DNA of 64,000 nt. It comes from Bacillota bacterium (lineage in GTDB: Bacteria > Bacillota > Dethiobacteria > DTU022 > UBA8154). Position numbers and translations under genes: made by a program. Positions 1 through 64,000 of this stretch are shown in pieces. Below the pieces are notes generated by a model. It was not told the origin of the DNA, searched no databases, and saw nothing but the letters and a program-made list of their open reading frames with translations. The DNA is taken from NCBI GenBank assembly GCA_012798755.1, contig JAAZMP010000009.1:16709-80708 (forward strand), in the 5' to 3' direction. Each line of letters begins with the position of its first letter. Positions within the stretch are counted from its first letter, which is position 1.

Positions 1-466
1 CATTAAGATCGTTCCTGATTTTTTTCGCCCTTTCGACCCCAACGCGAATGAAATTGCCGATCCCTCCCAATAAACTTGTACCCAATAAAGCATACCCTTG
101 AATATTTTTTCCTATGGCTAGTAATACAATAGCTCCCAGACCAAATATCATGAAAAGAATAAATCCCAAAGTCAATCCCCTGTTTGCTCTTACAATGTCA
201 CCTTTAATGACATTTTTTTCTAGATTAAAACGATGTTCTTGTTGTTTTTCAGCCATAGCAATTATTCGCTCCGGTGCATCGGGCAAGATCTCTTTGTACT
301 GGGCTAATATTTTTGGATGGGGAAGAGGCCCTGAGAAACTTTCGGCAATTGCAATAATTTTAGAAGCAACCTCTTTGTCCCCAACCTTTTCAATAAGCTC
401 TTCTATTTCCTTTGAAATTTTTTTGTTCCCGTCTTCGGGTCTTGCTTTCATTCCATCCTCAGTCAT
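1..466 (-). CDS. DUF2335-type small membrane protein (partial, runs off window edge)
   Basis: Minus-strand reading from ATG at 466 gives MTEDGMKARPEDGNKK...LAQYKEIAPDAPERIIAIAEKQQEHRFNLEKNVIKGDIVRANRGLTLGFILFMIFGLGAIVLLAIGKNIQGYALLGTSLLGGIGNFI; matches DUF2335 proteins as I recall them. Confidence 0.7.
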   Translation of the reverse strand, partial: MTEDGMKARPEDGNKKISKEIEELIEKVGDKEVASKIIAIAESFSGPLPHPKILAQYKEILPDAPERIIAMAEKQQEHRFNLEKNVIKGDIVRANRGLTLGFILFMIFGLGAIVLLAIGKNIQGYALLGTSLLGGIGNFIRVGVERAKKIRNDLN

Positions 467-749
467 GGGCTATTTCCAAATAAGCATCTAATTTTTGAAT
501 GGCAACACTAATATCTTCACCAACATGCTGCCAGTCCGAGGAAATAGCTCGTAAATCCGCTTCCCGGCCGGAACGCGAATAGTTATAATCAATGAGATAG
601 CCAGGAAAATCAAACAATCTGGCCAACCCCTCGAAAAAAGATGGCCTCAAATATAAACAAAATATATTTCTTTTACAGATAAATTTTAAATTCTTTTTAC
701 TAAACACCACACCTTCCTCCCTGCATATCTTTATTTTATATTCATACAC
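459..749 (-). CDS. Small hypothetical protein overlapping the DUF2335 start (ATGACTGA overlap)
   Basis: ORF with ...FFEGLARLFDFPGYLIDYNYSRSGREADLRAISSDWQHVGEDISVAIQKLD; overlaps downstream ORF; true start probably internal. Confidence 0.55.
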   Translation of the reverse strand: MYEYKIKICREEGVVFSKKNLKFICKRNIFCLYLRPSFFEGLARLFDFPGYLIDYNYSRSGREADLRAISSDWQHVGEDISVAIQKLDAYLEIAHD

Positions 750-1072
750 CTTTATTTATTATTTATGCATGAAAAAGGTAACCCCTACCTAAAGGTTAAG
801 TTTTAAACATTATGGATTTCAACCTAATATTACTTGTAAACTTAATATATGTCAAATAAAACGTACAAGTCACTGTGTCAATACCCAGCGGGTCAATTTC
901 TCATTCCAGAAAATAATTAAATAACCATCATATGGGCGTTATTTTAATTCAAAAATAATATCTTTTTAAATAGGAAGAACCGGAAATTAAATTTTGCCTG
1001 AAGAAGATATATAAAATCGGACCCCATCCATTACTATTGAATATTTACGATGAAGCCTTTCTGATTACATTT

Positions 1073-1705
1073 TTAAATTTGGTTGACAGCTTCATACAAT
1101 AAAGCATTACAAATCGCAGCTGCTACGGTACTGCCGCCTTTTCGCCCCTCGGCAATTATGCAGGGAAAGCCGGCTTTTTTGATTATTTCCTTGCTTTCCA
1201 CAACATTGACAAACCCAACCGGCACACCGATAATAAGAGATGGTGCAATATGCCCCGCTTCCAGCAGCTCGCTTAGGCGCAGTAATGCCGTAGGGGCATT
1301 GCCCACAGCTATCAGCAGGGAATAATTCAAGGTGCATGCTTTTTCCATACTGACGGCGGCTCGCGTTATACCGCGCTTTTTCGCGGCCGCGGCAACATCC
1401 GAATCGGCCATAAAACAATGCAGCGAACCACCCAGCCTGCCCAGTGCCTTTTGGTTGATTCCCGCCTGCGCCATGCGTGTATCGGTAACAATATGTGCGC
1501 CGGATAAAAGAGCATCCAGGCCTGCCTTAACTGCGCCCTTTGAAAAATAAAGGTTATTAACATAATCATAATCCGCCGTGGTATGGATCACTCGCTTAAG
1601 GACAGGCAGCTGTTCTGCAGGTATAGCCGTTTGTGCCAATTCACGGCTGATGATTTCAAAACTGCGTTTTTCAATTTCAAGTGGCGGTAATTTACGCCAA
1701 ACCAT
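1073..1705 (-). CDS. cbiC: Cobalt-precorrin-8 methylmutase
   Basis: RVIHTTADYDYV motif, CbiC/CobH-like; last gene of cbi operon. Confidence 0.92.
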   Translation of the reverse strand: MVWRKLPPLEIEKRSFEIISRELAQTAIPAEQLPVLKRVIHTTADYDYVNNLYFSKGAVKAGLDALLSGAHIVTDTRMAQAGINQKALGRLGGSLHCFMADSDVAAAAKKRGITRAAVSMEKACTLNYSLLIAVGNAPTALLRLSELLEAGHIAPSLIIGVPVGFVNVVESKEIIKKAGFPCIIAEGRKGGSTVAAAICNALLYEAVNQI

Positions 1706-1901
1706 TTTTATAGCTTCCCTTCTACTTAATAGGGCCTTTTCCCGCCCAATTGGTTTTTGGTCTAATCTTTGCTGCCAAGCTTTACAATTTTGATTGCAAA
1801 GGGAAATTAAAAAGCATGCGCCTTAAATATAAATAAATACGACCTTAATCTTCTAACTTCGACTAATTTCGACATTTAATTTACATAATATCTTCCCAGC
1901 G

Positions 1902-3092
1902 TTATGAGCTAATTATGAATACCGGGTTTTGTGCTGTCAGCAGATGATGTTTCCCCAAATGCTTTGCACGGTTGACGGCGATCTGTACTATTTCCATATT
2001 CCGTGAAGGAAGATCTGTCAATGCCGTCGTTACTGCTGTAAGTGTTTCCAGTGTTATGGCAGTTAAAACCAGGCGTATATAAGGGTTGATCTGCAGCAAC
2101 TTTTCCAGTATCACAGCTAGCCTGCCACCGCTACCGCCAATAAACACAGCATCCGGAACAGGCAACCCGGCAAAAGCCTCGGGTGCCCTGCCCTCAATGC
2201 AAGTAAGGTTAGAAAGAGCAAATTTTTTGGCGTTTTCTTTTATTAGGCTGCAGGCTTCAGATCGACACTCGATAGCATAAACATGCCCGGATCCGACCAG
2301 CAGCGCCGCTTCAACAGAAACAGAGCCGGTACCGGCACCGACATCATAAATAATATCGCCTTCACTCAACCGCAGCTTAGATAAAACAATGCTGCGCACT
2401 TCGCTTTTGGTCATGGGGCTGCCACCACGCAGAAAAACATCATCGGGCAGACCATAGGAAACCATCCTGCGGGGGCTGGGGTTTTCTACCAGCATAACGG
2501 CAAGCACGCCGGTATCCGATTGTGCCAGTTCAAATACCGTCCCCACCCTGATCCGCTCACAATCAGATCCCAGGTTTTCACCTACCGTCACCGTGCAATC
2601 TCCTAACCCTGCCTGGCTTAATTGCCCGCACAACGCCGGCACCGTCCAGGCACCGCCTGTTAAAAAGAAAGTTTCGGCGTTGCGTTGTACCAGACCTGCC
2701 GCATCACAGCTTCGGCCATGGGCACTTACAAGCTTCCAGTCCTGCCAGGGCCGCTTTAGTTTGGCCGCAAAATATTGTACGCTGGAAATTCCGGGCAAAA
2801 CAGTAACTTTATAGCTTTCCAAAAACGGCAATAACCTTTTTGTCCCGCTATAAAAACCAGTGTCGCCGCTTAACAGAATACAAGTTGATCGGGTCGGGGC
2901 GTTCATTTCAATCAACCGGATAATTTCAACCGGATCGACTGCCGCAAAACACCTGCCGGAGTAATCCTCCGGCAGCGCTGCCAGCAGGCGTTCGGCCCCG
3001 ATAACAATTTCCGCACCCAAAATAGCTTCTTTGGCCTCTCCGGTCAGCGTCCCATAATTTCCCATGCCCAGGCCCACGATATAAACGCTCAA
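1902..3092 (-). CDS. cbiET: Fused cobalt-precorrin-7 C5-methyltransferase / C15-methyltransferase (decarboxylating)
   Basis: N-terminal tetrapyrrole methylase (GLGMGNYGTLT) plus C-terminal SAM-methyltransferase (YDVGAGTGSVSVEAALL). Confidence 0.92.
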   Translation of the reverse strand: MSVYIVGLGMGNYGTLTGEAKEAILGAEIVIGAERLLAALPEDYSGRCFAAVDPVEIIRLIEMNAPTRSTCILLSGDTGFYSGTKRLLPFLESYKVTVLPGISSVQYFAAKLKRPWQDWKLVSAHGRSCDAAGLVQRNAETFFLTGGAWTVPALCGQLSQAGLGDCTVTVGENLGSDCERIRVGTVFELAQSDTGVLAVMLVENPSPRRMVSYGLPDDVFLRGGSPMTKSEVRSIVLSKLRLSEGDIIYDVGAGTGSVSVEAALLVGSGHVYAIECRSEACSLIKENAKKFALSNLTCIEGRAPEAFAGLPVPDAVFIGGSGGRLAVILEKLLQINPYIRLVLTAITLETLTAVTTALTDLPSRNMEIVQIAVNRAKHLGKHHLLTAQNPVFIISS

Positions 3093-3850
3093 TTTTTTTC
3101 CTCCATTAACGTAAGAACCCTAAAGATGATTTCGTTTAAGAAAAAACCTGTTTCCGGTGGACGCCGCAAGACAATAAGCTGAACACCCAACTCGCGGGCC
3201 GCTTCTTTTTTTTCGGGAAAACCGCCGGCGCTGCCGCTTTCCTTGGTTACCAGTATTTTGATATCAAATTGCCGCATCAGTTCCCTGTTCAATTCCTTGG
3301 AAAAAGGCCCTTGCATGGCAATAATCCGGCTGGCTGCAAACCCAAGATCCAGGCAAGTTTGAATGGACTTTATCCTGGGAAGCACCCGGGGATAGAGCCG
3401 CCTTGCAAAATCCGGTATCCGTGTAAAAGCAGCAAGCCCTTTACTTCCTGTCGTGATTAGGGCCGCACCGCTTAGTTTACCAACCATAACCGCCGCCTCA
3501 TCGGGCGAAGAAACCAGAATACCATCGCCAGTTTCGCTTTTTTCCCGCAACAGGCGCAGGTAGGGAATCCTCATCTTGGCTGCTGCCGTTTTGATATTTG
3601 CCGTTACCTCTGTAGCATAGGGGTGAGTAGCATCTACAATGCAGAAAAAATTTTCTCTGCGGATCATGTCGATCATTTGCTTTGGTTTGAGGCGGCCGAC
3701 ACGAACAGACAGCTTTTCATTATTTTCAGGCAGCAAGGCCCTTCCATAGGCACCGGCAACGCACAGCGTGATCGCTATAGGGTAAACTTTTAACTGCTGG
3801 ATCAGCGCATGTTCTTCACTTGTACCGCCAAACAACAGTAATTTTTTCAA
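3089..3850 (-). CDS. cbiJ: Cobalt-precorrin-6A reductase
   Basis: LLLFGGTSEEHAL start, DATHPYATEV motif; operon context. Confidence 0.9.
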   Translation of the reverse strand: MKKLLLFGGTSEEHALIQQLKVYPIAITLCVAGAYGRALLPENNEKLSVRVGRLKPKQMIDMIRRENFFCIVDATHPYATEVTANIKTAAAKMRIPYLRLLREKSETGDGILVSSPDEAAVMVGKLSGAALITTGSKGLAAFTRIPDFARRLYPRVLPRIKSIQTCLDLGFAASRIIAMQGPFSKELNRELMRQFDIKILVTKESGSAGGFPEKKEAARELGVQLIVLRRPPETGFFLNEIIFRVLTLMEEKN

Positions 3851-3866
3851 TTTAAATTATCTTTTT

Positions 3867-4607
3867 TCACTTTCTTTTTTTCTTTCTTGCATAACCGCGC
3901 GGCGTTACCATCTTATCGTTGTACAAACGGGTTTGGCTGTTGCCAATGAAGACGGTGGAAAACATATCCACTGCTGTGCCGTGCAGCTCTCCCAACGTAA
4001 GGATACGGCTTTGTTCGCCCTTTCTGGCAATATTTCTAACGATTCCACAAACCGTTTCCGCGCTTCGATTTTCCAGGACAATTTCGCAGGCACGCTGCAA
4101 ATGTCCCTTTCGCCTGCGGCTCGCCGGGTTATAAAGCACGATAAAAAAATCTCCCCGGGAGGCACCCTGCAGCCTTTTTTCGATTGTAGGCCAGGGCACC
4201 AATAGATCAGAAAGCGAAATCACGGCATAATCCAGCATCAGCGGTGCCCCTAAAACAGCCGCTCCGCTTTGTGCCGCCGTCACCCCGGGCACGACTTCAA
4301 TTTCCACGGAGGGGTAATCGCCAGCCAGTTCATAAATTAGCCCGGCCATGCCGTACACGCCGGCATCACCGCTGCTAACCAAGGCTACTGTCTGCCGCCC
4401 GGCTTCCTGCAGTGCCATTCGGCAACGTTCGATTTCACGGCGCATCCCCGTAACCAGATATTTCTTATTAGGATAGAGCTGTCGAACCAGCTCGATGTAT
4501 TTGGTATAACCGCAGATCAGTGTAGATTGTTCCAAAGCCAGATGAGCCCGGCCGGTCATGCCTGCAGAATCGCCGGGGCCCAGCCCCACTACAAAAAGTT
4601 TGTTCAT
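3867..4607 (-). CDS. cbiH: Cobalt-precorrin-3B C17-methyltransferase
   Basis: VVGLGPGDSAGMTGRA, SSGDAGVYGMAG, VVPGVTAAQSGAAVLGAPL. Confidence 0.92.
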   Translation of the reverse strand: MNKLFVVGLGPGDSAGMTGRAHLALEQSTLICGYTKYIELVRQLYPNKKYLVTGMRREIERCRMALQEAGRQTVALVSSGDAGVYGMAGLIYELAGDYPSVEIEVVPGVTAAQSGAAVLGAPLMLDYAVISLSDLLVPWPTIEKRLQGASRGDFFIVLYNPASRRRKGHLQRACEIVLENRSAETVCGIVRNIARKGEQSRILTLGELHGTAVDMFSTVFIGNSQTRLYNDKMVTPRGYARKKKRK

Positions 4608-4615
4608 TTTTCCTC

Positions 4616-5710
4616 CTAAAAACGCAGCGTATAAGGGGCCAGCGCCAGCGCCAGCGCAACCCCGTTTTCCACATTTTTGGAAACGAAAAGTTCTCCTTTG
4701 CTACCCAACACGGCGCTGCGTTCACAGACATTATCAACCCCCGTAATTTCTTGCACAAATGAAGAGGCCGTAAAACGGCCCGGCAAAGCACGCAGCTGCT
4801 CGACAGAAAATGTCTGCAACGGCAAACCAAGTGCAGTGCAAAAAGCCAGCAACCCCTGTTCCCGGGCTTTCAAATCAATACTGCAAACACGGCCGACCGC
4901 CTCCTTATGGCAGCCGGCTTTTTTCAGCATTTTTTTAAATGCCTTTTGGATCTCTTCTTCCGCCACGCCTTTGCGGCAACCAACGCCTAAGGTTAAAACG
5001 GGTGGAACGAGCTGCAAGGCTTCTTTTTTGGCCCCTGTTTTTACGGTAACGACTACATCAGGCTTATAAGTAAAAGCACTTGATTTTCTGGAGATCATAT
5101 CTATATCTTCCAGGCATTTACCGGCAACAACGCTTAAACCTCCGGGTAGCTTCCTTTCCACACCGGCATCAAAGACAGCAGTAAACCCCCCGGGCAGTGC
5201 ACCTTCCACAGGAAACATACTGTACAGGTAAATATTTTCGCCGGCAAGAAGGCGCGCCGAAACAGATTTAATCCGTTCCGGGTTCAAAATGCTGATTTTG
5301 TTCTTGGCAGCCCAGCTGTCAATAGCAAAAACACCGCTACTTTCCGTAGCAGTCGTTATAACGGCAGTTGCCGCCAACATTTGGGAAATATCCGCCGCCA
5401 GGCGGTTTGCCCCGCCGATATGTCCTGAAAGGAGTGGGATAACAAACCTCCCCCCTTCATCGATCACTATAACGGCTGGATCAGAAGTTTTGGACTGCAA
5501 ATATGGAGCAATGGCGCGCACCGCTATGCCTGATGCCCCAATAAAAATCAAAGCATCGGCAACGGCAAAATGCCGGCCGGTCCAGTCATGAAGCGCCCCG
5601 GCCCGGCAACGCTGCTTTTCTGTTTTCATCCCGGCTGCGTTTAAGCAGGCTTGCAGCCGTGTTGCCAGAACATATCCTGTTGCCGTAAAAGCGATGATGC
5701 TAACCTTCAT
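4616..5710 (-). CDS. cbiG: Cobalt-precorrin-5A hydrolase
   Basis: FIGASGIAVRAIAPYLQSKTSDPAVIVIDEGG...LLSGHIGGAN; CbiG signature. Confidence 0.92.
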   Translation of the reverse strand: MKVSIIAFTATGYVLATRLQACLNAAGMKTEKQRCRAGALHDWTGRHFAVADALIFIGASGIAVRAIAPYLQSKTSDPAVIVIDEGGRFVIPLLSGHIGGANRLAADISQMLAATAVITTATESSGVFAIDSWAAKNKISILNPERIKSVSARLLAGENIYLYSMFPVEGALPGGFTAVFDAGVERKLPGGLSVVAGKCLEDIDMISRKSSAFTYKPDVVVTVKTGAKKEALQLVPPVLTLGVGCRKGVAEEEIQKAFKKMLKKAGCHKEAVGRVCSIDLKAREQGLLAFCTALGLPLQTFSVEQLRALPGRFTASSFVQEITGVDNVCERSAVLGSKGELFVSKNVENGVALALALAPYTLRF

Positions 5711-6515
5711 TGTCTGCTCCTTTACGAAAGCCAGTAGTAAAAGCCGGATCGTACAGCCTGGAACGATCGTAGTTCCGGCCTAAAAAATGGCCTACCAGGA
5801 TTAAAGCTGTACCCTTTATTCCGTTCTTTTGAGCAGCCTGGTGCAATGTACCCACGGTACAGCGCACTGTTTTTTCCTGCGGCCAGGTAGCCTTGTAAAC
5901 AAGTGCCGCCGGGGTATCAGCCGCCAGGCCCCCACCCAGCAGCTCCTCTTGCAAGGCTGCAGTCATGCCGGCACTCAAAAAGATGACCATAGTACAATTA
6001 TGGGCAGCAAAACTACGGATGTTTTCTTCCTGTGGCACCGGTGTGCGCCCCGCCATTCTGGTGATGATCACGCTTTGGCTAATTCCCGGCAGCGTATATT
6101 CAGCGCGCAGGGCCGCTGCAGCGCCGCAAAAACTGGAGACGCCCGGAATGTTCTCGTAGGGGATCTGGGCCTCATCGAGCGCCTCCATCTGTTCACGAAT
6201 AGCGCCGTACAAGCTGGGATCACCGCTATGCAAACGCACTGTCGTCAACCCGGCAGCTTCGGCCTCCCGCATCACTTGCAGCACTTGTTCAAGCGTCATT
6301 TCAGCGCTATTATGTACCACACAACCTTCCTTGGCATAACTAAGCAAGTCAGGATTAACAAGGCTGCCCGCGTAAATGATCACATCAGCCTCTTGTAAAC
6401 GCTTTGCGCCACGCACCGTGATCAGATCGGGTGCGCCACTGCCGGCGCCAACAAAATAGACCATCCCAATTTCCTCCTCATCATTGTTGGAAAAATGCTT
6501 ATTGGAATGAAGCAA
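5700..6515 (-). CDS. cbiF: Cobalt-precorrin-4 C11-methyltransferase
   Basis: VYFVGAGSGAPDLITVRGAKRLQEADVIIYAGSLV. Confidence 0.92.
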   Translation of the reverse strand: MLHSNKHFSNNDEEEIGMVYFVGAGSGAPDLITVRGAKRLQEADVIIYAGSLVNPDLLSYAKEGCVVHNSAEMTLEQVLQVMREAEAAGLTTVRLHSGDPSLYGAIREQMEALDEAQIPYENIPGVSSFCGAAAALRAEYTLPGISQSVIITRMAGRTPVPQEENIRSFAAHNCTMVIFLSAGMTAALQEELLGGGLAADTPAALVYKATWPQEKTVRCTVGTLHQAAQKNGIKGTALILVGHFLGRNYDRSRLYDPAFTTGFRKGADNEG

Positions 6516-7635
6516 TCAACCCTGCCGCTGTTTCCGTCTGGCCCAAAAAGCCATGCGCATTGCTGAACAACATCGCCCCAATGGCGATCCCCTCTCCCAC
6601 ACGTCGCTCCAGGTGCGACTGCATATTAGACAACAAAGAAAAAAACACATCCGTTCGCAAGCCGTTTGCCTGCAAAATTTCGATGCAAGCTTCTGTTGAT
6701 GCAGCCCGCATCAGTTCCGCAACAGTTTTTTTTCCCGCGCCGGCCAGCGCTGCATGAGCAGCCAACAGTTCCCGACGGCAATCTGCCATACCGGAATGGG
6801 TATTCATGATCCCGCCGGCAAGTTTGACAAATTTGCCCAGATGGCCGACCAGCAAAATTTTATCAAAACCGTTGGAAGCGGCAAAATCCAGCGCTTCGCC
6901 GACATAATTCGAACATTTTACCACCGGTACGCTCGTTGCCGCCAAAGCTGCCTGCGCCGCGATAAAAGCCCGGCCATAATTACCCGGAGTAAAGATCACG
7001 CTTTTATGCCCTTCCGCCGCCAATATCCGCAGTTCCAGCCCGAACGAATCGATGAGCGCCTGCCTGCTTTGCGGTTCCACGATTCCACTCGTTCCCAGAA
7101 CAGAAATACCCCCCTCGATACCGAGCCGGGCATTGAATGTGCGCCGGGCAAGACGGCTTCCCAGCGGTATGCTGATCACTGCTTCCAGGCCGCCCGTATA
7201 AGCATAGCGATCGCAGATCGCTTGCAGCTCCTTTGTTATCATCTGCCGCGGCACGCGATTGATGGCAGCAGCACCAACAGGCTGGTCAAGGCCGGGGCGC
7301 ATAACACGGCCAATGCCGGCCCCGCCATCGATCCGGATACCTGGCGCACTGGTTTTGCAAAGTTTGGCATAAACCAACACACCATCGGTCACATCGGGGT
7401 CATCTCCGGCATCCTTTCGGACGGCACAGCAGGCATGGCCGCAGGTTAGTTCTGCCTTTAGCACCGGAACTTTCAGCGGTATTCCTTTCGGTGTTGTGAT
7501 CTCCACAGTAGCCACGCGCTCACCGCCAAGCAACATCTGCGCCGCTGCTTTGGCTGCAAGAGCTGCGCAGCTTCCCGTGGTGAAACCCCGCCGCAATTTT
7601 TGCCGGCCCCTAAAAATATAATGTTCAAAAGACAT
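6499..7635 (-). CDS. cbiD: Cobalt-precorrin-5B C1-methyltransferase
   Basis: RRGFTTGSCAALAAKAAAQML; supplied ORF (to 7728) over-extends into cbiL, start re-set to MSFEHYIFRG. Confidence 0.9.
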   Translation of the reverse strand: MSFEHYIFRGRQKLRRGFTTGSCAALAAKAAAQMLLGGERVATVEITTPKGIPLKVPVLKAELTCGHACCAVRKDAGDDPDVTDGVLVYAKLCKTSAPGIRIDGGAGIGRVMRPGLDQPVGAAAINRVPRQMITKELQAICDRYAYTGGLEAVISIPLGSRLARRTFNARLGIEGGISVLGTSGIVEPQSRQALIDSFGLELRILAAEGHKSVIFTPGNYGRAFIAAQAALAATSVPVVKCSNYVGEALDFAASNGFDKILLVGHLGKFVKLAGGIMNTHSGMADCRRELLAAHAALAGAGKKTVAELMRAASTEACIEILQANGLRTDVFFSLLSNMQSHLERRVGEGIAIGAMLFSNAHGFLGQTETAAGLIASFQ

Positions 7636-7639
7636 CGCC

Positions 7640-8329
7640 TTACTCCTTAAGTAAAATCGTGGCGAAATACCCTTCCGCTGCACCGGCATCTTCAATATTT
7701 TGGTATACTCTTTGTGCCGGAAGGCCACAATTTGCCACCAGCATAGCCTTATCGTTCAGACCTTTTTTGTGCAAAATTTCCTTTACCTCCGGCAATTTAC
7801 TGCCTGCTTTCATGAGCACTTTTGTGCCCTTCAGTTCAAGGTAGCCTGCAAAATCCCCATAACCCACCGGAATAATATGCAGTGGCTCTTGCATCGTGGT
7901 CAGGCTGATACCAAGCGCCGCAGCTACAGCGCAAAAGCTGGGCACTCCTGCAATAGCCTCTGTCTCATAACCCAAATCTTTGACAATTTCGTTGATATAG
8001 GCGAAAGTCGAATAGATGGATACATCGCCGATATTCACCATAGCCACATCCCGGCCCCGGTCAAGTTGCTTCGTAACATGCTGCGCTTGCCGCCTATGGT
8101 TTGCGGCAAGTGCAGCTTGGTCGGTGCTCATCAAAAACTTTAACGGTAAAACAATCTTCCGAGAAATATCAAGTGTTCTTTTGACGATATCCAAGGCCAG
8201 TGTATTTTGGCCTCTAGTTTGCGGCATGGCAATTACAGGACATTTTTCCAGAATGCGCTTGGCTTTCAATGTCAGAAGCTCCGGATCACCCGGCCCCACG
8301 CTTACGCCGAAAAACTTCCCTTTTGGCAT
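7640..8329 (-). CDS. cbiL: Cobalt-precorrin-2 C20-methyltransferase
   Basis: FFGVSVGPGDPELLTLKAKRILEKCPVIAMP. Confidence 0.92.
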   Translation of the reverse strand: MPKGKFFGVSVGPGDPELLTLKAKRILEKCPVIAMPQTRGQNTLALDIVKRTLDISRKIVLPLKFLMSTDQAALAANHRRQAQHVTKQLDRGRDVAMVNIGDVSIYSTFAYINEIVKDLGYETEAIAGVPSFCAVAAALGISLTTMQEPLHIIPVGYGDFAGYLELKGTKVLMKAGSKLPEVKEILHKKGLNDKAMLVANCGLPAQRVYQNIEDAGAAEGYFATILLKE

Positions 8330-8360
8330 CAGTTAAAACCCCGCTTCCCATTAGCAAAAT

Positions 8361-8392
8361 AAAAAAAGCCTTCCCGGCAAACGGTAAAGGCT
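8361..8392 (-). terminator. Intrinsic terminator, likely expression platform of the B12 riboswitch upstream of cbiL
   Basis: Minus-strand AGCCTTtaccgtttgccgggAAGGCTTTTTTT between riboswitch and cbiL. Confidence 0.75.
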
Positions 8393-8429
8393 GAAAAAAA
8401 CAAAGATTGATGCTTTGCATTTGATCACG

Positions 8430-8615
8430 CCGGCTAAAGGTCCGTCAGCCCGTGATTAACTTGCCACGCCCGGTATTCTGGCTCAAACGTCATGGCCTTG
8501 TTTCGCCTTCCCATAAGAAACAAACTTACAGTGGCATTTAGAAACAGGCTCGGCTTTTACAGCGGCGGCTCCGCGTGGGCTTTGAACCCAACTTCCCGCA
8601 AGCGCAACAAGCAAA
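8430..8615 (-). ncRNA. Cobalamin riboswitch (cbi operon)
   Basis: Minus strand: gcgggaagttgggttcaaagcccacgcggagccgccgctgtaa...gccactg...gggaaggcg...gagccagaataccgggcgtggc (B12 box). Confidence 0.92.
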
Positions 8616-9047
8616 TTCAATTTTAGATTGTACATAATTTTAGGCACAAAAAACAATTCCTGTCAAGAGAAAGAAACCTATTTCTGAAGTTCTGATATAA
8701 TATTTTAGGAAAGAATTGTAGTTGAAAGCCAGAAAAGAAAAGCAGGCCACCTTTTCTGGCCCACTTACTGCGTTAAAATATCCAAGGCCCTCCGGGATAA
8801 AATAGCGTAGCGGTCGCTTCTTGATTTGGAAGGCCGGACATAAAAAAAGTTGTTGGTTGCACAAAAACATGATACGATAAGCATAGTGGCAGTACCTCAC
8901 ATGTGGCTTGTTTTGTGACAACATAACAATACCCTATATGTGGACGTACTGCCATACTAAAATATAAATAACTTGAATGAAAAAGGTTTTAAGCTATCGC
9001 TTTAGCGATTTTGTTCAATAATATAAACAAGCAAGGAGAAATAAAAG

Positions 9048-9975
9048 TTGCCAAAGGTAGATATACCATTGAAACGATTGATGCAGCTCAGGCCGAAAGA
9101 CTGGATAAAGTATCTTTTACCTGAACTTTCAGGCGAAGAATTTGCGGAAATAAAATCGGAAAAAGTTCCTAAGGCTGAATCCAGGATGGATGCACTTTGG
9201 CAGATTGGTGTAGGTACAAAGCTTACTTATTTGCACCTAGAACCGCAAGGATACCGGGATACAGCTTTGCCGGCCAGAATGTTGCGCTATAGAGCTGATA
9301 TTTGGGAATATACAATGTCTAAAGGATTAGGAGCTCCGTCTATTCGTCAGGCCGTTCTCTTTTTGTATCCTGAACATGATAATGGTATAAACCGGCTTAA
9401 GGACGCTTGGGATGAAAAAACAACTATTGATTATAATTACAAGGTCTTGCGTGCCTGGGAATTGGAAAAAACCACCGTTTTAAAACAAAAGCTGGTAGCG
9501 CTGTATCCCCTGTTACCCTTGATGCAGGAACTCCCGGGAGAAACCCCTGAAAATGTGCTACAGGCAGCAATAAACGCTATAAAAGAAATAAAAAAACAGT
9601 TCCCTTCGTGCGGATCTACTTGCTATCGTTTCTATCCTGGCGGAAAAGCGCTATACAACAGCGCTTGTTAAAATGTTTGTAAGGAGGGAAATGCTGATGG
9701 AATCGGAATTGCTTAAGGAATGGACTGCGGAAGAAAGAAAAGAAGCGGCGGAAAAAGCTACGAAAGAAGCGACAGAGAAAGCTACCTATAGTACATTACA
9801 GACAAACATACATGATCTATTGGAAGTAAAATTTAACATAGTATCCGAACATATCAGTGCCAAACTGCAAAAAATTCAGGATGCGGAAGTTTTGAGATCT
9901 TTATCAAAAACAATCATTAAGGCAGACACGATAGAAGAATATGAACAACATTTAGATAAAGCCCTGCATGAATAA
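9048..9975 (+). pseudogene. Rpn-family PD-(D/E)XK nuclease/transposase-like gene, split by a frameshift in an A7 run (~9590-9596)
   Basis: ORFs 9048-9671 and 9673-9975; the +1 frame from 9595 reads NSSLRADLLAIVSILAEKRYTTALVKMFVRREMLMESELLKEW, continuous with the second ORF. Confidence 0.7.
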
Positions 9976-9980
9976 GTCTT

Positions 9981-10076
9981 GAGCACACGGGAACACGCGG
10001 GAACACGCGGGGACGTACCTATTGTGTACTTTGGCTTGGAGCACGCGGGGACGTACCTATTGTGTACTTTGGCTTT
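9981..10076. repeat. Direct repeat (cacgcggggacgtacctattgtgtactttggctt, two copies; partial gaacacgcg repeats before)
   Basis: Exact ~34-bp repeat at about 10004-10037 and 10042-10075. Confidence 0.9.
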
Positions 10077-10194
10077 GGCTTTGAAATGACAATAAGATGG
10101 CGCTTCCGTAATTCAGCCGTTCTTTTTTCATAATAAAATTTGTTTTTCTTCCGGTGGTATGGTAAGATATTTTTGCAGTAAAAAGATAACAAAA

Positions 10195-10415
10195 AATTAA
10201 ATAGCAACACGGGCGATGTGAGTGAACGGAAAGTGGGTACAAAGCCCACACAGTCACCGCTGCTGTAAGCATGGCAGGCGCTTGCCATCAGGCCACTGGG
10301 GTAAGGAAGTAGGTACACCCTGGGAAGGCGACAAGCGTAATATGCAAGTCAGAAGGCCGGCTCACATCGGTTTTGTCAGACCTTTCGGTGCAAAAGGACT
10401 GTCAGGATAAGAATA
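10195..10415 (+). ncRNA. Cobalamin riboswitch (fecCD/fecE/cbiK operon)
   Basis: gtgggtacaaagcccacacagtcaccgctgctgtaa...gccactgggg...tgggaaggcgac...aagtcagaaggccggct. Confidence 0.92.
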
Positions 10416-10483
10416 TTTCCCTAATCGGAAATAATATGCGTGCAGCCGCCGGGCGACAGGCTGCAGTTTACGATAAAATATTA

Positions 10484-10525
10484 AAATCCTGCTTTCTTTG
10501 AGCAAAAGAAGGCAGGATTTTTCTT
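10484..10525 (+). terminator. Intrinsic terminator downstream of B12 riboswitch
   Basis: AATCCTGCtttctttgagcaaaagaagGCAGGATTTTTCTTT. Confidence 0.8.
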
Positions 10526-10578
10526 TATTTTCCCCTGTCTAGGCCTCAGACTGTTTTGGAAAAGAGGATCTGTTTCGT

Positions 10579-11622
10579 ATGGATAGTATCCAAGAACGGA
10601 AAAAAAATCGCTACAAGTACCTATGCCTGGGATTTGCATTTTTTGTCTTGATCTTGCTCACCCTGGTTTTCACCGTTGGTGTGGGCGCCATGCAGATCGG
10701 CTTCGGCCAATCACTGTATATCCTTTGGGGAAAAATCTGCGGCAGCGCTTTACCGGATGTCAAGGCCAACGCTGTCGCCGTTGTATGGAAGATTCGCCTA
10801 CCGCGTCTTTTGTGTGGCCTGTTCGTGGGCATGGGGCTGGCCATTGCGGGGACCATATTTCAATCAATTCTTGGCAATCCCCTGGCCGATCCTTATACGT
10901 TAGGCGTCTCCACCGGTGCCGCTTTCGGAGCCTCGCTGGCCATCCTTTTTAACATTTTGTTTGCCACAATGCTCTCTACAACCGCCTTCGCCTTTGCCTT
11001 TGCTTTTTTAACACTGCTTTTGGTGTTGCTAATTGCCGGGCGCGGCGGGGGGCTTACGACCGGCAACCTGATCATCTCGGGCATTATCATCAGTGCCATC
11101 TTATCCGCCGGCATCAGTTACATTAAGATGGCTGCCGGGGAAAATGTCAGCGCCATCGTCTTTTGGATCATGGGCAGCCTCGTTTCCCGCCAATGGGGTC
11201 ATGTATTTTTGGTCATGCCTACAGTGCTCCTGGCCGGTATTTTCGCCTATGCCTTTGCCGATGACTTAAACGTGATGACCCTGGGTGACGAAGAAGCCCG
11301 GGGGTTGGGAGTAAACACAAAACAGGTACGCCTGCTCTACTTGATTCTGGGTTCCTGCTTGACTGCCGGATGTGTATCGGTTAGCGGCGTAATCGGGTTT
11401 GTAGGGCTTATTGTTCCACATCTTTTAAGAATGTGGCTCACTGCTGATAATCGCATCCTCATCCCGCTTTCCGCACTCTTAGGGGGGCTTCTTTTGCTAC
11501 TTGCTGACAATGCTACCCGCTTGTTTTCCGGCGGTGAGATCCCTGTCGGCGTGCTGACAACGTTGCTGGGCGGGCCTTTTTTCCTATACGTATTTTCCAG
11601 AAAACCACGGAGGCAGCTATGA
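10579..11622 (+). CDS. FecCD/BtuC-family ABC transporter permease (probable corrinoid uptake)
   Basis: LPRLLCGLFVGMGLAIAGTIFQSILGNPLADPYTLGVSTGAAFGA; behind B12 riboswitch. Confidence 0.9.
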   Translation: MDSIQERKKNRYKYLCLGFAFFVLILLTLVFTVGVGAMQIGFGQSLYILWGKICGSALPDVKANAVAVVWKIRLPRLLCGLFVGMGLAIAGTIFQSILGNPLADPYTLGVSTGAAFGASLAILFNILFATMLSTTAFAFAFAFLTLLLVLLIAGRGGGLTTGNLIISGIIISAILSAGISYIKMAAGENVSAIVFWIMGSLVSRQWGHVFLVMPTVLLAGIFAYAFADDLNVMTLGDEEARGLGVNTKQVRLLYLILGSCLTAGCVSVSGVIGFVGLIVPHLLRMWLTADNRILIPLSALLGGLLLLLADNATRLFSGGEIPVGVLTTLLGGPFFLYVFSRKPRRQL

Positions 11623-12407
11623 ACGAAACAAACAATCCCTTACCGCGCCTTAAAGCGCGAAATCTCGATTTCTATTATGGAAATCGTCAGGTCCTCAAAA
11701 ATATCAACCTTGCCGTTTATGCCGGAGAATTTTTTTCACTAATCGGGCCTAACGGCAGCGGGAAAAGCACTTTGCTTAAAATATTAAGTGGGTTGTACGC
11801 CCCGCGAAAAGGGGAGGTTTTCTATGAAAATCAAGTTTTACAAAAGATAAACGCCCGCCAGCGCGCCCGGCATCTGGCAATCGTGCCACAAAATACGGTC
11901 CAGGCCATGCCTTTTACCTGTCTGGAAAGCATCTTACTGGGTTTACATCCTCACCGGGAACGCTTTGCGGCAATCAGCGACAGCCAATACAAAAGAGTAG
12001 AACAGCTAATGGAACTAACGGGTACTTTGAGTTTGTCCGCGCAGCCGATCACACAGCTTTCAGGCGGCGAACGGCAGCGCGTCGCTTTGTGCCGCGCCCT
12101 GGCGCAAGAGCCGCGGGTGCTGCTGTTGGATGAAGCCATGTCCGAACTGGATGTCGCTGCACGCATGCAAATGTCCGGGCTGCTGAAAAAACTATGTACG
12201 GATTGCGGGCTCACCGTGCTGGCAATTTACCACGACTTAAATCTTGCCTATCGTTTCAGCGATAAAGTCCTTGTGCTCAAAGAAGGCGCCTGTGTTTCCC
12301 ATGGAACACCGAAAACGGTAATGACAAAAGAGCTTTTCCGCCATGTTTTCCAGGTAGAGGCAGAGATCTTTGCGGATAAAGGTTTTTTCATCCAAAATAC
12401 AATCTGA
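11619..12407 (+). CDS. FecE/BtuD-family ABC transporter ATPase
   Basis: Walker A GPNGSGKST, signature LSGGERQRVALCRALAQEPRVLLLDEAMSELD. Confidence 0.92.
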   Translation: MNETNNPLPRLKARNLDFYYGNRQVLKNINLAVYAGEFFSLIGPNGSGKSTLLKILSGLYAPRKGEVFYENQVLQKINARQRARHLAIVPQNTVQAMPFTCLESILLGLHPHRERFAAISDSQYKRVEQLMELTGTLSLSAQPITQLSGGERQRVALCRALAQEPRVLLLDEAMSELDVAARMQMSGLLKKLCTDCGLTVLAIYHDLNLAYRFSDKVLVLKEGACVSHGTPKTVMTKELFRHVFQVEAEIFADKGFFIQNTI

Positions 12408-12429
12408 ATCATAAAGGGGGATTTCCAAA

Positions 12430-13317
12430 ATGGAAAATACAGCTATTTCTTTTTTTGCCTTGCCGGCATCATTGGGCCTTGGCACTTACACCGGAACAAA
12501 TAAAACTAAAACAGGTGATCCCAGCAAAAAAGCAATCCTCGTGGTTAGTTTTGGCACCAGTTATAATGATACACGTGCCCGGACCATCGATGCAATCGAA
12601 GCAGCAATTGGTAAGGCGTACCCCAAATATGAGATACATCGTGCTTTTACAAGCCAAATAATTATTGACAAACTGAAAAAACGTGATGGGCTTGAAATCA
12701 AAAATGTTGAAGAGGCTATGCAACATCTGGCTGCCAAAGGTATCGGCACTCTCGTCGTCCAGTCCACACACATCATAAACGGTTTAGAGTTCAATGAAAC
12801 GGTAGCAAAAATTGAATATTATAGGGATCGTTTTGCTTCCATCTTTTTTGGAGCCCCCTTGCTTTCTACAACAAAAGACTACCTGGCGCTAATCGATGCT
12901 TTTAAAACACAGATCTCACCTAACAACCTTGCCGGTGATACCGCTCTGTTGCTTATGGGGCATGGCTCAGAGCATTTTGCCAATGCGGCCTACGCTGCCC
13001 TGGATTATATGTTTAAGGAACAAGGTATGAAAAACGTGTTTGTCGGCGCCATCGAAAACTACCCCGGCCTTGATAACATCTTGCCTTCCTTAAAAGCCGG
13101 CGGCTATACAAAAGTTATCCTCCAACCGTTCATGATCGTAGCCGGCGATCATGCTATTAATGATATGGCTGGCACGCAAAAGGATTCTTGGAAAACTGTT
13201 TTGGAATCTGAGGGTTTCACAGTAGAGTACATTCTAAAAGGGCTGGGTGAATTTCCGGCCATACACAATTTGTACATCAGACACATCGCCACTGCCATCA
13301 ATACAAATGCAAAATAG
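12430..13317 (+). CDS. cbiK: Sirohydrochlorin cobaltochelatase, CbiK family
   Basis: ILVVSFGTSYNDTRARTIDAIE, LLLMGHGSEHFAN, LQPFMIVAGDHAINDMAG. Confidence 0.88.
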   Translation: MENTAISFFALPASLGLGTYTGTNKTKTGDPSKKAILVVSFGTSYNDTRARTIDAIEAAIGKAYPKYEIHRAFTSQIIIDKLKKRDGLEIKNVEEAMQHLAAKGIGTLVVQSTHIINGLEFNETVAKIEYYRDRFASIFFGAPLLSTTKDYLALIDAFKTQISPNNLAGDTALLLMGHGSEHFANAAYAALDYMFKEQGMKNVFVGAIENYPGLDNILPSLKAGGYTKVILQPFMIVAGDHAINDMAGTQKDSWKTVLESEGFTVEYILKGLGEFPAIHNLYIRHIATAINTNAK

Positions 13318-13417
13318 CAATTTCCACTTGCCAAAGAGCTGTTTATGACTATTGAAGATATAGTTTTACAGTTGGTTTAGCAGGTGTTTCAATACTATTT
13401 TACAAGGAGGTTGGCCC

Positions 13418-14395
13418 ATGTCCGTTTACATTCAAAAAAAATTTATGCTTTTGGTTCTAGCCCTGCTGCTGGCAATAACACTGTCGGGGTGTGCGCAGGT
13501 GGAAATACCTGGTGCGGAAATGCAGCTATCGGAAACAGCTATCCAATTTACGGACGATGACGGGCGGAAAATTTTGCTTGATTCCCCCTGCACCCGCATC
13601 ATTTCGCTTTACAGCGCCCATACGGAAAACCTTTTCAGCCTGGGGGCAGGCGCTATGCTAATCGGTGATCATCATACATCTACCTACCCCCCTGATACAC
13701 AGAAAATACCCAACTATGATTATAATGATGATCCCGAAACCATCATCGCTGCTGAACCGGATCTTGTTTTAATCCGCCCCTATATTACCAGGAGGGTGCC
13801 CGGGTTTGTCCAGGCTATAGAAATGGCCGGTATTCCCGTTGTTTCCCTGTACCCCGAAAAATTTGCCGGATTTAAGGATTATATCAGCAAGCTTGCCCTT
13901 TTAACGGGTACAGAGGATGCTGCAACAGAGCAGTTGGACTTATTTTATAGAAACTTGGAAGAAATCATGGCATTAACTAAAAACAGGGCGAACAAACAAA
14001 ATGTTTTTTTTGAAGCGACGGAGGTAAACCTGCGCACAATTACAGAGGACTCTATGCCGGCTATCGCCATCGCTTTTGCCGGGGGCATCAACATAGCTGC
14101 AGGTGCCAAACCCATCCAGGAAAAAAGCTCTATTGCTTCTTTCGGAGAAGAGCGCATTTTGGCGCTTGCAGATGAAATCGATGTCTATGTAGCCCAGCGC
14201 GGTGCCATGAATGCAAACATCAACCTACAAACAATTTTGGCACGGCCCGGTTTTGAAACGATCAAAGCAGTCCAAAACGGACGTGTCCATATCATCAGCG
14301 AAAAAATTATCTCTTCCCCAACATTCCGTTTTTACAAAGGTGTGCAAGAGATGGCCCGGTTTCTTTTCCCGGATATAGCAGAGGTAAAAGAATGA
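13418..14395 (+). CDS. Lipoprotein substrate-binding protein of ABC transporter (BtuF/FecB-like)
   Basis: Lipobox LLAITLSGCAQ; periplasmic-binding fold motifs; operon context. Confidence 0.85.
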   Translation: MSVYIQKKFMLLVLALLLAITLSGCAQVEIPGAEMQLSETAIQFTDDDGRKILLDSPCTRIISLYSAHTENLFSLGAGAMLIGDHHTSTYPPDTQKIPNYDYNDDPETIIAAEPDLVLIRPYITRRVPGFVQAIEMAGIPVVSLYPEKFAGFKDYISKLALLTGTEDAATEQLDLFYRNLEEIMALTKNRANKQNVFFEATEVNLRTITEDSMPAIAIAFAGGINIAAGAKPIQEKSSIASFGEERILALADEIDVYVAQRGAMNANINLQTILARPGFETIKAVQNGRVHIISEKIISSPTFRFYKGVQEMARFLFPDIAEVKE

Positions 14396-15222
14396 AACAG
14401 ATACGGATAGCATTGGTACAAATGAGATCTCCGTTTGCCGATCTTAAAAACAATCTGAAAAAAATAAGCCGCTTGGCCCGGGATGCCGCAGCACAAGAAG
14501 TGGATATTATTTGTTATCCGGAACTCTGCTTACAAGGCTACAGCCGGACCGAATCATGCCTTCATGCCCAACCAATACCGGGTCCTTATACCGAAAAAAT
14601 TTTGGCCCTGGCTCAAACTTATAAATTGACCATGCTGGTTGGTCTGGCTGAACAAACGGAATACAACAAACCATATATTACCCATTTTGTAGCCTATCCT
14701 GATGGAAAGTGGGATCTCTATAGAAAAACACATTTGGGTTCCAGGGAGAAACCATATTTTTTACCCGGCCAAGAACTGCCTGTTTTCCGGCACAAAAAAG
14801 CCAATTTTGGGATTTTGATCTGCTGGGACCTCCGTTTCCCCGAAGCAGCTACGATATTATCCTTGAAAGGAGCGGAGATTATCTTTGCACCCCATGCTTC
14901 GCCCATGGTGTCCGGCAACCGGCGCCGCAGCACCTGGCTAAAATATTTGCCGGCCCGCGCCTATGATAACACCGTTTTTATTGCCACCTGCAATTTAGTG
15001 GGAAGTGATGGGACCGGGCGCACTTTTTGCGGTGGTGCCCTGATCATTGATCCGAAGGGCAACGTCCTGGCGGAATCATTTCAAAAAAATGATCACTTGC
15101 TGGTGACAGATTTGTATCCACGGTTAATTAATTCTATCCGCCGTGGAAAATCCACTTCCATGCGCTCCATCTTTTACCTCAATGTCAGGCGGCCTGAGCT
15201 GTACACTGATCTGGTGCGTTAA
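14392..15222 (+). CDS. Carbon-nitrogen hydrolase (nitrilase superfamily)
   Basis: Catalytic triad contexts CYPELC (E), YRKTHLG (K), LICWDLRFPE (C); start overlaps stop of preceding gene. Confidence 0.9.
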   Translation: MKQIRIALVQMRSPFADLKNNLKKISRLARDAAAQEVDIICYPELCLQGYSRTESCLHAQPIPGPYTEKILALAQTYKLTMLVGLAEQTEYNKPYITHFVAYPDGKWDLYRKTHLGSREKPYFLPGQELPVFRHKKANFGILICWDLRFPEAATILSLKGAEIIFAPHASPMVSGNRRRSTWLKYLPARAYDNTVFIATCNLVGSDGTGRTFCGGALIIDPKGNVLAESFQKNDHLLVTDLYPRLINSIRRGKSTSMRSIFYLNVRRPELYTDLVR

Positions 15223-15283
15223 GGACACAAAAGTAAAAATCGGCACAAAAGTGCCGTTATCTTTTTCCGTTAAACCCATAATC

Positions 15284-15312
15284 AGAGCCGGCTTTCCCGG
15301 CTCTTCTTTTCT
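15284..15312. terminator. Bidirectional terminator between convergent transporter operons
   Basis: AGAGCCGGctttCCCGGCTCTTCTTTTCT. Confidence 0.7.
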
Positions 15313-15317
15313 ATAGC

Positions 15318-16103
15318 TTAGGCCACTACATCCCTGGTAGATCTGATCGCAGAAATAGCAGGCCTGCCATTTTTATCATAATTGACGGAAGCCACCACGC
15401 CGTAGACCTCCCGGAGCATCTTCTCAGTAACAGTTTCCCGGGGACTGCCCGCTCCATAAAGTTTCCCCTTGCCATTGAGAACTACTATATGGTGGGCAAA
15501 TTGCACCGCCAGATTTAGATCATGGAGCACCGCTATTATACTGGTTCCTTCCTCCAAGCACCTTAAAAGATGGCAAAGCTCCAGTTGTTTTTGCAAATCC
15601 AGAGAATTGACGGGCTCATCCAGCAGTATTACTTTGGGGTTTCGGACCAAGGCCTGGGCTACCAGCACCATCTTTTTTTGCCCCCCGCTTAGTTCTGTAA
15701 AGCGCCTGGGAGCCAGGCGTTCGATGTTAAGGGAAGCCAAGATTTCCATCACGCTATGCAGATCCTCATCTTTTACTTTACGGCCAAGTTCCGGCAGGCG
15801 TCCCAGAAGCACCATTTCCAGCACTGTAAGTACAGAAAAAGATGTATCCATCTGGGGAAGATAAGACATAAGTTTTGTTTTGTCGTCGATGCCCATAGCT
15901 GTCACATTTTCTTTTTGATACCAGACAGTGCCCTCGTATGGAAGCAGCCCGAAGATGGATTTGAGCAAAGTAGATTTTCCGGACCCATTGGGACCCAGCA
16001 CCACATTAAACCCAGGGCTAAAAGAAACGTTTAGGTCTTGAAAGACCGGAAGAGGGCCCTTTTTTGTCTTGTAGGAAAAAGACAGGTTTTCGGTTCTTAA
16101 CAT
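15318..16103 (-). CDS. FecE-family ABC transporter ATPase
   Basis: GPNGSGKSTLLKSIFGLL, LSGGQKKMVLVAQALVRNPKVILLDEPVNSLD. Confidence 0.92.
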   Translation of the reverse strand: MLRTENLSFSYKTKKGPLPVFQDLNVSFSPGFNVVLGPNGSGKSTLLKSIFGLLPYEGTVWYQKENVTAMGIDDKTKLMSYLPQMDTSFSVLTVLEMVLLGRLPELGRKVKDEDLHSVMEILASLNIERLAPRRFTELSGGQKKMVLVAQALVRNPKVILLDEPVNSLDLQKQLELCHLLRCLEEGTSIIAVLHDLNLAVQFAHHIVVLNGKGKLYGAGSPRETVTEKMLREVYGVVASVNYDKNGRPAISAIRSTRDVVA

Positions 16104-17158
16104 TACATGACCTCCCTTTCGCGGAAGATGATGCTTAAAAACACCGGAATGCCTACGACAGCCGTTACCAGCCCGATGGGCAATACCACCCCCGGGATGA
16201 TCAGTTTACTGACCGTAAAAGAAAGCGCCACCACAACAGCGCCGATAAGGGCCGAAAGGGATAGAAAAAAGCGTTGATCTTCTCCCACCAGTTGCCGGGC
16301 AATATGCGGCGCGATGATCCCCACAAACCCAATGGAACCAACAAAAGACACCGCAAAAGCCGTTACTAAGGAAGTCAGGATGATCACCATCCGCCGGATT
16401 TTTTGCGCGTCTACTCCCAAACTTTTCGCCTTGGTATCGTCCAGGGTCATGGCTGTCAGTTTCCAGGCATTCCTATGGAAAATCAGGAAACAAAAAAGCA
16501 ACGCCCCAAGGACAATGAAAAGTTTAGTCCAGTTTGTCTTTAGCAAACTGCCCATGTTCCAAAATACAAGGCTTTTTAGATCTTCGCTGTCGGAAACATA
16601 TTGTAAAATCATGGTCAAAGCGGTAAAGAAAAAATTTAAAGCGATGCCAAAAAGCACGATGCTGCTTTTACCGGCACGGGCACGAGAAGAGAAAGCATAG
16701 ATGCACACTGAGGCCAACAGGGCAAAAACAAAAGCGTTAGCGGTGACCATGATGGATTCAGATACTTTTAACAGATTGGCATTAAGAATCAGCCCCAGGG
16801 CTGCACCAAAGGTGGCGGCATTGGTAATGCCCAAGGTAAAAGGGCTGGCGATGGGGTTTCTTAAGATGGTTTGAATTTCACAGCCCCCGATCCCCAAAGA
16901 TGCCCCCACCACCAGTGCCATAAGAGACATGGGCAGACGGATGTCTCTTATGATCATCACATTGTTCCCCTGGCCTTTTCCTATAAACAAAACCTTGAAT
17001 ATTTCTCCTAAAGGGATGGGGGAGGAGCCCAATGAGATGTTCAAAAGAAACAGGACTGCAGCCAATCCAAGGAGTACCGCTATAATAACGGTTCTTCTTT
17101 TAAGCATAAGATCATAAAAGAAATGATCCGGCACCGGGGTCTTTGCTTTGACAGGCAT
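16103..17158 (-). CDS. FecCD-family ABC transporter permease
   Basis: RDIRLPMSLMALVVGASLGIGGCEIQTILRNPIASPFTLGITNAATFGA. Confidence 0.9.
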   Translation of the reverse strand: MPVKAKTPVPDHFFYDLMLKRRTVIIAVLLGLAAVLFLLNISLGSSPIPLGEIFKVLFIGKGQGNNVMIIRDIRLPMSLMALVVGASLGIGGCEIQTILRNPIASPFTLGITNAATFGAALGLILNANLLKVSESIMVTANAFVFALLASVCIYAFSSRARAGKSSIVLFGIALNFFFTALTMILQYVSDSEDLKSLVFWNMGSLLKTNWTKLFIVLGALLFCFLIFHRNAWKLTAMTLDDTKAKSLGVDAQKIRRMVIILTSLVTAFAVSFVGSIGFVGIIAPHIARQLVGEDQRFFLSLSALIGAVVVALSFTVSKLIIPGVVLPIGLVTAVVGIPVFLSIIFREREVM

Positions 17159-18679
17159 CTATTTTAGCACCTCGGAGGATCTGTATGTCCATCCCGTGAT
17201 ATCACTGTCCACCAGCATAAACTTTTCGAAAAACTCGTCCATGATTGCATCGGCATCTACACCCTTAAACTCTGCCGGGTAAAATATGCCGGCCAACTTT
17301 AAGGCTGCATAAAACCCGAAAATAGACCTGCTGGTGGCGTGGGCCATCTCATAGACTTGATCGTTTTGGACCGCTTTCAGCCGGTTCCAGCCAGTCCTTT
17401 TTAAAATGTCGAATTTCGGCACTTTGGGAGTGGATCCTGCAAAGTTATCCATCCAACCCGCCCCGGAACCGCTTAGAATAATAAAATCAGGATCTGCTTG
17501 TAATACATATTCGGGATCCAGGGTATTGCCACTGCCTTTGCCGGCAGCAGTTTCTAAAAGTACGGGATCGGCTATGTTTTCGCCACCGGCAACAGCAATG
17601 ACAGTGCCCCAACCGGTTAGGCTTGTGCTGGTAGAACCATAGATCTCTGCGTAACCGGATTTTTCGTAGTAAACAGTAGGCTTGTCACTGCGTTGGCTCA
17701 ATTTCTTGGAGGTCAAAAGCTTGTACTGGTTATCAATAAAAGATATTACCTCAGCGGCGCGTTCTTCCTTTTGGAAAATATCTCCCAGCAGTTTAAGTGT
17801 TTCTTGCACTGAGGTAGTAAAGGACTCTCCGGGGACATCGATCATGACCAGAGGAATCCCTACTCTGGTAAGCTGGGGTTCGATTTCCAAAGCATACCGG
17901 TGGGCTCCCATGGCTGAATTTACGATAAGCACATCGGGTTCCAAGGCCAGGATCATCTCTAGATCGAAAGGAGCATTGTGATCGGATATTTGGCCAACAT
18001 GTTTCATGTAATTCCCTACAATGGGTGTATACAATTTGGCGTAACCTTGCAGACCGCCACCGCCATCCTGACCGGAGCCTACCAATTTAGAAAAGGCCTC
18101 CTTTCCTAAAAGCGGGATGATAAAGTCTACAACATCCATGGTGCTTATGGCATAGGTGGAAATAGGAAGGTTGAGGGTCACTTCACGATCCTTTACATCC
18201 CTTACCGTAACGGAACCGGTCACAGGCTCTTTGACCGGTAGGGAGTCTATATCCAGGGCCTGAATTTCCCCGCCTTCAGCACTTTCGCAGGCTTCGTATC
18301 CATAGGCAAAAGGATCCAGATCTGCACCGGCCAAAGCATCGGCCACCGCGGCAAGAATGGCATCGCTGGTTACCGTAGCGCCGCTAATCACATCAACATC
18401 AAGAGATTGTGAAGATACAATGGCAGCCGGTAGTTTTTCCACGGGAATCGTCCCTATTCCCGGAGTTTCCTTATGACTACCAATATTGACAGCAAGGATG
18501 GTCCCTTTTTCATCCAAGGTGATCTCCACTTTGATATCGCCATGATATCCCGGGGCGCTGCCTTTGTATACTTTCTCTGCAGCCCCGGACTGGTTTAAAG
18601 ACGGCGTTGTAGAGGTGCAGCCGGCCAGCATGACGATTATGAGTAACATTGTAATTAATAGTAATACGGTTTTTCTCAT
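17159..18679 (-). CDS. Lipoprotein with N-terminal FMN-binding domain fused to FecB/BtuF-type substrate-binding domain
   Basis: Lipobox MLAGCTS; FMN_bind-like YKGSAPGYHGDIKVEITLDEKGTILAVNIGSHKETPGIG...DVISGATVTSDAI; then PBP2-like domain EPDVLIVNSAMGAHRYALEIEPQLTRVGIPLVMIDVPG. Confidence 0.85.
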   Translation of the reverse strand: MRKTVLLLITMLLIIVMLAGCTSTTPSLNQSGAAEKVYKGSAPGYHGDIKVEITLDEKGTILAVNIGSHKETPGIGTIPVEKLPAAIVSSQSLDVDVISGATVTSDAILAAVADALAGADLDPFAYGYEACESAEGGEIQALDIDSLPVKEPVTGSVTVRDVKDREVTLNLPISTYAISTMDVVDFIIPLLGKEAFSKLVGSGQDGGGGLQGYAKLYTPIVGNYMKHVGQISDHNAPFDLEMILALEPDVLIVNSAMGAHRYALEIEPQLTRVGIPLVMIDVPGESFTTSVQETLKLLGDIFQKEERAAEVISFIDNQYKLLTSKKLSQRSDKPTVYYEKSGYAEIYGSTSTSLTGWGTVIAVAGGENIADPVLLETAAGKGSGNTLDPEYVLQADPDFIILSGSGAGWMDNFAGSTPKVPKFDILKRTGWNRLKAVQNDQVYEMAHATSRSIFGFYAALKLAGIFYPAEFKGVDADAIMDEFFEKFMLVDSDITGWTYRSSEVLK

Positions 18680-18874
18680 TTTGATAATTCCCTCCTTTTA
18701 AATACGCTGTAAATTTAAGGCATCTTTGCGATTCCAAGCTTTTAACTTATCCTTTAAAACGCCTGCTTTGTAAACGGTTATGCTTGCCGTAACAACCATT
18801 CTTTTGTAATGTCTTGTCATTTTAGGCACAAAAAATAAATCACCTTCCCCTTGAAAAATGAATTTTATTTTTCC

Positions 18875-19025
18875 CCCGTTAGGCAGGTCTCCTGACTTAC
18901 ACTTCCTGATGCTGCCTTCCCAGCTTGCGCCAGTGGCTTTGTAGCATCGGATTTAAATGTGATTACAGTAGCAGGGCTGTTATGGATTTGCACCATATTC
19001 CCTTTTAATTGTGCACACAAACCTA
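18875..19025 (-). ncRNA. Cobalamin riboswitch (FMN-binding/substrate-binding transporter operon)
   Basis: + strand shows reverse complement of B12 box (ggcaggtctcctgact), tgccttccca, cagtggc, ttacagtagcagggctgt...ggatttgcaccatattccct. Confidence 0.9.
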
Positions 19026-19155
19026 GGGGTTAGCCATATTAAATTTTGTGGTAAAGCAAATTTTCAAAGGTTATTCACCAGAGGAATTTGCCCCTTGTTG
19101 CATCGTGCCCGCGGGCATCCTTTTCAGTCCCGTCCTCCCTTTGGTATTACCCGTA

Positions 19156-19680
19156 TCACCGGGGAAAATCCCGCTCACTGTTTCCCATATAAGATACTAT
19201 GTTCTTGCGCATCCTATAAAAGAAAGAACGCACCAGTTTTAACTCCTCCGGTGTAAAGCCGTCTACTAATATTTTGTTCAGATCTTGATACAACTTGTGA
19301 TAATCATCCTTAATAGCGATCGCTTTTTCCGTGACATAGACATTTTTCTTGCGAGCATCCCGTAAATCCGGCTTTCGAAAAACAAACCCGCCATCCTCCA
19401 GCTTTTTTACAGCCCGTGCCGTATGGGCGCTATCTACAAAAAGTTCCTTGGAAAGCTGCTCTTGAGAAATCCCGTCGCGGCCAAACAAAAGATGGTTGAT
19501 AAAATACCACTGGCCCCGCCCAATACCAAATTGCGCAACCCTGGAGCTTATATAGGCCAGGCTGTTTCGATAGATGTCGAAGATTGCTTTGGTTAAAAAA
19601 AACTTGCGCTTTTTCATGAAAATCCCGCTCCCCCGGAAAGCTCGCAGATCATGTTGTGGCACGCAAATAAATACTATCAT
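19156..19680 (-). CDS. MarR-family transcriptional regulator
   Basis: winged-helix: GQWYFINHLLFGRDGISQEQLSKELFVDSAHTARAVKKLEDGGFVFRKPDLRDARKKNVYVTEKA. Confidence 0.88.
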   Translation of the reverse strand: MIVFICVPQHDLRAFRGSGIFMKKRKFFLTKAIFDIYRNSLAYISSRVAQFGIGRGQWYFINHLLFGRDGISQEQLSKELFVDSAHTARAVKKLEDGGFVFRKPDLRDARKKNVYVTEKAIAIKDDYHKLYQDLNKILVDGFTPEELKLVRSFFYRMRKNIVSYMGNSERDFPR

Positions 19681-19692
19681 AAATTAGTTGAC

Positions 19693-19894
19693 TAATCAAC
19701 TATATTTTCAAAGGTGAAAGTATTATTATTGCCAGGCATGGTGTTCCTATTGCCGTGTGGCAACCTTTTTCGCCCACTAAAAAAAAATTGATACCGGATC
19801 AGTTATTAATGAATTACGAAAGTTTCGTGAAGACACAAACGCAAAATTGGCGGGGCTTTCACTACAGAAGATGATCGGGGAAGGCAGACGGTAA
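19693..19894 (+). pseudogene. Phd/VapB-like antitoxin remnant (no start codon; frameshift at A9 run)
   Basis: Frame reading INYIFKGESIIIARHGVPIAVWQPFSPTKKK, then in another frame IDTGSVINELRKFREDTNAKLAGLSLQKMIGEGRR*. Confidence 0.7.
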
Positions 19895-19895
19895 A

Positions 19896-20315
19896 ATGAA
19901 CGATTCTTTCGTCATTGATAATTCAGTTGTGATGTCTTGGTATTTTAAGGATGAAACAAATCACTATGCTGATAAGGTTTTGGACAGGTTATTAAATACT
20001 GAAGCATTCGTTCCATCCATCTGGCCCTTGGAGGTTGTAAATGTACTTTTAGTGGCAGAACGGCAAAATAGGCTTAAGCATGCAAATTCTTTACGCTTTT
20101 TGGAATTACTGTTACAACTGCCAATTGTTGTTGAACATGGCTTTTCTAAAACAACTATGAAGGAGGCACTGGCTTTAGGAAGAACAACAAATCTTTCAAG
20201 CTATGATACGGCTTATTTGCTTCTTGCTATCAGAAAAAATCGTCCGCTGGCAACATTAGATAAAAAACTTATAGAGGCAGCCGAAAATATCAATGTCAAA
20301 GTTCTGTATGGTTAG
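19896..20315 (+). CDS. vapC: PIN-domain toxin, VapC family
   Basis: FVIDNSVVMSWYFKDE, SSYDTAYLLLAIRKNRPLATLDKKL. Confidence 0.88.
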   Translation: MNDSFVIDNSVVMSWYFKDETNHYADKVLDRLLNTEAFVPSIWPLEVVNVLLVAERQNRLKHANSLRFLELLLQLPIVVEHGFSKTTMKEALALGRTTNLSSYDTAYLLLAIRKNRPLATLDKKLIEAAENINVKVLYG

Positions 20316-20354
20316 CACTAGAGCCAGGGCAGTTTACCCATTGAATAATTTTAA

Positions 20355-20442
20355 GTGACAGGGGGACGGTTCTCTTGTCATCAAAGCCAGGTATGCACTT
20401 TCCGCTATTTTTTAGGTGACAAGAGAACCGTCCCCCTGTCAC
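20355..20442. repeat. 26-bp perfect inverted repeat (GTGACAGGGGGACGGTTCTCTTGTCA / TGACAAGAGAACCGTCCCCCTGTCAC), 36-nt spacer
   Basis: Arms 20355-20380 and 20417-20442, exact reverse complements. Confidence 0.97.
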
Positions 20443-20470
20443 TTTTTAGCGGTAACAGCAACAAGCTAAT

Positions 20471-21115
20471 TTAAACCTTGGCTCGCACGATGTCTTTGAT
20501 TTTCATCAATCTAGTCAGCGCAGCGCGTTCATTTTCATCCAGCTTCATGGTGATATAGCGGACGGTTTCCTGCATTCTGGGGATCAAGACATATTCCAGT
20601 GCATTGACCCGCCGGCGTGTTTTTTCAATTTCATCCGCCAGTAGCTGGACGGCTTTTTCCAGTTCGGCCAGCTCCATTAATTTGGGCAGGATCTTTGCCA
20701 GCGTTTCGATCGAAGAATCCAGCTCGGCGGAGGTTCCCACAAATCCATAGGGATAGATACTGCTTTCTTCCCCCCGGGTGCTGGCTTCTTGTTTCCAGGA
20801 CAGACGCGGGGCATAGACGCTCATGATGTTCTGCTTTTCCACTGTTAGAGATAAGCGCGTCGTTGGGTACATCAGCGCTTCTTCTAACATTTCAGCGGGC
20901 ATAACGGCACGTGCCAGCAAAAATTTAGCCATGGCCGCCGTGAGTTCTGCTTCGATTTCTTCGCGTAATTCCTTATTTTTCCTCACCCGCTCCAAAAATT
21001 GGCTGATAAGTTCATCTCGTTTATCCTTGAGCAGTTTGTGCCCGCGCAGGGCCATCTGCAGCCTTTTTTTGAGCTGGTTAAGCTCCATCCGCGTCGGATT
21101 TACCCTAATTTCCAT
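20471..21115 (-). CDS. atpD/ntpD: V/A-type ATP synthase subunit D
   Basis: [32 protein letters not shown]. Confidence 0.95.
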
Positions 21116-22502
21116 CCTCTTGTTCCTCCTCCAAAAGCGGCAAGTACTTATCTAAATACTCGTCCCGGATACGTTTCAACTCAGCACGCGGCAAGAGAGA
21201 AAACAATTCCCATCCCAGATCAAGCGTTTCCCCAATCGTGCGATCTTGCTCCTCTCCCTGGGCAACATAGCGGTATTCGAACTCATCGGCAAACTGGGAA
21301 AACTTCTTGTCAATTTCCGTCAGGGCTGCTTCCCCCAAAATAGCGGCCAGCTCTTTGGCTTCTTTTCCCCGTGCATAGGCTGCATAGAGCTGGTTCATCG
21401 TATCGGCGTGATCTTCCCTGGTCTTACCGGCCCCAATTCCTTTGTCTTTCAACCTGGAAAGCGAGGGGAGGACATCGATCGGTGGATAAATCCCTTTGCG
21501 GTGCAAATCGCGGCTGATGATTACCTGCCCTTCGGTGATATAGCCGGTAAGGTCAGGAATAGGATGTGTTTTGTCATCTTCCGGCATGGTTAGGATCGGC
21601 AGCTGGGTGATAGACCCACGCCTTCCCTTGATCCGGCCGGCCCTTTCGTAAATACCGGAAAGGTCTGTATAAAGATAGCCGGGGTACCCTCTCCGGCCCG
21701 GCACTTCTTTCCGGGCGGCGGAAATTTCCCGCAAGGCTTCGGCATAATTTGTCAAATCCGTCAAAATCACCAGAACATGCATATCCTGTTCAAAAGCCAG
21801 GTACTCGGCCGCTGTAAGCGCCATCCTCGGCGTGGCGATCCGTTCAATGGCCGGGTCATCAGCCAGGTTGATGAAAATCACCGCCCGCTCAATAGCACCG
21901 GTCCGGCGAAAGTCGCTGATAAAATACTCGGCTTCTTCAAAGGTTATACCCATGGCTGCGAAAACAACGGCAAATTTTTCTTCCGTGCCCAAAACCTTGG
22001 ACTGCCGGGCAATTTGTGCGGCAAGCCGGGAATGAGGAAGCCCCGATCCGGAAAAAATCGGCAGTTTCTGGCCCCGCACCATAGTATTCATACCATCAAT
22101 GGCCGAAATGCCTGTCTGTATAAACTCTGAAGGATAGTCCCGGGCATAGGGGTTGATGGGAAAACCGTTAATATCCAGTCTTTTATCCGGAATTATTTTG
22201 GGCCCATCATCCCGTGGAAGCCCCATACCATCGAAAACACGGCCCAGAATATCCATGGATACGGGAAGTTCAATTCCCCGGCCCAGAAAACGTACTTTGG
22301 CCTCCTGAATGTTGATGCCGCTGGTACCTTCAAAAACCTGGACTAAAGCCTTATCACCATCCACTTCCAAAACCTGTCCACGGCGAATTTCGCCGCCGGG
22401 AAGTTCAATTTCGGTTAGTTCTTGGTAAGTAATCCCTTCCACGTTTTCTACCAACATCAGCGGTCCGGCTACTTCGGCGACAGTTTTATATTCTTTAAGC
22501 AA
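21105..22502 (-). CDS. ntpB: V/A-type ATP synthase subunit B
   Basis: [60 protein letters not shown]. Confidence 0.96.
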
Positions 22503-24336
22503 TTTCTTCTTCCCCTCCTTCCCCGCTGAATTGGCCTATCTGTTGCTTGATCTCGGTATCAATTTCTTGCAACATGGCAAGATCCTCTTCCTCCACATAT
22601 TTAGCCCTGGCAATACGCTCGCGGACCGGCAGGGCAAAAAGTTTTTCCAGATCCAGATCCAGCTCGCCTTTTTCCACTACTTTCAGGGCCTCGTGGTGGA
22701 AATTCAAAATGAGCTCCATCATACGAAATTGTTTGTCGATAGAAGTATAGGTATCCACATCGTGGAAAGAGTTCTGGTGGAGAAAATCTTCACGCAGAGA
22801 TTTGGCTGTCTCCAGCGTCAGCCTTTCTTCGGGAGAAAGGGCATCTATTCCTACCAAACGCACAATCTCCTCCAGTTCTGCTTCTTCCTGCAAAATACGC
22901 ATGGCTTCGCGTCTCATTTCGATCCATTTTTCGCCCAATAATTCGCGGAAATAAGGATCGACGTTTTCTTGGTAGAGCGAATAGCTTAAAAGCCAGTTGA
23001 TGGCCGGGAAGTGACGGCGGTAAGCCAGCGTAGCATCCAGGCTCCAAAAAACCTTCACCACGCGCAACGTAGCTTGTGTCACCGGTTCAGAAAGGTCACC
23101 ACCGGGAGGTGAAACCGCTCCCACAACCGTTAGGGCACCGTCTCTGTTATCACTGCCCAAACAGATAGTCCTGCCGGCCCTTTCATAAAATTCCGCTACC
23201 CGTGAACCAAGGTAGGCGGGATAGCCTTCTTCACCGGGCATCTCTTCCAAACGCCCGGAAATTTCTCTGAGGGCCTCCGCCCAACGGGAGGTGGAATCGG
23301 CCATCAGAGCCACACTATAGCCCATATCCCGGAAGTACTCGGCAATGGTAATTCCTGTATAAATAGAGGCTTCCCGGGCCGCCACGGGCATATTGGAGGT
23401 ATTGGCAATCAGAACCGTTCTTTTCATTAAAGGCTCATCTGTTTGCGGATCCAACAGCTCCGGAAATTCCATGAGCACATCGGTCATCTCATTACCGCGT
23501 TCCCCGCAGCCGATGTAAACAACTATTTCGGCATCGGCCCATTTGGCAAGCTGGTGCTGCGTTACGGTTTTACCGCTGCCAAAAGGCCCCGGAATGCAGG
23601 CAGTCCCGCCTTTGGCCACCGGGAAAAGGGTATCCAAAATACGTTGCCCGGTGATCAGGGGAATATAGGGCCCCAGTTTTTCCTTATAGGGACGTCCCTC
23701 CCTCACCGGCCATTTTTGCATCATGGTAAGTTCTATGGTACCATTTTCTGTTTCCAGGCGGGCAATAATATCGGTCACCGTTGCTTTCTTTTGGGAAATC
23801 TCGATCACTTTGCCGGAAGCAATTTGAGGGGGCACCATGATGCGGTGTTCCACCGGAATCGTCTCCTGCACCGTCCCCAGTATATCCCCGGCCTGCACCG
23901 TATCGCCTATTTTAACACGAGGCACGAATTCCCACTCGCGCTCCCGGTCCAAGGCTACGGCCTCCACTCCTTTGGTAATATAGTCACCGGCCTTCTTCCA
24001 AACAACATCCAGTGGGCGCTGGACTCCATCGAAGATGGCCTCGATAAGGCCCGGCCCCAGCTCAACGCTTAAGGGCATACCCGTATTGTAGACCGGTTCT
24101 CCCGGGCCAAGCCCGGCTGTCTCCTCGTAGACCTGGATGGAAGCTTGATCCCCGCGCACCTCAATGATCTCACCCAGCAGGCCGGTATCGCTGACCTTGA
24201 CCATATCGTACATGCGGGCCTCGCCCATATTTTCAGCTATGACAAGCGGACCAGAAACTTTAATTACGCGACCTACCTCCAAGTTATCAACCCTCTTTCC
24301 TGAATAAGATATCTGCACCAATTGCTTTTTCAACAC
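22495..24336 (-). CDS. ntpA: V/A-type ATP synthase catalytic subunit A (true start probably later, near [13 protein letters not shown])
   Basis: [40 protein letters not shown]. Confidence 0.96.
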
Positions 24337-24619
24337 TTTCTTTAACCTTGCTGATACCGATACCTAAAGTTCCTTTGTTATTGGGAATGGGAAGAACGAC
24401 CGGCAAAAAACGTTTGTTCAGCTCCGCAATGGGATCCTCCAGATGCTGAGCAAGTTCTTCCGTGATAAAAAGCACAGCATATTTTTCCCTTGATACCTGC
24501 TTTAGCACCGCCAGCGCGGCCCCGGCATCGACCACGGGAAAAGTTGTCACACCCAGGGTTTTAAACCCCAAGATGGAATCTTTGTCACCGATCACCGCGA
24601 TTTTATACATAGACATCAC
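24287..24619 (-). CDS. ntpF: V/A-type ATP synthase subunit F
   Basis: [24 protein letters not shown]; operon position. Confidence 0.92.
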
Positions 24620-25610
24620 GCAATCTCTCCCTGATCAGTTCGGTGGGCAATCCATTAATTTTTCCAACCAGTATCATGCGAATATTTTTAATCTCAACTT
24701 CTTTGGCATATAGATAGCCGATCAAAGGCTCCAAGCCAAAAGGCCTTAGTTTCCCCTGCTGCAAATAAGCGGTGAGAAGATCATCGGCTTGTTTTTCGAA
24801 ATGTGTAATGCTTCCTTTATCCTGCCATTCACGTACCCCTTCGCTGACCGCCGCAGCATAGTCGCTCATAGACAGGCGATCCTCTAAAAGCTCCAACGGC
24901 TCATCAAGAAGATCTAAGAACAGATCGGCGGGAAGCCGGCCATAGGGAAGAAGTGCCTTTTGTAAAAATTCCTTATCGAAGCCGATGCGTTTCACACGTA
25001 AAAAAGTCTTGATATTCGTTAAATCCGCCTCTCTTATGAACAAACCTTCCAAAATTGCAGAACGCAATTTACGTGCCGTGCCAATAAGCATGGCATACAA
25101 AGTCCGATCCAGGTAGAGATCTATCATCTGGGGATCTCCGGAAACTATGAATTCTTCTGCAATTTGCTCTACAGAGGCACGTAGGGCCCCGGGCAGTTCC
25201 TGAAAATTTTCCTCGGAAACTATAGAACGTAATTTGTCAATGGGTATTGTGCCTACAGGAATCAGGAGCGTATCGGCATTCTCCTCCAGATATTTGGCTT
25301 TTAACAGCACCTTTAAATTATGGAAATCATATTTTAAGGAAATTAAATCCGTAAAATGGGCTTCGGGATTGATTTTCCGGACCAGCAGATAGGTGCGTTG
25401 GATTTCTTCCTGCAAAATATCTTCAAAATCATGGACGCTGTCCAGTTCGGCCACCATATTGGCATAATCTGTTTCGGCCAACACCTTCAGCGCCTCGTCC
25501 GCTGTAGAAGCCTCGACCATTCTTTCCAGTTTGCTTTTATCTAAAAGGCGTGTTTCTAATACTCTGATTCGCCCCACTGCATAGGCATAGATTGTCTCGC
25601 TAACAGGCAT
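24603..25610 (-). CDS. ntpC: V/A-type ATP synthase subunit C
   Basis: YAYAVGRIRVLETRLLDKSKLERMVEASTADEALKVLAETDYANMV. Confidence 0.92.
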   Translation of the reverse strand: MPVSETIYAYAVGRIRVLETRLLDKSKLERMVEASTADEALKVLAETDYANMVAELDSVHDFEDILQEEIQRTYLLVRKINPEAHFTDLISLKYDFHNLKVLLKAKYLEENADTLLIPVGTIPIDKLRSIVSEENFQELPGALRASVEQIAEEFIVSGDPQMIDLYLDRTLYAMLIGTARKLRSAILEGLFIREADLTNIKTFLRVKRIGFDKEFLQKALLPYGRLPADLFLDLLDEPLELLEDRLSMSDYAAAVSEGVREWQDKGSITHFEKQADDLLTAYLQQGKLRPFGLEPLIGYLYAKEVEIKNIRMILVGKINGLPTELIRERLRDVYV

Positions 25611-25646
25611 CTCTTTTTGCCCCCTTCCGATCCCGCGCTAAAAAAA

Positions 25647-26264
25647 TCATCTTTCTCCAAAGAGCAATGAGGCTACTTCCGGCTCTAACTCGTCTCTTTG
25701 CATCTCTAAAAGTGCCTGGAATGTGTTGTTGATCTCCACCCCGCCGGATTGTAAAATAAAGCCGCCTTTTATATCCGGGGCCTCCGGCCCCAAGGAGGGC
25801 TTGCCTTTCCGCCCTGTAGCAGTAAGTTCACGCCTAAGGTTTTTCCAAAATTTGGCGGGGATTTTATCTTTATCCCGCGGCGAAAGAATGACTGTCTCCT
25901 CGCCTGTTTTCATCGAAGCAAGGAGCATTTTTTGTAAATATTCCAAGTATGCATCCTTTTCAAGGTTTGTTAATTCGGCAAGTGCCTGCTCGAAAGCCTT
26001 TTCAATCATTTCTTGTTTGGCCGCCAACATGTCTTTACGCGCATCCAGCTGGGCCATGCCCAGGATACGCCGTTTTTGTTCTTCCGCTTCTTTTTGCGCG
26101 CGTTCCAGGATCCGTTCTTTTCTTTCAGCGGTTTCTTTTTCCGCACCGGCACGAATGCCGTTGGCTTTTTCAGTTGCCTCCGCCACAATTTTTTCGGCTT
26201 GGGCCCGGGCATCATTTAGTATGCGCCGGCTGATCCTTTCCGCTCCCTCTGACATAGTGAACAC
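25647..26264 (-). CDS. ntpE: V/A-type ATP synthase subunit E
   Basis: coiled-coil N-terminus, operon position. Confidence 0.88.
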   Translation of the reverse strand: MFTMSEGAERISRRILNDARAQAEKIVAEATEKANGIRAGAEKETAERKERILERAQKEAEEQKRRILGMAQLDARKDMLAAKQEMIEKAFEQALAELTNLEKDAYLEYLQKMLLASMKTGEETVILSPRDKDKIPAKFWKNLRRELTATGRKGKPSLGPEAPDIKGGFILQSGGVEINNTFQALLEMQRDELEPEVASLLFGER

Positions 26265-26294
26265 TCCCTTCGAAGCTATACCTGTAAGGCAATC

Positions 26295-28705
<2,411 letters not shown>

Positions 28706-28719
<14 letters not shown>

Positions 28720-29044
28720 TGATTTTCACAACCTTCCCGGCAATCATAGCTACTGCCTCCGGCAGCCGGGCCGCGGCCTTTGATTTAATAGCCTCGATTT
28801 CCCCTTGATGAGCATCTGCCTGGGCGGCAGCTTCCTTTTTTGCTTCCGCCTCCGCTTTGGCCAGCATCTCTTTAGAGCGGTTCCCGGCAGCTGCAATACC
28901 TTCCTTTACCAATTGCGCAGCTTCGTTTTCGGCCTCCCTGATAATTTGTCGTGCTTTTTGCCGCGCCTCCCGTATCAGTTCATCTGCCTGTCGCTCTGTT
29001 TCCTTAATCGACTCCAGAAGCCTTACCGTCAAACGCCTCACCAC
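28706..29044 (-). CDS. V/A-type ATP synthase peripheral stalk subunit (G/H)
   Basis: Ala/Glu/Lys-rich coiled-coil, first gene of ATPase operon. Confidence 0.8.
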
Positions 29045-29161
29045 CCTCCAGATCTGTTTTTACCGAAATTCATCTTTAAAATAAAAAAAATTAAAAGCAA
29101 GGTTTTAAATTTTATTACGCTACGCTCACCCCCGTAAACGCCTTCTTGTCCCCTGCAGTAC

Positions 29162-29212
29162 CCGAGTAAGCCTTCATTCAACCTTACGAGTAAGCCTTCA
29201 TTCAATCTTAAA
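29162..29212. repeat. Two-copy ~24-bp tandem repeat (cgagtaagccttcattcaa..tta)
   Basis: acccgagtaagccttcattcaaccttacgagtaagccttcattcaatctta. Confidence 0.9.
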
Positions 29213-29279
29213 GAATAGTATTCGACAATCATTTTAAAATACCTTTTACCTTTTTTAAAAACAAAGTGTAAAATTATGT

Positions 29280-29789
29280 TTAAGGAAGCATTACCACTTC
29301 TATTCCGGCTTCGGCAAATAATTGTTCGGCCAGCCCATCAGGATAACCTTCCTTCAAGACAACTTTTTCAATAGCAGAATTGATAAGCATTTTGGCGCAT
29401 AGGGAACAAGGGTAATGAGTGCAATAAAGGATCGCCCCCTGGATAGAAATCCCATGCAAAGCACCTTGGATAATGGCATTTTGTTCAGCGTGCAATCCCC
29501 TGCACAGCTCATGCCGTTCCCCGGAAGGTACATTTTTTTCCCGGCGCAGGCAGCCTACCTCCCGACAATGTTTAAGCCCGCTGGGGGCTCCGTTATAGCC
29601 TGTTGTTAAAAGCCGCCTGTCCTTGACTAAGACAGCCCCTACTTTTCTGCGCAAACACGTTGAACGCCCGGCAACCACTGTAGCAATTTCCATAAAATAG
29701 CTATCCCAGGACGGCCGTACCAATCTCCCCAGCTCCCTCTCATCGTAGTTGCAATCTAAAGATCCTCGTATAATGGAAAACGGGCACAA
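29280..29789 (-). CDS. comEB: dCMP/cytidine deaminase, ComEB family
   Basis: [60 protein letters not shown]. Confidence 0.93.
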
Positions 29790-31021
29790 AGCCTTTTGAC
29801 TTCCCGCTCAACCCTGGTGAGCATAATAGGGTTTCGACGTTCCTCAATCGCTTTGTTGATCAGTTCAGCTATGATTTCCATTTCACCTTCCTGCATACCA
29901 CGGGAAGTTATTGCCGGTGTCCCCAATCTAATCCCACTGGTAACAACAGGGCTTTGGGGATCGTTGGGAACAGGGTTTTTGTTCACGGTGATGCCTATTT
30001 TATCCAATATGCTTTCCGCTTCCCGACCGGTTATTTTTTTATTCCGCAGATCTGCCAGCATGAGGTGATTGTCAGTACCGCCGGAAACAAGTTTAAAATC
30101 CAGCTTACGCAGTTTTTTTGCCAAAACATCAGCGTTTTTAAGAACCTGCTTTTGGTAAAGACGGAATTCTTCTCCCTGGGCCTCCTTAAAAGAAACCGCT
30201 TTGGCAGCAATGGCATGCATAAGCGGCCCCCCTTGTACACCGGGAAAAACAGCTCTGTCAATGGCCTGGGCGAACTCCCGGCGGCAAAGAATCAGTCCGC
30301 CTCTGGCACCTCTAAGAGTTTTATGGGTCGTACTCGTTATAAATTCTGCATGTGGAACAGGATCAGGGTGCAAACCTGCTGCCACCAGTCCGGCGATATG
30401 GGCCATATCTACCATAAGATAGGCTCCGGCCGCTTTGGCTATCTCCTCAAAAGCAGCAAAATCAATTTTCCGCGGGTAGGCGCTGGCACCGGCAATAATC
30501 AAGCGGGGCCGGTGTTTCAGGGCCAGTTTTTTTACTTCCTCCATATCGATATAGCCCGTCCCGGAATCCACCCCATAGCTATGAAACTTGTAAAAATTAC
30601 CCGAAATATTTACCGGGCTTCCATGGGTCAGGTGGCCCCCGTGAGCCAGTCTCATGCCTAAAACAGGATCGCCGGGCTTCAAAACGGCCAAATAAACAGC
30701 TGTATTGGCCTGTGTGCCGGCGTGAGGTTGGACGTTGGCGTGTTCGGCCCCAAAAAGGTCCATGGCCCTCGTAATCGCCAGGTGTTCTACAACATCAGCA
30801 TATTCACAACCGCCGTAATAACGCTGTCCCGGGTAACCCTCGGCATATTTGTTGGTCAACACCGAACCTTGCGCTTCCAGCACTCCCCTGCTGGCGTAGT
30901 TCTCGGAGGCAATCAATATTATTCTTTCCTGCTGCCTGTGTTTTTCATTTTCCAAAGCCTTGGCTATCTGGGGATCTATCATATATAGTATGCTTTTTCT
31001 TTTGCTTCTTTTCAAGGTCAT
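29756..31021 (-). CDS. glyA: Serine hydroxymethyltransferase
   Basis: [59 protein letters not shown]. Confidence 0.97.
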
Positions 31022-31084
31022 TACCTAAACCCGGCCCATCTTAAAAAGCCGGGGCTATGCCCCCTTTCAACTTCTCGGCTTGTA

Positions 31085-31546
31085 TTAAGTTTCTCCCAGA
31101 AAGTTTTTTTCTTCCAGTTCAGCGATCTTTTTTATTCTTTCCAGATGCCTGCCGCCCTCAAAATTTGTCTCTAAAAAAACATCAACTATTTCCAGAGCCA
31201 ACCTCTTTTCCAAAACCCTGGCACCAAGCGTTAAAATATTGGCGTCATTGTGCCTCCTGGCACAGCTTGCCGAAAAACGATCAAAGCACAATGCGGCCCT
31301 GATCCCTTTTAATTTGTTGGCTGTAATTGCCACCCCAATGCCGGTTCCACAAACAAGAATCCCTGTTTTACAATTGCCTTTCTGCACGGCATCTGCAGCC
31401 TTATAGGCAAAATCCGGATAGTCTACAGGATCGCTGTTAAAAGTGCCAAAATCTTCATATGGTACGCCTTTTTTGGCAAGGTGGCTCTTGATATGTTCCT
31501 TCAACACAAAACCGGCATGATCGCAAGCCAAAGCAATTTCAGACAT
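31085..31546 (-). CDS. rpiB: Ribose-5-phosphate isomerase B
   Basis: IALACDHAGFVLKEHIKSHL; GILVCGTGIGVAITANK. Confidence 0.96.
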   Translation of the reverse strand: MSEIALACDHAGFVLKEHIKSHLAKKGVPYEDFGTFNSDPVDYPDFAYKAADAVQKGNCKTGILVCGTGIGVAITANKLKGIRAALCFDRFSASCARRHNDANILTLGARVLEKRLALEIVDVFLETNFEGGRHLERIKKIAELEEKNFLGET

Positions 31547-31604
31547 GATCTTCCCCTCGTTTTTTTATTTAGTTCTCCCTAATCAGTCTTTTTCCTGCAA
31601 AGAC

Positions 31605-32105
31605 TTATTTTTGGGGTGACACTGTACCTTTGTTCTCGATAACATCCAACTTGGCGATTACTTTTTTTAGGGCCTCCTTCAGTTCCCCGGCGACCTTTCG
31701 ATAGCTGGCCAGGCCCCGGCCATAAGGATCGGATATCCCTTTATTGGCTTTTTCGGCATATTCCAGCAAAAGACATACTTTTTCTTTGGCCTGGGGATAA
31801 AAATCCAGAAGAAAATCCTTCTGTGCAGTGGTCATCGCAAAAACAATATCTGCTTTTTCGAGCAACGTTGCAGTAACCATGGTAGAACGGTGGTCGCTTA
31901 AATCAATACCTTTTTCATAAAGAATTTCCAGTGCTTCTTCACTGGCGCCCAGTCCCTCCAAAGCCCCTACTCCGGCGGAATAAACTTTAACATTTATATT
32001 TTTTCGCGGGGAATCGCACCACATTTTTTCAAACAGGCCCTTTGCCATCACACTGCGGCAAGTATTGCCGGTACAGACAAAAAGAACGTTTAGGGTTTTG
32101 GGCAT
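31605..32105 (-). CDS. ywlE: Low-molecular-weight protein phosphatase (YwlE-like)
   Basis: NVLFVCTGNTCRSVMAKGLFE; DPYGRGLASYRKVAGEL. Confidence 0.93.
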   Translation of the reverse strand: MPKTLNVLFVCTGNTCRSVMAKGLFEKMWCDSPRKNINVKVYSAGVGALEGLGASEEALEILYEKGIDLSDHRSTMVTATLLEKADIVFAMTTAQKDFLLDFYPQAKEKVCLLLEYAEKANKGISDPYGRGLASYRKVAGELKEALKKVIAKLDVIENKGTVSPQK

Positions 32106-32201
32106 GTTATATCACATCCTACCTTATTTAAAAGCCCGCATCAAACTAATTTGGATCCGGTTTTCCAATTTTCCCCTGCGTATCGCAGTATACAGGAGCT
32201 T

Positions 32202-33293
32202 TTAAGGAACTATGATCTTTGTAGCTGCTTTACGCAAACGGTTCATCACAGCATGGCCTATCTCCTTTTCCTCCAAACCTTCGGCAATAATCACATCCAC
32301 ATCCAGGAAATCTTTGCTGCGCAGCACGGCAAAAAGCCGTTCCGCAGCAAGACACGGATCCTTTTTAGAGCTTAACACTTTGATCACCGGCGCCGCGTAA
32401 AAATCCCGCGATTCCTCAAAAAGAATGAGGCCCACCTTATAGCCTTCTTGTGCCAACTTTTTGTTTAAATCCGCCAGCTTTCGCCTCTGGTCTGCCCCCT
32501 CACCTTCAACGAGGTACAAAGGCGTTTGGGGAGCATAATGCCTGTATTTCATTCCCGGGGATGAGGGAGTGCCCTTAAAATCCTTGCTTTGCTGCCTCCT
32601 AGCAAAATCCATAACTTTGCTTTGCAAAACATCCTGCAGCATTTCCAAGGTTATACCTCCGGGCCGCAGCAACGCCGGCGGATCGGAGAGAAAACTAAGC
32701 ACCGTGGATTCCACACCTATGGAACAGGATCCCCCATCCAGCACGGCATCAATACTGCCGGCCATATCATCCAAAACGTGCCCGGCCGTAGTCGGGCTGG
32801 GATGCCCGGAAAGGTTGGCACTGGGTGCAGCTAAAGGAATACCTGCTTTGGCCATAAGTTTCAAAGCCAAAGGATGCGCGGGAACGCGTACAGCTACCGA
32901 AGAAAGCCCGGCTGTAATTATATCGGGAACATGCTTTTTTTTTGCCAAAACCAGGGTTAAAGGACCCGGCCAAAATTTTTCAGCTAATAAAACAGCCTCC
33001 CGGGGGATGGAGCACACAAGATCCCGGGCCTGTTCTATTCCGGTAATGTGAACAATAAGAGGATTGTCCGGCGGTCTTTTTTTTACCCTGTAGATTTCCT
33101 TTACAGCCTGGAGGTTTAAAGCATTGGCCCCCAAACCATAAACCGTTTCCGTGGGGAAAGCAACAAGGCCGCCGTTTCTAAGAATTTCCGCTGCATATGC
33201 AAGGGCACAATCTTCCTCTGAAGGATTTTTTGCTTTTAGTATGATCGTTCCTTTAACACAAGGCCATGCCAAATCCTTTGCGCACCTCCGCAA
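32202..33293 (-). CDS. ywlC: L-threonylcarbamoyladenylate synthase (Sua5/YwlC)
   Basis: GGLVAFPTETVYGLGANA, KKRPPDNPLIVHI, LAAPSANLSGHPSPTTA. Confidence 0.94.
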   Translation of the reverse strand: MRRCAKDLAWPCVKGTIILKAKNPSEEDCALAYAAEILRNGGLVAFPTETVYGLGANALNLQAVKEIYRVKKRPPDNPLIVHITGIEQARDLVCSIPREAVLLAEKFWPGPLTLVLAKKKHVPDIITAGLSSVAVRVPAHPLALKLMAKAGIPLAAPSANLSGHPSPTTAGHVLDDMAGSIDAVLDGGSCSIGVESTVLSFLSDPPALLRPGGITLEMLQDVLQSKVMDFARRQQSKDFKGTPSSPGMKYRHYAPQTPLYLVEGEGADQRRKLADLNKKLAQEGYKVGLILFEESRDFYAAPVIKVLSSKKDPCLAAERLFAVLRSKDFLDVDVIIAEGLEEKEIGHAVMNRLRKAATKIIVP

Positions 33294-33445
33294 AAACCAT
33301 AACTTTGAATCCCATTTTAAAATATTACCACAAACTCATGTTATTTGATATAATAATCTGGCGGGATATTTATTTTTCCGGTATTTACAATCATAACATA
33401 TCCCTTATCTTTTGTAACATCCTGCTGAAAGGAGATAAATTTTCC

Positions 33446-34660
33446 ATGCAGGTATTGCATTTAGAATGTCCCTCCGGTGCTGCCGGAGATATGATCCTGG
33501 CTGCTTTACTCGACTGCGGCCTTTCATTTAAAATGCTGAAAGAACAGCTGTCTTTGCTGTCGTTGGAAGGCTATACTTTAAAAAGTGAACGCGCAGATAA
33601 AAAAGGGCTCTCCGCTTTGCAGATAAAAATTTGCGTAACAGAAAAACAGCCCTACCGCAATTTTCCCGAAATCACGAAGCTGATCACAAAATCAGGGCTG
33701 TCAAATCCGGTCAAAGAAAAAAGTATCGCCGTTTTCCAAACCCTGGCGGAGGCTGAAGCCAAAGTCCACGGGATTCCTGCGGATAAAGTTCATTTTCATG
33801 AGGTAGGGGCCGTAGATTCTATTATAGATATCGTGGGCAGTATTATTGTCCTGGAGATGTTGGCTGTGGATAAGATTTCCTGTTCGCCCCTTCCCCTGGG
33901 AAAAGGCTGGATAAAAGCAGGGCATGGCTGGATCCCTTTACCGGCACCGGCCACTATGGAAATAATAAAAAAATGTCGAATCCCCTGTTATGGGCTATCC
34001 TTGGAAGAAGAAACCGTAACCCCTACGGGAGCAGCCCTTCTGGGTACCCTTTGTTCTGATTTTATACCGCTGCCTCCCATGATTGTCGAAAAAATAGGTT
34101 ACGGTGCGGGCACCAAAGATTTTGATCGTCCCAACATTATCAGGGCCTTCAAGGGCATGTTGACCGACGCTTCAACATCCTTGTCCGATGATGATGCCTT
34201 TACACTGGAAAACCTCCGGGCCGAACCGCTGGAGATAATCGAAGCCAATATAGATGACCTTAACCCTGAAATTTATGGCTACGTCCTGGAAAAACTTTTT
34301 TCCTCCGGCGCTCTGGATGTTTATTTTACCCCTATCCAGATGAAAAAAAACAGGCCTGCCGTTAAGATTACCGTCCTGGCAAACCCCCAAAAATCCCATC
34401 AGTTGGGCAAAATCCTGCTCCGGGAAACCACCACAATAGGGTACAGGCGCCAAAGTGCCGAAAAAATCATGCTGCCCAGGACAAAGTCCTCAGTGGAAAC
34501 ACCCTGGGGACCGGTAAAAGTTGTTACTGCCGGACAGCCCCCGCATTACCACAACATTGCCCCGGAACATGACGACTGCCTACGCATTGCACGCAAACAT
34601 AACATACCCCTGAAGAATGTCTACCGGCACGTCTGGAAAGCCTTTGGGTATTCCACCTGA
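33446..34660 (+). CDS. larC: Nickel-pincer cofactor nickel insertion protein LarC (single fused ORF)
   Basis: LHLECPSGAAGDMILAALLDCG, VHFHEVGAVDSIIDIVG; start re-set to MQVLHLEC with upstream ggagat. Confidence 0.9.
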   Translation: MQVLHLECPSGAAGDMILAALLDCGLSFKMLKEQLSLLSLEGYTLKSERADKKGLSALQIKICVTEKQPYRNFPEITKLITKSGLSNPVKEKSIAVFQTLAEAEAKVHGIPADKVHFHEVGAVDSIIDIVGSIIVLEMLAVDKISCSPLPLGKGWIKAGHGWIPLPAPATMEIIKKCRIPCYGLSLEEETVTPTGAALLGTLCSDFIPLPPMIVEKIGYGAGTKDFDRPNIIRAFKGMLTDASTSLSDDDAFTLENLRAEPLEIIEANIDDLNPEIYGYVLEKLFSSGALDVYFTPIQMKKNRPAVKITVLANPQKSHQLGKILLRETTTIGYRRQSAEKIMLPRTKSSVETPWGPVKVVTAGQPPHYHNIAPEHDDCLRIARKHNIPLKNVYRHVWKAFGYST

Positions 34661-34716
34661 TCAAACCACCGCAGCGTGCCTAAATGTTTGTCTGCAGTTT
34701 TTTTCACGCCAGGCTT

Positions 34717-36330
34717 TCAAAATTCACCAACAACCATCTGCGCCAGGTTGGTGCAGTGATCGGCAATCCTTTCCAGGTTGCTTAAAACATCGAGATAGAT
34801 AACCCCCGCTGCCGGAACACATTCTTTGCGGTTGACCCGATCGATATGGCTTTTTCGTAAGATCCTTTCCATTTCATCAATAAAGTCATCTTCACGTATT
34901 ATCTCCATGGCCAGCTGAACATTTTCCTCCGCAAAGGCTTTAATAGCTTTGGAAAGCATGCAGTCAACCCTTTCAAAAAAACCATATATCTCCTGCTTGG
35001 CAACCTCCGAAACCTGAAGTTTGCCCTCCATAACCAGTTCCGCACAATGGACAATATTTTGGGCATGATCCCCGATACGTTCCAGATCATTGGCCGCACT
35101 CATCATCCCTGAAATACTAGTCGTCTGCTGGCGGATCAAAGAATGCTGTGACAGTTCCTGAAGATAAAGATTAATCTCCCTTTCCTGCCCATCCAAAAGA
35201 TCTTCCACTTGCAAAACATGTGGTATTTTCTTCCTATTTAGATTGCAGAAAACATCCACTGCCTCTACGACCATATCGTGAGCCATATTGGCCATTCTTA
35301 AGATTTCCTGTCGACAGGAGTTTATAGCTGCTGCCGGCGTTCTCAAAATTCTTTTATCCAGATACTTTGGTCCCATTTCCACAATCTTTTCTTCACCGGG
35401 AGCAATTTGGTTTATAAAAGTAACAAAATACTTGAAAAAAGGAAAGACAATGATTGTATTTAGAACGTTGAAAAGTGTATGTGCATTGGCCACCTGCCGG
35501 GCAACGATATGGGCAGACTGCAAAACCAAAAAGGTGAAAGGCTTTAAAAAAACTAGGGCCAACAAAACACCGAAAACATTGAAGATAATATGGGAAAAAG
35601 CGGCCCTTTTGGCGGACAATGAAGCCCCTACGCTGGCTATAAGAACAGTGATACAGGTGCCAACATTAGTACCAAGAATCAACGGAATGGCCGATTCTAT
35701 ACCAATCAGATTCTGCAGGGCCAAAGCGATAATGATACCGGTTGCCGCACTGCTGCTTTGGATAACCGCTGTAAAAAGAGCCGAAAACAAAACACCAAGT
35801 AAAGGACGGTGTCCTGCCTTTACCAACATACTAAGAAAAAATTCGCTTTCCTTCAAAGGCAGTACAGCCTCAGACATGGTAATCATGCCCAAAAACAATA
35901 ACCCAAAACCAAGAATGGTTTGACCCATATAACGATATACTTTGCGACGACCAAAAAAATTGATAAGTCCACCAACGCCAATAAAGGGGAAAGCCAAACT
36001 TTCAAGTTTAAAAGATATTATTTGTGCTGTAACAGTTGTCCCGATGTTAGCACCCATGATAGCGCTGACAGCTTGAGAAAGGTTCATTAGACCGGCATTT
36101 ACAAAACTAACCAGCATCACCGTCGTAGTGCTGCTGCTTTGAACTAAAACGGTTACCAGAATCCCTGTAAAAACCCCGATGACAGGCTTGCCGGTTAGCA
36201 CCTTTAGAATATGTCTAAGTTTATCACCGGCCACTTTTTGCATCCCTGAGGCCATCATTTGAATTCCAAAAAGAAACAGGCCAAGACCGCTGAGCATGCC
36301 CACGGCAACAAGCCAGGCGTTCAAAAGCAA
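34717..36330 (-). CDS. Na+/phosphate cotransporter with C-terminal PhoU-like domain
   Basis: LVQSSSTTTVMLVSFVNAGLMNLSQAVSAIMGANIGTTVTAQ; PhoU-like helices. Confidence 0.94.
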   Translation of the reverse strand: MLLNAWLVAVGMLSGLGLFLFGIQMMASGMQKVAGDKLRHILKVLTGKPVIGVFTGILVTVLVQSSSTTTVMLVSFVNAGLMNLSQAVSAIMGANIGTTVTAQIISFKLESLAFPFIGVGGLINFFGRRKVYRYMGQTILGFGLLFLGMITMSEAVLPLKESEFFLSMLVKAGHRPLLGVLFSALFTAVIQSSSAATGIIIALALQNLIGIESAIPLILGTNVGTCITVLIASVGASLSAKRAAFSHIIFNVFGVLLALVFLKPFTFLVLQSAHIVARQVANAHTLFNVLNTIIVFPFFKYFVTFINQIAPGEEKIVEMGPKYLDKRILRTPAAAINSCRQEILRMANMAHDMVVEAVDVFCNLNRKKIPHVLQVEDLLDGQEREINLYLQELSQHSLIRQQTTSISGMMSAANDLERIGDHAQNIVHCAELVMEGKLQVSEVAKQEIYGFFERVDCMLSKAIKAFAEENVQLAMEIIREDDFIDEMERILRKSHIDRVNRKECVPAAGVIYLDVLSNLERIADHCTNLAQMVVGEF

Positions 36331-36503
36331 CCCTCCCCGTTATCGTATTCAATACAAAAGCAATTGTAGGATTCTGTATTATGTTGTATTTTCCCTTTTT
36401 ATATGACAACAAAAAATTAAATCCGCAATACTTTAAATTATGAGTTAAATTGCGGATTTCCACGATCCTCCCCGCTAATTCTTAAAATTATCGGGATCAT
36501 GGC

Positions 36504-37196
36504 TTAATTAAAGCGCTGTACTGCCTTAAGCAAAAATTCCAGCAGAAAAAAGCGGTATGAGGGTTCTTTAGAGCTATCTTTATCTGTTTTCTGTTTAGCC
36601 ATTTCCTTTTTTTCTTCCGTGGAAAAGCTGGTTTCTTCTTCATCAGGCACCTCTGGGATGACATTAAAACAAAGGGGCGGAAACAACACACACCACCAAT
36701 TTTCACCATTTCCATCACCGATAATTATATACAGCGCCTCATATTTTCCGGGCGGAAAAAATTTACCTCCGTAGAAGCGTGCCGGGAAAGTGCTTTTTTC
36801 CAGCAAAACCTTCACATCTTCCGCAACACCTTTTTCTTTGAGAGTATTGCGGACCATGGCCTCCAGATTTTTTTGATCTTTGGAAAGCATCCCTTTAAGT
36901 TCTTGTTTATTGCAGCAACCGTTCCAGCGCGAACCATATAAGCATATCGTTTTTTGGGCCAGGTGGTTTTTAACTTCGATATCTTCAGGTCTGTTGCTAT
37001 GAGCCTTGACGTGAAAACGAATAATGTTTTCCGGAGAAACCACCTCATATTGTTCGCCCAGCATCAAGTCCAAAGGCCCCGGCTTTCCCCATAAATCAGA
37101 TCCAGCAAGTAAAAACAGCCAGACGGAACAAATGTAACAAAATAAGCAGAGCAGTGCCCTAATCCTTTTAGTGGTACTATTATTTGCAGATTTCAT
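36504..37196 (-). CDS. spoIIR: Stage II sporulation protein R
   Basis: IIRFHVKAHSNRPEDIEVKNHLA; FPARFYGGKFFPPGKYEALYIIIGDGNGENWWCVLFPPLCF; start re-set to MKSANNST. Confidence 0.92.
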   Translation of the reverse strand: MKSANNSTTKRIRALLCLFCYICSVWLFLLAGSDLWGKPGPLDLMLGEQYEVVSPENIIRFHVKAHSNRPEDIEVKNHLAQKTICLYGSRWNGCCNKQELKGMLSKDQKNLEAMVRNTLKEKGVAEDVKVLLEKSTFPARFYGGKFFPPGKYEALYIIIGDGNGENWWCVLFPPLCFNVIPEVPDEEETSFSTEEKKEMAKQKTDKDSSKEPSYRFFLLEFLLKAVQRFN

Positions 37197-38043
37197 TTTT
37201 TTTGGGAGCACCCCCCGGGCCTTGTTTTCCTTCCGCAAGTTGTTCAGTAGCCGAAGCAAGTTGGCCCCGGTAAAATTTGCGGATAAAGCGTAAAGCCGCC
37301 TTCTCAATCCTGGATATCTGCGCCTGGGAAATGCCCACTTTTTGTGCTACTTCTATCTGGGTCCTCCCCTGAAAAAAACGGGCCACAAGGATATACTTCT
37401 CCCTGGGGCTTAATTTTTCCAAAGCCTCTTTAAGCGCAATGGTTTCCAGCCATTTTTCGTCTTCGTTCTGTTCATCTTGCAAAAGATCAACTATATGCAA
37501 CGGATCCGTGCTGTCATTAAAAACAGGTTCAAAAAATGAAATTGGCTCCATGCAGGCATTATGGGCCATGACGATCTCCTCCGGCGTAAACCCTGTTTCT
37601 GCAGCAATCTCACTTAAAGTAGGTTCTTTATGATTTTTTTGCAGAAAATTGCTCCTTGCGCCCTGGATCCTTTGGGCCTTTGTCTTTAAGGAACGGCTGA
37701 TATGAATATAGTTATTGTCCCTGAGATAGCGTCTTATTTCTCCAAGAATCATGGGGACAGCATAGGTGGAAAAATTGACTCCCCGTTCCAATTGGAAATT
37801 ATCTATGGCCTTCATCAACCCAATACACCCAATTTGAAAAAGGTCGTCCATGTTTTCGCCGCGATTAGCAAAATTTTTGAGAACGCTTAACACTAGCTTT
37901 AGGTTGCCGCTGATGAGCTCCTCCCTTACCTCTGTTTCACCTTCTTGCATGCGCCGGAACAGTTCCTTCATTTTTTCCCAAGGTATTGTGGGGAGCTCAT
38001 AAGTATTTACACCGCTGACTTTGACTTTTTTATAGTTATACAT
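37180..38043 (-). CDS. sigG: Sporulation sigma factor, sigma-G-like
   Basis: SGNLKLVLSVLKNFANRGENMDDLFQIGCIGLMKAIDNF; RFFQGRTQIEVAQKVGISQAQISRIEKAAL. Confidence 0.88.
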   Translation of the reverse strand: MYNYKKVKVSGVNTYELPTIPWEKMKELFRRMQEGETEVREELISGNLKLVLSVLKNFANRGENMDDLFQIGCIGLMKAIDNFQLERGVNFSTYAVPMILGEIRRYLRDNNYIHISRSLKTKAQRIQGARSNFLQKNHKEPTLSEIAAETGFTPEEIVMAHNACMEPISFFEPVFNDSTDPLHIVDLLQDEQNEDEKWLETIALKEALEKLSPREKYILVARFFQGRTQIEVAQKVGISQAQISRIEKAALRFIRKFYRGQLASATEQLAEGKQGPGGAPKKNEICK

Positions 38044-38150
38044 AAGTCCTTTCCCCCTGAAAATGTGTCTTTCCTATAGTATGAGCTATATTTCCATTTT
38101 TTAGACATTACGGCGGAAAATAATTGGGAATGTAGTATAATGGAGGTGAT

Positions 38151-38361
38151 GCAGCATTTTGCTGGAGGCAAAAGCGGGGAAGTTCAGCTTGGAAAGTTCT
38201 ACGACTCACTGGGAGCTTGCGATGACCTGCCCGGCCAAATGCCCGTCCATGGGCATAGGCCGGCTGACGGCGTCCGGCCGTCAGGAACATCTCCAGCCCC
38301 CATATCGTCGTGAACTTGCCGCCAAGCCTCACGACCCGTTTTGACTACAGCAAAATGCTGC
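38151..38361 (+). repeat. Fold-back element copy 1 (211 bp; 14-bp terminal inverted repeats GCAGCATTTTGCTG/CAGCAAAATGCTGC)
   Basis: Direct comparison with copies 2 and 3; long imperfect self-complementarity. Confidence 0.95.
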
Positions 38362-38456
38362 CTGCACGGATCGGTAGCGGGGGGAGGCAAAACGGAAATT
38401 CTGATGGAGCAGGGTTGTAAGCTGTATTGTATACAGGCAATTACAGCTTCCTAAAT

Positions 38457-38672
38457 GGAGGCAAAAGCGGGAGGTTCAGCTTGGAAAGTTCTACGACTCC
38501 CTGGAACCTTGCGATGAACTGCCCGGCCAAATGCCCGTCCATGGGCATAGGCCGGCTGACGGCGTCCGGCCGTCAGGAACATCTCCAGCCCCCATATCGT
38601 CGTGAACTTGCCGCCAAGCCTCACAACCCGTTTTGACTACAGCAAAATGCTGCCTGCACGGATCGGTAGCGG
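38457..38672 (+). repeat. Fold-back element copy 2 (tandem to copy 1, left terminal hairpin replaced)
   Basis: Near-identical to copy 1 from ggaggcaaaagcggg through ctgcacggatcggtagcggg. Confidence 0.95.
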
Positions 38673-38715
38673 GAAAAAACAAAACGAAAAACCCTGATGG
38701 AGGGGGTTACCAGGG

Positions 38716-39594
38716 ATGGGTGTCAGCATTGAACAAGTTTTACAGGGGGGCACTTCTTTTTTGAAACAAAAAGGTCTTCGCTTTCCACGCCAGGAAGCTG
38801 AGATATTGTTGGCCTTTCTTCTAGGCAGGGAAAGACCGTATTTATACGCCCATGGGGAAGAAAAAGTTGCCCCGGAACTGGAAAAGACGTACAAAAAAAT
38901 ACTGCAGCGCAGAGGCGCAAGAATACCCTTGGCTTATATTACTGGGAAAAAAGAATTTATGGGGCTTGGCTTTTCCGTTAACAAAAATGTGCTCATCCCT
39001 CGTCCAGAGACGGAACACCTCGTAGAGGCTGTAATTGCCTGGGGTAAGAAATTTTATGCACAATCAGAACAAAAAGAAACCCTGAAAATTTTGGATCTGG
39101 GTACCGGCTGCGGAAACATTGCCGTTGCCCTGGCCCATTACCTGCCCTTTTCTTTTGTAACAGGAGTGGATTTAAAAAAAGAAGCCGTGGAACTGGCTTG
39201 TCAAAACGCCCAAAATGTAGGGGTTAACAAACGCACCCGGTTCCTATGCGGTGATTTCTGGGAACCTCTTGTCCCCGGGGAAGATACATTCAATGTCATT
39301 GTTTCCAACCCGCCCTACATTCCACGGGAAGAATTATTTACACTTTCCCCTGAAGTACAAAATGAACCCCGCCTGGCCCTGGACGGTGGCCCCGATGGAC
39401 TTACGGCCTACAGGCATATATTTGATAATGTACAAAAATTCCTGACCTGTCCGGGGCTTCTGGCGGTGGAAATTGGCGACAAACAAGCTAAAAACATCTG
39501 GGAAATGAGCAGCAGACTTGCATTTTTGCGGAATATCGAAATTATAAAAGATTACGCGGGAATAAGCCGTGTGATCTCAGGCAGTACCATTTAA
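38716..39594 (+). CDS. prmC: Peptide chain release factor N5-glutamine methyltransferase
   Basis: ILDLGTGCGNIAVALAHYLP, VSNPPYIPREE. Confidence 0.95.
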   Translation: MGVSIEQVLQGGTSFLKQKGLRFPRQEAEILLAFLLGRERPYLYAHGEEKVAPELEKTYKKILQRRGARIPLAYITGKKEFMGLGFSVNKNVLIPRPETEHLVEAVIAWGKKFYAQSEQKETLKILDLGTGCGNIAVALAHYLPFSFVTGVDLKKEAVELACQNAQNVGVNKRTRFLCGDFWEPLVPGEDTFNVIVSNPPYIPREELFTLSPEVQNEPRLALDGGPDGLTAYRHIFDNVQKFLTCPGLLAVEIGDKQAKNIWEMSSRLAFLRNIEIIKDYAGISRVISGSTI

Positions 39595-39730
39595 AAATCC
39601 CCAGAAAAATAGCATGCTGCTTTTTCGGCAACTTGTTAAAAGCTGTGCCTAATGATTGAAACCAGCATCCGTTTTGCCGGGAGGGTAAGATGTTTATAAG
39701 AAAAATTGGTTAAAAATAGGGAGGTACTAC

Positions 39731-40330
39731 ATGGTAGGCAATATTTTGGCCATTTCCTCCAGCCCCCGCAAAAACGGCAACAGCGAACTGTTGCTGCAGT
39801 CATTTAACCGGGGCGTGCAAAAAGGAGGGGAAAATGTTGAGATTGTACGAATCTGCAACCTTGGGTATGGCCCCTGCAAGGCCTGTGATCAGTGTGCGGC
39901 TACCGGAGAATGCATTTTGCAGGATGACATGCGCAGTATTTACCCGCTGGTTGCTTCTGCCAAGGCCATGGTTATCGCTACACCGATTTATTTTGGCAGC
40001 CTGTCTGCGCAGCTAAAAATGTTTATTGATCGTTTTCAATGCTGGTGGTATGCTAAATACAGGCTGGGTAAACCCCAGGTAAAACCTGGAGAAGAAAGAC
40101 CGGGTTTTTTTATTTCCGTGGGTGCTTTAAAAAATGAGGAACATGCAAAAAATGCTTTATCAATAGCTAAAATTTATTTTCGATCCATTAATTATCGCTA
40201 TGCCGGTTCCCTTTGCTGCTCCGGCATAGATGAAAAAGCTGCGGTTAAGAAGCATCCGGACCAATTACAAAATGCTTATATCGCCGGCCGGAATTTTGCC
40301 GAAACCATAAAACAGGCCGGAACATCATAA
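39731..40330 (+). CDS. NADPH-dependent FMN reductase / flavodoxin-like oxidoreductase
   Basis: ILAISSSPRKNGNSELLLQSF, CKACDQCAATGECILQDDM, ATPIYFGSLSAQLKMFIDR. Confidence 0.92.
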   Translation: MVGNILAISSSPRKNGNSELLLQSFNRGVQKGGENVEIVRICNLGYGPCKACDQCAATGECILQDDMRSIYPLVASAKAMVIATPIYFGSLSAQLKMFIDRFQCWWYAKYRLGKPQVKPGEERPGFFISVGALKNEEHAKNALSIAKIYFRSINYRYAGSLCCSGIDEKAAVKKHPDQLQNAYIAGRNFAETIKQAGTS

Positions 40331-40403
40331 AAGTTGCAAACAAACCTTGTTTTCCAAAGAACTGCTCCCGGCATTGTGGAATTATTAATGGCTTTTGTTC
40401 CGG

Positions 40404-40823
40404 CTAAGATAAAAATTTTCCGGTGGAGGTTATAGTTAATTTTCCGTGTTTTACACCCTTAACACTGATGATATGTTCCGCCAGTTCGTGCACCTCTTTT
40501 GCTGTTCCCTTTACAGCCAACACTTCCAAACAGTTTTCGTGATCAAGGTGCACGTGCATTGTGGAAAGGATTAAATCATGGCAATCATGCTGCAGCTCCA
40601 GCAATACTTCGCTTAACCCCCTGACGTGGTGGTCATAGACAAGCGTTACCGTTCCGGCCACTTCTTGATCATCTCTTTCCCACTGCATTTCTACCAGTTC
40701 ATTGCGAATTAAATCGCGGATTGCCTCTGAGCGGTTTTGATATCCTTTTTGTGCAATAAGTTTATCAAATGCTTCCAGCAGGCCTTCGCTGATGGAAACC
40801 CCAAAGCGAACCAATTGCGACAT
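40404..40823 (-). CDS. nikR: NikR-type nickel-responsive ribbon-helix-helix regulator
   Basis: [41 protein letters not shown]; metal-site [37 protein letters not shown]. Confidence 0.94.
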
Positions 40824-40883
40824 ATAATCCCTCCTTCAAGTAGAACTTCCCAAGCTGAACCCCCTCGCTACCGATCCGTGCAG

Positions 40884-41093
40884 GCAGCATTTTGCTGTAG
40901 GCAAAACGGGTTGTGAGGCTTGGAAGCAAGTTCACGACGATATGGGGGCTGGAGATGTCCCTGACGGCCGGACGCCGTCAGCCGGCCTATGCCCATGGAC
41001 GGGCATTTGGCCGGGCAGGTCATCGCAAGCTCCCAGGGAGTCGTAGAACTTCCCAAGCTGAACCTCCCGCTTTTGCCTCCAGCAAAATGCTGC
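40884..41093 (-). repeat. Fold-back element copy 3 (210 bp, inverted relative to copies 1/2)
   Basis: Reverse complement differs from copy 1 at only about ten positions; same 14-bp terminal inverted repeats. Confidence 0.95.
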
Positions 41094-41105
41094 ATCACCC
41101 CAGGT

Positions 41106-42173
41106 CTATTTAGCCGCCTTAAGCTGCTCAGCCCGGTCAAAAGTTACCAAGGCTTCAATAACCTGATCCAATTCCCCATCCAAAACTTGATCCAGCTTAT
41201 GCAGTGTTAAATTGATCCGGTGATCGGTAACCCTGTTTTGCGGAAAATTGTACGTGCGGATACGCTCGCTGCGATCACCGGATCCGATCTGGCTGCGCCT
41301 CTTTTGTGCCTGTTCCTCTTGTTGCTCCGAAGTAATTTTATCCAGAAGCCGTGCCCGGAGAACCCTCATTGCTTTTTCCCGGTTTTTCAACTGGGATTTT
41401 TCGTCTTGGCAGGAAACGACAGTATTTGACGGAACATGCGTAACACGTACAGCTGACTGTGTAGTGTTGACACTTTGTCCCCCGGGCCCCGTGGAACAAA
41501 AAGTATCTATCCTTAAATCTTGGGGATTGATCTTCAGTTCTATCTCATCGGCCTCCGGCAAAACAGCCACCGTGGCAGCCGATGTATGGATCCGCCCGCT
41601 CGACTCGGTGGTAGGAATCCTTTGCACGCGGTGTACCCCTTTTTCAAATTTCAACTGGCTGTAGGCGCCGCGGCCTTTCACGGAAAATACTATCTCCTTA
41701 AAACCTCCGATATCCGTAGGGCTGGAACTTAAAATTTCCGTACCCCATTGTTTCTTTTCTGCATAACGCAGGTACATGCGCAACAAATCAGAGGCAAAAA
41801 GTGCCGCTTCGTCCCCGCCGGTTCCGGCCCGAAGTTCTATAATCACATCTTTTTCATCATTGGGATCTTTTGGTATCAGCAGTACTTTTAAATTTTCTTC
41901 CAGTTGTTCTTTGCGGGAATCTAAACCGGCAATTTCTTCTTTGAGGAAAAGGATCATTTCTTCTTCCGGTTTTTCCCGCAGCATTTCTTTCGCGTCCATG
42001 ATTTCTTTCTCTATTTTTTGTAGTTCGCGAAAATTTTCTATGATTTCCATGAGATCAGCATGTTCTCGGGTATATTTCAGCCATTGTTGCTGATCCTTGA
42101 TTATCTCCGGATCGCTTAAATTTTCCTCCAGAAACAGGAAATGCTCCTCTAACGCTTTTAGTTTTTCCCTCAT
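41106..42173 (-). CDS. prfA: Peptide chain release factor 1
   Basis: [48 protein letters not shown]; start re-set to MREKLKAL. Confidence 0.96.
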
Positions 42174-42204
42174 CTTTTTGTAAAACCTCCAGATATTGGC
42201 TCTT

Positions 42205-43104
42205 CTAGGAATATGATCGGCCGGGATCCGGCACTTCTTCGGGTAAAACTGCTTGCAAGGCTGAAAGAGCAACCTCTACCTGATCATCAGTTGGTTTTTG
42301 GGTCGTCAACAGCTGCAACCATAGACCCGGCTGTGAAAGAATTCTGGTAAACAAATTGTCTTTCGTACCGGCCAGCCTGATAGCTTCGTAGGAAAGCCCC
42401 GCAACCAATGGCAACAGCAAGAGCCTGATCACAATTCGCTGCCATAGCCCGGGCCAACCAAATAAAGAAAAAAGTAGAATACTGGTGACCATAACAATCA
42501 GTAAAAAGCTGGTGCCACAACGCCGGTGCAGAGTACTGCAATCATGGGTGTTTTCCACTGTTAAAGGGCGGCCGGCTTCAAAACAGGCAATGGCCTTATG
42601 TTCGGCACCATGATACTGAAAAACGCGCCTGATCTCTTTCCAACGGGATATTGCAAAAATGTAGCTGAGGAAAATAACCATCCGCAGCAGGCCTTCGGCA
42701 AGGTTAAGCAAAAGTGGCATTTCCAAGCCCTGTTTTAAAAATTTCATCAGCACGGTAGGCAATAGCATAAAAAGACCTATCCCTGCCGCCAGGGAAATTA
42801 CCAGGGTCAGGGGCAGCTCCCAACCTCCCAGCTCTTCCTCTTCATCTTCCAAAACTTGTTCAGCGGATAAAGTCAAAGATTGGTACCCAAGGATCAGGGC
42901 CTCCACAAAGGCAACAACACCTCTTAAAAGAGGCCATTTTAAAAAAGGGTATTTTTCACCGATAGACCGAAAATGTTTTTTATGCACGGATATGGTCCCT
43001 TTATCTTGGCGCAAGGCAATGGCAACAGCACTTTTGTTGCGCATCATCACACCTTCTATTACTGCCTGGCCACCAACAGTGAAATTTTCTCTGCCCATCA
43101 ACAC
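42205..43104 (-). CDS. DUF1385 family metal-dependent membrane protein
   Basis: [38 protein letters not shown]. Confidence 0.92.
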
Positions 43105-43164
43105 ACCTGCTCTCTAATTAATGAGCAATTAAGCCCCTTGGCAGATAACCCCACGGCTGAAGCA

Positions 43165-43212
43165 GATGGGATCCTGCATTTTTTTAAAAAAGCAGGGCCT
43201 TTTTTAAGAGCC
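43165..43212 (-). terminator. Intrinsic terminator after rpmE
   Basis: Minus strand GGCAGGGCtcttaaaaaaGGCCCTGCTTTTTT. Confidence 0.75.
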
Positions 43213-43232
43213 CTGCCCCCGATATGTCATTT

Positions 43233-43430
43233 CTATAGGCCATATTTGCGTTTAAACCGCTCTACGCGGCCCCCGGAATCCACAAATTTTTGTTTTCCTG
43301 TAAAAAATGGATGACAATTAGAGCAAATTTCCACCCTCATTTCTTTTTTGGTGGATCTTACCTCATATTTAGAACCGCAGGCGCAGGTAATTACACTTTT
43401 TACATATTCCGGGTGTATTCCTTTTTTCAT
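43233..43430 (-). CDS. rpmE: 50S ribosomal protein L31 (Cys-containing type)
   Basis: [59 protein letters not shown]. Confidence 0.97.
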
Positions 43431-43764
43431 TTGAAGCTCACCTCTTTTCTTAAATCCGCCGCCCTGTAAAAACCAAAAACTTGTGCGGCGGATTTAATAA
43501 TAACACAAAAAGGGGTCCTTTTGCAATATAAAAAGGCCCCCTGGAAAGATAGTGGCGATATTTTTGCAAAGCACTGCTACTCAAAGCAAATATATACAGG
43601 GCACGGGAAACGGCAGGTGCGCCGGGGATCATAGCATGAAAGACGACAGCTGCAGAAAAACACGGAATAACAGGCGCCATGACTTAGGATGATAACAGCT
43701 TTAAAGGCATCCGGCGCAGCAAACTTTTTTCAGCTTTTTTAATTTGGTTGATGCATAACAAAGA

Positions 43765-44787
43765 TCACAAAGTTGGCAGAAAAAGCAGGGGATCAAGTGG
43801 CCGTTCATTGTAGATAATCTCCAAGTGAAGATGCGGCCCCGTAGCATTTCCCGATTCCCCGATTTGGGCTATCGGCTGCCCGGCGGAAACTTTTTCGTTC
43901 TTCCCGGCCAGAAGACGTGAGTTGTGGGCATAAAGCGTACTCCAGCCCCGCCCGTGGTTAATAATAAGTACAAGGCCGTAACCTTGCTTGATTCCGTTAA
44001 AAATAACAACCCCTGAAGCTGCGGCCCTGACATTGCTTCCATGGGGGGCAGCAATATCAAGCCCCTGGTGAAATTTACCGTTGCGCCAACCAAAACGTGA
44101 GGTTATTTCTCCTTTAAGCGGCCATTTAAACTGGGGGCTGTTGTTGATAACCTGTGTAGAGACGCTTCTTACTATGTTTCGCGAAGCAATAAGTCTATCT
44201 CGTACTGCTTTTTTTTCCTCCGGGGGTATTGTAGCCCCTGGAACGACTATTTTCTTACCTATTGCAAACCTTGCAGAATCCGGCAAAAGATTAAAAGCAG
44301 AGAGGGCCTGCGGCTCGATTTTGTAACAGGCCGCTATAGAATTGACCGTATCCCCTTCACATATTTTGTGCAACGTACCCTCAATGGTAAGAATGTCAAG
44401 TGTTTGACCGGGAAAGATCAGGTGAGGGTTGGAAAGTTCATTCCAATACAGAATTGAAGCGACATCTATTTGGTAAAAAGCTGCTATTTGCGTTAAATTG
44501 TCACCTTTTTGGACTACATGGCGGATCAAGGCCTTTTTCAAGGTTTCTTCCCTTTTAAGCCTCTCCTGTTCAGCCCTGTTTTGCTCGATCCTGGCCCGGT
44601 AACTTTCCAGCTGCCTATAATAAGATGGTTTTGCGGAATTTTTCGGAACGATCATAGCTTGTGTTTTAGGGGGAAACACAAGAAACATGCTTATTCCAAT
44701 TGCCGCTCCCATTACTATTTTACAGGCATATGGTTTCAAAAAAGAGAAAACCTTTCTGCCGGAAAAATTGGAGAGTGGACAAAGCAT
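43765..44787 (-). CDS. LysM-domain M23 peptidase
   Basis: Two LysM-like repeats (VVQKGDNLTQIAAFYQI; ICEGDTVNSIAACYKI) plus HQGLDIAAPHGSNVRAAASG...GNATGPHLHLEI. Confidence 0.94.
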   Translation of the reverse strand: MLCPLSNFSGRKVFSFLKPYACKIVMGAAIGISMFLVFPPKTQAMIVPKNSAKPSYYRQLESYRARIEQNRAEQERLKREETLKKALIRHVVQKGDNLTQIAAFYQIDVASILYWNELSNPHLIFPGQTLDILTIEGTLHKICEGDTVNSIAACYKIEPQALSAFNLLPDSARFAIGKKIVVPGATIPPEEKKAVRDRLIASRNIVRSVSTQVINNSPQFKWPLKGEITSRFGWRNGKFHQGLDIAAPHGSNVRAAASGVVIFNGIKQGYGLVLIINHGRGWSTLYAHNSRLLAGKNEKVSAGQPIAQIGESGNATGPHLHLEIIYNERPLDPLLFLPTL

Positions 44788-44891
44788 TCGTATCGGCCTC
44801 CCTAATATGCACTGCTGTTATTCTTTGTTATTCTTTACTGTGAAATAACAAAATATTCACTGCTGTGCAAAATGCAGGGAGATTTTGGTGC

Positions 44892-46142
44892 TTACAGATT
44901 GTGAAGATTGGAAAGGAAGGAGGCATTATTTTTGGTTTTCTTTAACCGTTCCACCAGTGCTTCCAAAAAGTCTGAGGAGGAAGTGGTATCCATAGAACGC
45001 CGCAAGGCCCACATCAATTCAATGGTATCGCCATCCAGCATGAGCTCTTCGCGCCTGGTTCCGGAACGAAGTATATCAAAAGCCGGGAAATACCGGCGAT
45101 CAGCCAACTTACGATCCAGGTGCAGTTCCATATTGCCGGTTCCTTTAAATTCTTCAAAAATAACATCATCCATGCGACTGCCTGTTTCAACCAAAGCAGT
45201 AGCAATAATTGTTAGGCTGCCTCCTTCTTCAATATTGCGTGCAGCACCAAAAAAACGTTTAGGTTTATAAAACGCTGCGGGATCAATCCCGCCCGAAAGG
45301 GTCCTGCCACTGGGCGGAATAACCAAGTTATAGGCTCTGGTAAGCCTGGTAATGCTGTCCAAAAGAATGGCAACATCGCGCCCTTGTTCCACCAAGCGTT
45401 GGGCTCTTTCCAGGACCAGTTCGGCCAAGCGGATATGGTTCTCCGGCCTTTCATCAAAGGTGGAACTTAAGACCTCCCCCCGAACCGAGCGGCGCATATC
45501 GGTTACTTCCTCCGGCCTTTCATCGATTAAAAGAACGATAAGTGCCATTTCAGGATGATTTACAGTTATACTATTGGCAATTTTTTTCAACAGGATTGTT
45601 TTTCCGGCCTTAGGAGGAGATACAATCATACCGCGCTGTCCTTTTCCGATGGGGATAAGCAGATCTATGATCCGTGTAGAGTAATCATCCGGGGAATTTT
45701 CTAGAATGAGCTGTTCCTTGGGGTGTATGGGGGTAAGCTCTGCAAACAACGGCCGGCTGGAGGCTTTTTCCGGATCTTCGCCATTAACCGCCGCTACATG
45801 TAAAATAGCAAAGTACCGTTCATTTTCTTTGGGAGGCCGTACCTTCCCGGAGACCAAATCCCCCGTACGCAGGCCAAAACGCCTGATCTGGGATGCGGAA
45901 ATATAAATATCATCCTCATGAGGGAGATAGTTTACCTGTCGCAGAAAACCATAGCCATCCGACATGATTTCCAAAACTCCCTCATTAAAAATAAGGCCTT
46001 CAGATTCTGTTTCCTGCTTTAGAATAGCAAAAATTAAATCCTTTTTTTTCATCGTGCTCGCCGCTTCAACTTCAGTTTCGTCGGCTATGCGGTGCAATTC
46101 TTCCAGATTCATTGCTTCCATTTCGCTTAAATGCATAAACAT
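44892..46142 (-). CDS. rho: Transcription termination factor Rho
   Basis: [52 protein letters not shown]. Confidence 0.97.
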
Positions 46143-46562
46143 CTCTCACTTTCTATCTTATTGATATGTTAAAAAGGGGAAACTTGCACCCGGCCAATTT
46201 TTTCAGTAAAACGGGAAGGTAGTCCCATGTAAATTTTACTTAAAAACGGCTGGCTGAATAACTAAATTGTACTGAAACATACCAGTACAAAGGGCATATG
46301 ATGATTATATAAGGCTGACTATCAGTTTCAGGGTGGAGGAAAAATTTGTTCAAATGGGGAACATCAAAGTGGAAAACAGCGGTATAATCCGCAATGATCG
46401 GTTATGGCCTGTTCCGTAAAAACAAAACATGAAACCTTTTTTGCAAAGTACATCGGCAATAATTGTTCCTGATGTATTATACCCTATATTTTGTCAGCAC
46501 ATAAATTTTCGGCGTATGTGCCGCTGCCTTTAAGTAAATGGCAAGGCAAGATAAATGAATTT

Positions 46563-47597
46563 TTATTCCTGAGGTTCCTCCGGGGCAACAGCACATTCCC
46601 TGGCTACAACAAAATGGGGTTTTATATCTAAACGATGTGTAGCCTGTACAAAGCGAACTGTACCGGTCATGCTTCTCATAACGACAGAATGAGTGGAAGC
46701 CTCGTTTCCGGCATACCTTACTCCCTTGAGCAGATCTCCGTCGGTAATGCCGCTGGCTGCAAAAATCACATCGTCGCCTTTGACAAAATCATCCATGAAA
46801 AGCAGCTGTTCCGGTTCTTTCAAACCCATTTCTTTAATTCTGTTTCTATCCTGTTCATTATCCGGAAGAAGCCTTCCCTGCAATTCTCCGCCGAGACATT
46901 TTAACGCCGCCGCCGCCAGGACTCCTTCCGGGGCTCCCCCGATGCCTAGCAGAATATCCACGCCAGCCCATTCCACCGCAGTGGCAATTGCAGCAGAAAC
47001 ATCGCCATCACTGATCAGTTTTACACGAACACCAAGATGTCTGAGTTCTTTGATAATATGTTCGTGCCGGGGCCTATCCAAAAGGATAGCCACAATATCC
47101 TCTGTTTTTTTCCCCAAAGCCGAGGCTACCTGCCGAATGTTTTCCTCCACGGAGGCATCCAGGTCAATATGCCCCGCCGCCTTGGGGCCCACAGCAATTT
47201 TATCCATGTAAATGTCTGGGGAATGCAAAAGACAATTCCGAGGAGCTACGGCCAGAACGGACAGGGCATTGGGAAGACCTTTGGCAACCAAGTTGGTTCC
47301 TTCCAACGGATCAACGGCCACATCCACCTGAGGAGGAGTCCCGGCACCAACCTTTTCGCCAATATAAAGCATGGGCGCTTCATCCATCTCACCTTCGCCA
47401 ATAACTACCACACCATCGATATAGACGGTATCGAAGGCCCTGCGCATGGCAGACACGGCAGCATCATCGGCTGCAATTCTGTCACCCCTGCCCATGAACC
47501 TCCCTGTAGCCAAAGCCGCAGCTTCAGTTACACGTACAAATTCTAAAGCCAGCTCTCGTTCCATAAGCTCATTCCTCCCGGTTATAGGTAAACTCAA
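46563..47597 (-). CDS. glpX: Fructose-1,6-bisphosphatase class II
   Basis: [37 protein letters not shown]. Confidence 0.95.
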
Positions 47598-48271
47598 GGC
47601 CTAATTCCCTCTTCCTGCCGGGCCCGGCCCCAGTCGGAAAGAAAACGTTCCAACCCCATATCCGTAAGCGGATGCCCGGCCATCTGTTTTAAAACCCTGA
47701 AAGGTACCGTGGCAATATGCGCTCCGGCAGCTGCCACTTCATGAACGTGCCGGGGATGTCTGATGCTAGCTGCAATAATTTTGGTTTCCGTAATTTTTTG
47801 TCGGGAAAAAACTTCAACTATTTCCTTGACCAGAGCGACACCATCCCAACCAATATCATCCAACCTTCCAATAAAAGGGCTGACATATGCGGCTCCGGCA
47901 TGGGCAGCAAGCAAAGCCTGATTTACAGAAAAAACAAGGGTAACGTTGCAAGGAATCTTTTCTTCTTTTCGGTTGAGCCTGCTGACAGCCTTCAAGCCTT
48001 CAACTCCCATCGGGATTTTAATTACCACGTTGGGGGCCTGGGCAGCCAGATGACGGGCTTCTTCAACCATGCCTTCCGCCTTGGTATCCAGCACCTCCAC
48101 GCTTACCGGATTTTCTCCCATCAGGCTGCAGATCTTTTTGACCAGAAATTCAAACGGCTCCTCTTCTTTGGACATTAGAGAAGGATTGGTAGTTAGTCCA
48201 CTAAGAACGCCCCAACCAAGTGCCTCCTCAATCTCTTGCAGGTTTGCCGAGTCAAGAAAAATTTGTGACAT
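47594..48271 (-). CDS. fsa: Fructose-6-phosphate aldolase / transaldolase-like
   Basis: [33 protein letters not shown]. Confidence 0.93.
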
Positions 48272-48335
48272 TTTTTAGCTCCTGTCTATAACCGCATCCA
48301 AAATATAGATGCTTTTTTGTAATATGTTGACCGCT

Positions 48336-49208
48336 TTAAGCTTTCCCGGAACTGCCGAAAAGCCGCATTTTCTCTTTAATAATTTTTTTCATATCTTCCT
48401 TTGCCGGGGCAAACATTTTACGTGGATCTATATTATCAGGATCTTTTTTGATATAATCTTTGATCCCATCGGTAAAAGCACGCCTTATGTCGGTGTCTAT
48501 GTTGATTTTGTTAACACCCAAGGAGACGGCTTGGCGAATAGCTTCATCCGGTACCCCGGAGGCTCCATGCAGCACAATCGGGATAGAGGCAAGCTCTTTG
48601 ATTTGTTTTAAGCGGGGAAAATCCAGCTTCGGTTCACCTTTATAAGGGCCATGGGCCGTCCCAATGGCTACAGCCAAAGCATCAACATTGGTTTCTTTAA
48701 CAAAACGCTGTGCTTCCTGGGGATCGGTAAAAAATGCTTCCTGTTCATCCACGGAGATGTCATCCTCAGTGCCGGCTATTTTACCAAGTTCCGCTTCCAC
48801 TGTGACACCTACAATCCGGGCAATTTCTACAACACGGACTGTCGTAGCAACATTTTCCTCATAAGGCAACTGGGATCCATCAAACATGACCGAACTAAAC
48901 CCGCTGTGTATACAACGCACCACTTGGTCGAAATCCGTTCCATGATCGAGATGCAAAACTACCGGAACATCTGTCCCCCCGGCAGCTGTTTTCACCAGCG
49001 ATACAATAAAATCCAACCCGGCATATCTGATAGCTCCCTGACTGGCCTGGAGTATTACCGGAGAACGCTCTTCCGCTGCGGATTCGATGATAGCCTGCAC
49101 AATCTCCATATTGTTGGCGTTAAAGGCCCCAACTGCATAACCGCCCTTCTCAGCAGGTTCCAGCACTTCCTTCAAAGTTACCAGGTTCATTTTTTTCCCC
49201 TTTCCCAA
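48336..49208 (-). CDS. fba: Class II fructose-1,6-bisphosphate aldolase
   Basis: YAVGAFNANNMEIVQAIIESAAEERSPVILQAS; HLDHGTDFDQVVRCI. Confidence 0.96.
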   Translation of the reverse strand: MGKGKKMNLVTLKEVLEPAEKGGYAVGAFNANNMEIVQAIIESAAEERSPVILQASQGAIRYAGLDFIVSLVKTAAGGTDVPVVLHLDHGTDFDQVVRCIHSGFSSVMFDGSQLPYEENVATTVRVVEIARIVGVTVEAELGKIAGTEDDISVDEQEAFFTDPQEAQRFVKETNVDALAVAIGTAHGPYKGEPKLDFPRLKQIKELASIPIVLHGASGVPDEAIRQAVSLGVNKINIDTDIRRAFTDGIKDYIKKDPDNIDPRKMFAPAKEDMKKIIKEKMRLFGSSGKA

Positions 49209-49236
49209 AATTTTTTTGTTAAAAAAGAATAATTAT

Positions 49237-49899
49237 TTACATAAAAAACGGCTGAAGATTTTCTGTAAGCTGCACAATCAATGGGAACAAAAACACGATA
49301 GCCAACAGCAGGAAGATAAAAATTGCTGCCATTATGGCTATTATGGGCATGAAGTAGATCAATACGGCCCGGCCCCAGGAAAATTCATGCACAATTTTTA
49401 AACCGGCAATTTTAAGGAACAAAGACCATAACAGGGCAATAAAAGTCAGTAGACCAATTACGTTAAAATCCGTATACCGGGTAAAAAGCCCGCCCAGGGC
49501 CATAATCAAATAGGGATAGTGGCCGTAGCCCACGACAGCGCCCAGTTTGGAAGCTCCGCCTTGGCCTCCGAACAGTTCTGCAGCAAGATTAATCACCCCG
49601 ACAACGAGCAGAAAGTAAAGGGGGCCAAAGACCAGCTGCACTAATATGTTTGCCAACGGCATGAAGCGTAATACATCGGTTAAGGCCTCCGGAGGTAAAA
49701 GAGTGGAAAGCCTCGATGAGAACAAAATATCCTGTTCTAAAATAAAAGTGCTGTTAATGATGGCTAACATCACGATAAGGTTCACAAATAAATATACTAC
49801 TAAACCGTTCCATATATTCCTTTCTTGCATGATACGCGATAACCCTTTACGGTAGTTGAACAAAATATCATAAAAATCATCGAGCGATTCCTTAAACAT
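49237..49899 (-). CDS. YIP1 family membrane protein
   Basis: five-TM pattern with GYGHYPYLIM. Confidence 0.75.
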   Translation of the reverse strand: MFKESLDDFYDILFNYRKGLSRIMQERNIWNGLVVYLFVNLIVMLAIINSTFILEQDILFSSRLSTLLPPEALTDVLRFMPLANILVQLVFGPLYFLLVVGVINLAAELFGGQGGASKLGAVVGYGHYPYLIMALGGLFTRYTDFNVIGLLTFIALLWSLFLKIAGLKIVHEFSWGRAVLIYFMPIIAIMAAIFIFLLLAIVFLFPLIVQLTENLQPFFM

Positions 49900-50082
49900 A
49901 AACTTCTCCCTTGAACAGTCTCTCCAAAAATTTGATAGTTTTTATAACTTAATACAGCTTAATGTAAACACATTTAATGTTAATTATATTATTAATATAT
50001 TATTTCTCCTTGTAATAGATCATTCCTGCCGGCATTTTGAAATATTTAACAGAAAACAAAAATGGTTCGAAAAGGTTTACAC

Positions 50083-52625
<2,543 letters not shown>

Positions 52626-52647
52626 CCCAGCACCTGCCCAAAAAGCT

Positions 52648-53481
52648 TTATTCTTCTATTAGTTCTTGCACAAAACGGGGAAGGGAAAAAGAACTTTGGT
52701 GTACTTGTGCAGTATAATACCTGGTACCCGAGGGGATGTCTTTTCCCTCCGGTTGCAAAGGACTATATTTTTTTGAACCTAAAGTAAAGCTCCAAAGACC
52801 GCTCGGATAAGTAGGCACAGAGGCAAGATAAAGATATGTATGAGGAAAAATTGATTTAATGCGCCGGAAAACCGTGCGGATAAGATCAGCATTAAAGAAA
52901 GGAGATTCGGTCTGAGCTACAAAGATACCATCCGTTTTTAAGGCCCTGAACACTTCTTCATAAAAAGGTGAACCGAACAGGCCCACTGCCGGCCCTACCG
53001 GTTCCGTGGAATCAACAATGATCACATCATAAGCATTCTGGCGCGAACGAATATATTCTATGCCATCAACGATTTTGATCTTTACCCTGGAATCATCCAG
53101 TGCAGAACTGATTTCAGGCAAAAAGCGTTTTGCTGCTTCAATAACTTGACTGTCGATTTCAACCAGCGTTATTTTCTCTACCTGTGGATACTTGGCCGCC
53201 TCCCTTACAGCTCCACCGTCCCCGCCACCAATGATCAAGACATTGCTAGGGGAAGGATGAGTAGCCAGCGGAACATGGGAAATCATCTCATGATAAACGA
53301 ATTCGTCAGCCGCGGTGGTTTGGACCATGCCATCCAAAACCAGCATACGGCCAAACTGGATTGTATCCAGCACCGCAATTTCCTGGTATTTTGTTTGTAC
53401 AAAATAAAGAGTTTCCTTCACCTTACAGCTAAGCCCCAGATTAGGGGTCTGTTTCTCAGTATACCATAGTTTCATTTGCAA
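52648..53481 (-). CDS. speE: Spermidine synthase family aminopropyltransferase
   Basis: FGRMLVLDGMVQTTAADEFVYHEMISHVPL; VLIIGGGDGGAVREAAKYP. Confidence 0.95.
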   Translation of the reverse strand: MQMKLWYTEKQTPNLGLSCKVKETLYFVQTKYQEIAVLDTIQFGRMLVLDGMVQTTAADEFVYHEMISHVPLATHPSPSNVLIIGGGDGGAVREAAKYPQVEKITLVEIDSQVIEAAKRFLPEISSALDDSRVKIKIVDGIEYIRSRQNAYDVIIVDSTEPVGPAVGLFGSPFYEEVFRALKTDGIFVAQTESPFFNADLIRTVFRRIKSIFPHTYLYLASVPTYPSGLWSFTLGSKKYSPLQPEGKDIPSGTRYYTAQVHQSSFSLPRFVQELIEE

Positions 53482-53534
53482 TCCTGATCACCACTTGTAA
53501 TTTCGTCGTATAATTTTGCAATCGCCCCGCAAAA

Positions 53535-54017
53535 CTACCAAAAAACCACTGCCGCCACTGCTGCACCGCACACCCCTACTTTATGTTCAACGCTTTTAAC
53601 TCTGATTCCTTTGAGTTTCAGGCTGCGGTAATCAAATGCTTCCTTGATCATTTCTTCCACTTTTCCTCTTGCAGTTTCAGCGCTGCAGCTGCCGGAGTGC
53701 TCCATAATAACCCCAAAGCTATCCTCTGAAAACCCAATGCCTACCGCAGCAGCAATAAGTTCCCCTTCCTCATCGCTGTTTACAGCACTGTAGACCACGG
53801 GAACAAAAGCGCCCGGGGTAAAACTGATACCGCCTTTGTTTTCCTTGCATCCTTGGGGCAAAATACTGCTTAGCCTTACGAGATTAACATTACCGATACC
53901 CGCCTTTAAAAGTGCGGCATCAAATGCCGTCAAAGCATGCCGCGCCTCTGCAGTAGCTGAAACAACGGTAAAATGCTTTGGTCTTGTGATCATTTTATAA
54001 AACACCCCTTTCATCAA
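53535..54017 (-). CDS. pdaD: Pyruvoyl-dependent arginine decarboxylase
   Basis: NVNLVRLSSILPQGCKE (self-cleavage SS), FVPVVYSAVNSDEEGELIAAAVGIG. Confidence 0.93.
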   Translation of the reverse strand: MMKGVFYKMITRPKHFTVVSATAEARHALTAFDAALLKAGIGNVNLVRLSSILPQGCKENKGGISFTPGAFVPVVYSAVNSDEEGELIAAAVGIGFSEDSFGVIMEHSGSCSAETARGKVEEMIKEAFDYRSLKLKGIRVKSVEHKVGVCGAAVAAVVFW

Positions 54018-54075
54018 ACGACGGCTTTAATCAACCAAACATACTGCCATTTATTATACCAATACAGCCTTTCTT

Positions 54076-54693
54076 TCATGACAAAAAAGGATTATAGCGT
54101 CGTTCATTTCCTACAGTTGTCGGGGGCCCGTGCCCCGGGAATATTTGGGTTTCATCAGGATATGTTAATATTTTACTTTTAATGCTTTTTATTATTTGCC
54201 GGTAAGAACCCCCTGGAAAATCAGTCCTGCCGATAGAACCGGCAAAAAGGGTATCACCGGTAAAAAGAGCGCCATTAATTTCTAAGGTTATGCCTCCGGG
54301 GGTGTGGCCGGGCGTTTCCAGCACTTTAACTGTGAGTGTACCCACATTTATTTCATCCCCGTCCCGGACAAATTGATCCGGAACTGCTATTTCATCCCGG
54401 CCGCTAAGAAGAGTCACGCTGGCCTGAGGACTGCGGAAAAGCGGCAAATCGGCTTCCTGAATATAGAGAGGAACATTAAAAGCGCCCTTGACTTTCCCGT
54501 TTGCTCCCACGTGATCAATATGGGCATGGGTATTAATTATGCATTTAACCTTCAATTCCAACCTGTGAACCTGTTCAATAATAAGTTCACCTTCGGCACC
54601 GGGGTCAATGATCACAGCCTCCCTAGATTGTGGACAACCCACCAGATAGCAATTGGCTGAAAAAGGACCGACCTCCAATTTTTTTAACAACAA
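54076..54693 (-). CDS. MBL-fold hydrolase (glyoxalase II-like)
   Basis: CIINTHAHIDHVGANG; ETPGHTPGGITLEI; GDTLFAGSIGRTDFPGG. Confidence 0.93.
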   Translation of the reverse strand: MLLKKLEVGPFSANCYLVGCPQSREAVIIDPGAEGELIIEQVHRLELKVKCIINTHAHIDHVGANGKVKGAFNVPLYIQEADLPLFRSPQASVTLLSGRDEIAVPDQFVRDGDEINVGTLTVKVLETPGHTPGGITLEINGALFTGDTLFAGSIGRTDFPGGSYRQIIKSIKSKILTYPDETQIFPGHGPPTTVGNERRYNPFLS

Positions 54694-54958
54694 GATGTCG
54701 CCCAGTCCCGTTTAGCATGTCACATGCAGGGAAAAGGCAACCCTCCTTCCATGACACTGTTACACCACCGGGATGATTTCCATCATCTGGGGTTCGTCTT
54801 TAATATTTGCATTATATCATAGTTAGGGTTTGCAGTGTAAAATTGTTTTCTTTTTTTTAAACGGACATTCCTTGAATCTAAGCTGAAAAAACCCTTGATA
54901 TTAAGCTGAGTGTTAAGTATAATTAAATTACCAATTTTTCCTTTAGTTTTATAATTCA

Positions 54959-55837
54959 TTGGGAGGTTATGATATGCCGGAATCTGCCGAACAAAATTTG
55001 CAACAACCCGAAGTTAGCCAAATGAATATCTTGGACATGCTGGTAAAGGTTGGCCCGCTAATTCAAAAAGCCATTCCCATGGACTGTACATTTGTGGTAT
55101 CAGACAAAGAAAAGTTCCTTCTCCACCTGTCCGGTGAAGAACTATACCTGGGAGAACTGGATGGCAAGCCTATTTCCTCTGAAGGTGTTCTCATTGATGC
55201 TATACGTTCCGGTCAATTTACAATTAAATTTATCCCGGGGGAAGCCTACGGCATTCCCTTTAAAGCGACCGGTTTGCCTATAAAGGATGATGACGGAGCA
55301 ATCATCGGCGCGCTTTCTATGGGCTTTAACCTTAAAAGGCAAGAAAAGTTAACCGAAATGGCCCAAGATTTTGCCTCAACCTTAGAAGAGGTTGGCGCCT
55401 CTACGGAAGAGCTGGCATCATCTGCCGAAGAACTTGCCAGTGAAATGGAAACGTTAAATGTTCTGCATAAAGAAATGAACGAAGAAGTAGGCAAGACTGA
55501 AACCATGCTTGCCTTTATTCAAAAAGTTGCCGCTAATTCCAACCTTTTGGGGCTTAACGCCGCTATCGAGGCCGCCCGGGTGGGACATGAAGGGCGCGGT
55601 TTTGCGGTTGTGGCCGAAGAAATACGCAAAATGGCCGAAAACAGCGCCTCTTCCGTTGAAGAAATCAGAGAAACCATAGAGACGATAAAAGAAAAGGTAG
55701 CCTCCATAAGCGAAAAAACTGACAAAGTGCTTGATATATCAAGCCACCAGGCAGCTGCAACCCAGGAAATTTCCTCGGCTATCCAAGAGCTAACCGGTCA
55801 TACGGGGGAACTGGAGAAAATTGCCGAACTAATTTAA
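54959..55837 (+). CDS. Soluble (no TM) methyl-accepting chemotaxis-type protein with N-terminal sensor domain
   Basis: C-terminal [40 protein letters not shown]; no hydrophobic TM segment. Confidence 0.9.
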
Positions 55838-57409
55838 CGCCGTTTCTTTTTCTTTAATCCCAATATGCTTTTCCCGAAGCCTTGGCTTATCTATTTTGCC
55901 GTTTTCATTGCGGATGACATCGTCAAAAATTATGCGCTCCGGCCATTTAAATTTGGCCAGCCCATGCTCGGCACAAAACCGGATAACTTCTTCTTCCTTC
56001 ATCGTCTCCCCGGGATGGAGCTGTACAACAGCCATGGCAATTTCCACCAGCCTTTGATGGGGATAGCCTATTACAGCCACATCGCTGATTTTGGGATGAC
56101 GGCGCAAGACATCTTCTATTTCCACCGGGAAAATATTTTCCCCGCCGCGAATGATCAGGTCTTTTTTTCTATCTACGATATAGATATAGCCATCTTCGTC
56201 TTCCTTGACGAGATCGCCGGTATAAAGCCAACCGTTTTTAACAGCAACGGCGGTCATGGCAGGATTGTTAAAATATTCCTTCATGTTCCTTGGACCGCGA
56301 AGGATAAGTTCCCCAATTTCCCCTGTGGGAACATCGTTTCCATTATCGTCAACAACCCTTGCTTCAGTGTTATAGGTAGGTTTTCCGATGGAGCCCGGCC
56401 TGGTTAAGACATCTTCATCGTACAGATTTATCAACCCACCACCGCCGCCTTCTGTAATGCCGTAAATATTTCCGGTCCTAAAGGGCAAAAGCTTTTTCAT
56501 ATCCTGAAAAAGTGAAAATGGAACCGGCTGAGCACCGATCACAATACTTCCAGTAACATGTGCAAAGTCGTATTCCGTAATATCAATGATACCTTTTTTG
56601 ATGGCATTAATACAATCAGACATGGTTGGAACAGTAATCCAGCCGTTATTCACCTTTTCCTCAGTGATAGCATCCAGCAAATATTTTGGATCGAGCTCCC
56701 GCAGAATGACGATCTTGCCACCGGCAAGATAAGAAGGAAAGGACAAAAAGAAACTGCCGCTATGATAAAAAGGATGCGGTGCCAGATATACAGTACAATG
56801 TCCTTCATCGTAAGTCAGGGCATTGCCGATACCAATTTGGCTAAGGGTACCATGTGAATGGCAAACCGGTTTTGGAGGACCTGTTGTTCCCGAGGTAAAC
56901 ATAAGCTCCGCCGGATCGTCCTCCTGTACATCGACAAGGATATCCCCGGGGTTTTCTCCCTTTACAATATCGCTGTAAGAAACCATCCCTTCGGGGACAT
57001 TGTCACCAATACATATATATGTAACGCTGTCCATTTCTTTTTGGATAGGCCCCACCTTGGGTAAAAAACCATCGCCTAAAATAAAAGCTTTGGGATGGCA
57101 GGCTTTGGCGGCATGCTTTATATCAATTGTGGCAAATCGGTAATTAAGAGGAACGGCCACAGCCCCGGCCCTTAAAATAGCATGAAATGTAATAACCCAT
57201 TCCAGACTGTTCATCTGCAAATGAAGAACAAAATCACCTTTTCGCACTCCGGCAATGTTATACAAATAAGCGGCAACTTTATTTGTTTCCTCATTAAATT
57301 TTTCCCAAGTCAGTGCTCTTCTTAACTTTTCGGACGGCTTCAGTTCTACAAGGAATTCCTTTTGTGGATATTTTTTAGCATTCATAATCCCGTACCGGCC
57401 AAAATTCAT
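55829..57409 (-). CDS. AMP-dependent acyl-CoA synthetase/ligase
   Basis: [61 protein letters not shown]; start re-set to MNFGRYGI because upstream ORF part covers terminators. Confidence 0.92.
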
Positions 57410-57513
57410 TTCTCCAAATCCCCCTTTATGGCAGCAAAGAAAATGGAACAGCATTTTATCCCCTAGGCTGCTTTTGTTTACTGTTTTTTCCCGGTTAACT
57501 TGTCCACTGTCAA

Positions 57514-57558
57514 GTAAAAAGGTGTTTGCCGCATGCATAGGGACGAAAGCAGCAAACA
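57514..57558 (-). terminator. Second intrinsic terminator downstream of T-box
   Basis: Minus strand GGTGTTTGCtgctttcgtccctatgcatgcgGCAAACACCTTTTT. Confidence 0.7.
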
Positions 57559-57574
57559 CCGTGTTTAAAATCAG

Positions 57575-57880
57575 AAAAATAAAATTCGCCCTCAAGGGGC
57601 GAATTATTATTTCTTCCGCGGTACCACCCTAGTTGGCCGGCGCTTATATTGCACCAGGCCCTCTTGGTTTTAAAGAACACGGAATACCTTGCCGGTACCG
57701 TATTCTTCCTCTGGGATAACGGGGGAGAACCCGTCTGCGGCCTACTTTCCCTTTGAAGGTTTCAACCGGAGGCTCCAAAGCGAACTTCGACCGGTTCCTT
57801 CCGGAGGAGCTTACAGCCCCCGGCTCCTACCTCTCTGCAGGAAGTACTCCGGTTTACTTTTCTTTTTCATAGCCTTTATA
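57575..57880 (-). ncRNA. T-box leader with terminator
   Basis: Minus strand agagaggtaggagccggg...aaagtaggccg...gacgggttctcccccgttatc...AACTAGGGTGGTACCGCGG, then AATTCGCCCcttgaGGGCGAATTTTATTTTT terminator. Confidence 0.9.
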
Positions 57881-58056
57881 AGTATTTATTTAGTTACTAT
57901 TACTTGTAATTTACTAAGGAATTATACTACAATTGTGAACCTATGTCAACAATTTGAAGCAAGTTTTTTTAGGTTATGATACAGGGCAGGAGTAAGTAAA
58001 GTAAAAGCTTGTGCTATAGAGTCCTTTTACCCGCCGCTTACCAGACATCTAGGGTT

Positions 58057-59262
58057 TTATTTTGATCTATCGGTTACCTTTACTATCAAACCAGCACCTG
58101 TATCGCCGGCGGCACATCCGACAAAAAGACCATAGCCGCCACCCAAAATGACCAGTTCTTCAATCATTTCGATAATACAACGGCCGGCAGTTGGGGCTTG
58201 TGGATGACCAAAGATCATTGAACTGCCATAGTTATTAAGATCTTCAGGTTTTAAATTCATTTTTTTACACATATAGGCATCATTGGCCGCGAAAGGATTA
58301 TGCGTTTTAATAGCCTTCATTTCCTTAAGATCAAGGCCTGCATTTTTAAGGGTGTTTTCTGCCGCGGGCACGGGTGCAGCAGCCATATATCCTTTATCCA
58401 CTCTGGTAAAACCATAGGAAACAACCTGGATTTCTATATTTTTGTCAGCGCTCAGTTCTTGTGCTTTCTCTTTGGTAGTAACGATGAAGGCACAGTTTCC
58501 GTCAGCCGGATGCGTCTGCACACCAGAGCTATGAACGCCGTTGGGAAGGAATGGTTTAAGAGAAGCCAGCGATTCTTTGGTTCTCGGCCTGATCCCTTCG
58601 TCAGCTTCCAGAATGCCTGTTTTTCTTCTACTGACCTTATATTCTACGGGAAACATATAACGTTTTTGGAATTCCCGATCATTGGCAAGAGCCTGTTGAT
58701 ACTGTTCATAGCGTAAAAGAGCAATTTCATCACAATGTTCCTTGGTGATCCCCTCAACGGAGGCCGCGACATTTTCTGCCGTCTTAACCATAGGAAATCC
58801 TACCCAAGGATCAGCGTTGAAATTATCCATCATCCAGTTTTCCGAGATTACTTCGCCACCTGGGCCAAAAGGATTGGGCCAGACCGTATGGGGGGCATTG
58901 GAACAGCGATCCGTCATTAAACAGAAAACCAAACCCAGGCTTCCCGTTTCCACACTCATCGCTGCCAAATTAAGGCATGTTGTAGATGTAGAGCACGCTT
59001 GAGAAATATGCACGGCAGAAACCTTTTCCGCCCCCAGCATGCCACCGGCCCAAGTAGATGAATAGAAACTATTGGGCTGGCCCACTGTTTTACCAAAAAC
59101 CACATAATCGATCATTTCAGGATCATAATTTTTTGTGGCAAGCCATCGTTTTGCCGTAACTGCTCCCAACGTAATGGAATTGTCATTTTGCAAACTACCT
59201 TGCCAGCGTGCAAACGGCGTACTATAATAGCCGCGAAAGGGGATATAAACTTTTGCATACAT
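58057..59262 (-). CDS. Thiolase family protein (acetyl-CoA acyltransferase-like)
   Basis: SAVHISQACSTSTTCLNLAAMSVETG active-site Cys region; C-terminal GGGYGLFVGCAAGDTGAGLIVKV. Confidence 0.9.
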   Translation of the reverse strand: MYAKVYIPFRGYYSTPFARWQGSLQNDNSITLGAVTAKRWLATKNYDPEMIDYVVFGKTVGQPNSFYSSTWAGGMLGAEKVSAVHISQACSTSTTCLNLAAMSVETGSLGLVFCLMTDRCSNAPHTVWPNPFGPGGEVISENWMMDNFNADPWVGFPMVKTAENVAASVEGITKEHCDEIALLRYEQYQQALANDREFQKRYMFPVEYKVSRRKTGILEADEGIRPRTKESLASLKPFLPNGVHSSGVQTHPADGNCAFIVTTKEKAQELSADKNIEIQVVSYGFTRVDKGYMAAAPVPAAENTLKNAGLDLKEMKAIKTHNPFAANDAYMCKKMNLKPEDLNNYGSSMIFGHPQAPTAGRCIIEMIEELVILGGGYGLFVGCAAGDTGAGLIVKVTDRSK

Positions 59263-59479
59263 TAAATGAAAACCTCCTTAAAATAAATTAGATATTGTTT
59301 GAAAACAACACACCTTGCCTCGAAAAGACCATCATTAAAAATATAGCAGTTAATAAATGCCAAATGCCACCCTGATTAATGGACTTTGATTTCATTATTC
59401 GACGTCAAATTATACTTTCCCTTTTAAAATAGTAAAATTGATAAGCAATTTTCAAAATAATAAACACCTTAAAAATATA

Positions 59480-59520
59480 GTGGGCAGGTGGATTAACATT
59501 CTCACCTGCCCACTAAATTG
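59480..59520 (-). terminator. Intrinsic terminator after htrA
   Basis: AGTGGGCAGGTGgattaacattctCACCTGCCCACT, 12-bp perfect stem, T-rich on minus strand. Confidence 0.7.
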
Positions 59521-59616
59521 AACCATCTAATCATTTGCTTCCATAACCATAATATAAATTATGGCCTTTTGCACCCTATGCAAGTCTATTTGCGTTTGCT
59601 TCAAAAAGCGATATAT

Positions 59617-60792
59617 TTACGGCAATGTTTCCAGGGTGACCTCTATAGTCAGCTCCTCTTTATTCCTGACCACCGTTACACTTATTTTTTCACCGACACT
59701 ATGCTGATCGATAACATGTTGGAGCTCTGAATTATTTGTGATTTCTTTTCCGTCAACAGCAATAATAACATCCATAGGTTCTATTCCCGCCCTGGCTGCC
59801 GGCCCACCGGACTCAACATCTGCCACCAGTACGCCACTGTCCACAGAAAGACCCAAACGCTGGGATTCCAAAGGCGTTAGAGTTTTAATATAAACACCCA
59901 TCCAGGGTCTGATAACTTTGCCCTTGTCGATCAGCTCCGAAGTTATTTGCCTAACGGTGTTGCTTGGAATTGCAAAACCCATACCTTCTACTCCGGAAAT
60001 TTTAATCTTTGCAGTGTTGATACCGACAACTTTTCCATTAATATTTACCAAGGCTCCCCCACTGTTTCCATCATTAATGGCGGCATCTGTCTGGATAAAG
60101 GTAAATTTTTGCCCCTGGATGGTGATCGAACGTTCCCGGGCACTGACAACACCTACAGTAACCGATTGTTGAAAATCCAGGCCCAACGGGTTACCGATGG
60201 CAATGGCAGGTTCACCTACCCGCAATTTATTGGAATCAGCCAGTTCAGCCGTGGGAAGATTGTTTTTTTCGACTTTGATCACGGCGAGATCAGTGGGCTT
60301 ATCCGCGCCAATAACGGTTGCCGGAAGTTCTTCCCCGGAACCAAGGGTCACGACGAGTTCCCGGGCATTTTCAATTACATGATAGTTCGTCACAATATAG
60401 CCGTCGCTGCCGATGATAACCCCTGAGCCCGTAGCTCTTTCCTGAAGACTGCTTCTACCCCAAAGATCGACAACCACCCCGTAATTACTTATCCCTACCA
60501 CGGAAGGTGTTGCCCGCTCCACAGCATTGACTATGGCTAAATAATACTGTTGTACTTCAGGAGCAATTTTTTCACTATCATTTTTTTCCTTTAAATCATC
60601 ATTTTCTTCCCATGGCAATGGAATGAAAGGATTTTCCTGGTTTCCGCTTTCGGGCTGTAGGTCATCCAAAACAGAGTATGAAAATACAGCGGCAACTAAC
60701 AGCCCGAAAATAATGCCGCCGACCAACACTCCTCTCCAAAAATGTGACGGGTTTTTCGGCTTTTCAGAAAAATCATCATAAAAATTTGGCAT
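59617..60792 (-). CDS. htrA: HtrA/DegP-like trypsin-PDZ serine protease
   Basis: TNYHVIENARELVVTLG; QTDAAINDGNSGGALVN; PDZ domain; start re-set to MPNFYDDF. Confidence 0.95.
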   Translation of the reverse strand: MPNFYDDFSEKPKNPSHFWRGVLVGGIIFGLLVAAVFSYSVLDDLQPESGNQENPFIPLPWEENDDLKEKNDSEKIAPEVQQYYLAIVNAVERATPSVVGISNYGVVVDLWGRSSLQERATGSGVIIGSDGYIVTNYHVIENARELVVTLGSGEELPATVIGADKPTDLAVIKVEKNNLPTAELADSNKLRVGEPAIAIGNPLGLDFQQSVTVGVVSARERSITIQGQKFTFIQTDAAINDGNSGGALVNINGKVVGINTAKIKISGVEGMGFAIPSNTVRQITSELIDKGKVIRPWMGVYIKTLTPLESQRLGLSVDSGVLVADVESGGPAARAGIEPMDVIIAVDGKEITNNSELQHVIDQHSVGEKISVTVVRNKEELTIEVTLETLP

Positions 60793-60932
60793 GTGACACA
60801 CCCTTTTTAACACAGTTTTTAGCGGCAAGCTCCGTGACTACAAATTATACCATTATTTTATCTAAAGTCACTACCCGGAAAACCTCTTTTCCCTGGATCT
60901 TTATATTTATATTTATTTTCCAGTTCCTAAAC

Positions 60933-61571
60933 CTATTTTAAATGGCACGTATCATTAAAAAGCCGCAGGCGCCTTTGCTTTCCGAAATCACCATCTAATA
61001 TGGAAAGAGAGGCCGGATCCAGGGAAAAGGGCCAGCTTTCCCTAAAGTCGTACTTTAAATAATACAGCACGAAAGCCTGTAGGAAACGCCCGTGGCCTAC
61101 AATCAGCACCGGTTTAGAAAAACTACCTTTTTGTTCGAGCAAAAGCAAAAAACGATAGAACGCCTTCACCCGTGCCAACAATCTTTTTAACCCTTCTGCT
61201 TTAGGTATGGCAGTATGGTGGAAATCTTGCTGAAGCATGTTAAAAAGACGGGGGTATTGCCTTTGAATTTCTTTTTTTGTAAACCCTTGAATGATCCCGA
61301 AATCATATTCGCGCAATATAGGGGAATAAAGGACGCTGGCCTTATTCCCGGCAGAACTGATTATAGCAGATGTCTGCCTGGCCCGTAGTAGACTGCTGCT
61401 GAAAAAAAGGGAAAAAGTTTGTTTTTTGAGACGTTGAGCAAGAAGATAGGACTCTTTTTTGCCTATTTCGCTTAAAGGATAATCCAGTGTCCCCTGCACC
61501 CTTCCTTCCAGGTTGGCAGTGGTAGTACCATGACGTACGAGCCAAAGTTCCATATAATCACCATCATCCAT
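60933..61571 (-). CDS. Histidine phosphatase family (phosphoglycerate mutase-like)
   Basis: LWLVRHGTTTANLEGRVQG; LIVGHGRFLQAF. Confidence 0.93.
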   Translation of the reverse strand: MDDGDYMELWLVRHGTTTANLEGRVQGTLDYPLSEIGKKESYLLAQRLKKQTFSLFFSSSLLRARQTSAIISSAGNKASVLYSPILREYDFGIIQGFTKKEIQRQYPRLFNMLQQDFHHTAIPKAEGLKRLLARVKAFYRFLLLLEQKGSFSKPVLIVGHGRFLQAFVLYYLKYDFRESWPFSLDPASLSILDGDFGKQRRLRLFNDTCHLK

Positions 61572-61598
61572 TTACATTCTTAGCCAAAATAAAACAAA

Positions 61599-62879
61599 TT
61601 ATTTCCCGGGAAATATTTCCCCATTTGCTGTTTTGCGTTTCAAATTTACGCCAAGCTGCCGCAGTCTTATTTCGATATCTTCATATCCCCTGTCTATATG
61701 TTCTACACCGGTAAGAATTGTATCTCCGCAGGAAACCAGACCGGCGATAATAAATGCCGCCCCCCCTCGCAAGTCAGTCGCTCTTATAGGAGCACTGACC
61801 AGTTCATGCCCCCCTTCTATGATAGCCGTCCGCCCCCCCAGCTTGATACGTGCCCCCATTTTTTTGAGCTCCCCGACATGGCGAAAACGCCCTTCAAAAA
61901 CATTTTCCGTAAGATAGCTTGTTCCCGGTACCTGGGTTAGCAAAACCATCATCGGGGCCTGTAGATCCGTAGGAAAACCCGGATAGGGAAAGGTTTTGAC
62001 ATCCGTGGAAGACAATTTATTATTCCCCTTCACCTTAATCCAGTCAGTTCCCGTTTCCAAGATAATTCCAACCTCTTTAAGCTTAGCTATAACAGGATCG
62101 AGATGTTTAGGGATAACGTCTGTGATAAGCGCCTCCCCACCTGTAGCCGCGGCCGCAATCATAAATGTCCCGGCTTCGATACGATCCGGTATTACCGTGT
62201 GTTCGGCAGAACCAAGTTCAGAAACCCCCTGTATTTTTATCACATCCGTACCTGCCCCGACTACATGTCCGCCCATAGCATTTAAAAAATTGGCTACATC
62301 AACAATTTCGGGTTCTTTGGCCACATTTTCAATTATTGTTTTGCCTTCGGCCTTTACTGCTGCAAGCATAATATTAATCGTGGCCCCCACGCTGACAACA
62401 TCTAGATATATATGTGCACCGCGGAGTTTATTTGCAGTGATTTTCACCAAACCATGATCAAGTTCGACCTCGGCTCCCAAAGCTGTAAACCCTTTGATAT
62501 GTTGATCAATAGGACGTGGCCCCAGGTCACAACCGCCGGGCATAGGGATTTCCACCCTGCCGAAACGTCCCAAAAGCACACCCATTAAATAGTAAGAGGC
62601 ACGAAATTTATTTACTAATGAAGGCGGAGGAGGAAGATCGTAGATGTCCGAAGAATCAATATGCAAATAGCGCTCTTCGGTAAATGATACTTTAGCACCG
62701 AGGGCCTCTAATATTTTTACCAGCTTATCTATGTCGGTTATTCTGGGCAAATTACCTATTCTGACGCTTTCCTCTGTTAATAAAGCAGCCGGAAGTATAG
62801 CTACCGCCGCGTTTTTAGCTCCGTTAACCTTAACTTTCCCATTAATTCTTTGCTTACCTTCAATCTGCAAATATTCCAA
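61599..62879 (-). CDS. murA: UDP-N-acetylglucosamine 1-carboxyvinyltransferase
   Basis: GKVKVNGAKNAAVAILPAALLTEE; MPGGCDLGPRPIDQHIKGF. Confidence 0.96.
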   Translation of the reverse strand: MEYLQIEGKQRINGKVKVNGAKNAAVAILPAALLTEESVRIGNLPRITDIDKLVKILEALGAKVSFTEERYLHIDSSDIYDLPPPPSLVNKFRASYYLMGVLLGRFGRVEIPMPGGCDLGPRPIDQHIKGFTALGAEVELDHGLVKITANKLRGAHIYLDVVSVGATINIMLAAVKAEGKTIIENVAKEPEIVDVANFLNAMGGHVVGAGTDVIKIQGVSELGSAEHTVIPDRIEAGTFMIAAAATGGEALITDVIPKHLDPVIAKLKEVGIILETGTDWIKVKGNNKLSSTDVKTFPYPGFPTDLQAPMMVLLTQVPGTSYLTENVFEGRFRHVGELKKMGARIKLGGRTAIIEGGHELVSAPIRATDLRGGAAFIIAGLVSCGDTILTGVEHIDRGYEDIEIRLRQLGVNLKRKTANGEIFPGK

Positions 62880-62938
62880 AGAACCGACCTCCTTTTATTG
62901 CAGGCAGGTGACTTGAAATAACCATTTAAAATATTATA

Positions 62939-63841
62939 TTATTGCTCCAAAATACCGGTAAAGGCGTTGACGTAATATATTTCATCATTATTAAGGCGAA
63001 TCCTCCACACCGGCGGGATTTCCCATCTTTCAGCATCATACTGCCGGCTATAAAAGCCAAGAGAAAAACCAATAATCTCTGTTTTTCCTTTTACTTCTGC
63101 ATTTGTATCATATATTTCAGCGAAGCGCAACAATGCAGTAGAAGGAGGAATGATCTCTCTTTCCTGCCCTACAAAATTCCTGGGCTCCAGGCGATAAAAG
63201 CATAACTTTACCAAAGCCTCTTTCTCCATTAAAAAATGCAAATATCCAGCATAAAGCGGAAATCCCTCATAGTCCTGGCTAAAATTTACAGTTACCGTCT
63301 TTTTGGTATTTTTTTGTGAGTAATCATAACCGTAATTCTCCAGGAAAGGAATTTTACGGCAAAGCTCATAGGCAATCTGTTCCATCTCCTCTGCATGAAG
63401 TTCTTTTAAAAGTTTTTCACCCCCTGTTTTTTTAAAAGTTATGACCCCCTTTTTATTAATATGCAGCTCAAAATCTTCAAAGCGATACGCCGTAAAGCTT
63501 TCCCCGACAGTTTCATTTATCATTTCAACTTGTCCAGGCTCTGCATAAGATGATTTTTCATCATCTGCAAAGGCCCCATATAAATCCAAAATTATTTCCT
63601 CGGGCTTAAAGTGCCATGGTTCCACCACAATATGAGCAAGGGCGGTGCCATCTTTGGGCAGAGACGTTTCCAAAAACAAGCCTGCCTGCTGAAGCGCTGC
63701 CTCTAGCTTTGACATCTCTTCCTTTCGACCAAAAAGGCCTGTTTTTCCTCCGCCCTTATCAAGCAATATCTGGGATATAAGAAATATATTCAAGATTAAG
63801 AAAGTATAGATCAGTACCGTTTTGGCCCTGGAAACATCCAT
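62939..63841 (-). CDS. yycI: YycI-like two-component system regulatory protein
   Basis: MDVSRAKTVLIYTFLILNIFLISQILLDK; ETEIIGFSLGFYSRQYDAERWEIPPVWRIRLNNDEIYYVNAFTG; near murA/htrA. Confidence 0.82.
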   Translation of the reverse strand: MDVSRAKTVLIYTFLILNIFLISQILLDKGGGKTGLFGRKEEMSKLEAALQQAGLFLETSLPKDGTALAHIVVEPWHFKPEEIILDLYGAFADDEKSSYAEPGQVEMINETVGESFTAYRFEDFELHINKKGVITFKKTGGEKLLKELHAEEMEQIAYELCRKIPFLENYGYDYSQKNTKKTVTVNFSQDYEGFPLYAGYLHFLMEKEALVKLCFYRLEPRNFVGQEREIIPPSTALLRFAEIYDTNAEVKGKTEIIGFSLGFYSRQYDAERWEIPPVWRIRLNNDEIYYVNAFTGILEQ

Positions 63842-63873
63842 TCATACACCCCCAACAAACGTACTGTAGTATA

Positions 63874-64000
63874 CAGTATTTTACTGTGGATGAAGCCTGT
63901 TGTGAAGCGAGGCGGCAAGTTCACGGTGAAGGGAAGGCTGTAGACGATTAGCTGACAGGATGTCAGCTACCGGCCTTTGACCACGGACGGGAATTGGCCG
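63874..64000 (-). repeat. Fold-back element copy 4 (diverged, truncated by window end)
   Basis: Colinear with copy 3 (cagtattttactg ... ttgtgaagc ... gcaagttcac ... gctgaca gga tgtcagc ... ccggcc ... ggacggg ... ttggccg). Confidence 0.8.

Follow-up and report, generated by a model that had tools for sequence, protein, structure and literature searches.

Dispersed palindromic repeats that share a conserved forked core in an uncultured group of Bacillota

The enterobacterial repetitive intergenic consensus (ERIC) is a 127-bp sequence that is treated as a MITE and that can affect transcripts when it lies at the 3' ends of genes (PMC10969869). The element described here resembles ERIC in being an imperfect palindrome that is scattered over intergenic spacers, which are often transcribed, and whose copy number varies widely between relatives; compared by description, it differs in that it occurs in Bacillota, is longer, and has a forked two-hairpin core and ends that vary between lineages. 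With MITEs in general (PMC10969869) it shares several traits: it is short, lacks a gene for a transposase, ends in inverted repeats (which are near-exact in one genome, G016), is dispersed and nested, and has empty sites. However, its core is conserved and its ends vary, the opposite of what a typical MITE shows. A target duplication and a parental element are usual for MITEs; by eye, we saw no consistent target-site duplication at the ends of the G016 and G003 copies, and the G016 loci that we read around lone ends contained no autonomous parent element. REP/BIME sequences, which are associated with RAYT (Y1) transposases (PMC3733652, PMC2817692), are likewise palindromic, intergenic and often found directly past stop codons. 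REPs, however, are 20-40 bp long, whereas our element measures ~210 nt and had no link to Y1 transposase genes in our scan. Correia elements of Neisseria (PMC10969869), for which promoter function and RNase III processing are known, are similar in being small inverted-repeat elements near genes. Among all these palindromic interspersed repeats, the conserved fork is the distinctive feature of the present family.

We analysed a stretch of 64,000 nt (the window; G000:C220:16709-80708), the right edge of which coincides with the end of contig C220. At this edge, on the minus strand and upstream of yycI (62939-63841, minus strand, PF09648), lies the larger part of the element that we call copy 4 (63874-64000; model positions ~80-208, comprising the forked core and the right arm). 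Its match to the other family members exceeds chance by a wide margin (BLAST 6e-7 to 3e-8; profile E 3e-24). A preliminary description of this DNA had proposed in advance that a mismatch of the missing 5' half would refute the copy. When the genome was searched against itself, another contig, C5, proved to end in 48 bases identical to the reverse complement of 63953-64000, so that the ends of C220 and C5 overlap by exactly 48 nt, within the palindrome. C5 carries walK, yycH (PF07435) and then, 11 nt past the yycH stop codon, the 5' half of copy 4 (C5:20866-20992, starting with CAGTATTTTACTG), which does match. Joined across this fragmented MAG assembly, copy 4 would be a complete, ~207-nt imperfect palindrome, CAGTATTTTACTG ... 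CAGTAAAATACTG, in the yycH-yycI spacer. The terminal hairpin noted earlier is present as CAGTAAAATACTG on the minus strand (63886-63874) and is itself palindromic, but it has a second role in the outer inverted repeat, where it is the right arm and pairs with CAGTATTTTACTG on the left. The changed apical hairpin (P4), GCTGACA-TCC-TGTCAGC, was found as described at about 63967-63951 on the minus strand, and the inner stem ATGCCC/GGGCAT of copies 1-3 is indeed only partly kept. Several other contigs of G000, G002, G003 and G016 also terminate inside element copies, and the forked palindrome is a likely cause of such assembly breaks.

Copy 4 belongs to a dispersed palindromic repeat family, previously unnamed, in an uncultured Bacillota group, whose genomes contain from 1 to about 125 copies where the family is present. 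BLAST and profile searches detected related copies in the genus of the window and in some members of its family. With a covariance model built from 22 cores (threshold E <= 0.001) we counted 125 copies in G003, 74 in G002, 21 in G009, 20 each in G004, G016 and G020, eight in G000 and five in G001. The range within the genus of the window was thus 5-125 copies per genome, no copy was detected at this threshold in 9 of the 23 genomes of the taxonomic family, and in other parts of the order the distribution was patchy, with low copy numbers. The element is about 205-215 nt long, and its end sequences and tails are lineage-specific (of the CAGC/T-ATTTT-G/ACTG type in G000). In G016 the copies, about 207 nt long, are bounded by near-exact inverted repeats (GTGGTGAAGGATGTAGTG/CACTACATCCTTTCACCAC) and are 84-97% identical inside, compared to 19-33% in the 100-nt 5' flank; nesting is frequent, and in G002 and G003 copies sit inside other copies. 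Searches of Rfam 15 at gathering and relaxed thresholds gave no relevant match, the plasmid collection searched contained no match to the element, and viral contigs searched with one exact core pattern contained none; a literature search of partial coverage found no description of a forked-palindrome family. One sequence of G003, L107 (JAGVAS010000043.1), is titled Desulfovibrio sp. DeMMO6_36; as this genome has yycH/yycI and falls in the genus of the window, the label looks wrong.

The spacers that are orthologous to the occupied ones were often empty. Between yycH and yycI, where G000 has the whole element, the other four members of the genus (G001-G004) have truncated remnants only, and representatives of three other genera (G007, G010 and G017) have spacers of 45-56 nt without the element. 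No element was present in the 35-45 nt prfA-prmC spacers of G001, G002 and G004 or between nikR and sigG in G001 and G002. The prfA-prmC and yycH-yycI sites thus provide the empty orthologous sites that are characteristic of MITEs. We consider it probable, at roughly 80%, that the family of copy 4 is a non-autonomous palindromic repeat (MITE/ERIC-like) with a conserved forked core, that is, a mobile DNA element and no gene-specific switch. What we observed is that the element is dispersed into short spacers, that it occurs in near-identical copies whose flanks are unrelated, that copies nest in one another and end in inverted repeats, that orthologous sites are empty and that copies bound an inversion; from this we infer that an enzyme acting in trans, which recognises folded DNA, spreads the element.

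We then considered the pairing within the element. RNAalifold, run on 32 copies, gave a stem topped by two hairpins, with both-sided changes in 17 of 30 pairs. After the diverged G020 and G009 copies had been added and the gaps adjusted by hand, both-sided changes were present in 25 of 36 pairs and 94% of the cells were paired; when one partner was slid by 1-3 columns as a control, the paired cells dropped to 23-44%. The compensatory changes with retained pairing that had been noticed in copy 4 are therefore real and extend to the whole family. TCC was kept in both apical loops (GGA on the opposite strand), and most G020 copies have GCTGCC/GGCAGC in place of the inner stem ATGCCC/GGGCAT. Selection on one RNA strand would be expected to let G-U pass more readily than A-C. 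The G-U/A-C counts were 22/46 in the arms of the element, and in its core we counted 18 G-U and 15 A-C among 840 cells, while the control, the three cobalamin riboswitches of the window, had 20 G-U and 6 A-C. G-U made up 2.3% of the standard pairs in the core versus 17.7% in these riboswitches, although the cells are not independent, as the copies are related, and a control of three riboswitches is small. The pairing looks DNA-like and unlike that of RNA, which is supportive but not proof. The three riboswitches themselves lie within 11 kb of each other (window 8451-8621, minus strand; 10203-10379, plus strand; 18865-19041, minus strand).

Covariation alone is no proof of selection, since the compensatory changes could be mainly mutational: through template switching during replication, a single event can both generate a perfect hairpin and repair one (PMC8794818), and such switching between the two arms may homogenise the palindrome. 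We take this possibility seriously, though it is not the explanation that we favour. Few G-U intermediates were seen, as simultaneous double changes would give; on the other hand, the forked core and both TCC loops are fixed across subfamilies with differing stems, and fixed loops are not predicted by arm homogenisation alone. Such template switching is compatible with the mobile-repeat reading.

The other copies of the window surround a rearranged segment. As a correction to the earlier description, copies 1 and 2 are two tandem copies, so that the window contains most of the fourth copy in addition to three that are complete or nearly so. A gene for a sporulation-type sigma factor (sigG-like; PF04542/PF04539/PF04545 and synteny) lies at 37180-38043 on the minus strand. 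Copy 1 (38152-38361, plus strand) is a full palindrome, and copy 2 (38456-38653, plus strand) is tandem to it and is missing the first ~11 nt. Copy 3 (40884-41092, minus strand) is a full palindrome, inverted relative to copies 1 and 2 and situated 13 nt past the stop codon of prfA (RF-1; 41106-42272, minus strand, start codon uncertain; PF03462/PF00472); the ends of copies 1 and 3 read CAGCATTTTGCTG ... CAGCAAAATGCTG. Bounded by these copies is a segment (38654-40883) that is inverted compared to relatives and contains prmC (38716-39594, plus strand, PF17827), an NADPH-dependent FMN reductase-like gene (39731-40330, plus strand, PF03358) and nikR (40404-40823, minus strand, PF08753). In all 11 relatives whose locus shows both genes, prmC is the immediate neighbour of prfA and has the same orientation, and in 8 of these 11 nikR (on the opposite strand) and sigG come next; for G004, G005 and G017 the stretch read covers the prfA-sigG block incompletely. 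In G003, where a contig starts inside an element just ahead of prmC, elements occupy the same two junctions as in G000 but the gene order is uninverted (ancestral), whereas in G000 the prmC-FMN reductase-nikR segment is flipped and lies between copies 1 and 2 on one side and copy 3 on the opposite side.

This inversion, like the join of copy 4, is read from a fragmented MAG assembly and may have arisen between the repeats; copies would then lie upstream of both prmC and nikR because of the inversion. It is unlikely that the inverted repeats, which are 96% identical, gave rise to an assembly chimera with no real rearrangement: although the G000 MAG has 225 contigs and several of them end inside elements, the roughly 4% of positions at which the inverted copies differ could allow reads to tell them apart.

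The preliminary description had placed the copies in sense orientation just ahead of start codons, and the distances in the window are as claimed (prmC 62 nt, nikR 60 nt, yycI 32 nt). In the family as a whole the copies are almost all intergenic, while their orientation to the next gene is mixed; the description had named a majority of antisense or intragenic copies as a refutation, and this does not hold outright. The 3' neighbour could be called for 43 of 51 full copies, and it presents its start to the element in 27 cases and its stop in 16; as genes were called by ORF length, these placement counts are approximate. On the 5' side, 20 of the 33 copies with a sense neighbour start within 22 nt of its stop codon. 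The leader motif TARTATGAAAATRG occurs 73 times in G003, compared to one occurrence of the reversed control, and nine times in G004. In 8 of 16 sense cases the TAR of this leader is the exact stop codon of the upstream gene. A strict rule that the element always lies in sense just past a stop codon is weakened, however, by the leader-motif set, in which the 5' neighbour is sense in 16 cases and antisense in 15.

Proximity to stop codons could also mean that the element is kept as an intercistronic RNA, an mRNA hairpin acting past upstream stops in stability, processing or termination, as has been proposed for REP and ERIC elements; REPs are mostly downstream of coding regions and plausibly transcribed (PMC3733652). 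We regard this as very unlikely, as about half of the leader-motif set has an antisense 5' neighbour, the G-U fraction is low without an excess of G-U over A-C, and the patchy copy number, like the decayed remnants, speaks against strong selection at individual sites. Least probable is the 5'-leader regulatory RNA (riboswitch-like or attenuator) that had been suggested to control prmC, nikR and yycI, since, despite three copies in sense 32-62 nt ahead of start codons in the window and strong compensatory pairing, only 3 of the 51 full copies lie 30-65 nt ahead of a start (two of them in G000; the ORF caller mis-scored nikR in this count, its actual distance being 60 nt), 16 of the 43 callable 3' neighbours present their stop, the neighbour genes are unrelated, the element is missing or decayed at orthologous sites, a palindrome folds from either strand, the pairing is poor in G-U, the element has no Rfam match, and copy 4 has no terminator-like site and a single promoter-like site at chance level. 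A sponge RNA for CsrA/RsmE was considered as well, since the loops read GGA on the other strand, and was rejected, as csrA was found neither in G003 (125 copies) nor in G016 (20 copies), both genomes being <90% complete.

Returning to the mobile palindromic repeat, we propose the following course. Each copy can form, on one DNA strand, a long stem that ends in a fork, with TCC in the loops of both fork hairpins, and the palindrome would be inserted in trans, by a putative enzyme, into short spacers, often at the TAR of a stop codon. Copies may then decay by internal deletion, as the yycH-yycI remnants in four relatives suggest, and homologous recombination between inverted copies could flip the genes between them, as at prmC-nikR; decay and flipping are steps that we read from the comparison of sequences. 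Pairing of the arms may be kept because the DNA hairpin is selected for, because template-switch repair acts between the arms, or for both reasons. Where the spacer is transcribed, as at yycH-yycI, the mRNA would gain a large hairpin from the element, as a side effect and not as a dedicated switch.

Y1/RAYT transposases were considered as mobilisers. They are present, but they are neither correlated with copy number (G002 has none and G003 one partial match, yet these two genomes are the richest in copies) nor adjacent, as no element was found beside the Y1_Tnp loci scanned. Tentatively, and with odds well below even, we suggest that the inner fork is what an unspecified recombinase or transposase recognises as folded single-stranded DNA, because the inner fork is conserved while the ends and stem sequences turn over. 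The family would then be a structure-recognised mobile element of a new kind, with attC sites or REPs as analogues, and would allow a test of whether the secondary structure of DNA can direct mobility.

The repeat family presented here, apparently undescribed so far, spans an order of uncultured Bacillota; it probably breaks assemblies, nests in itself and appears to bound a rearrangement of conserved gene order. It also carries a methodological warning: covarying stems near start codons are insufficient to call a regulatory RNA, and a DNA palindrome can be told from an RNA leader by a scarcity of G-U, by counts of orientation and by orthologous sites that are empty.

The lone G016 ends were partial copies only, two of them with another palindrome, of the GGGGACGGTTCTT type, in the apex (L232, L247). 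This palindrome is similar to an inverted repeat in the window (20353-20444; AAGTGACAGGGGGACGGTTCTCTTGTCATC / GACAAGAGAACCGTCCCCCTGTCACTT), which suggests a second repeat family that may insert into the forked palindrome. Also in G016 (L249:1440-1900), an end remnant of the element lies directly past a primary-sigma-factor-like ORF, ahead of an apparent tRNA cluster. Elsewhere in the window, two tandem 38-nt units (GGAACACGCGGGGACGTACCTATTGTGTACTTTGGCTT), 97% identical, occupy 10000-10075, and a T-box leader (57592-57879, minus strand) lies immediately upstream of the ORF at 55829-57595.
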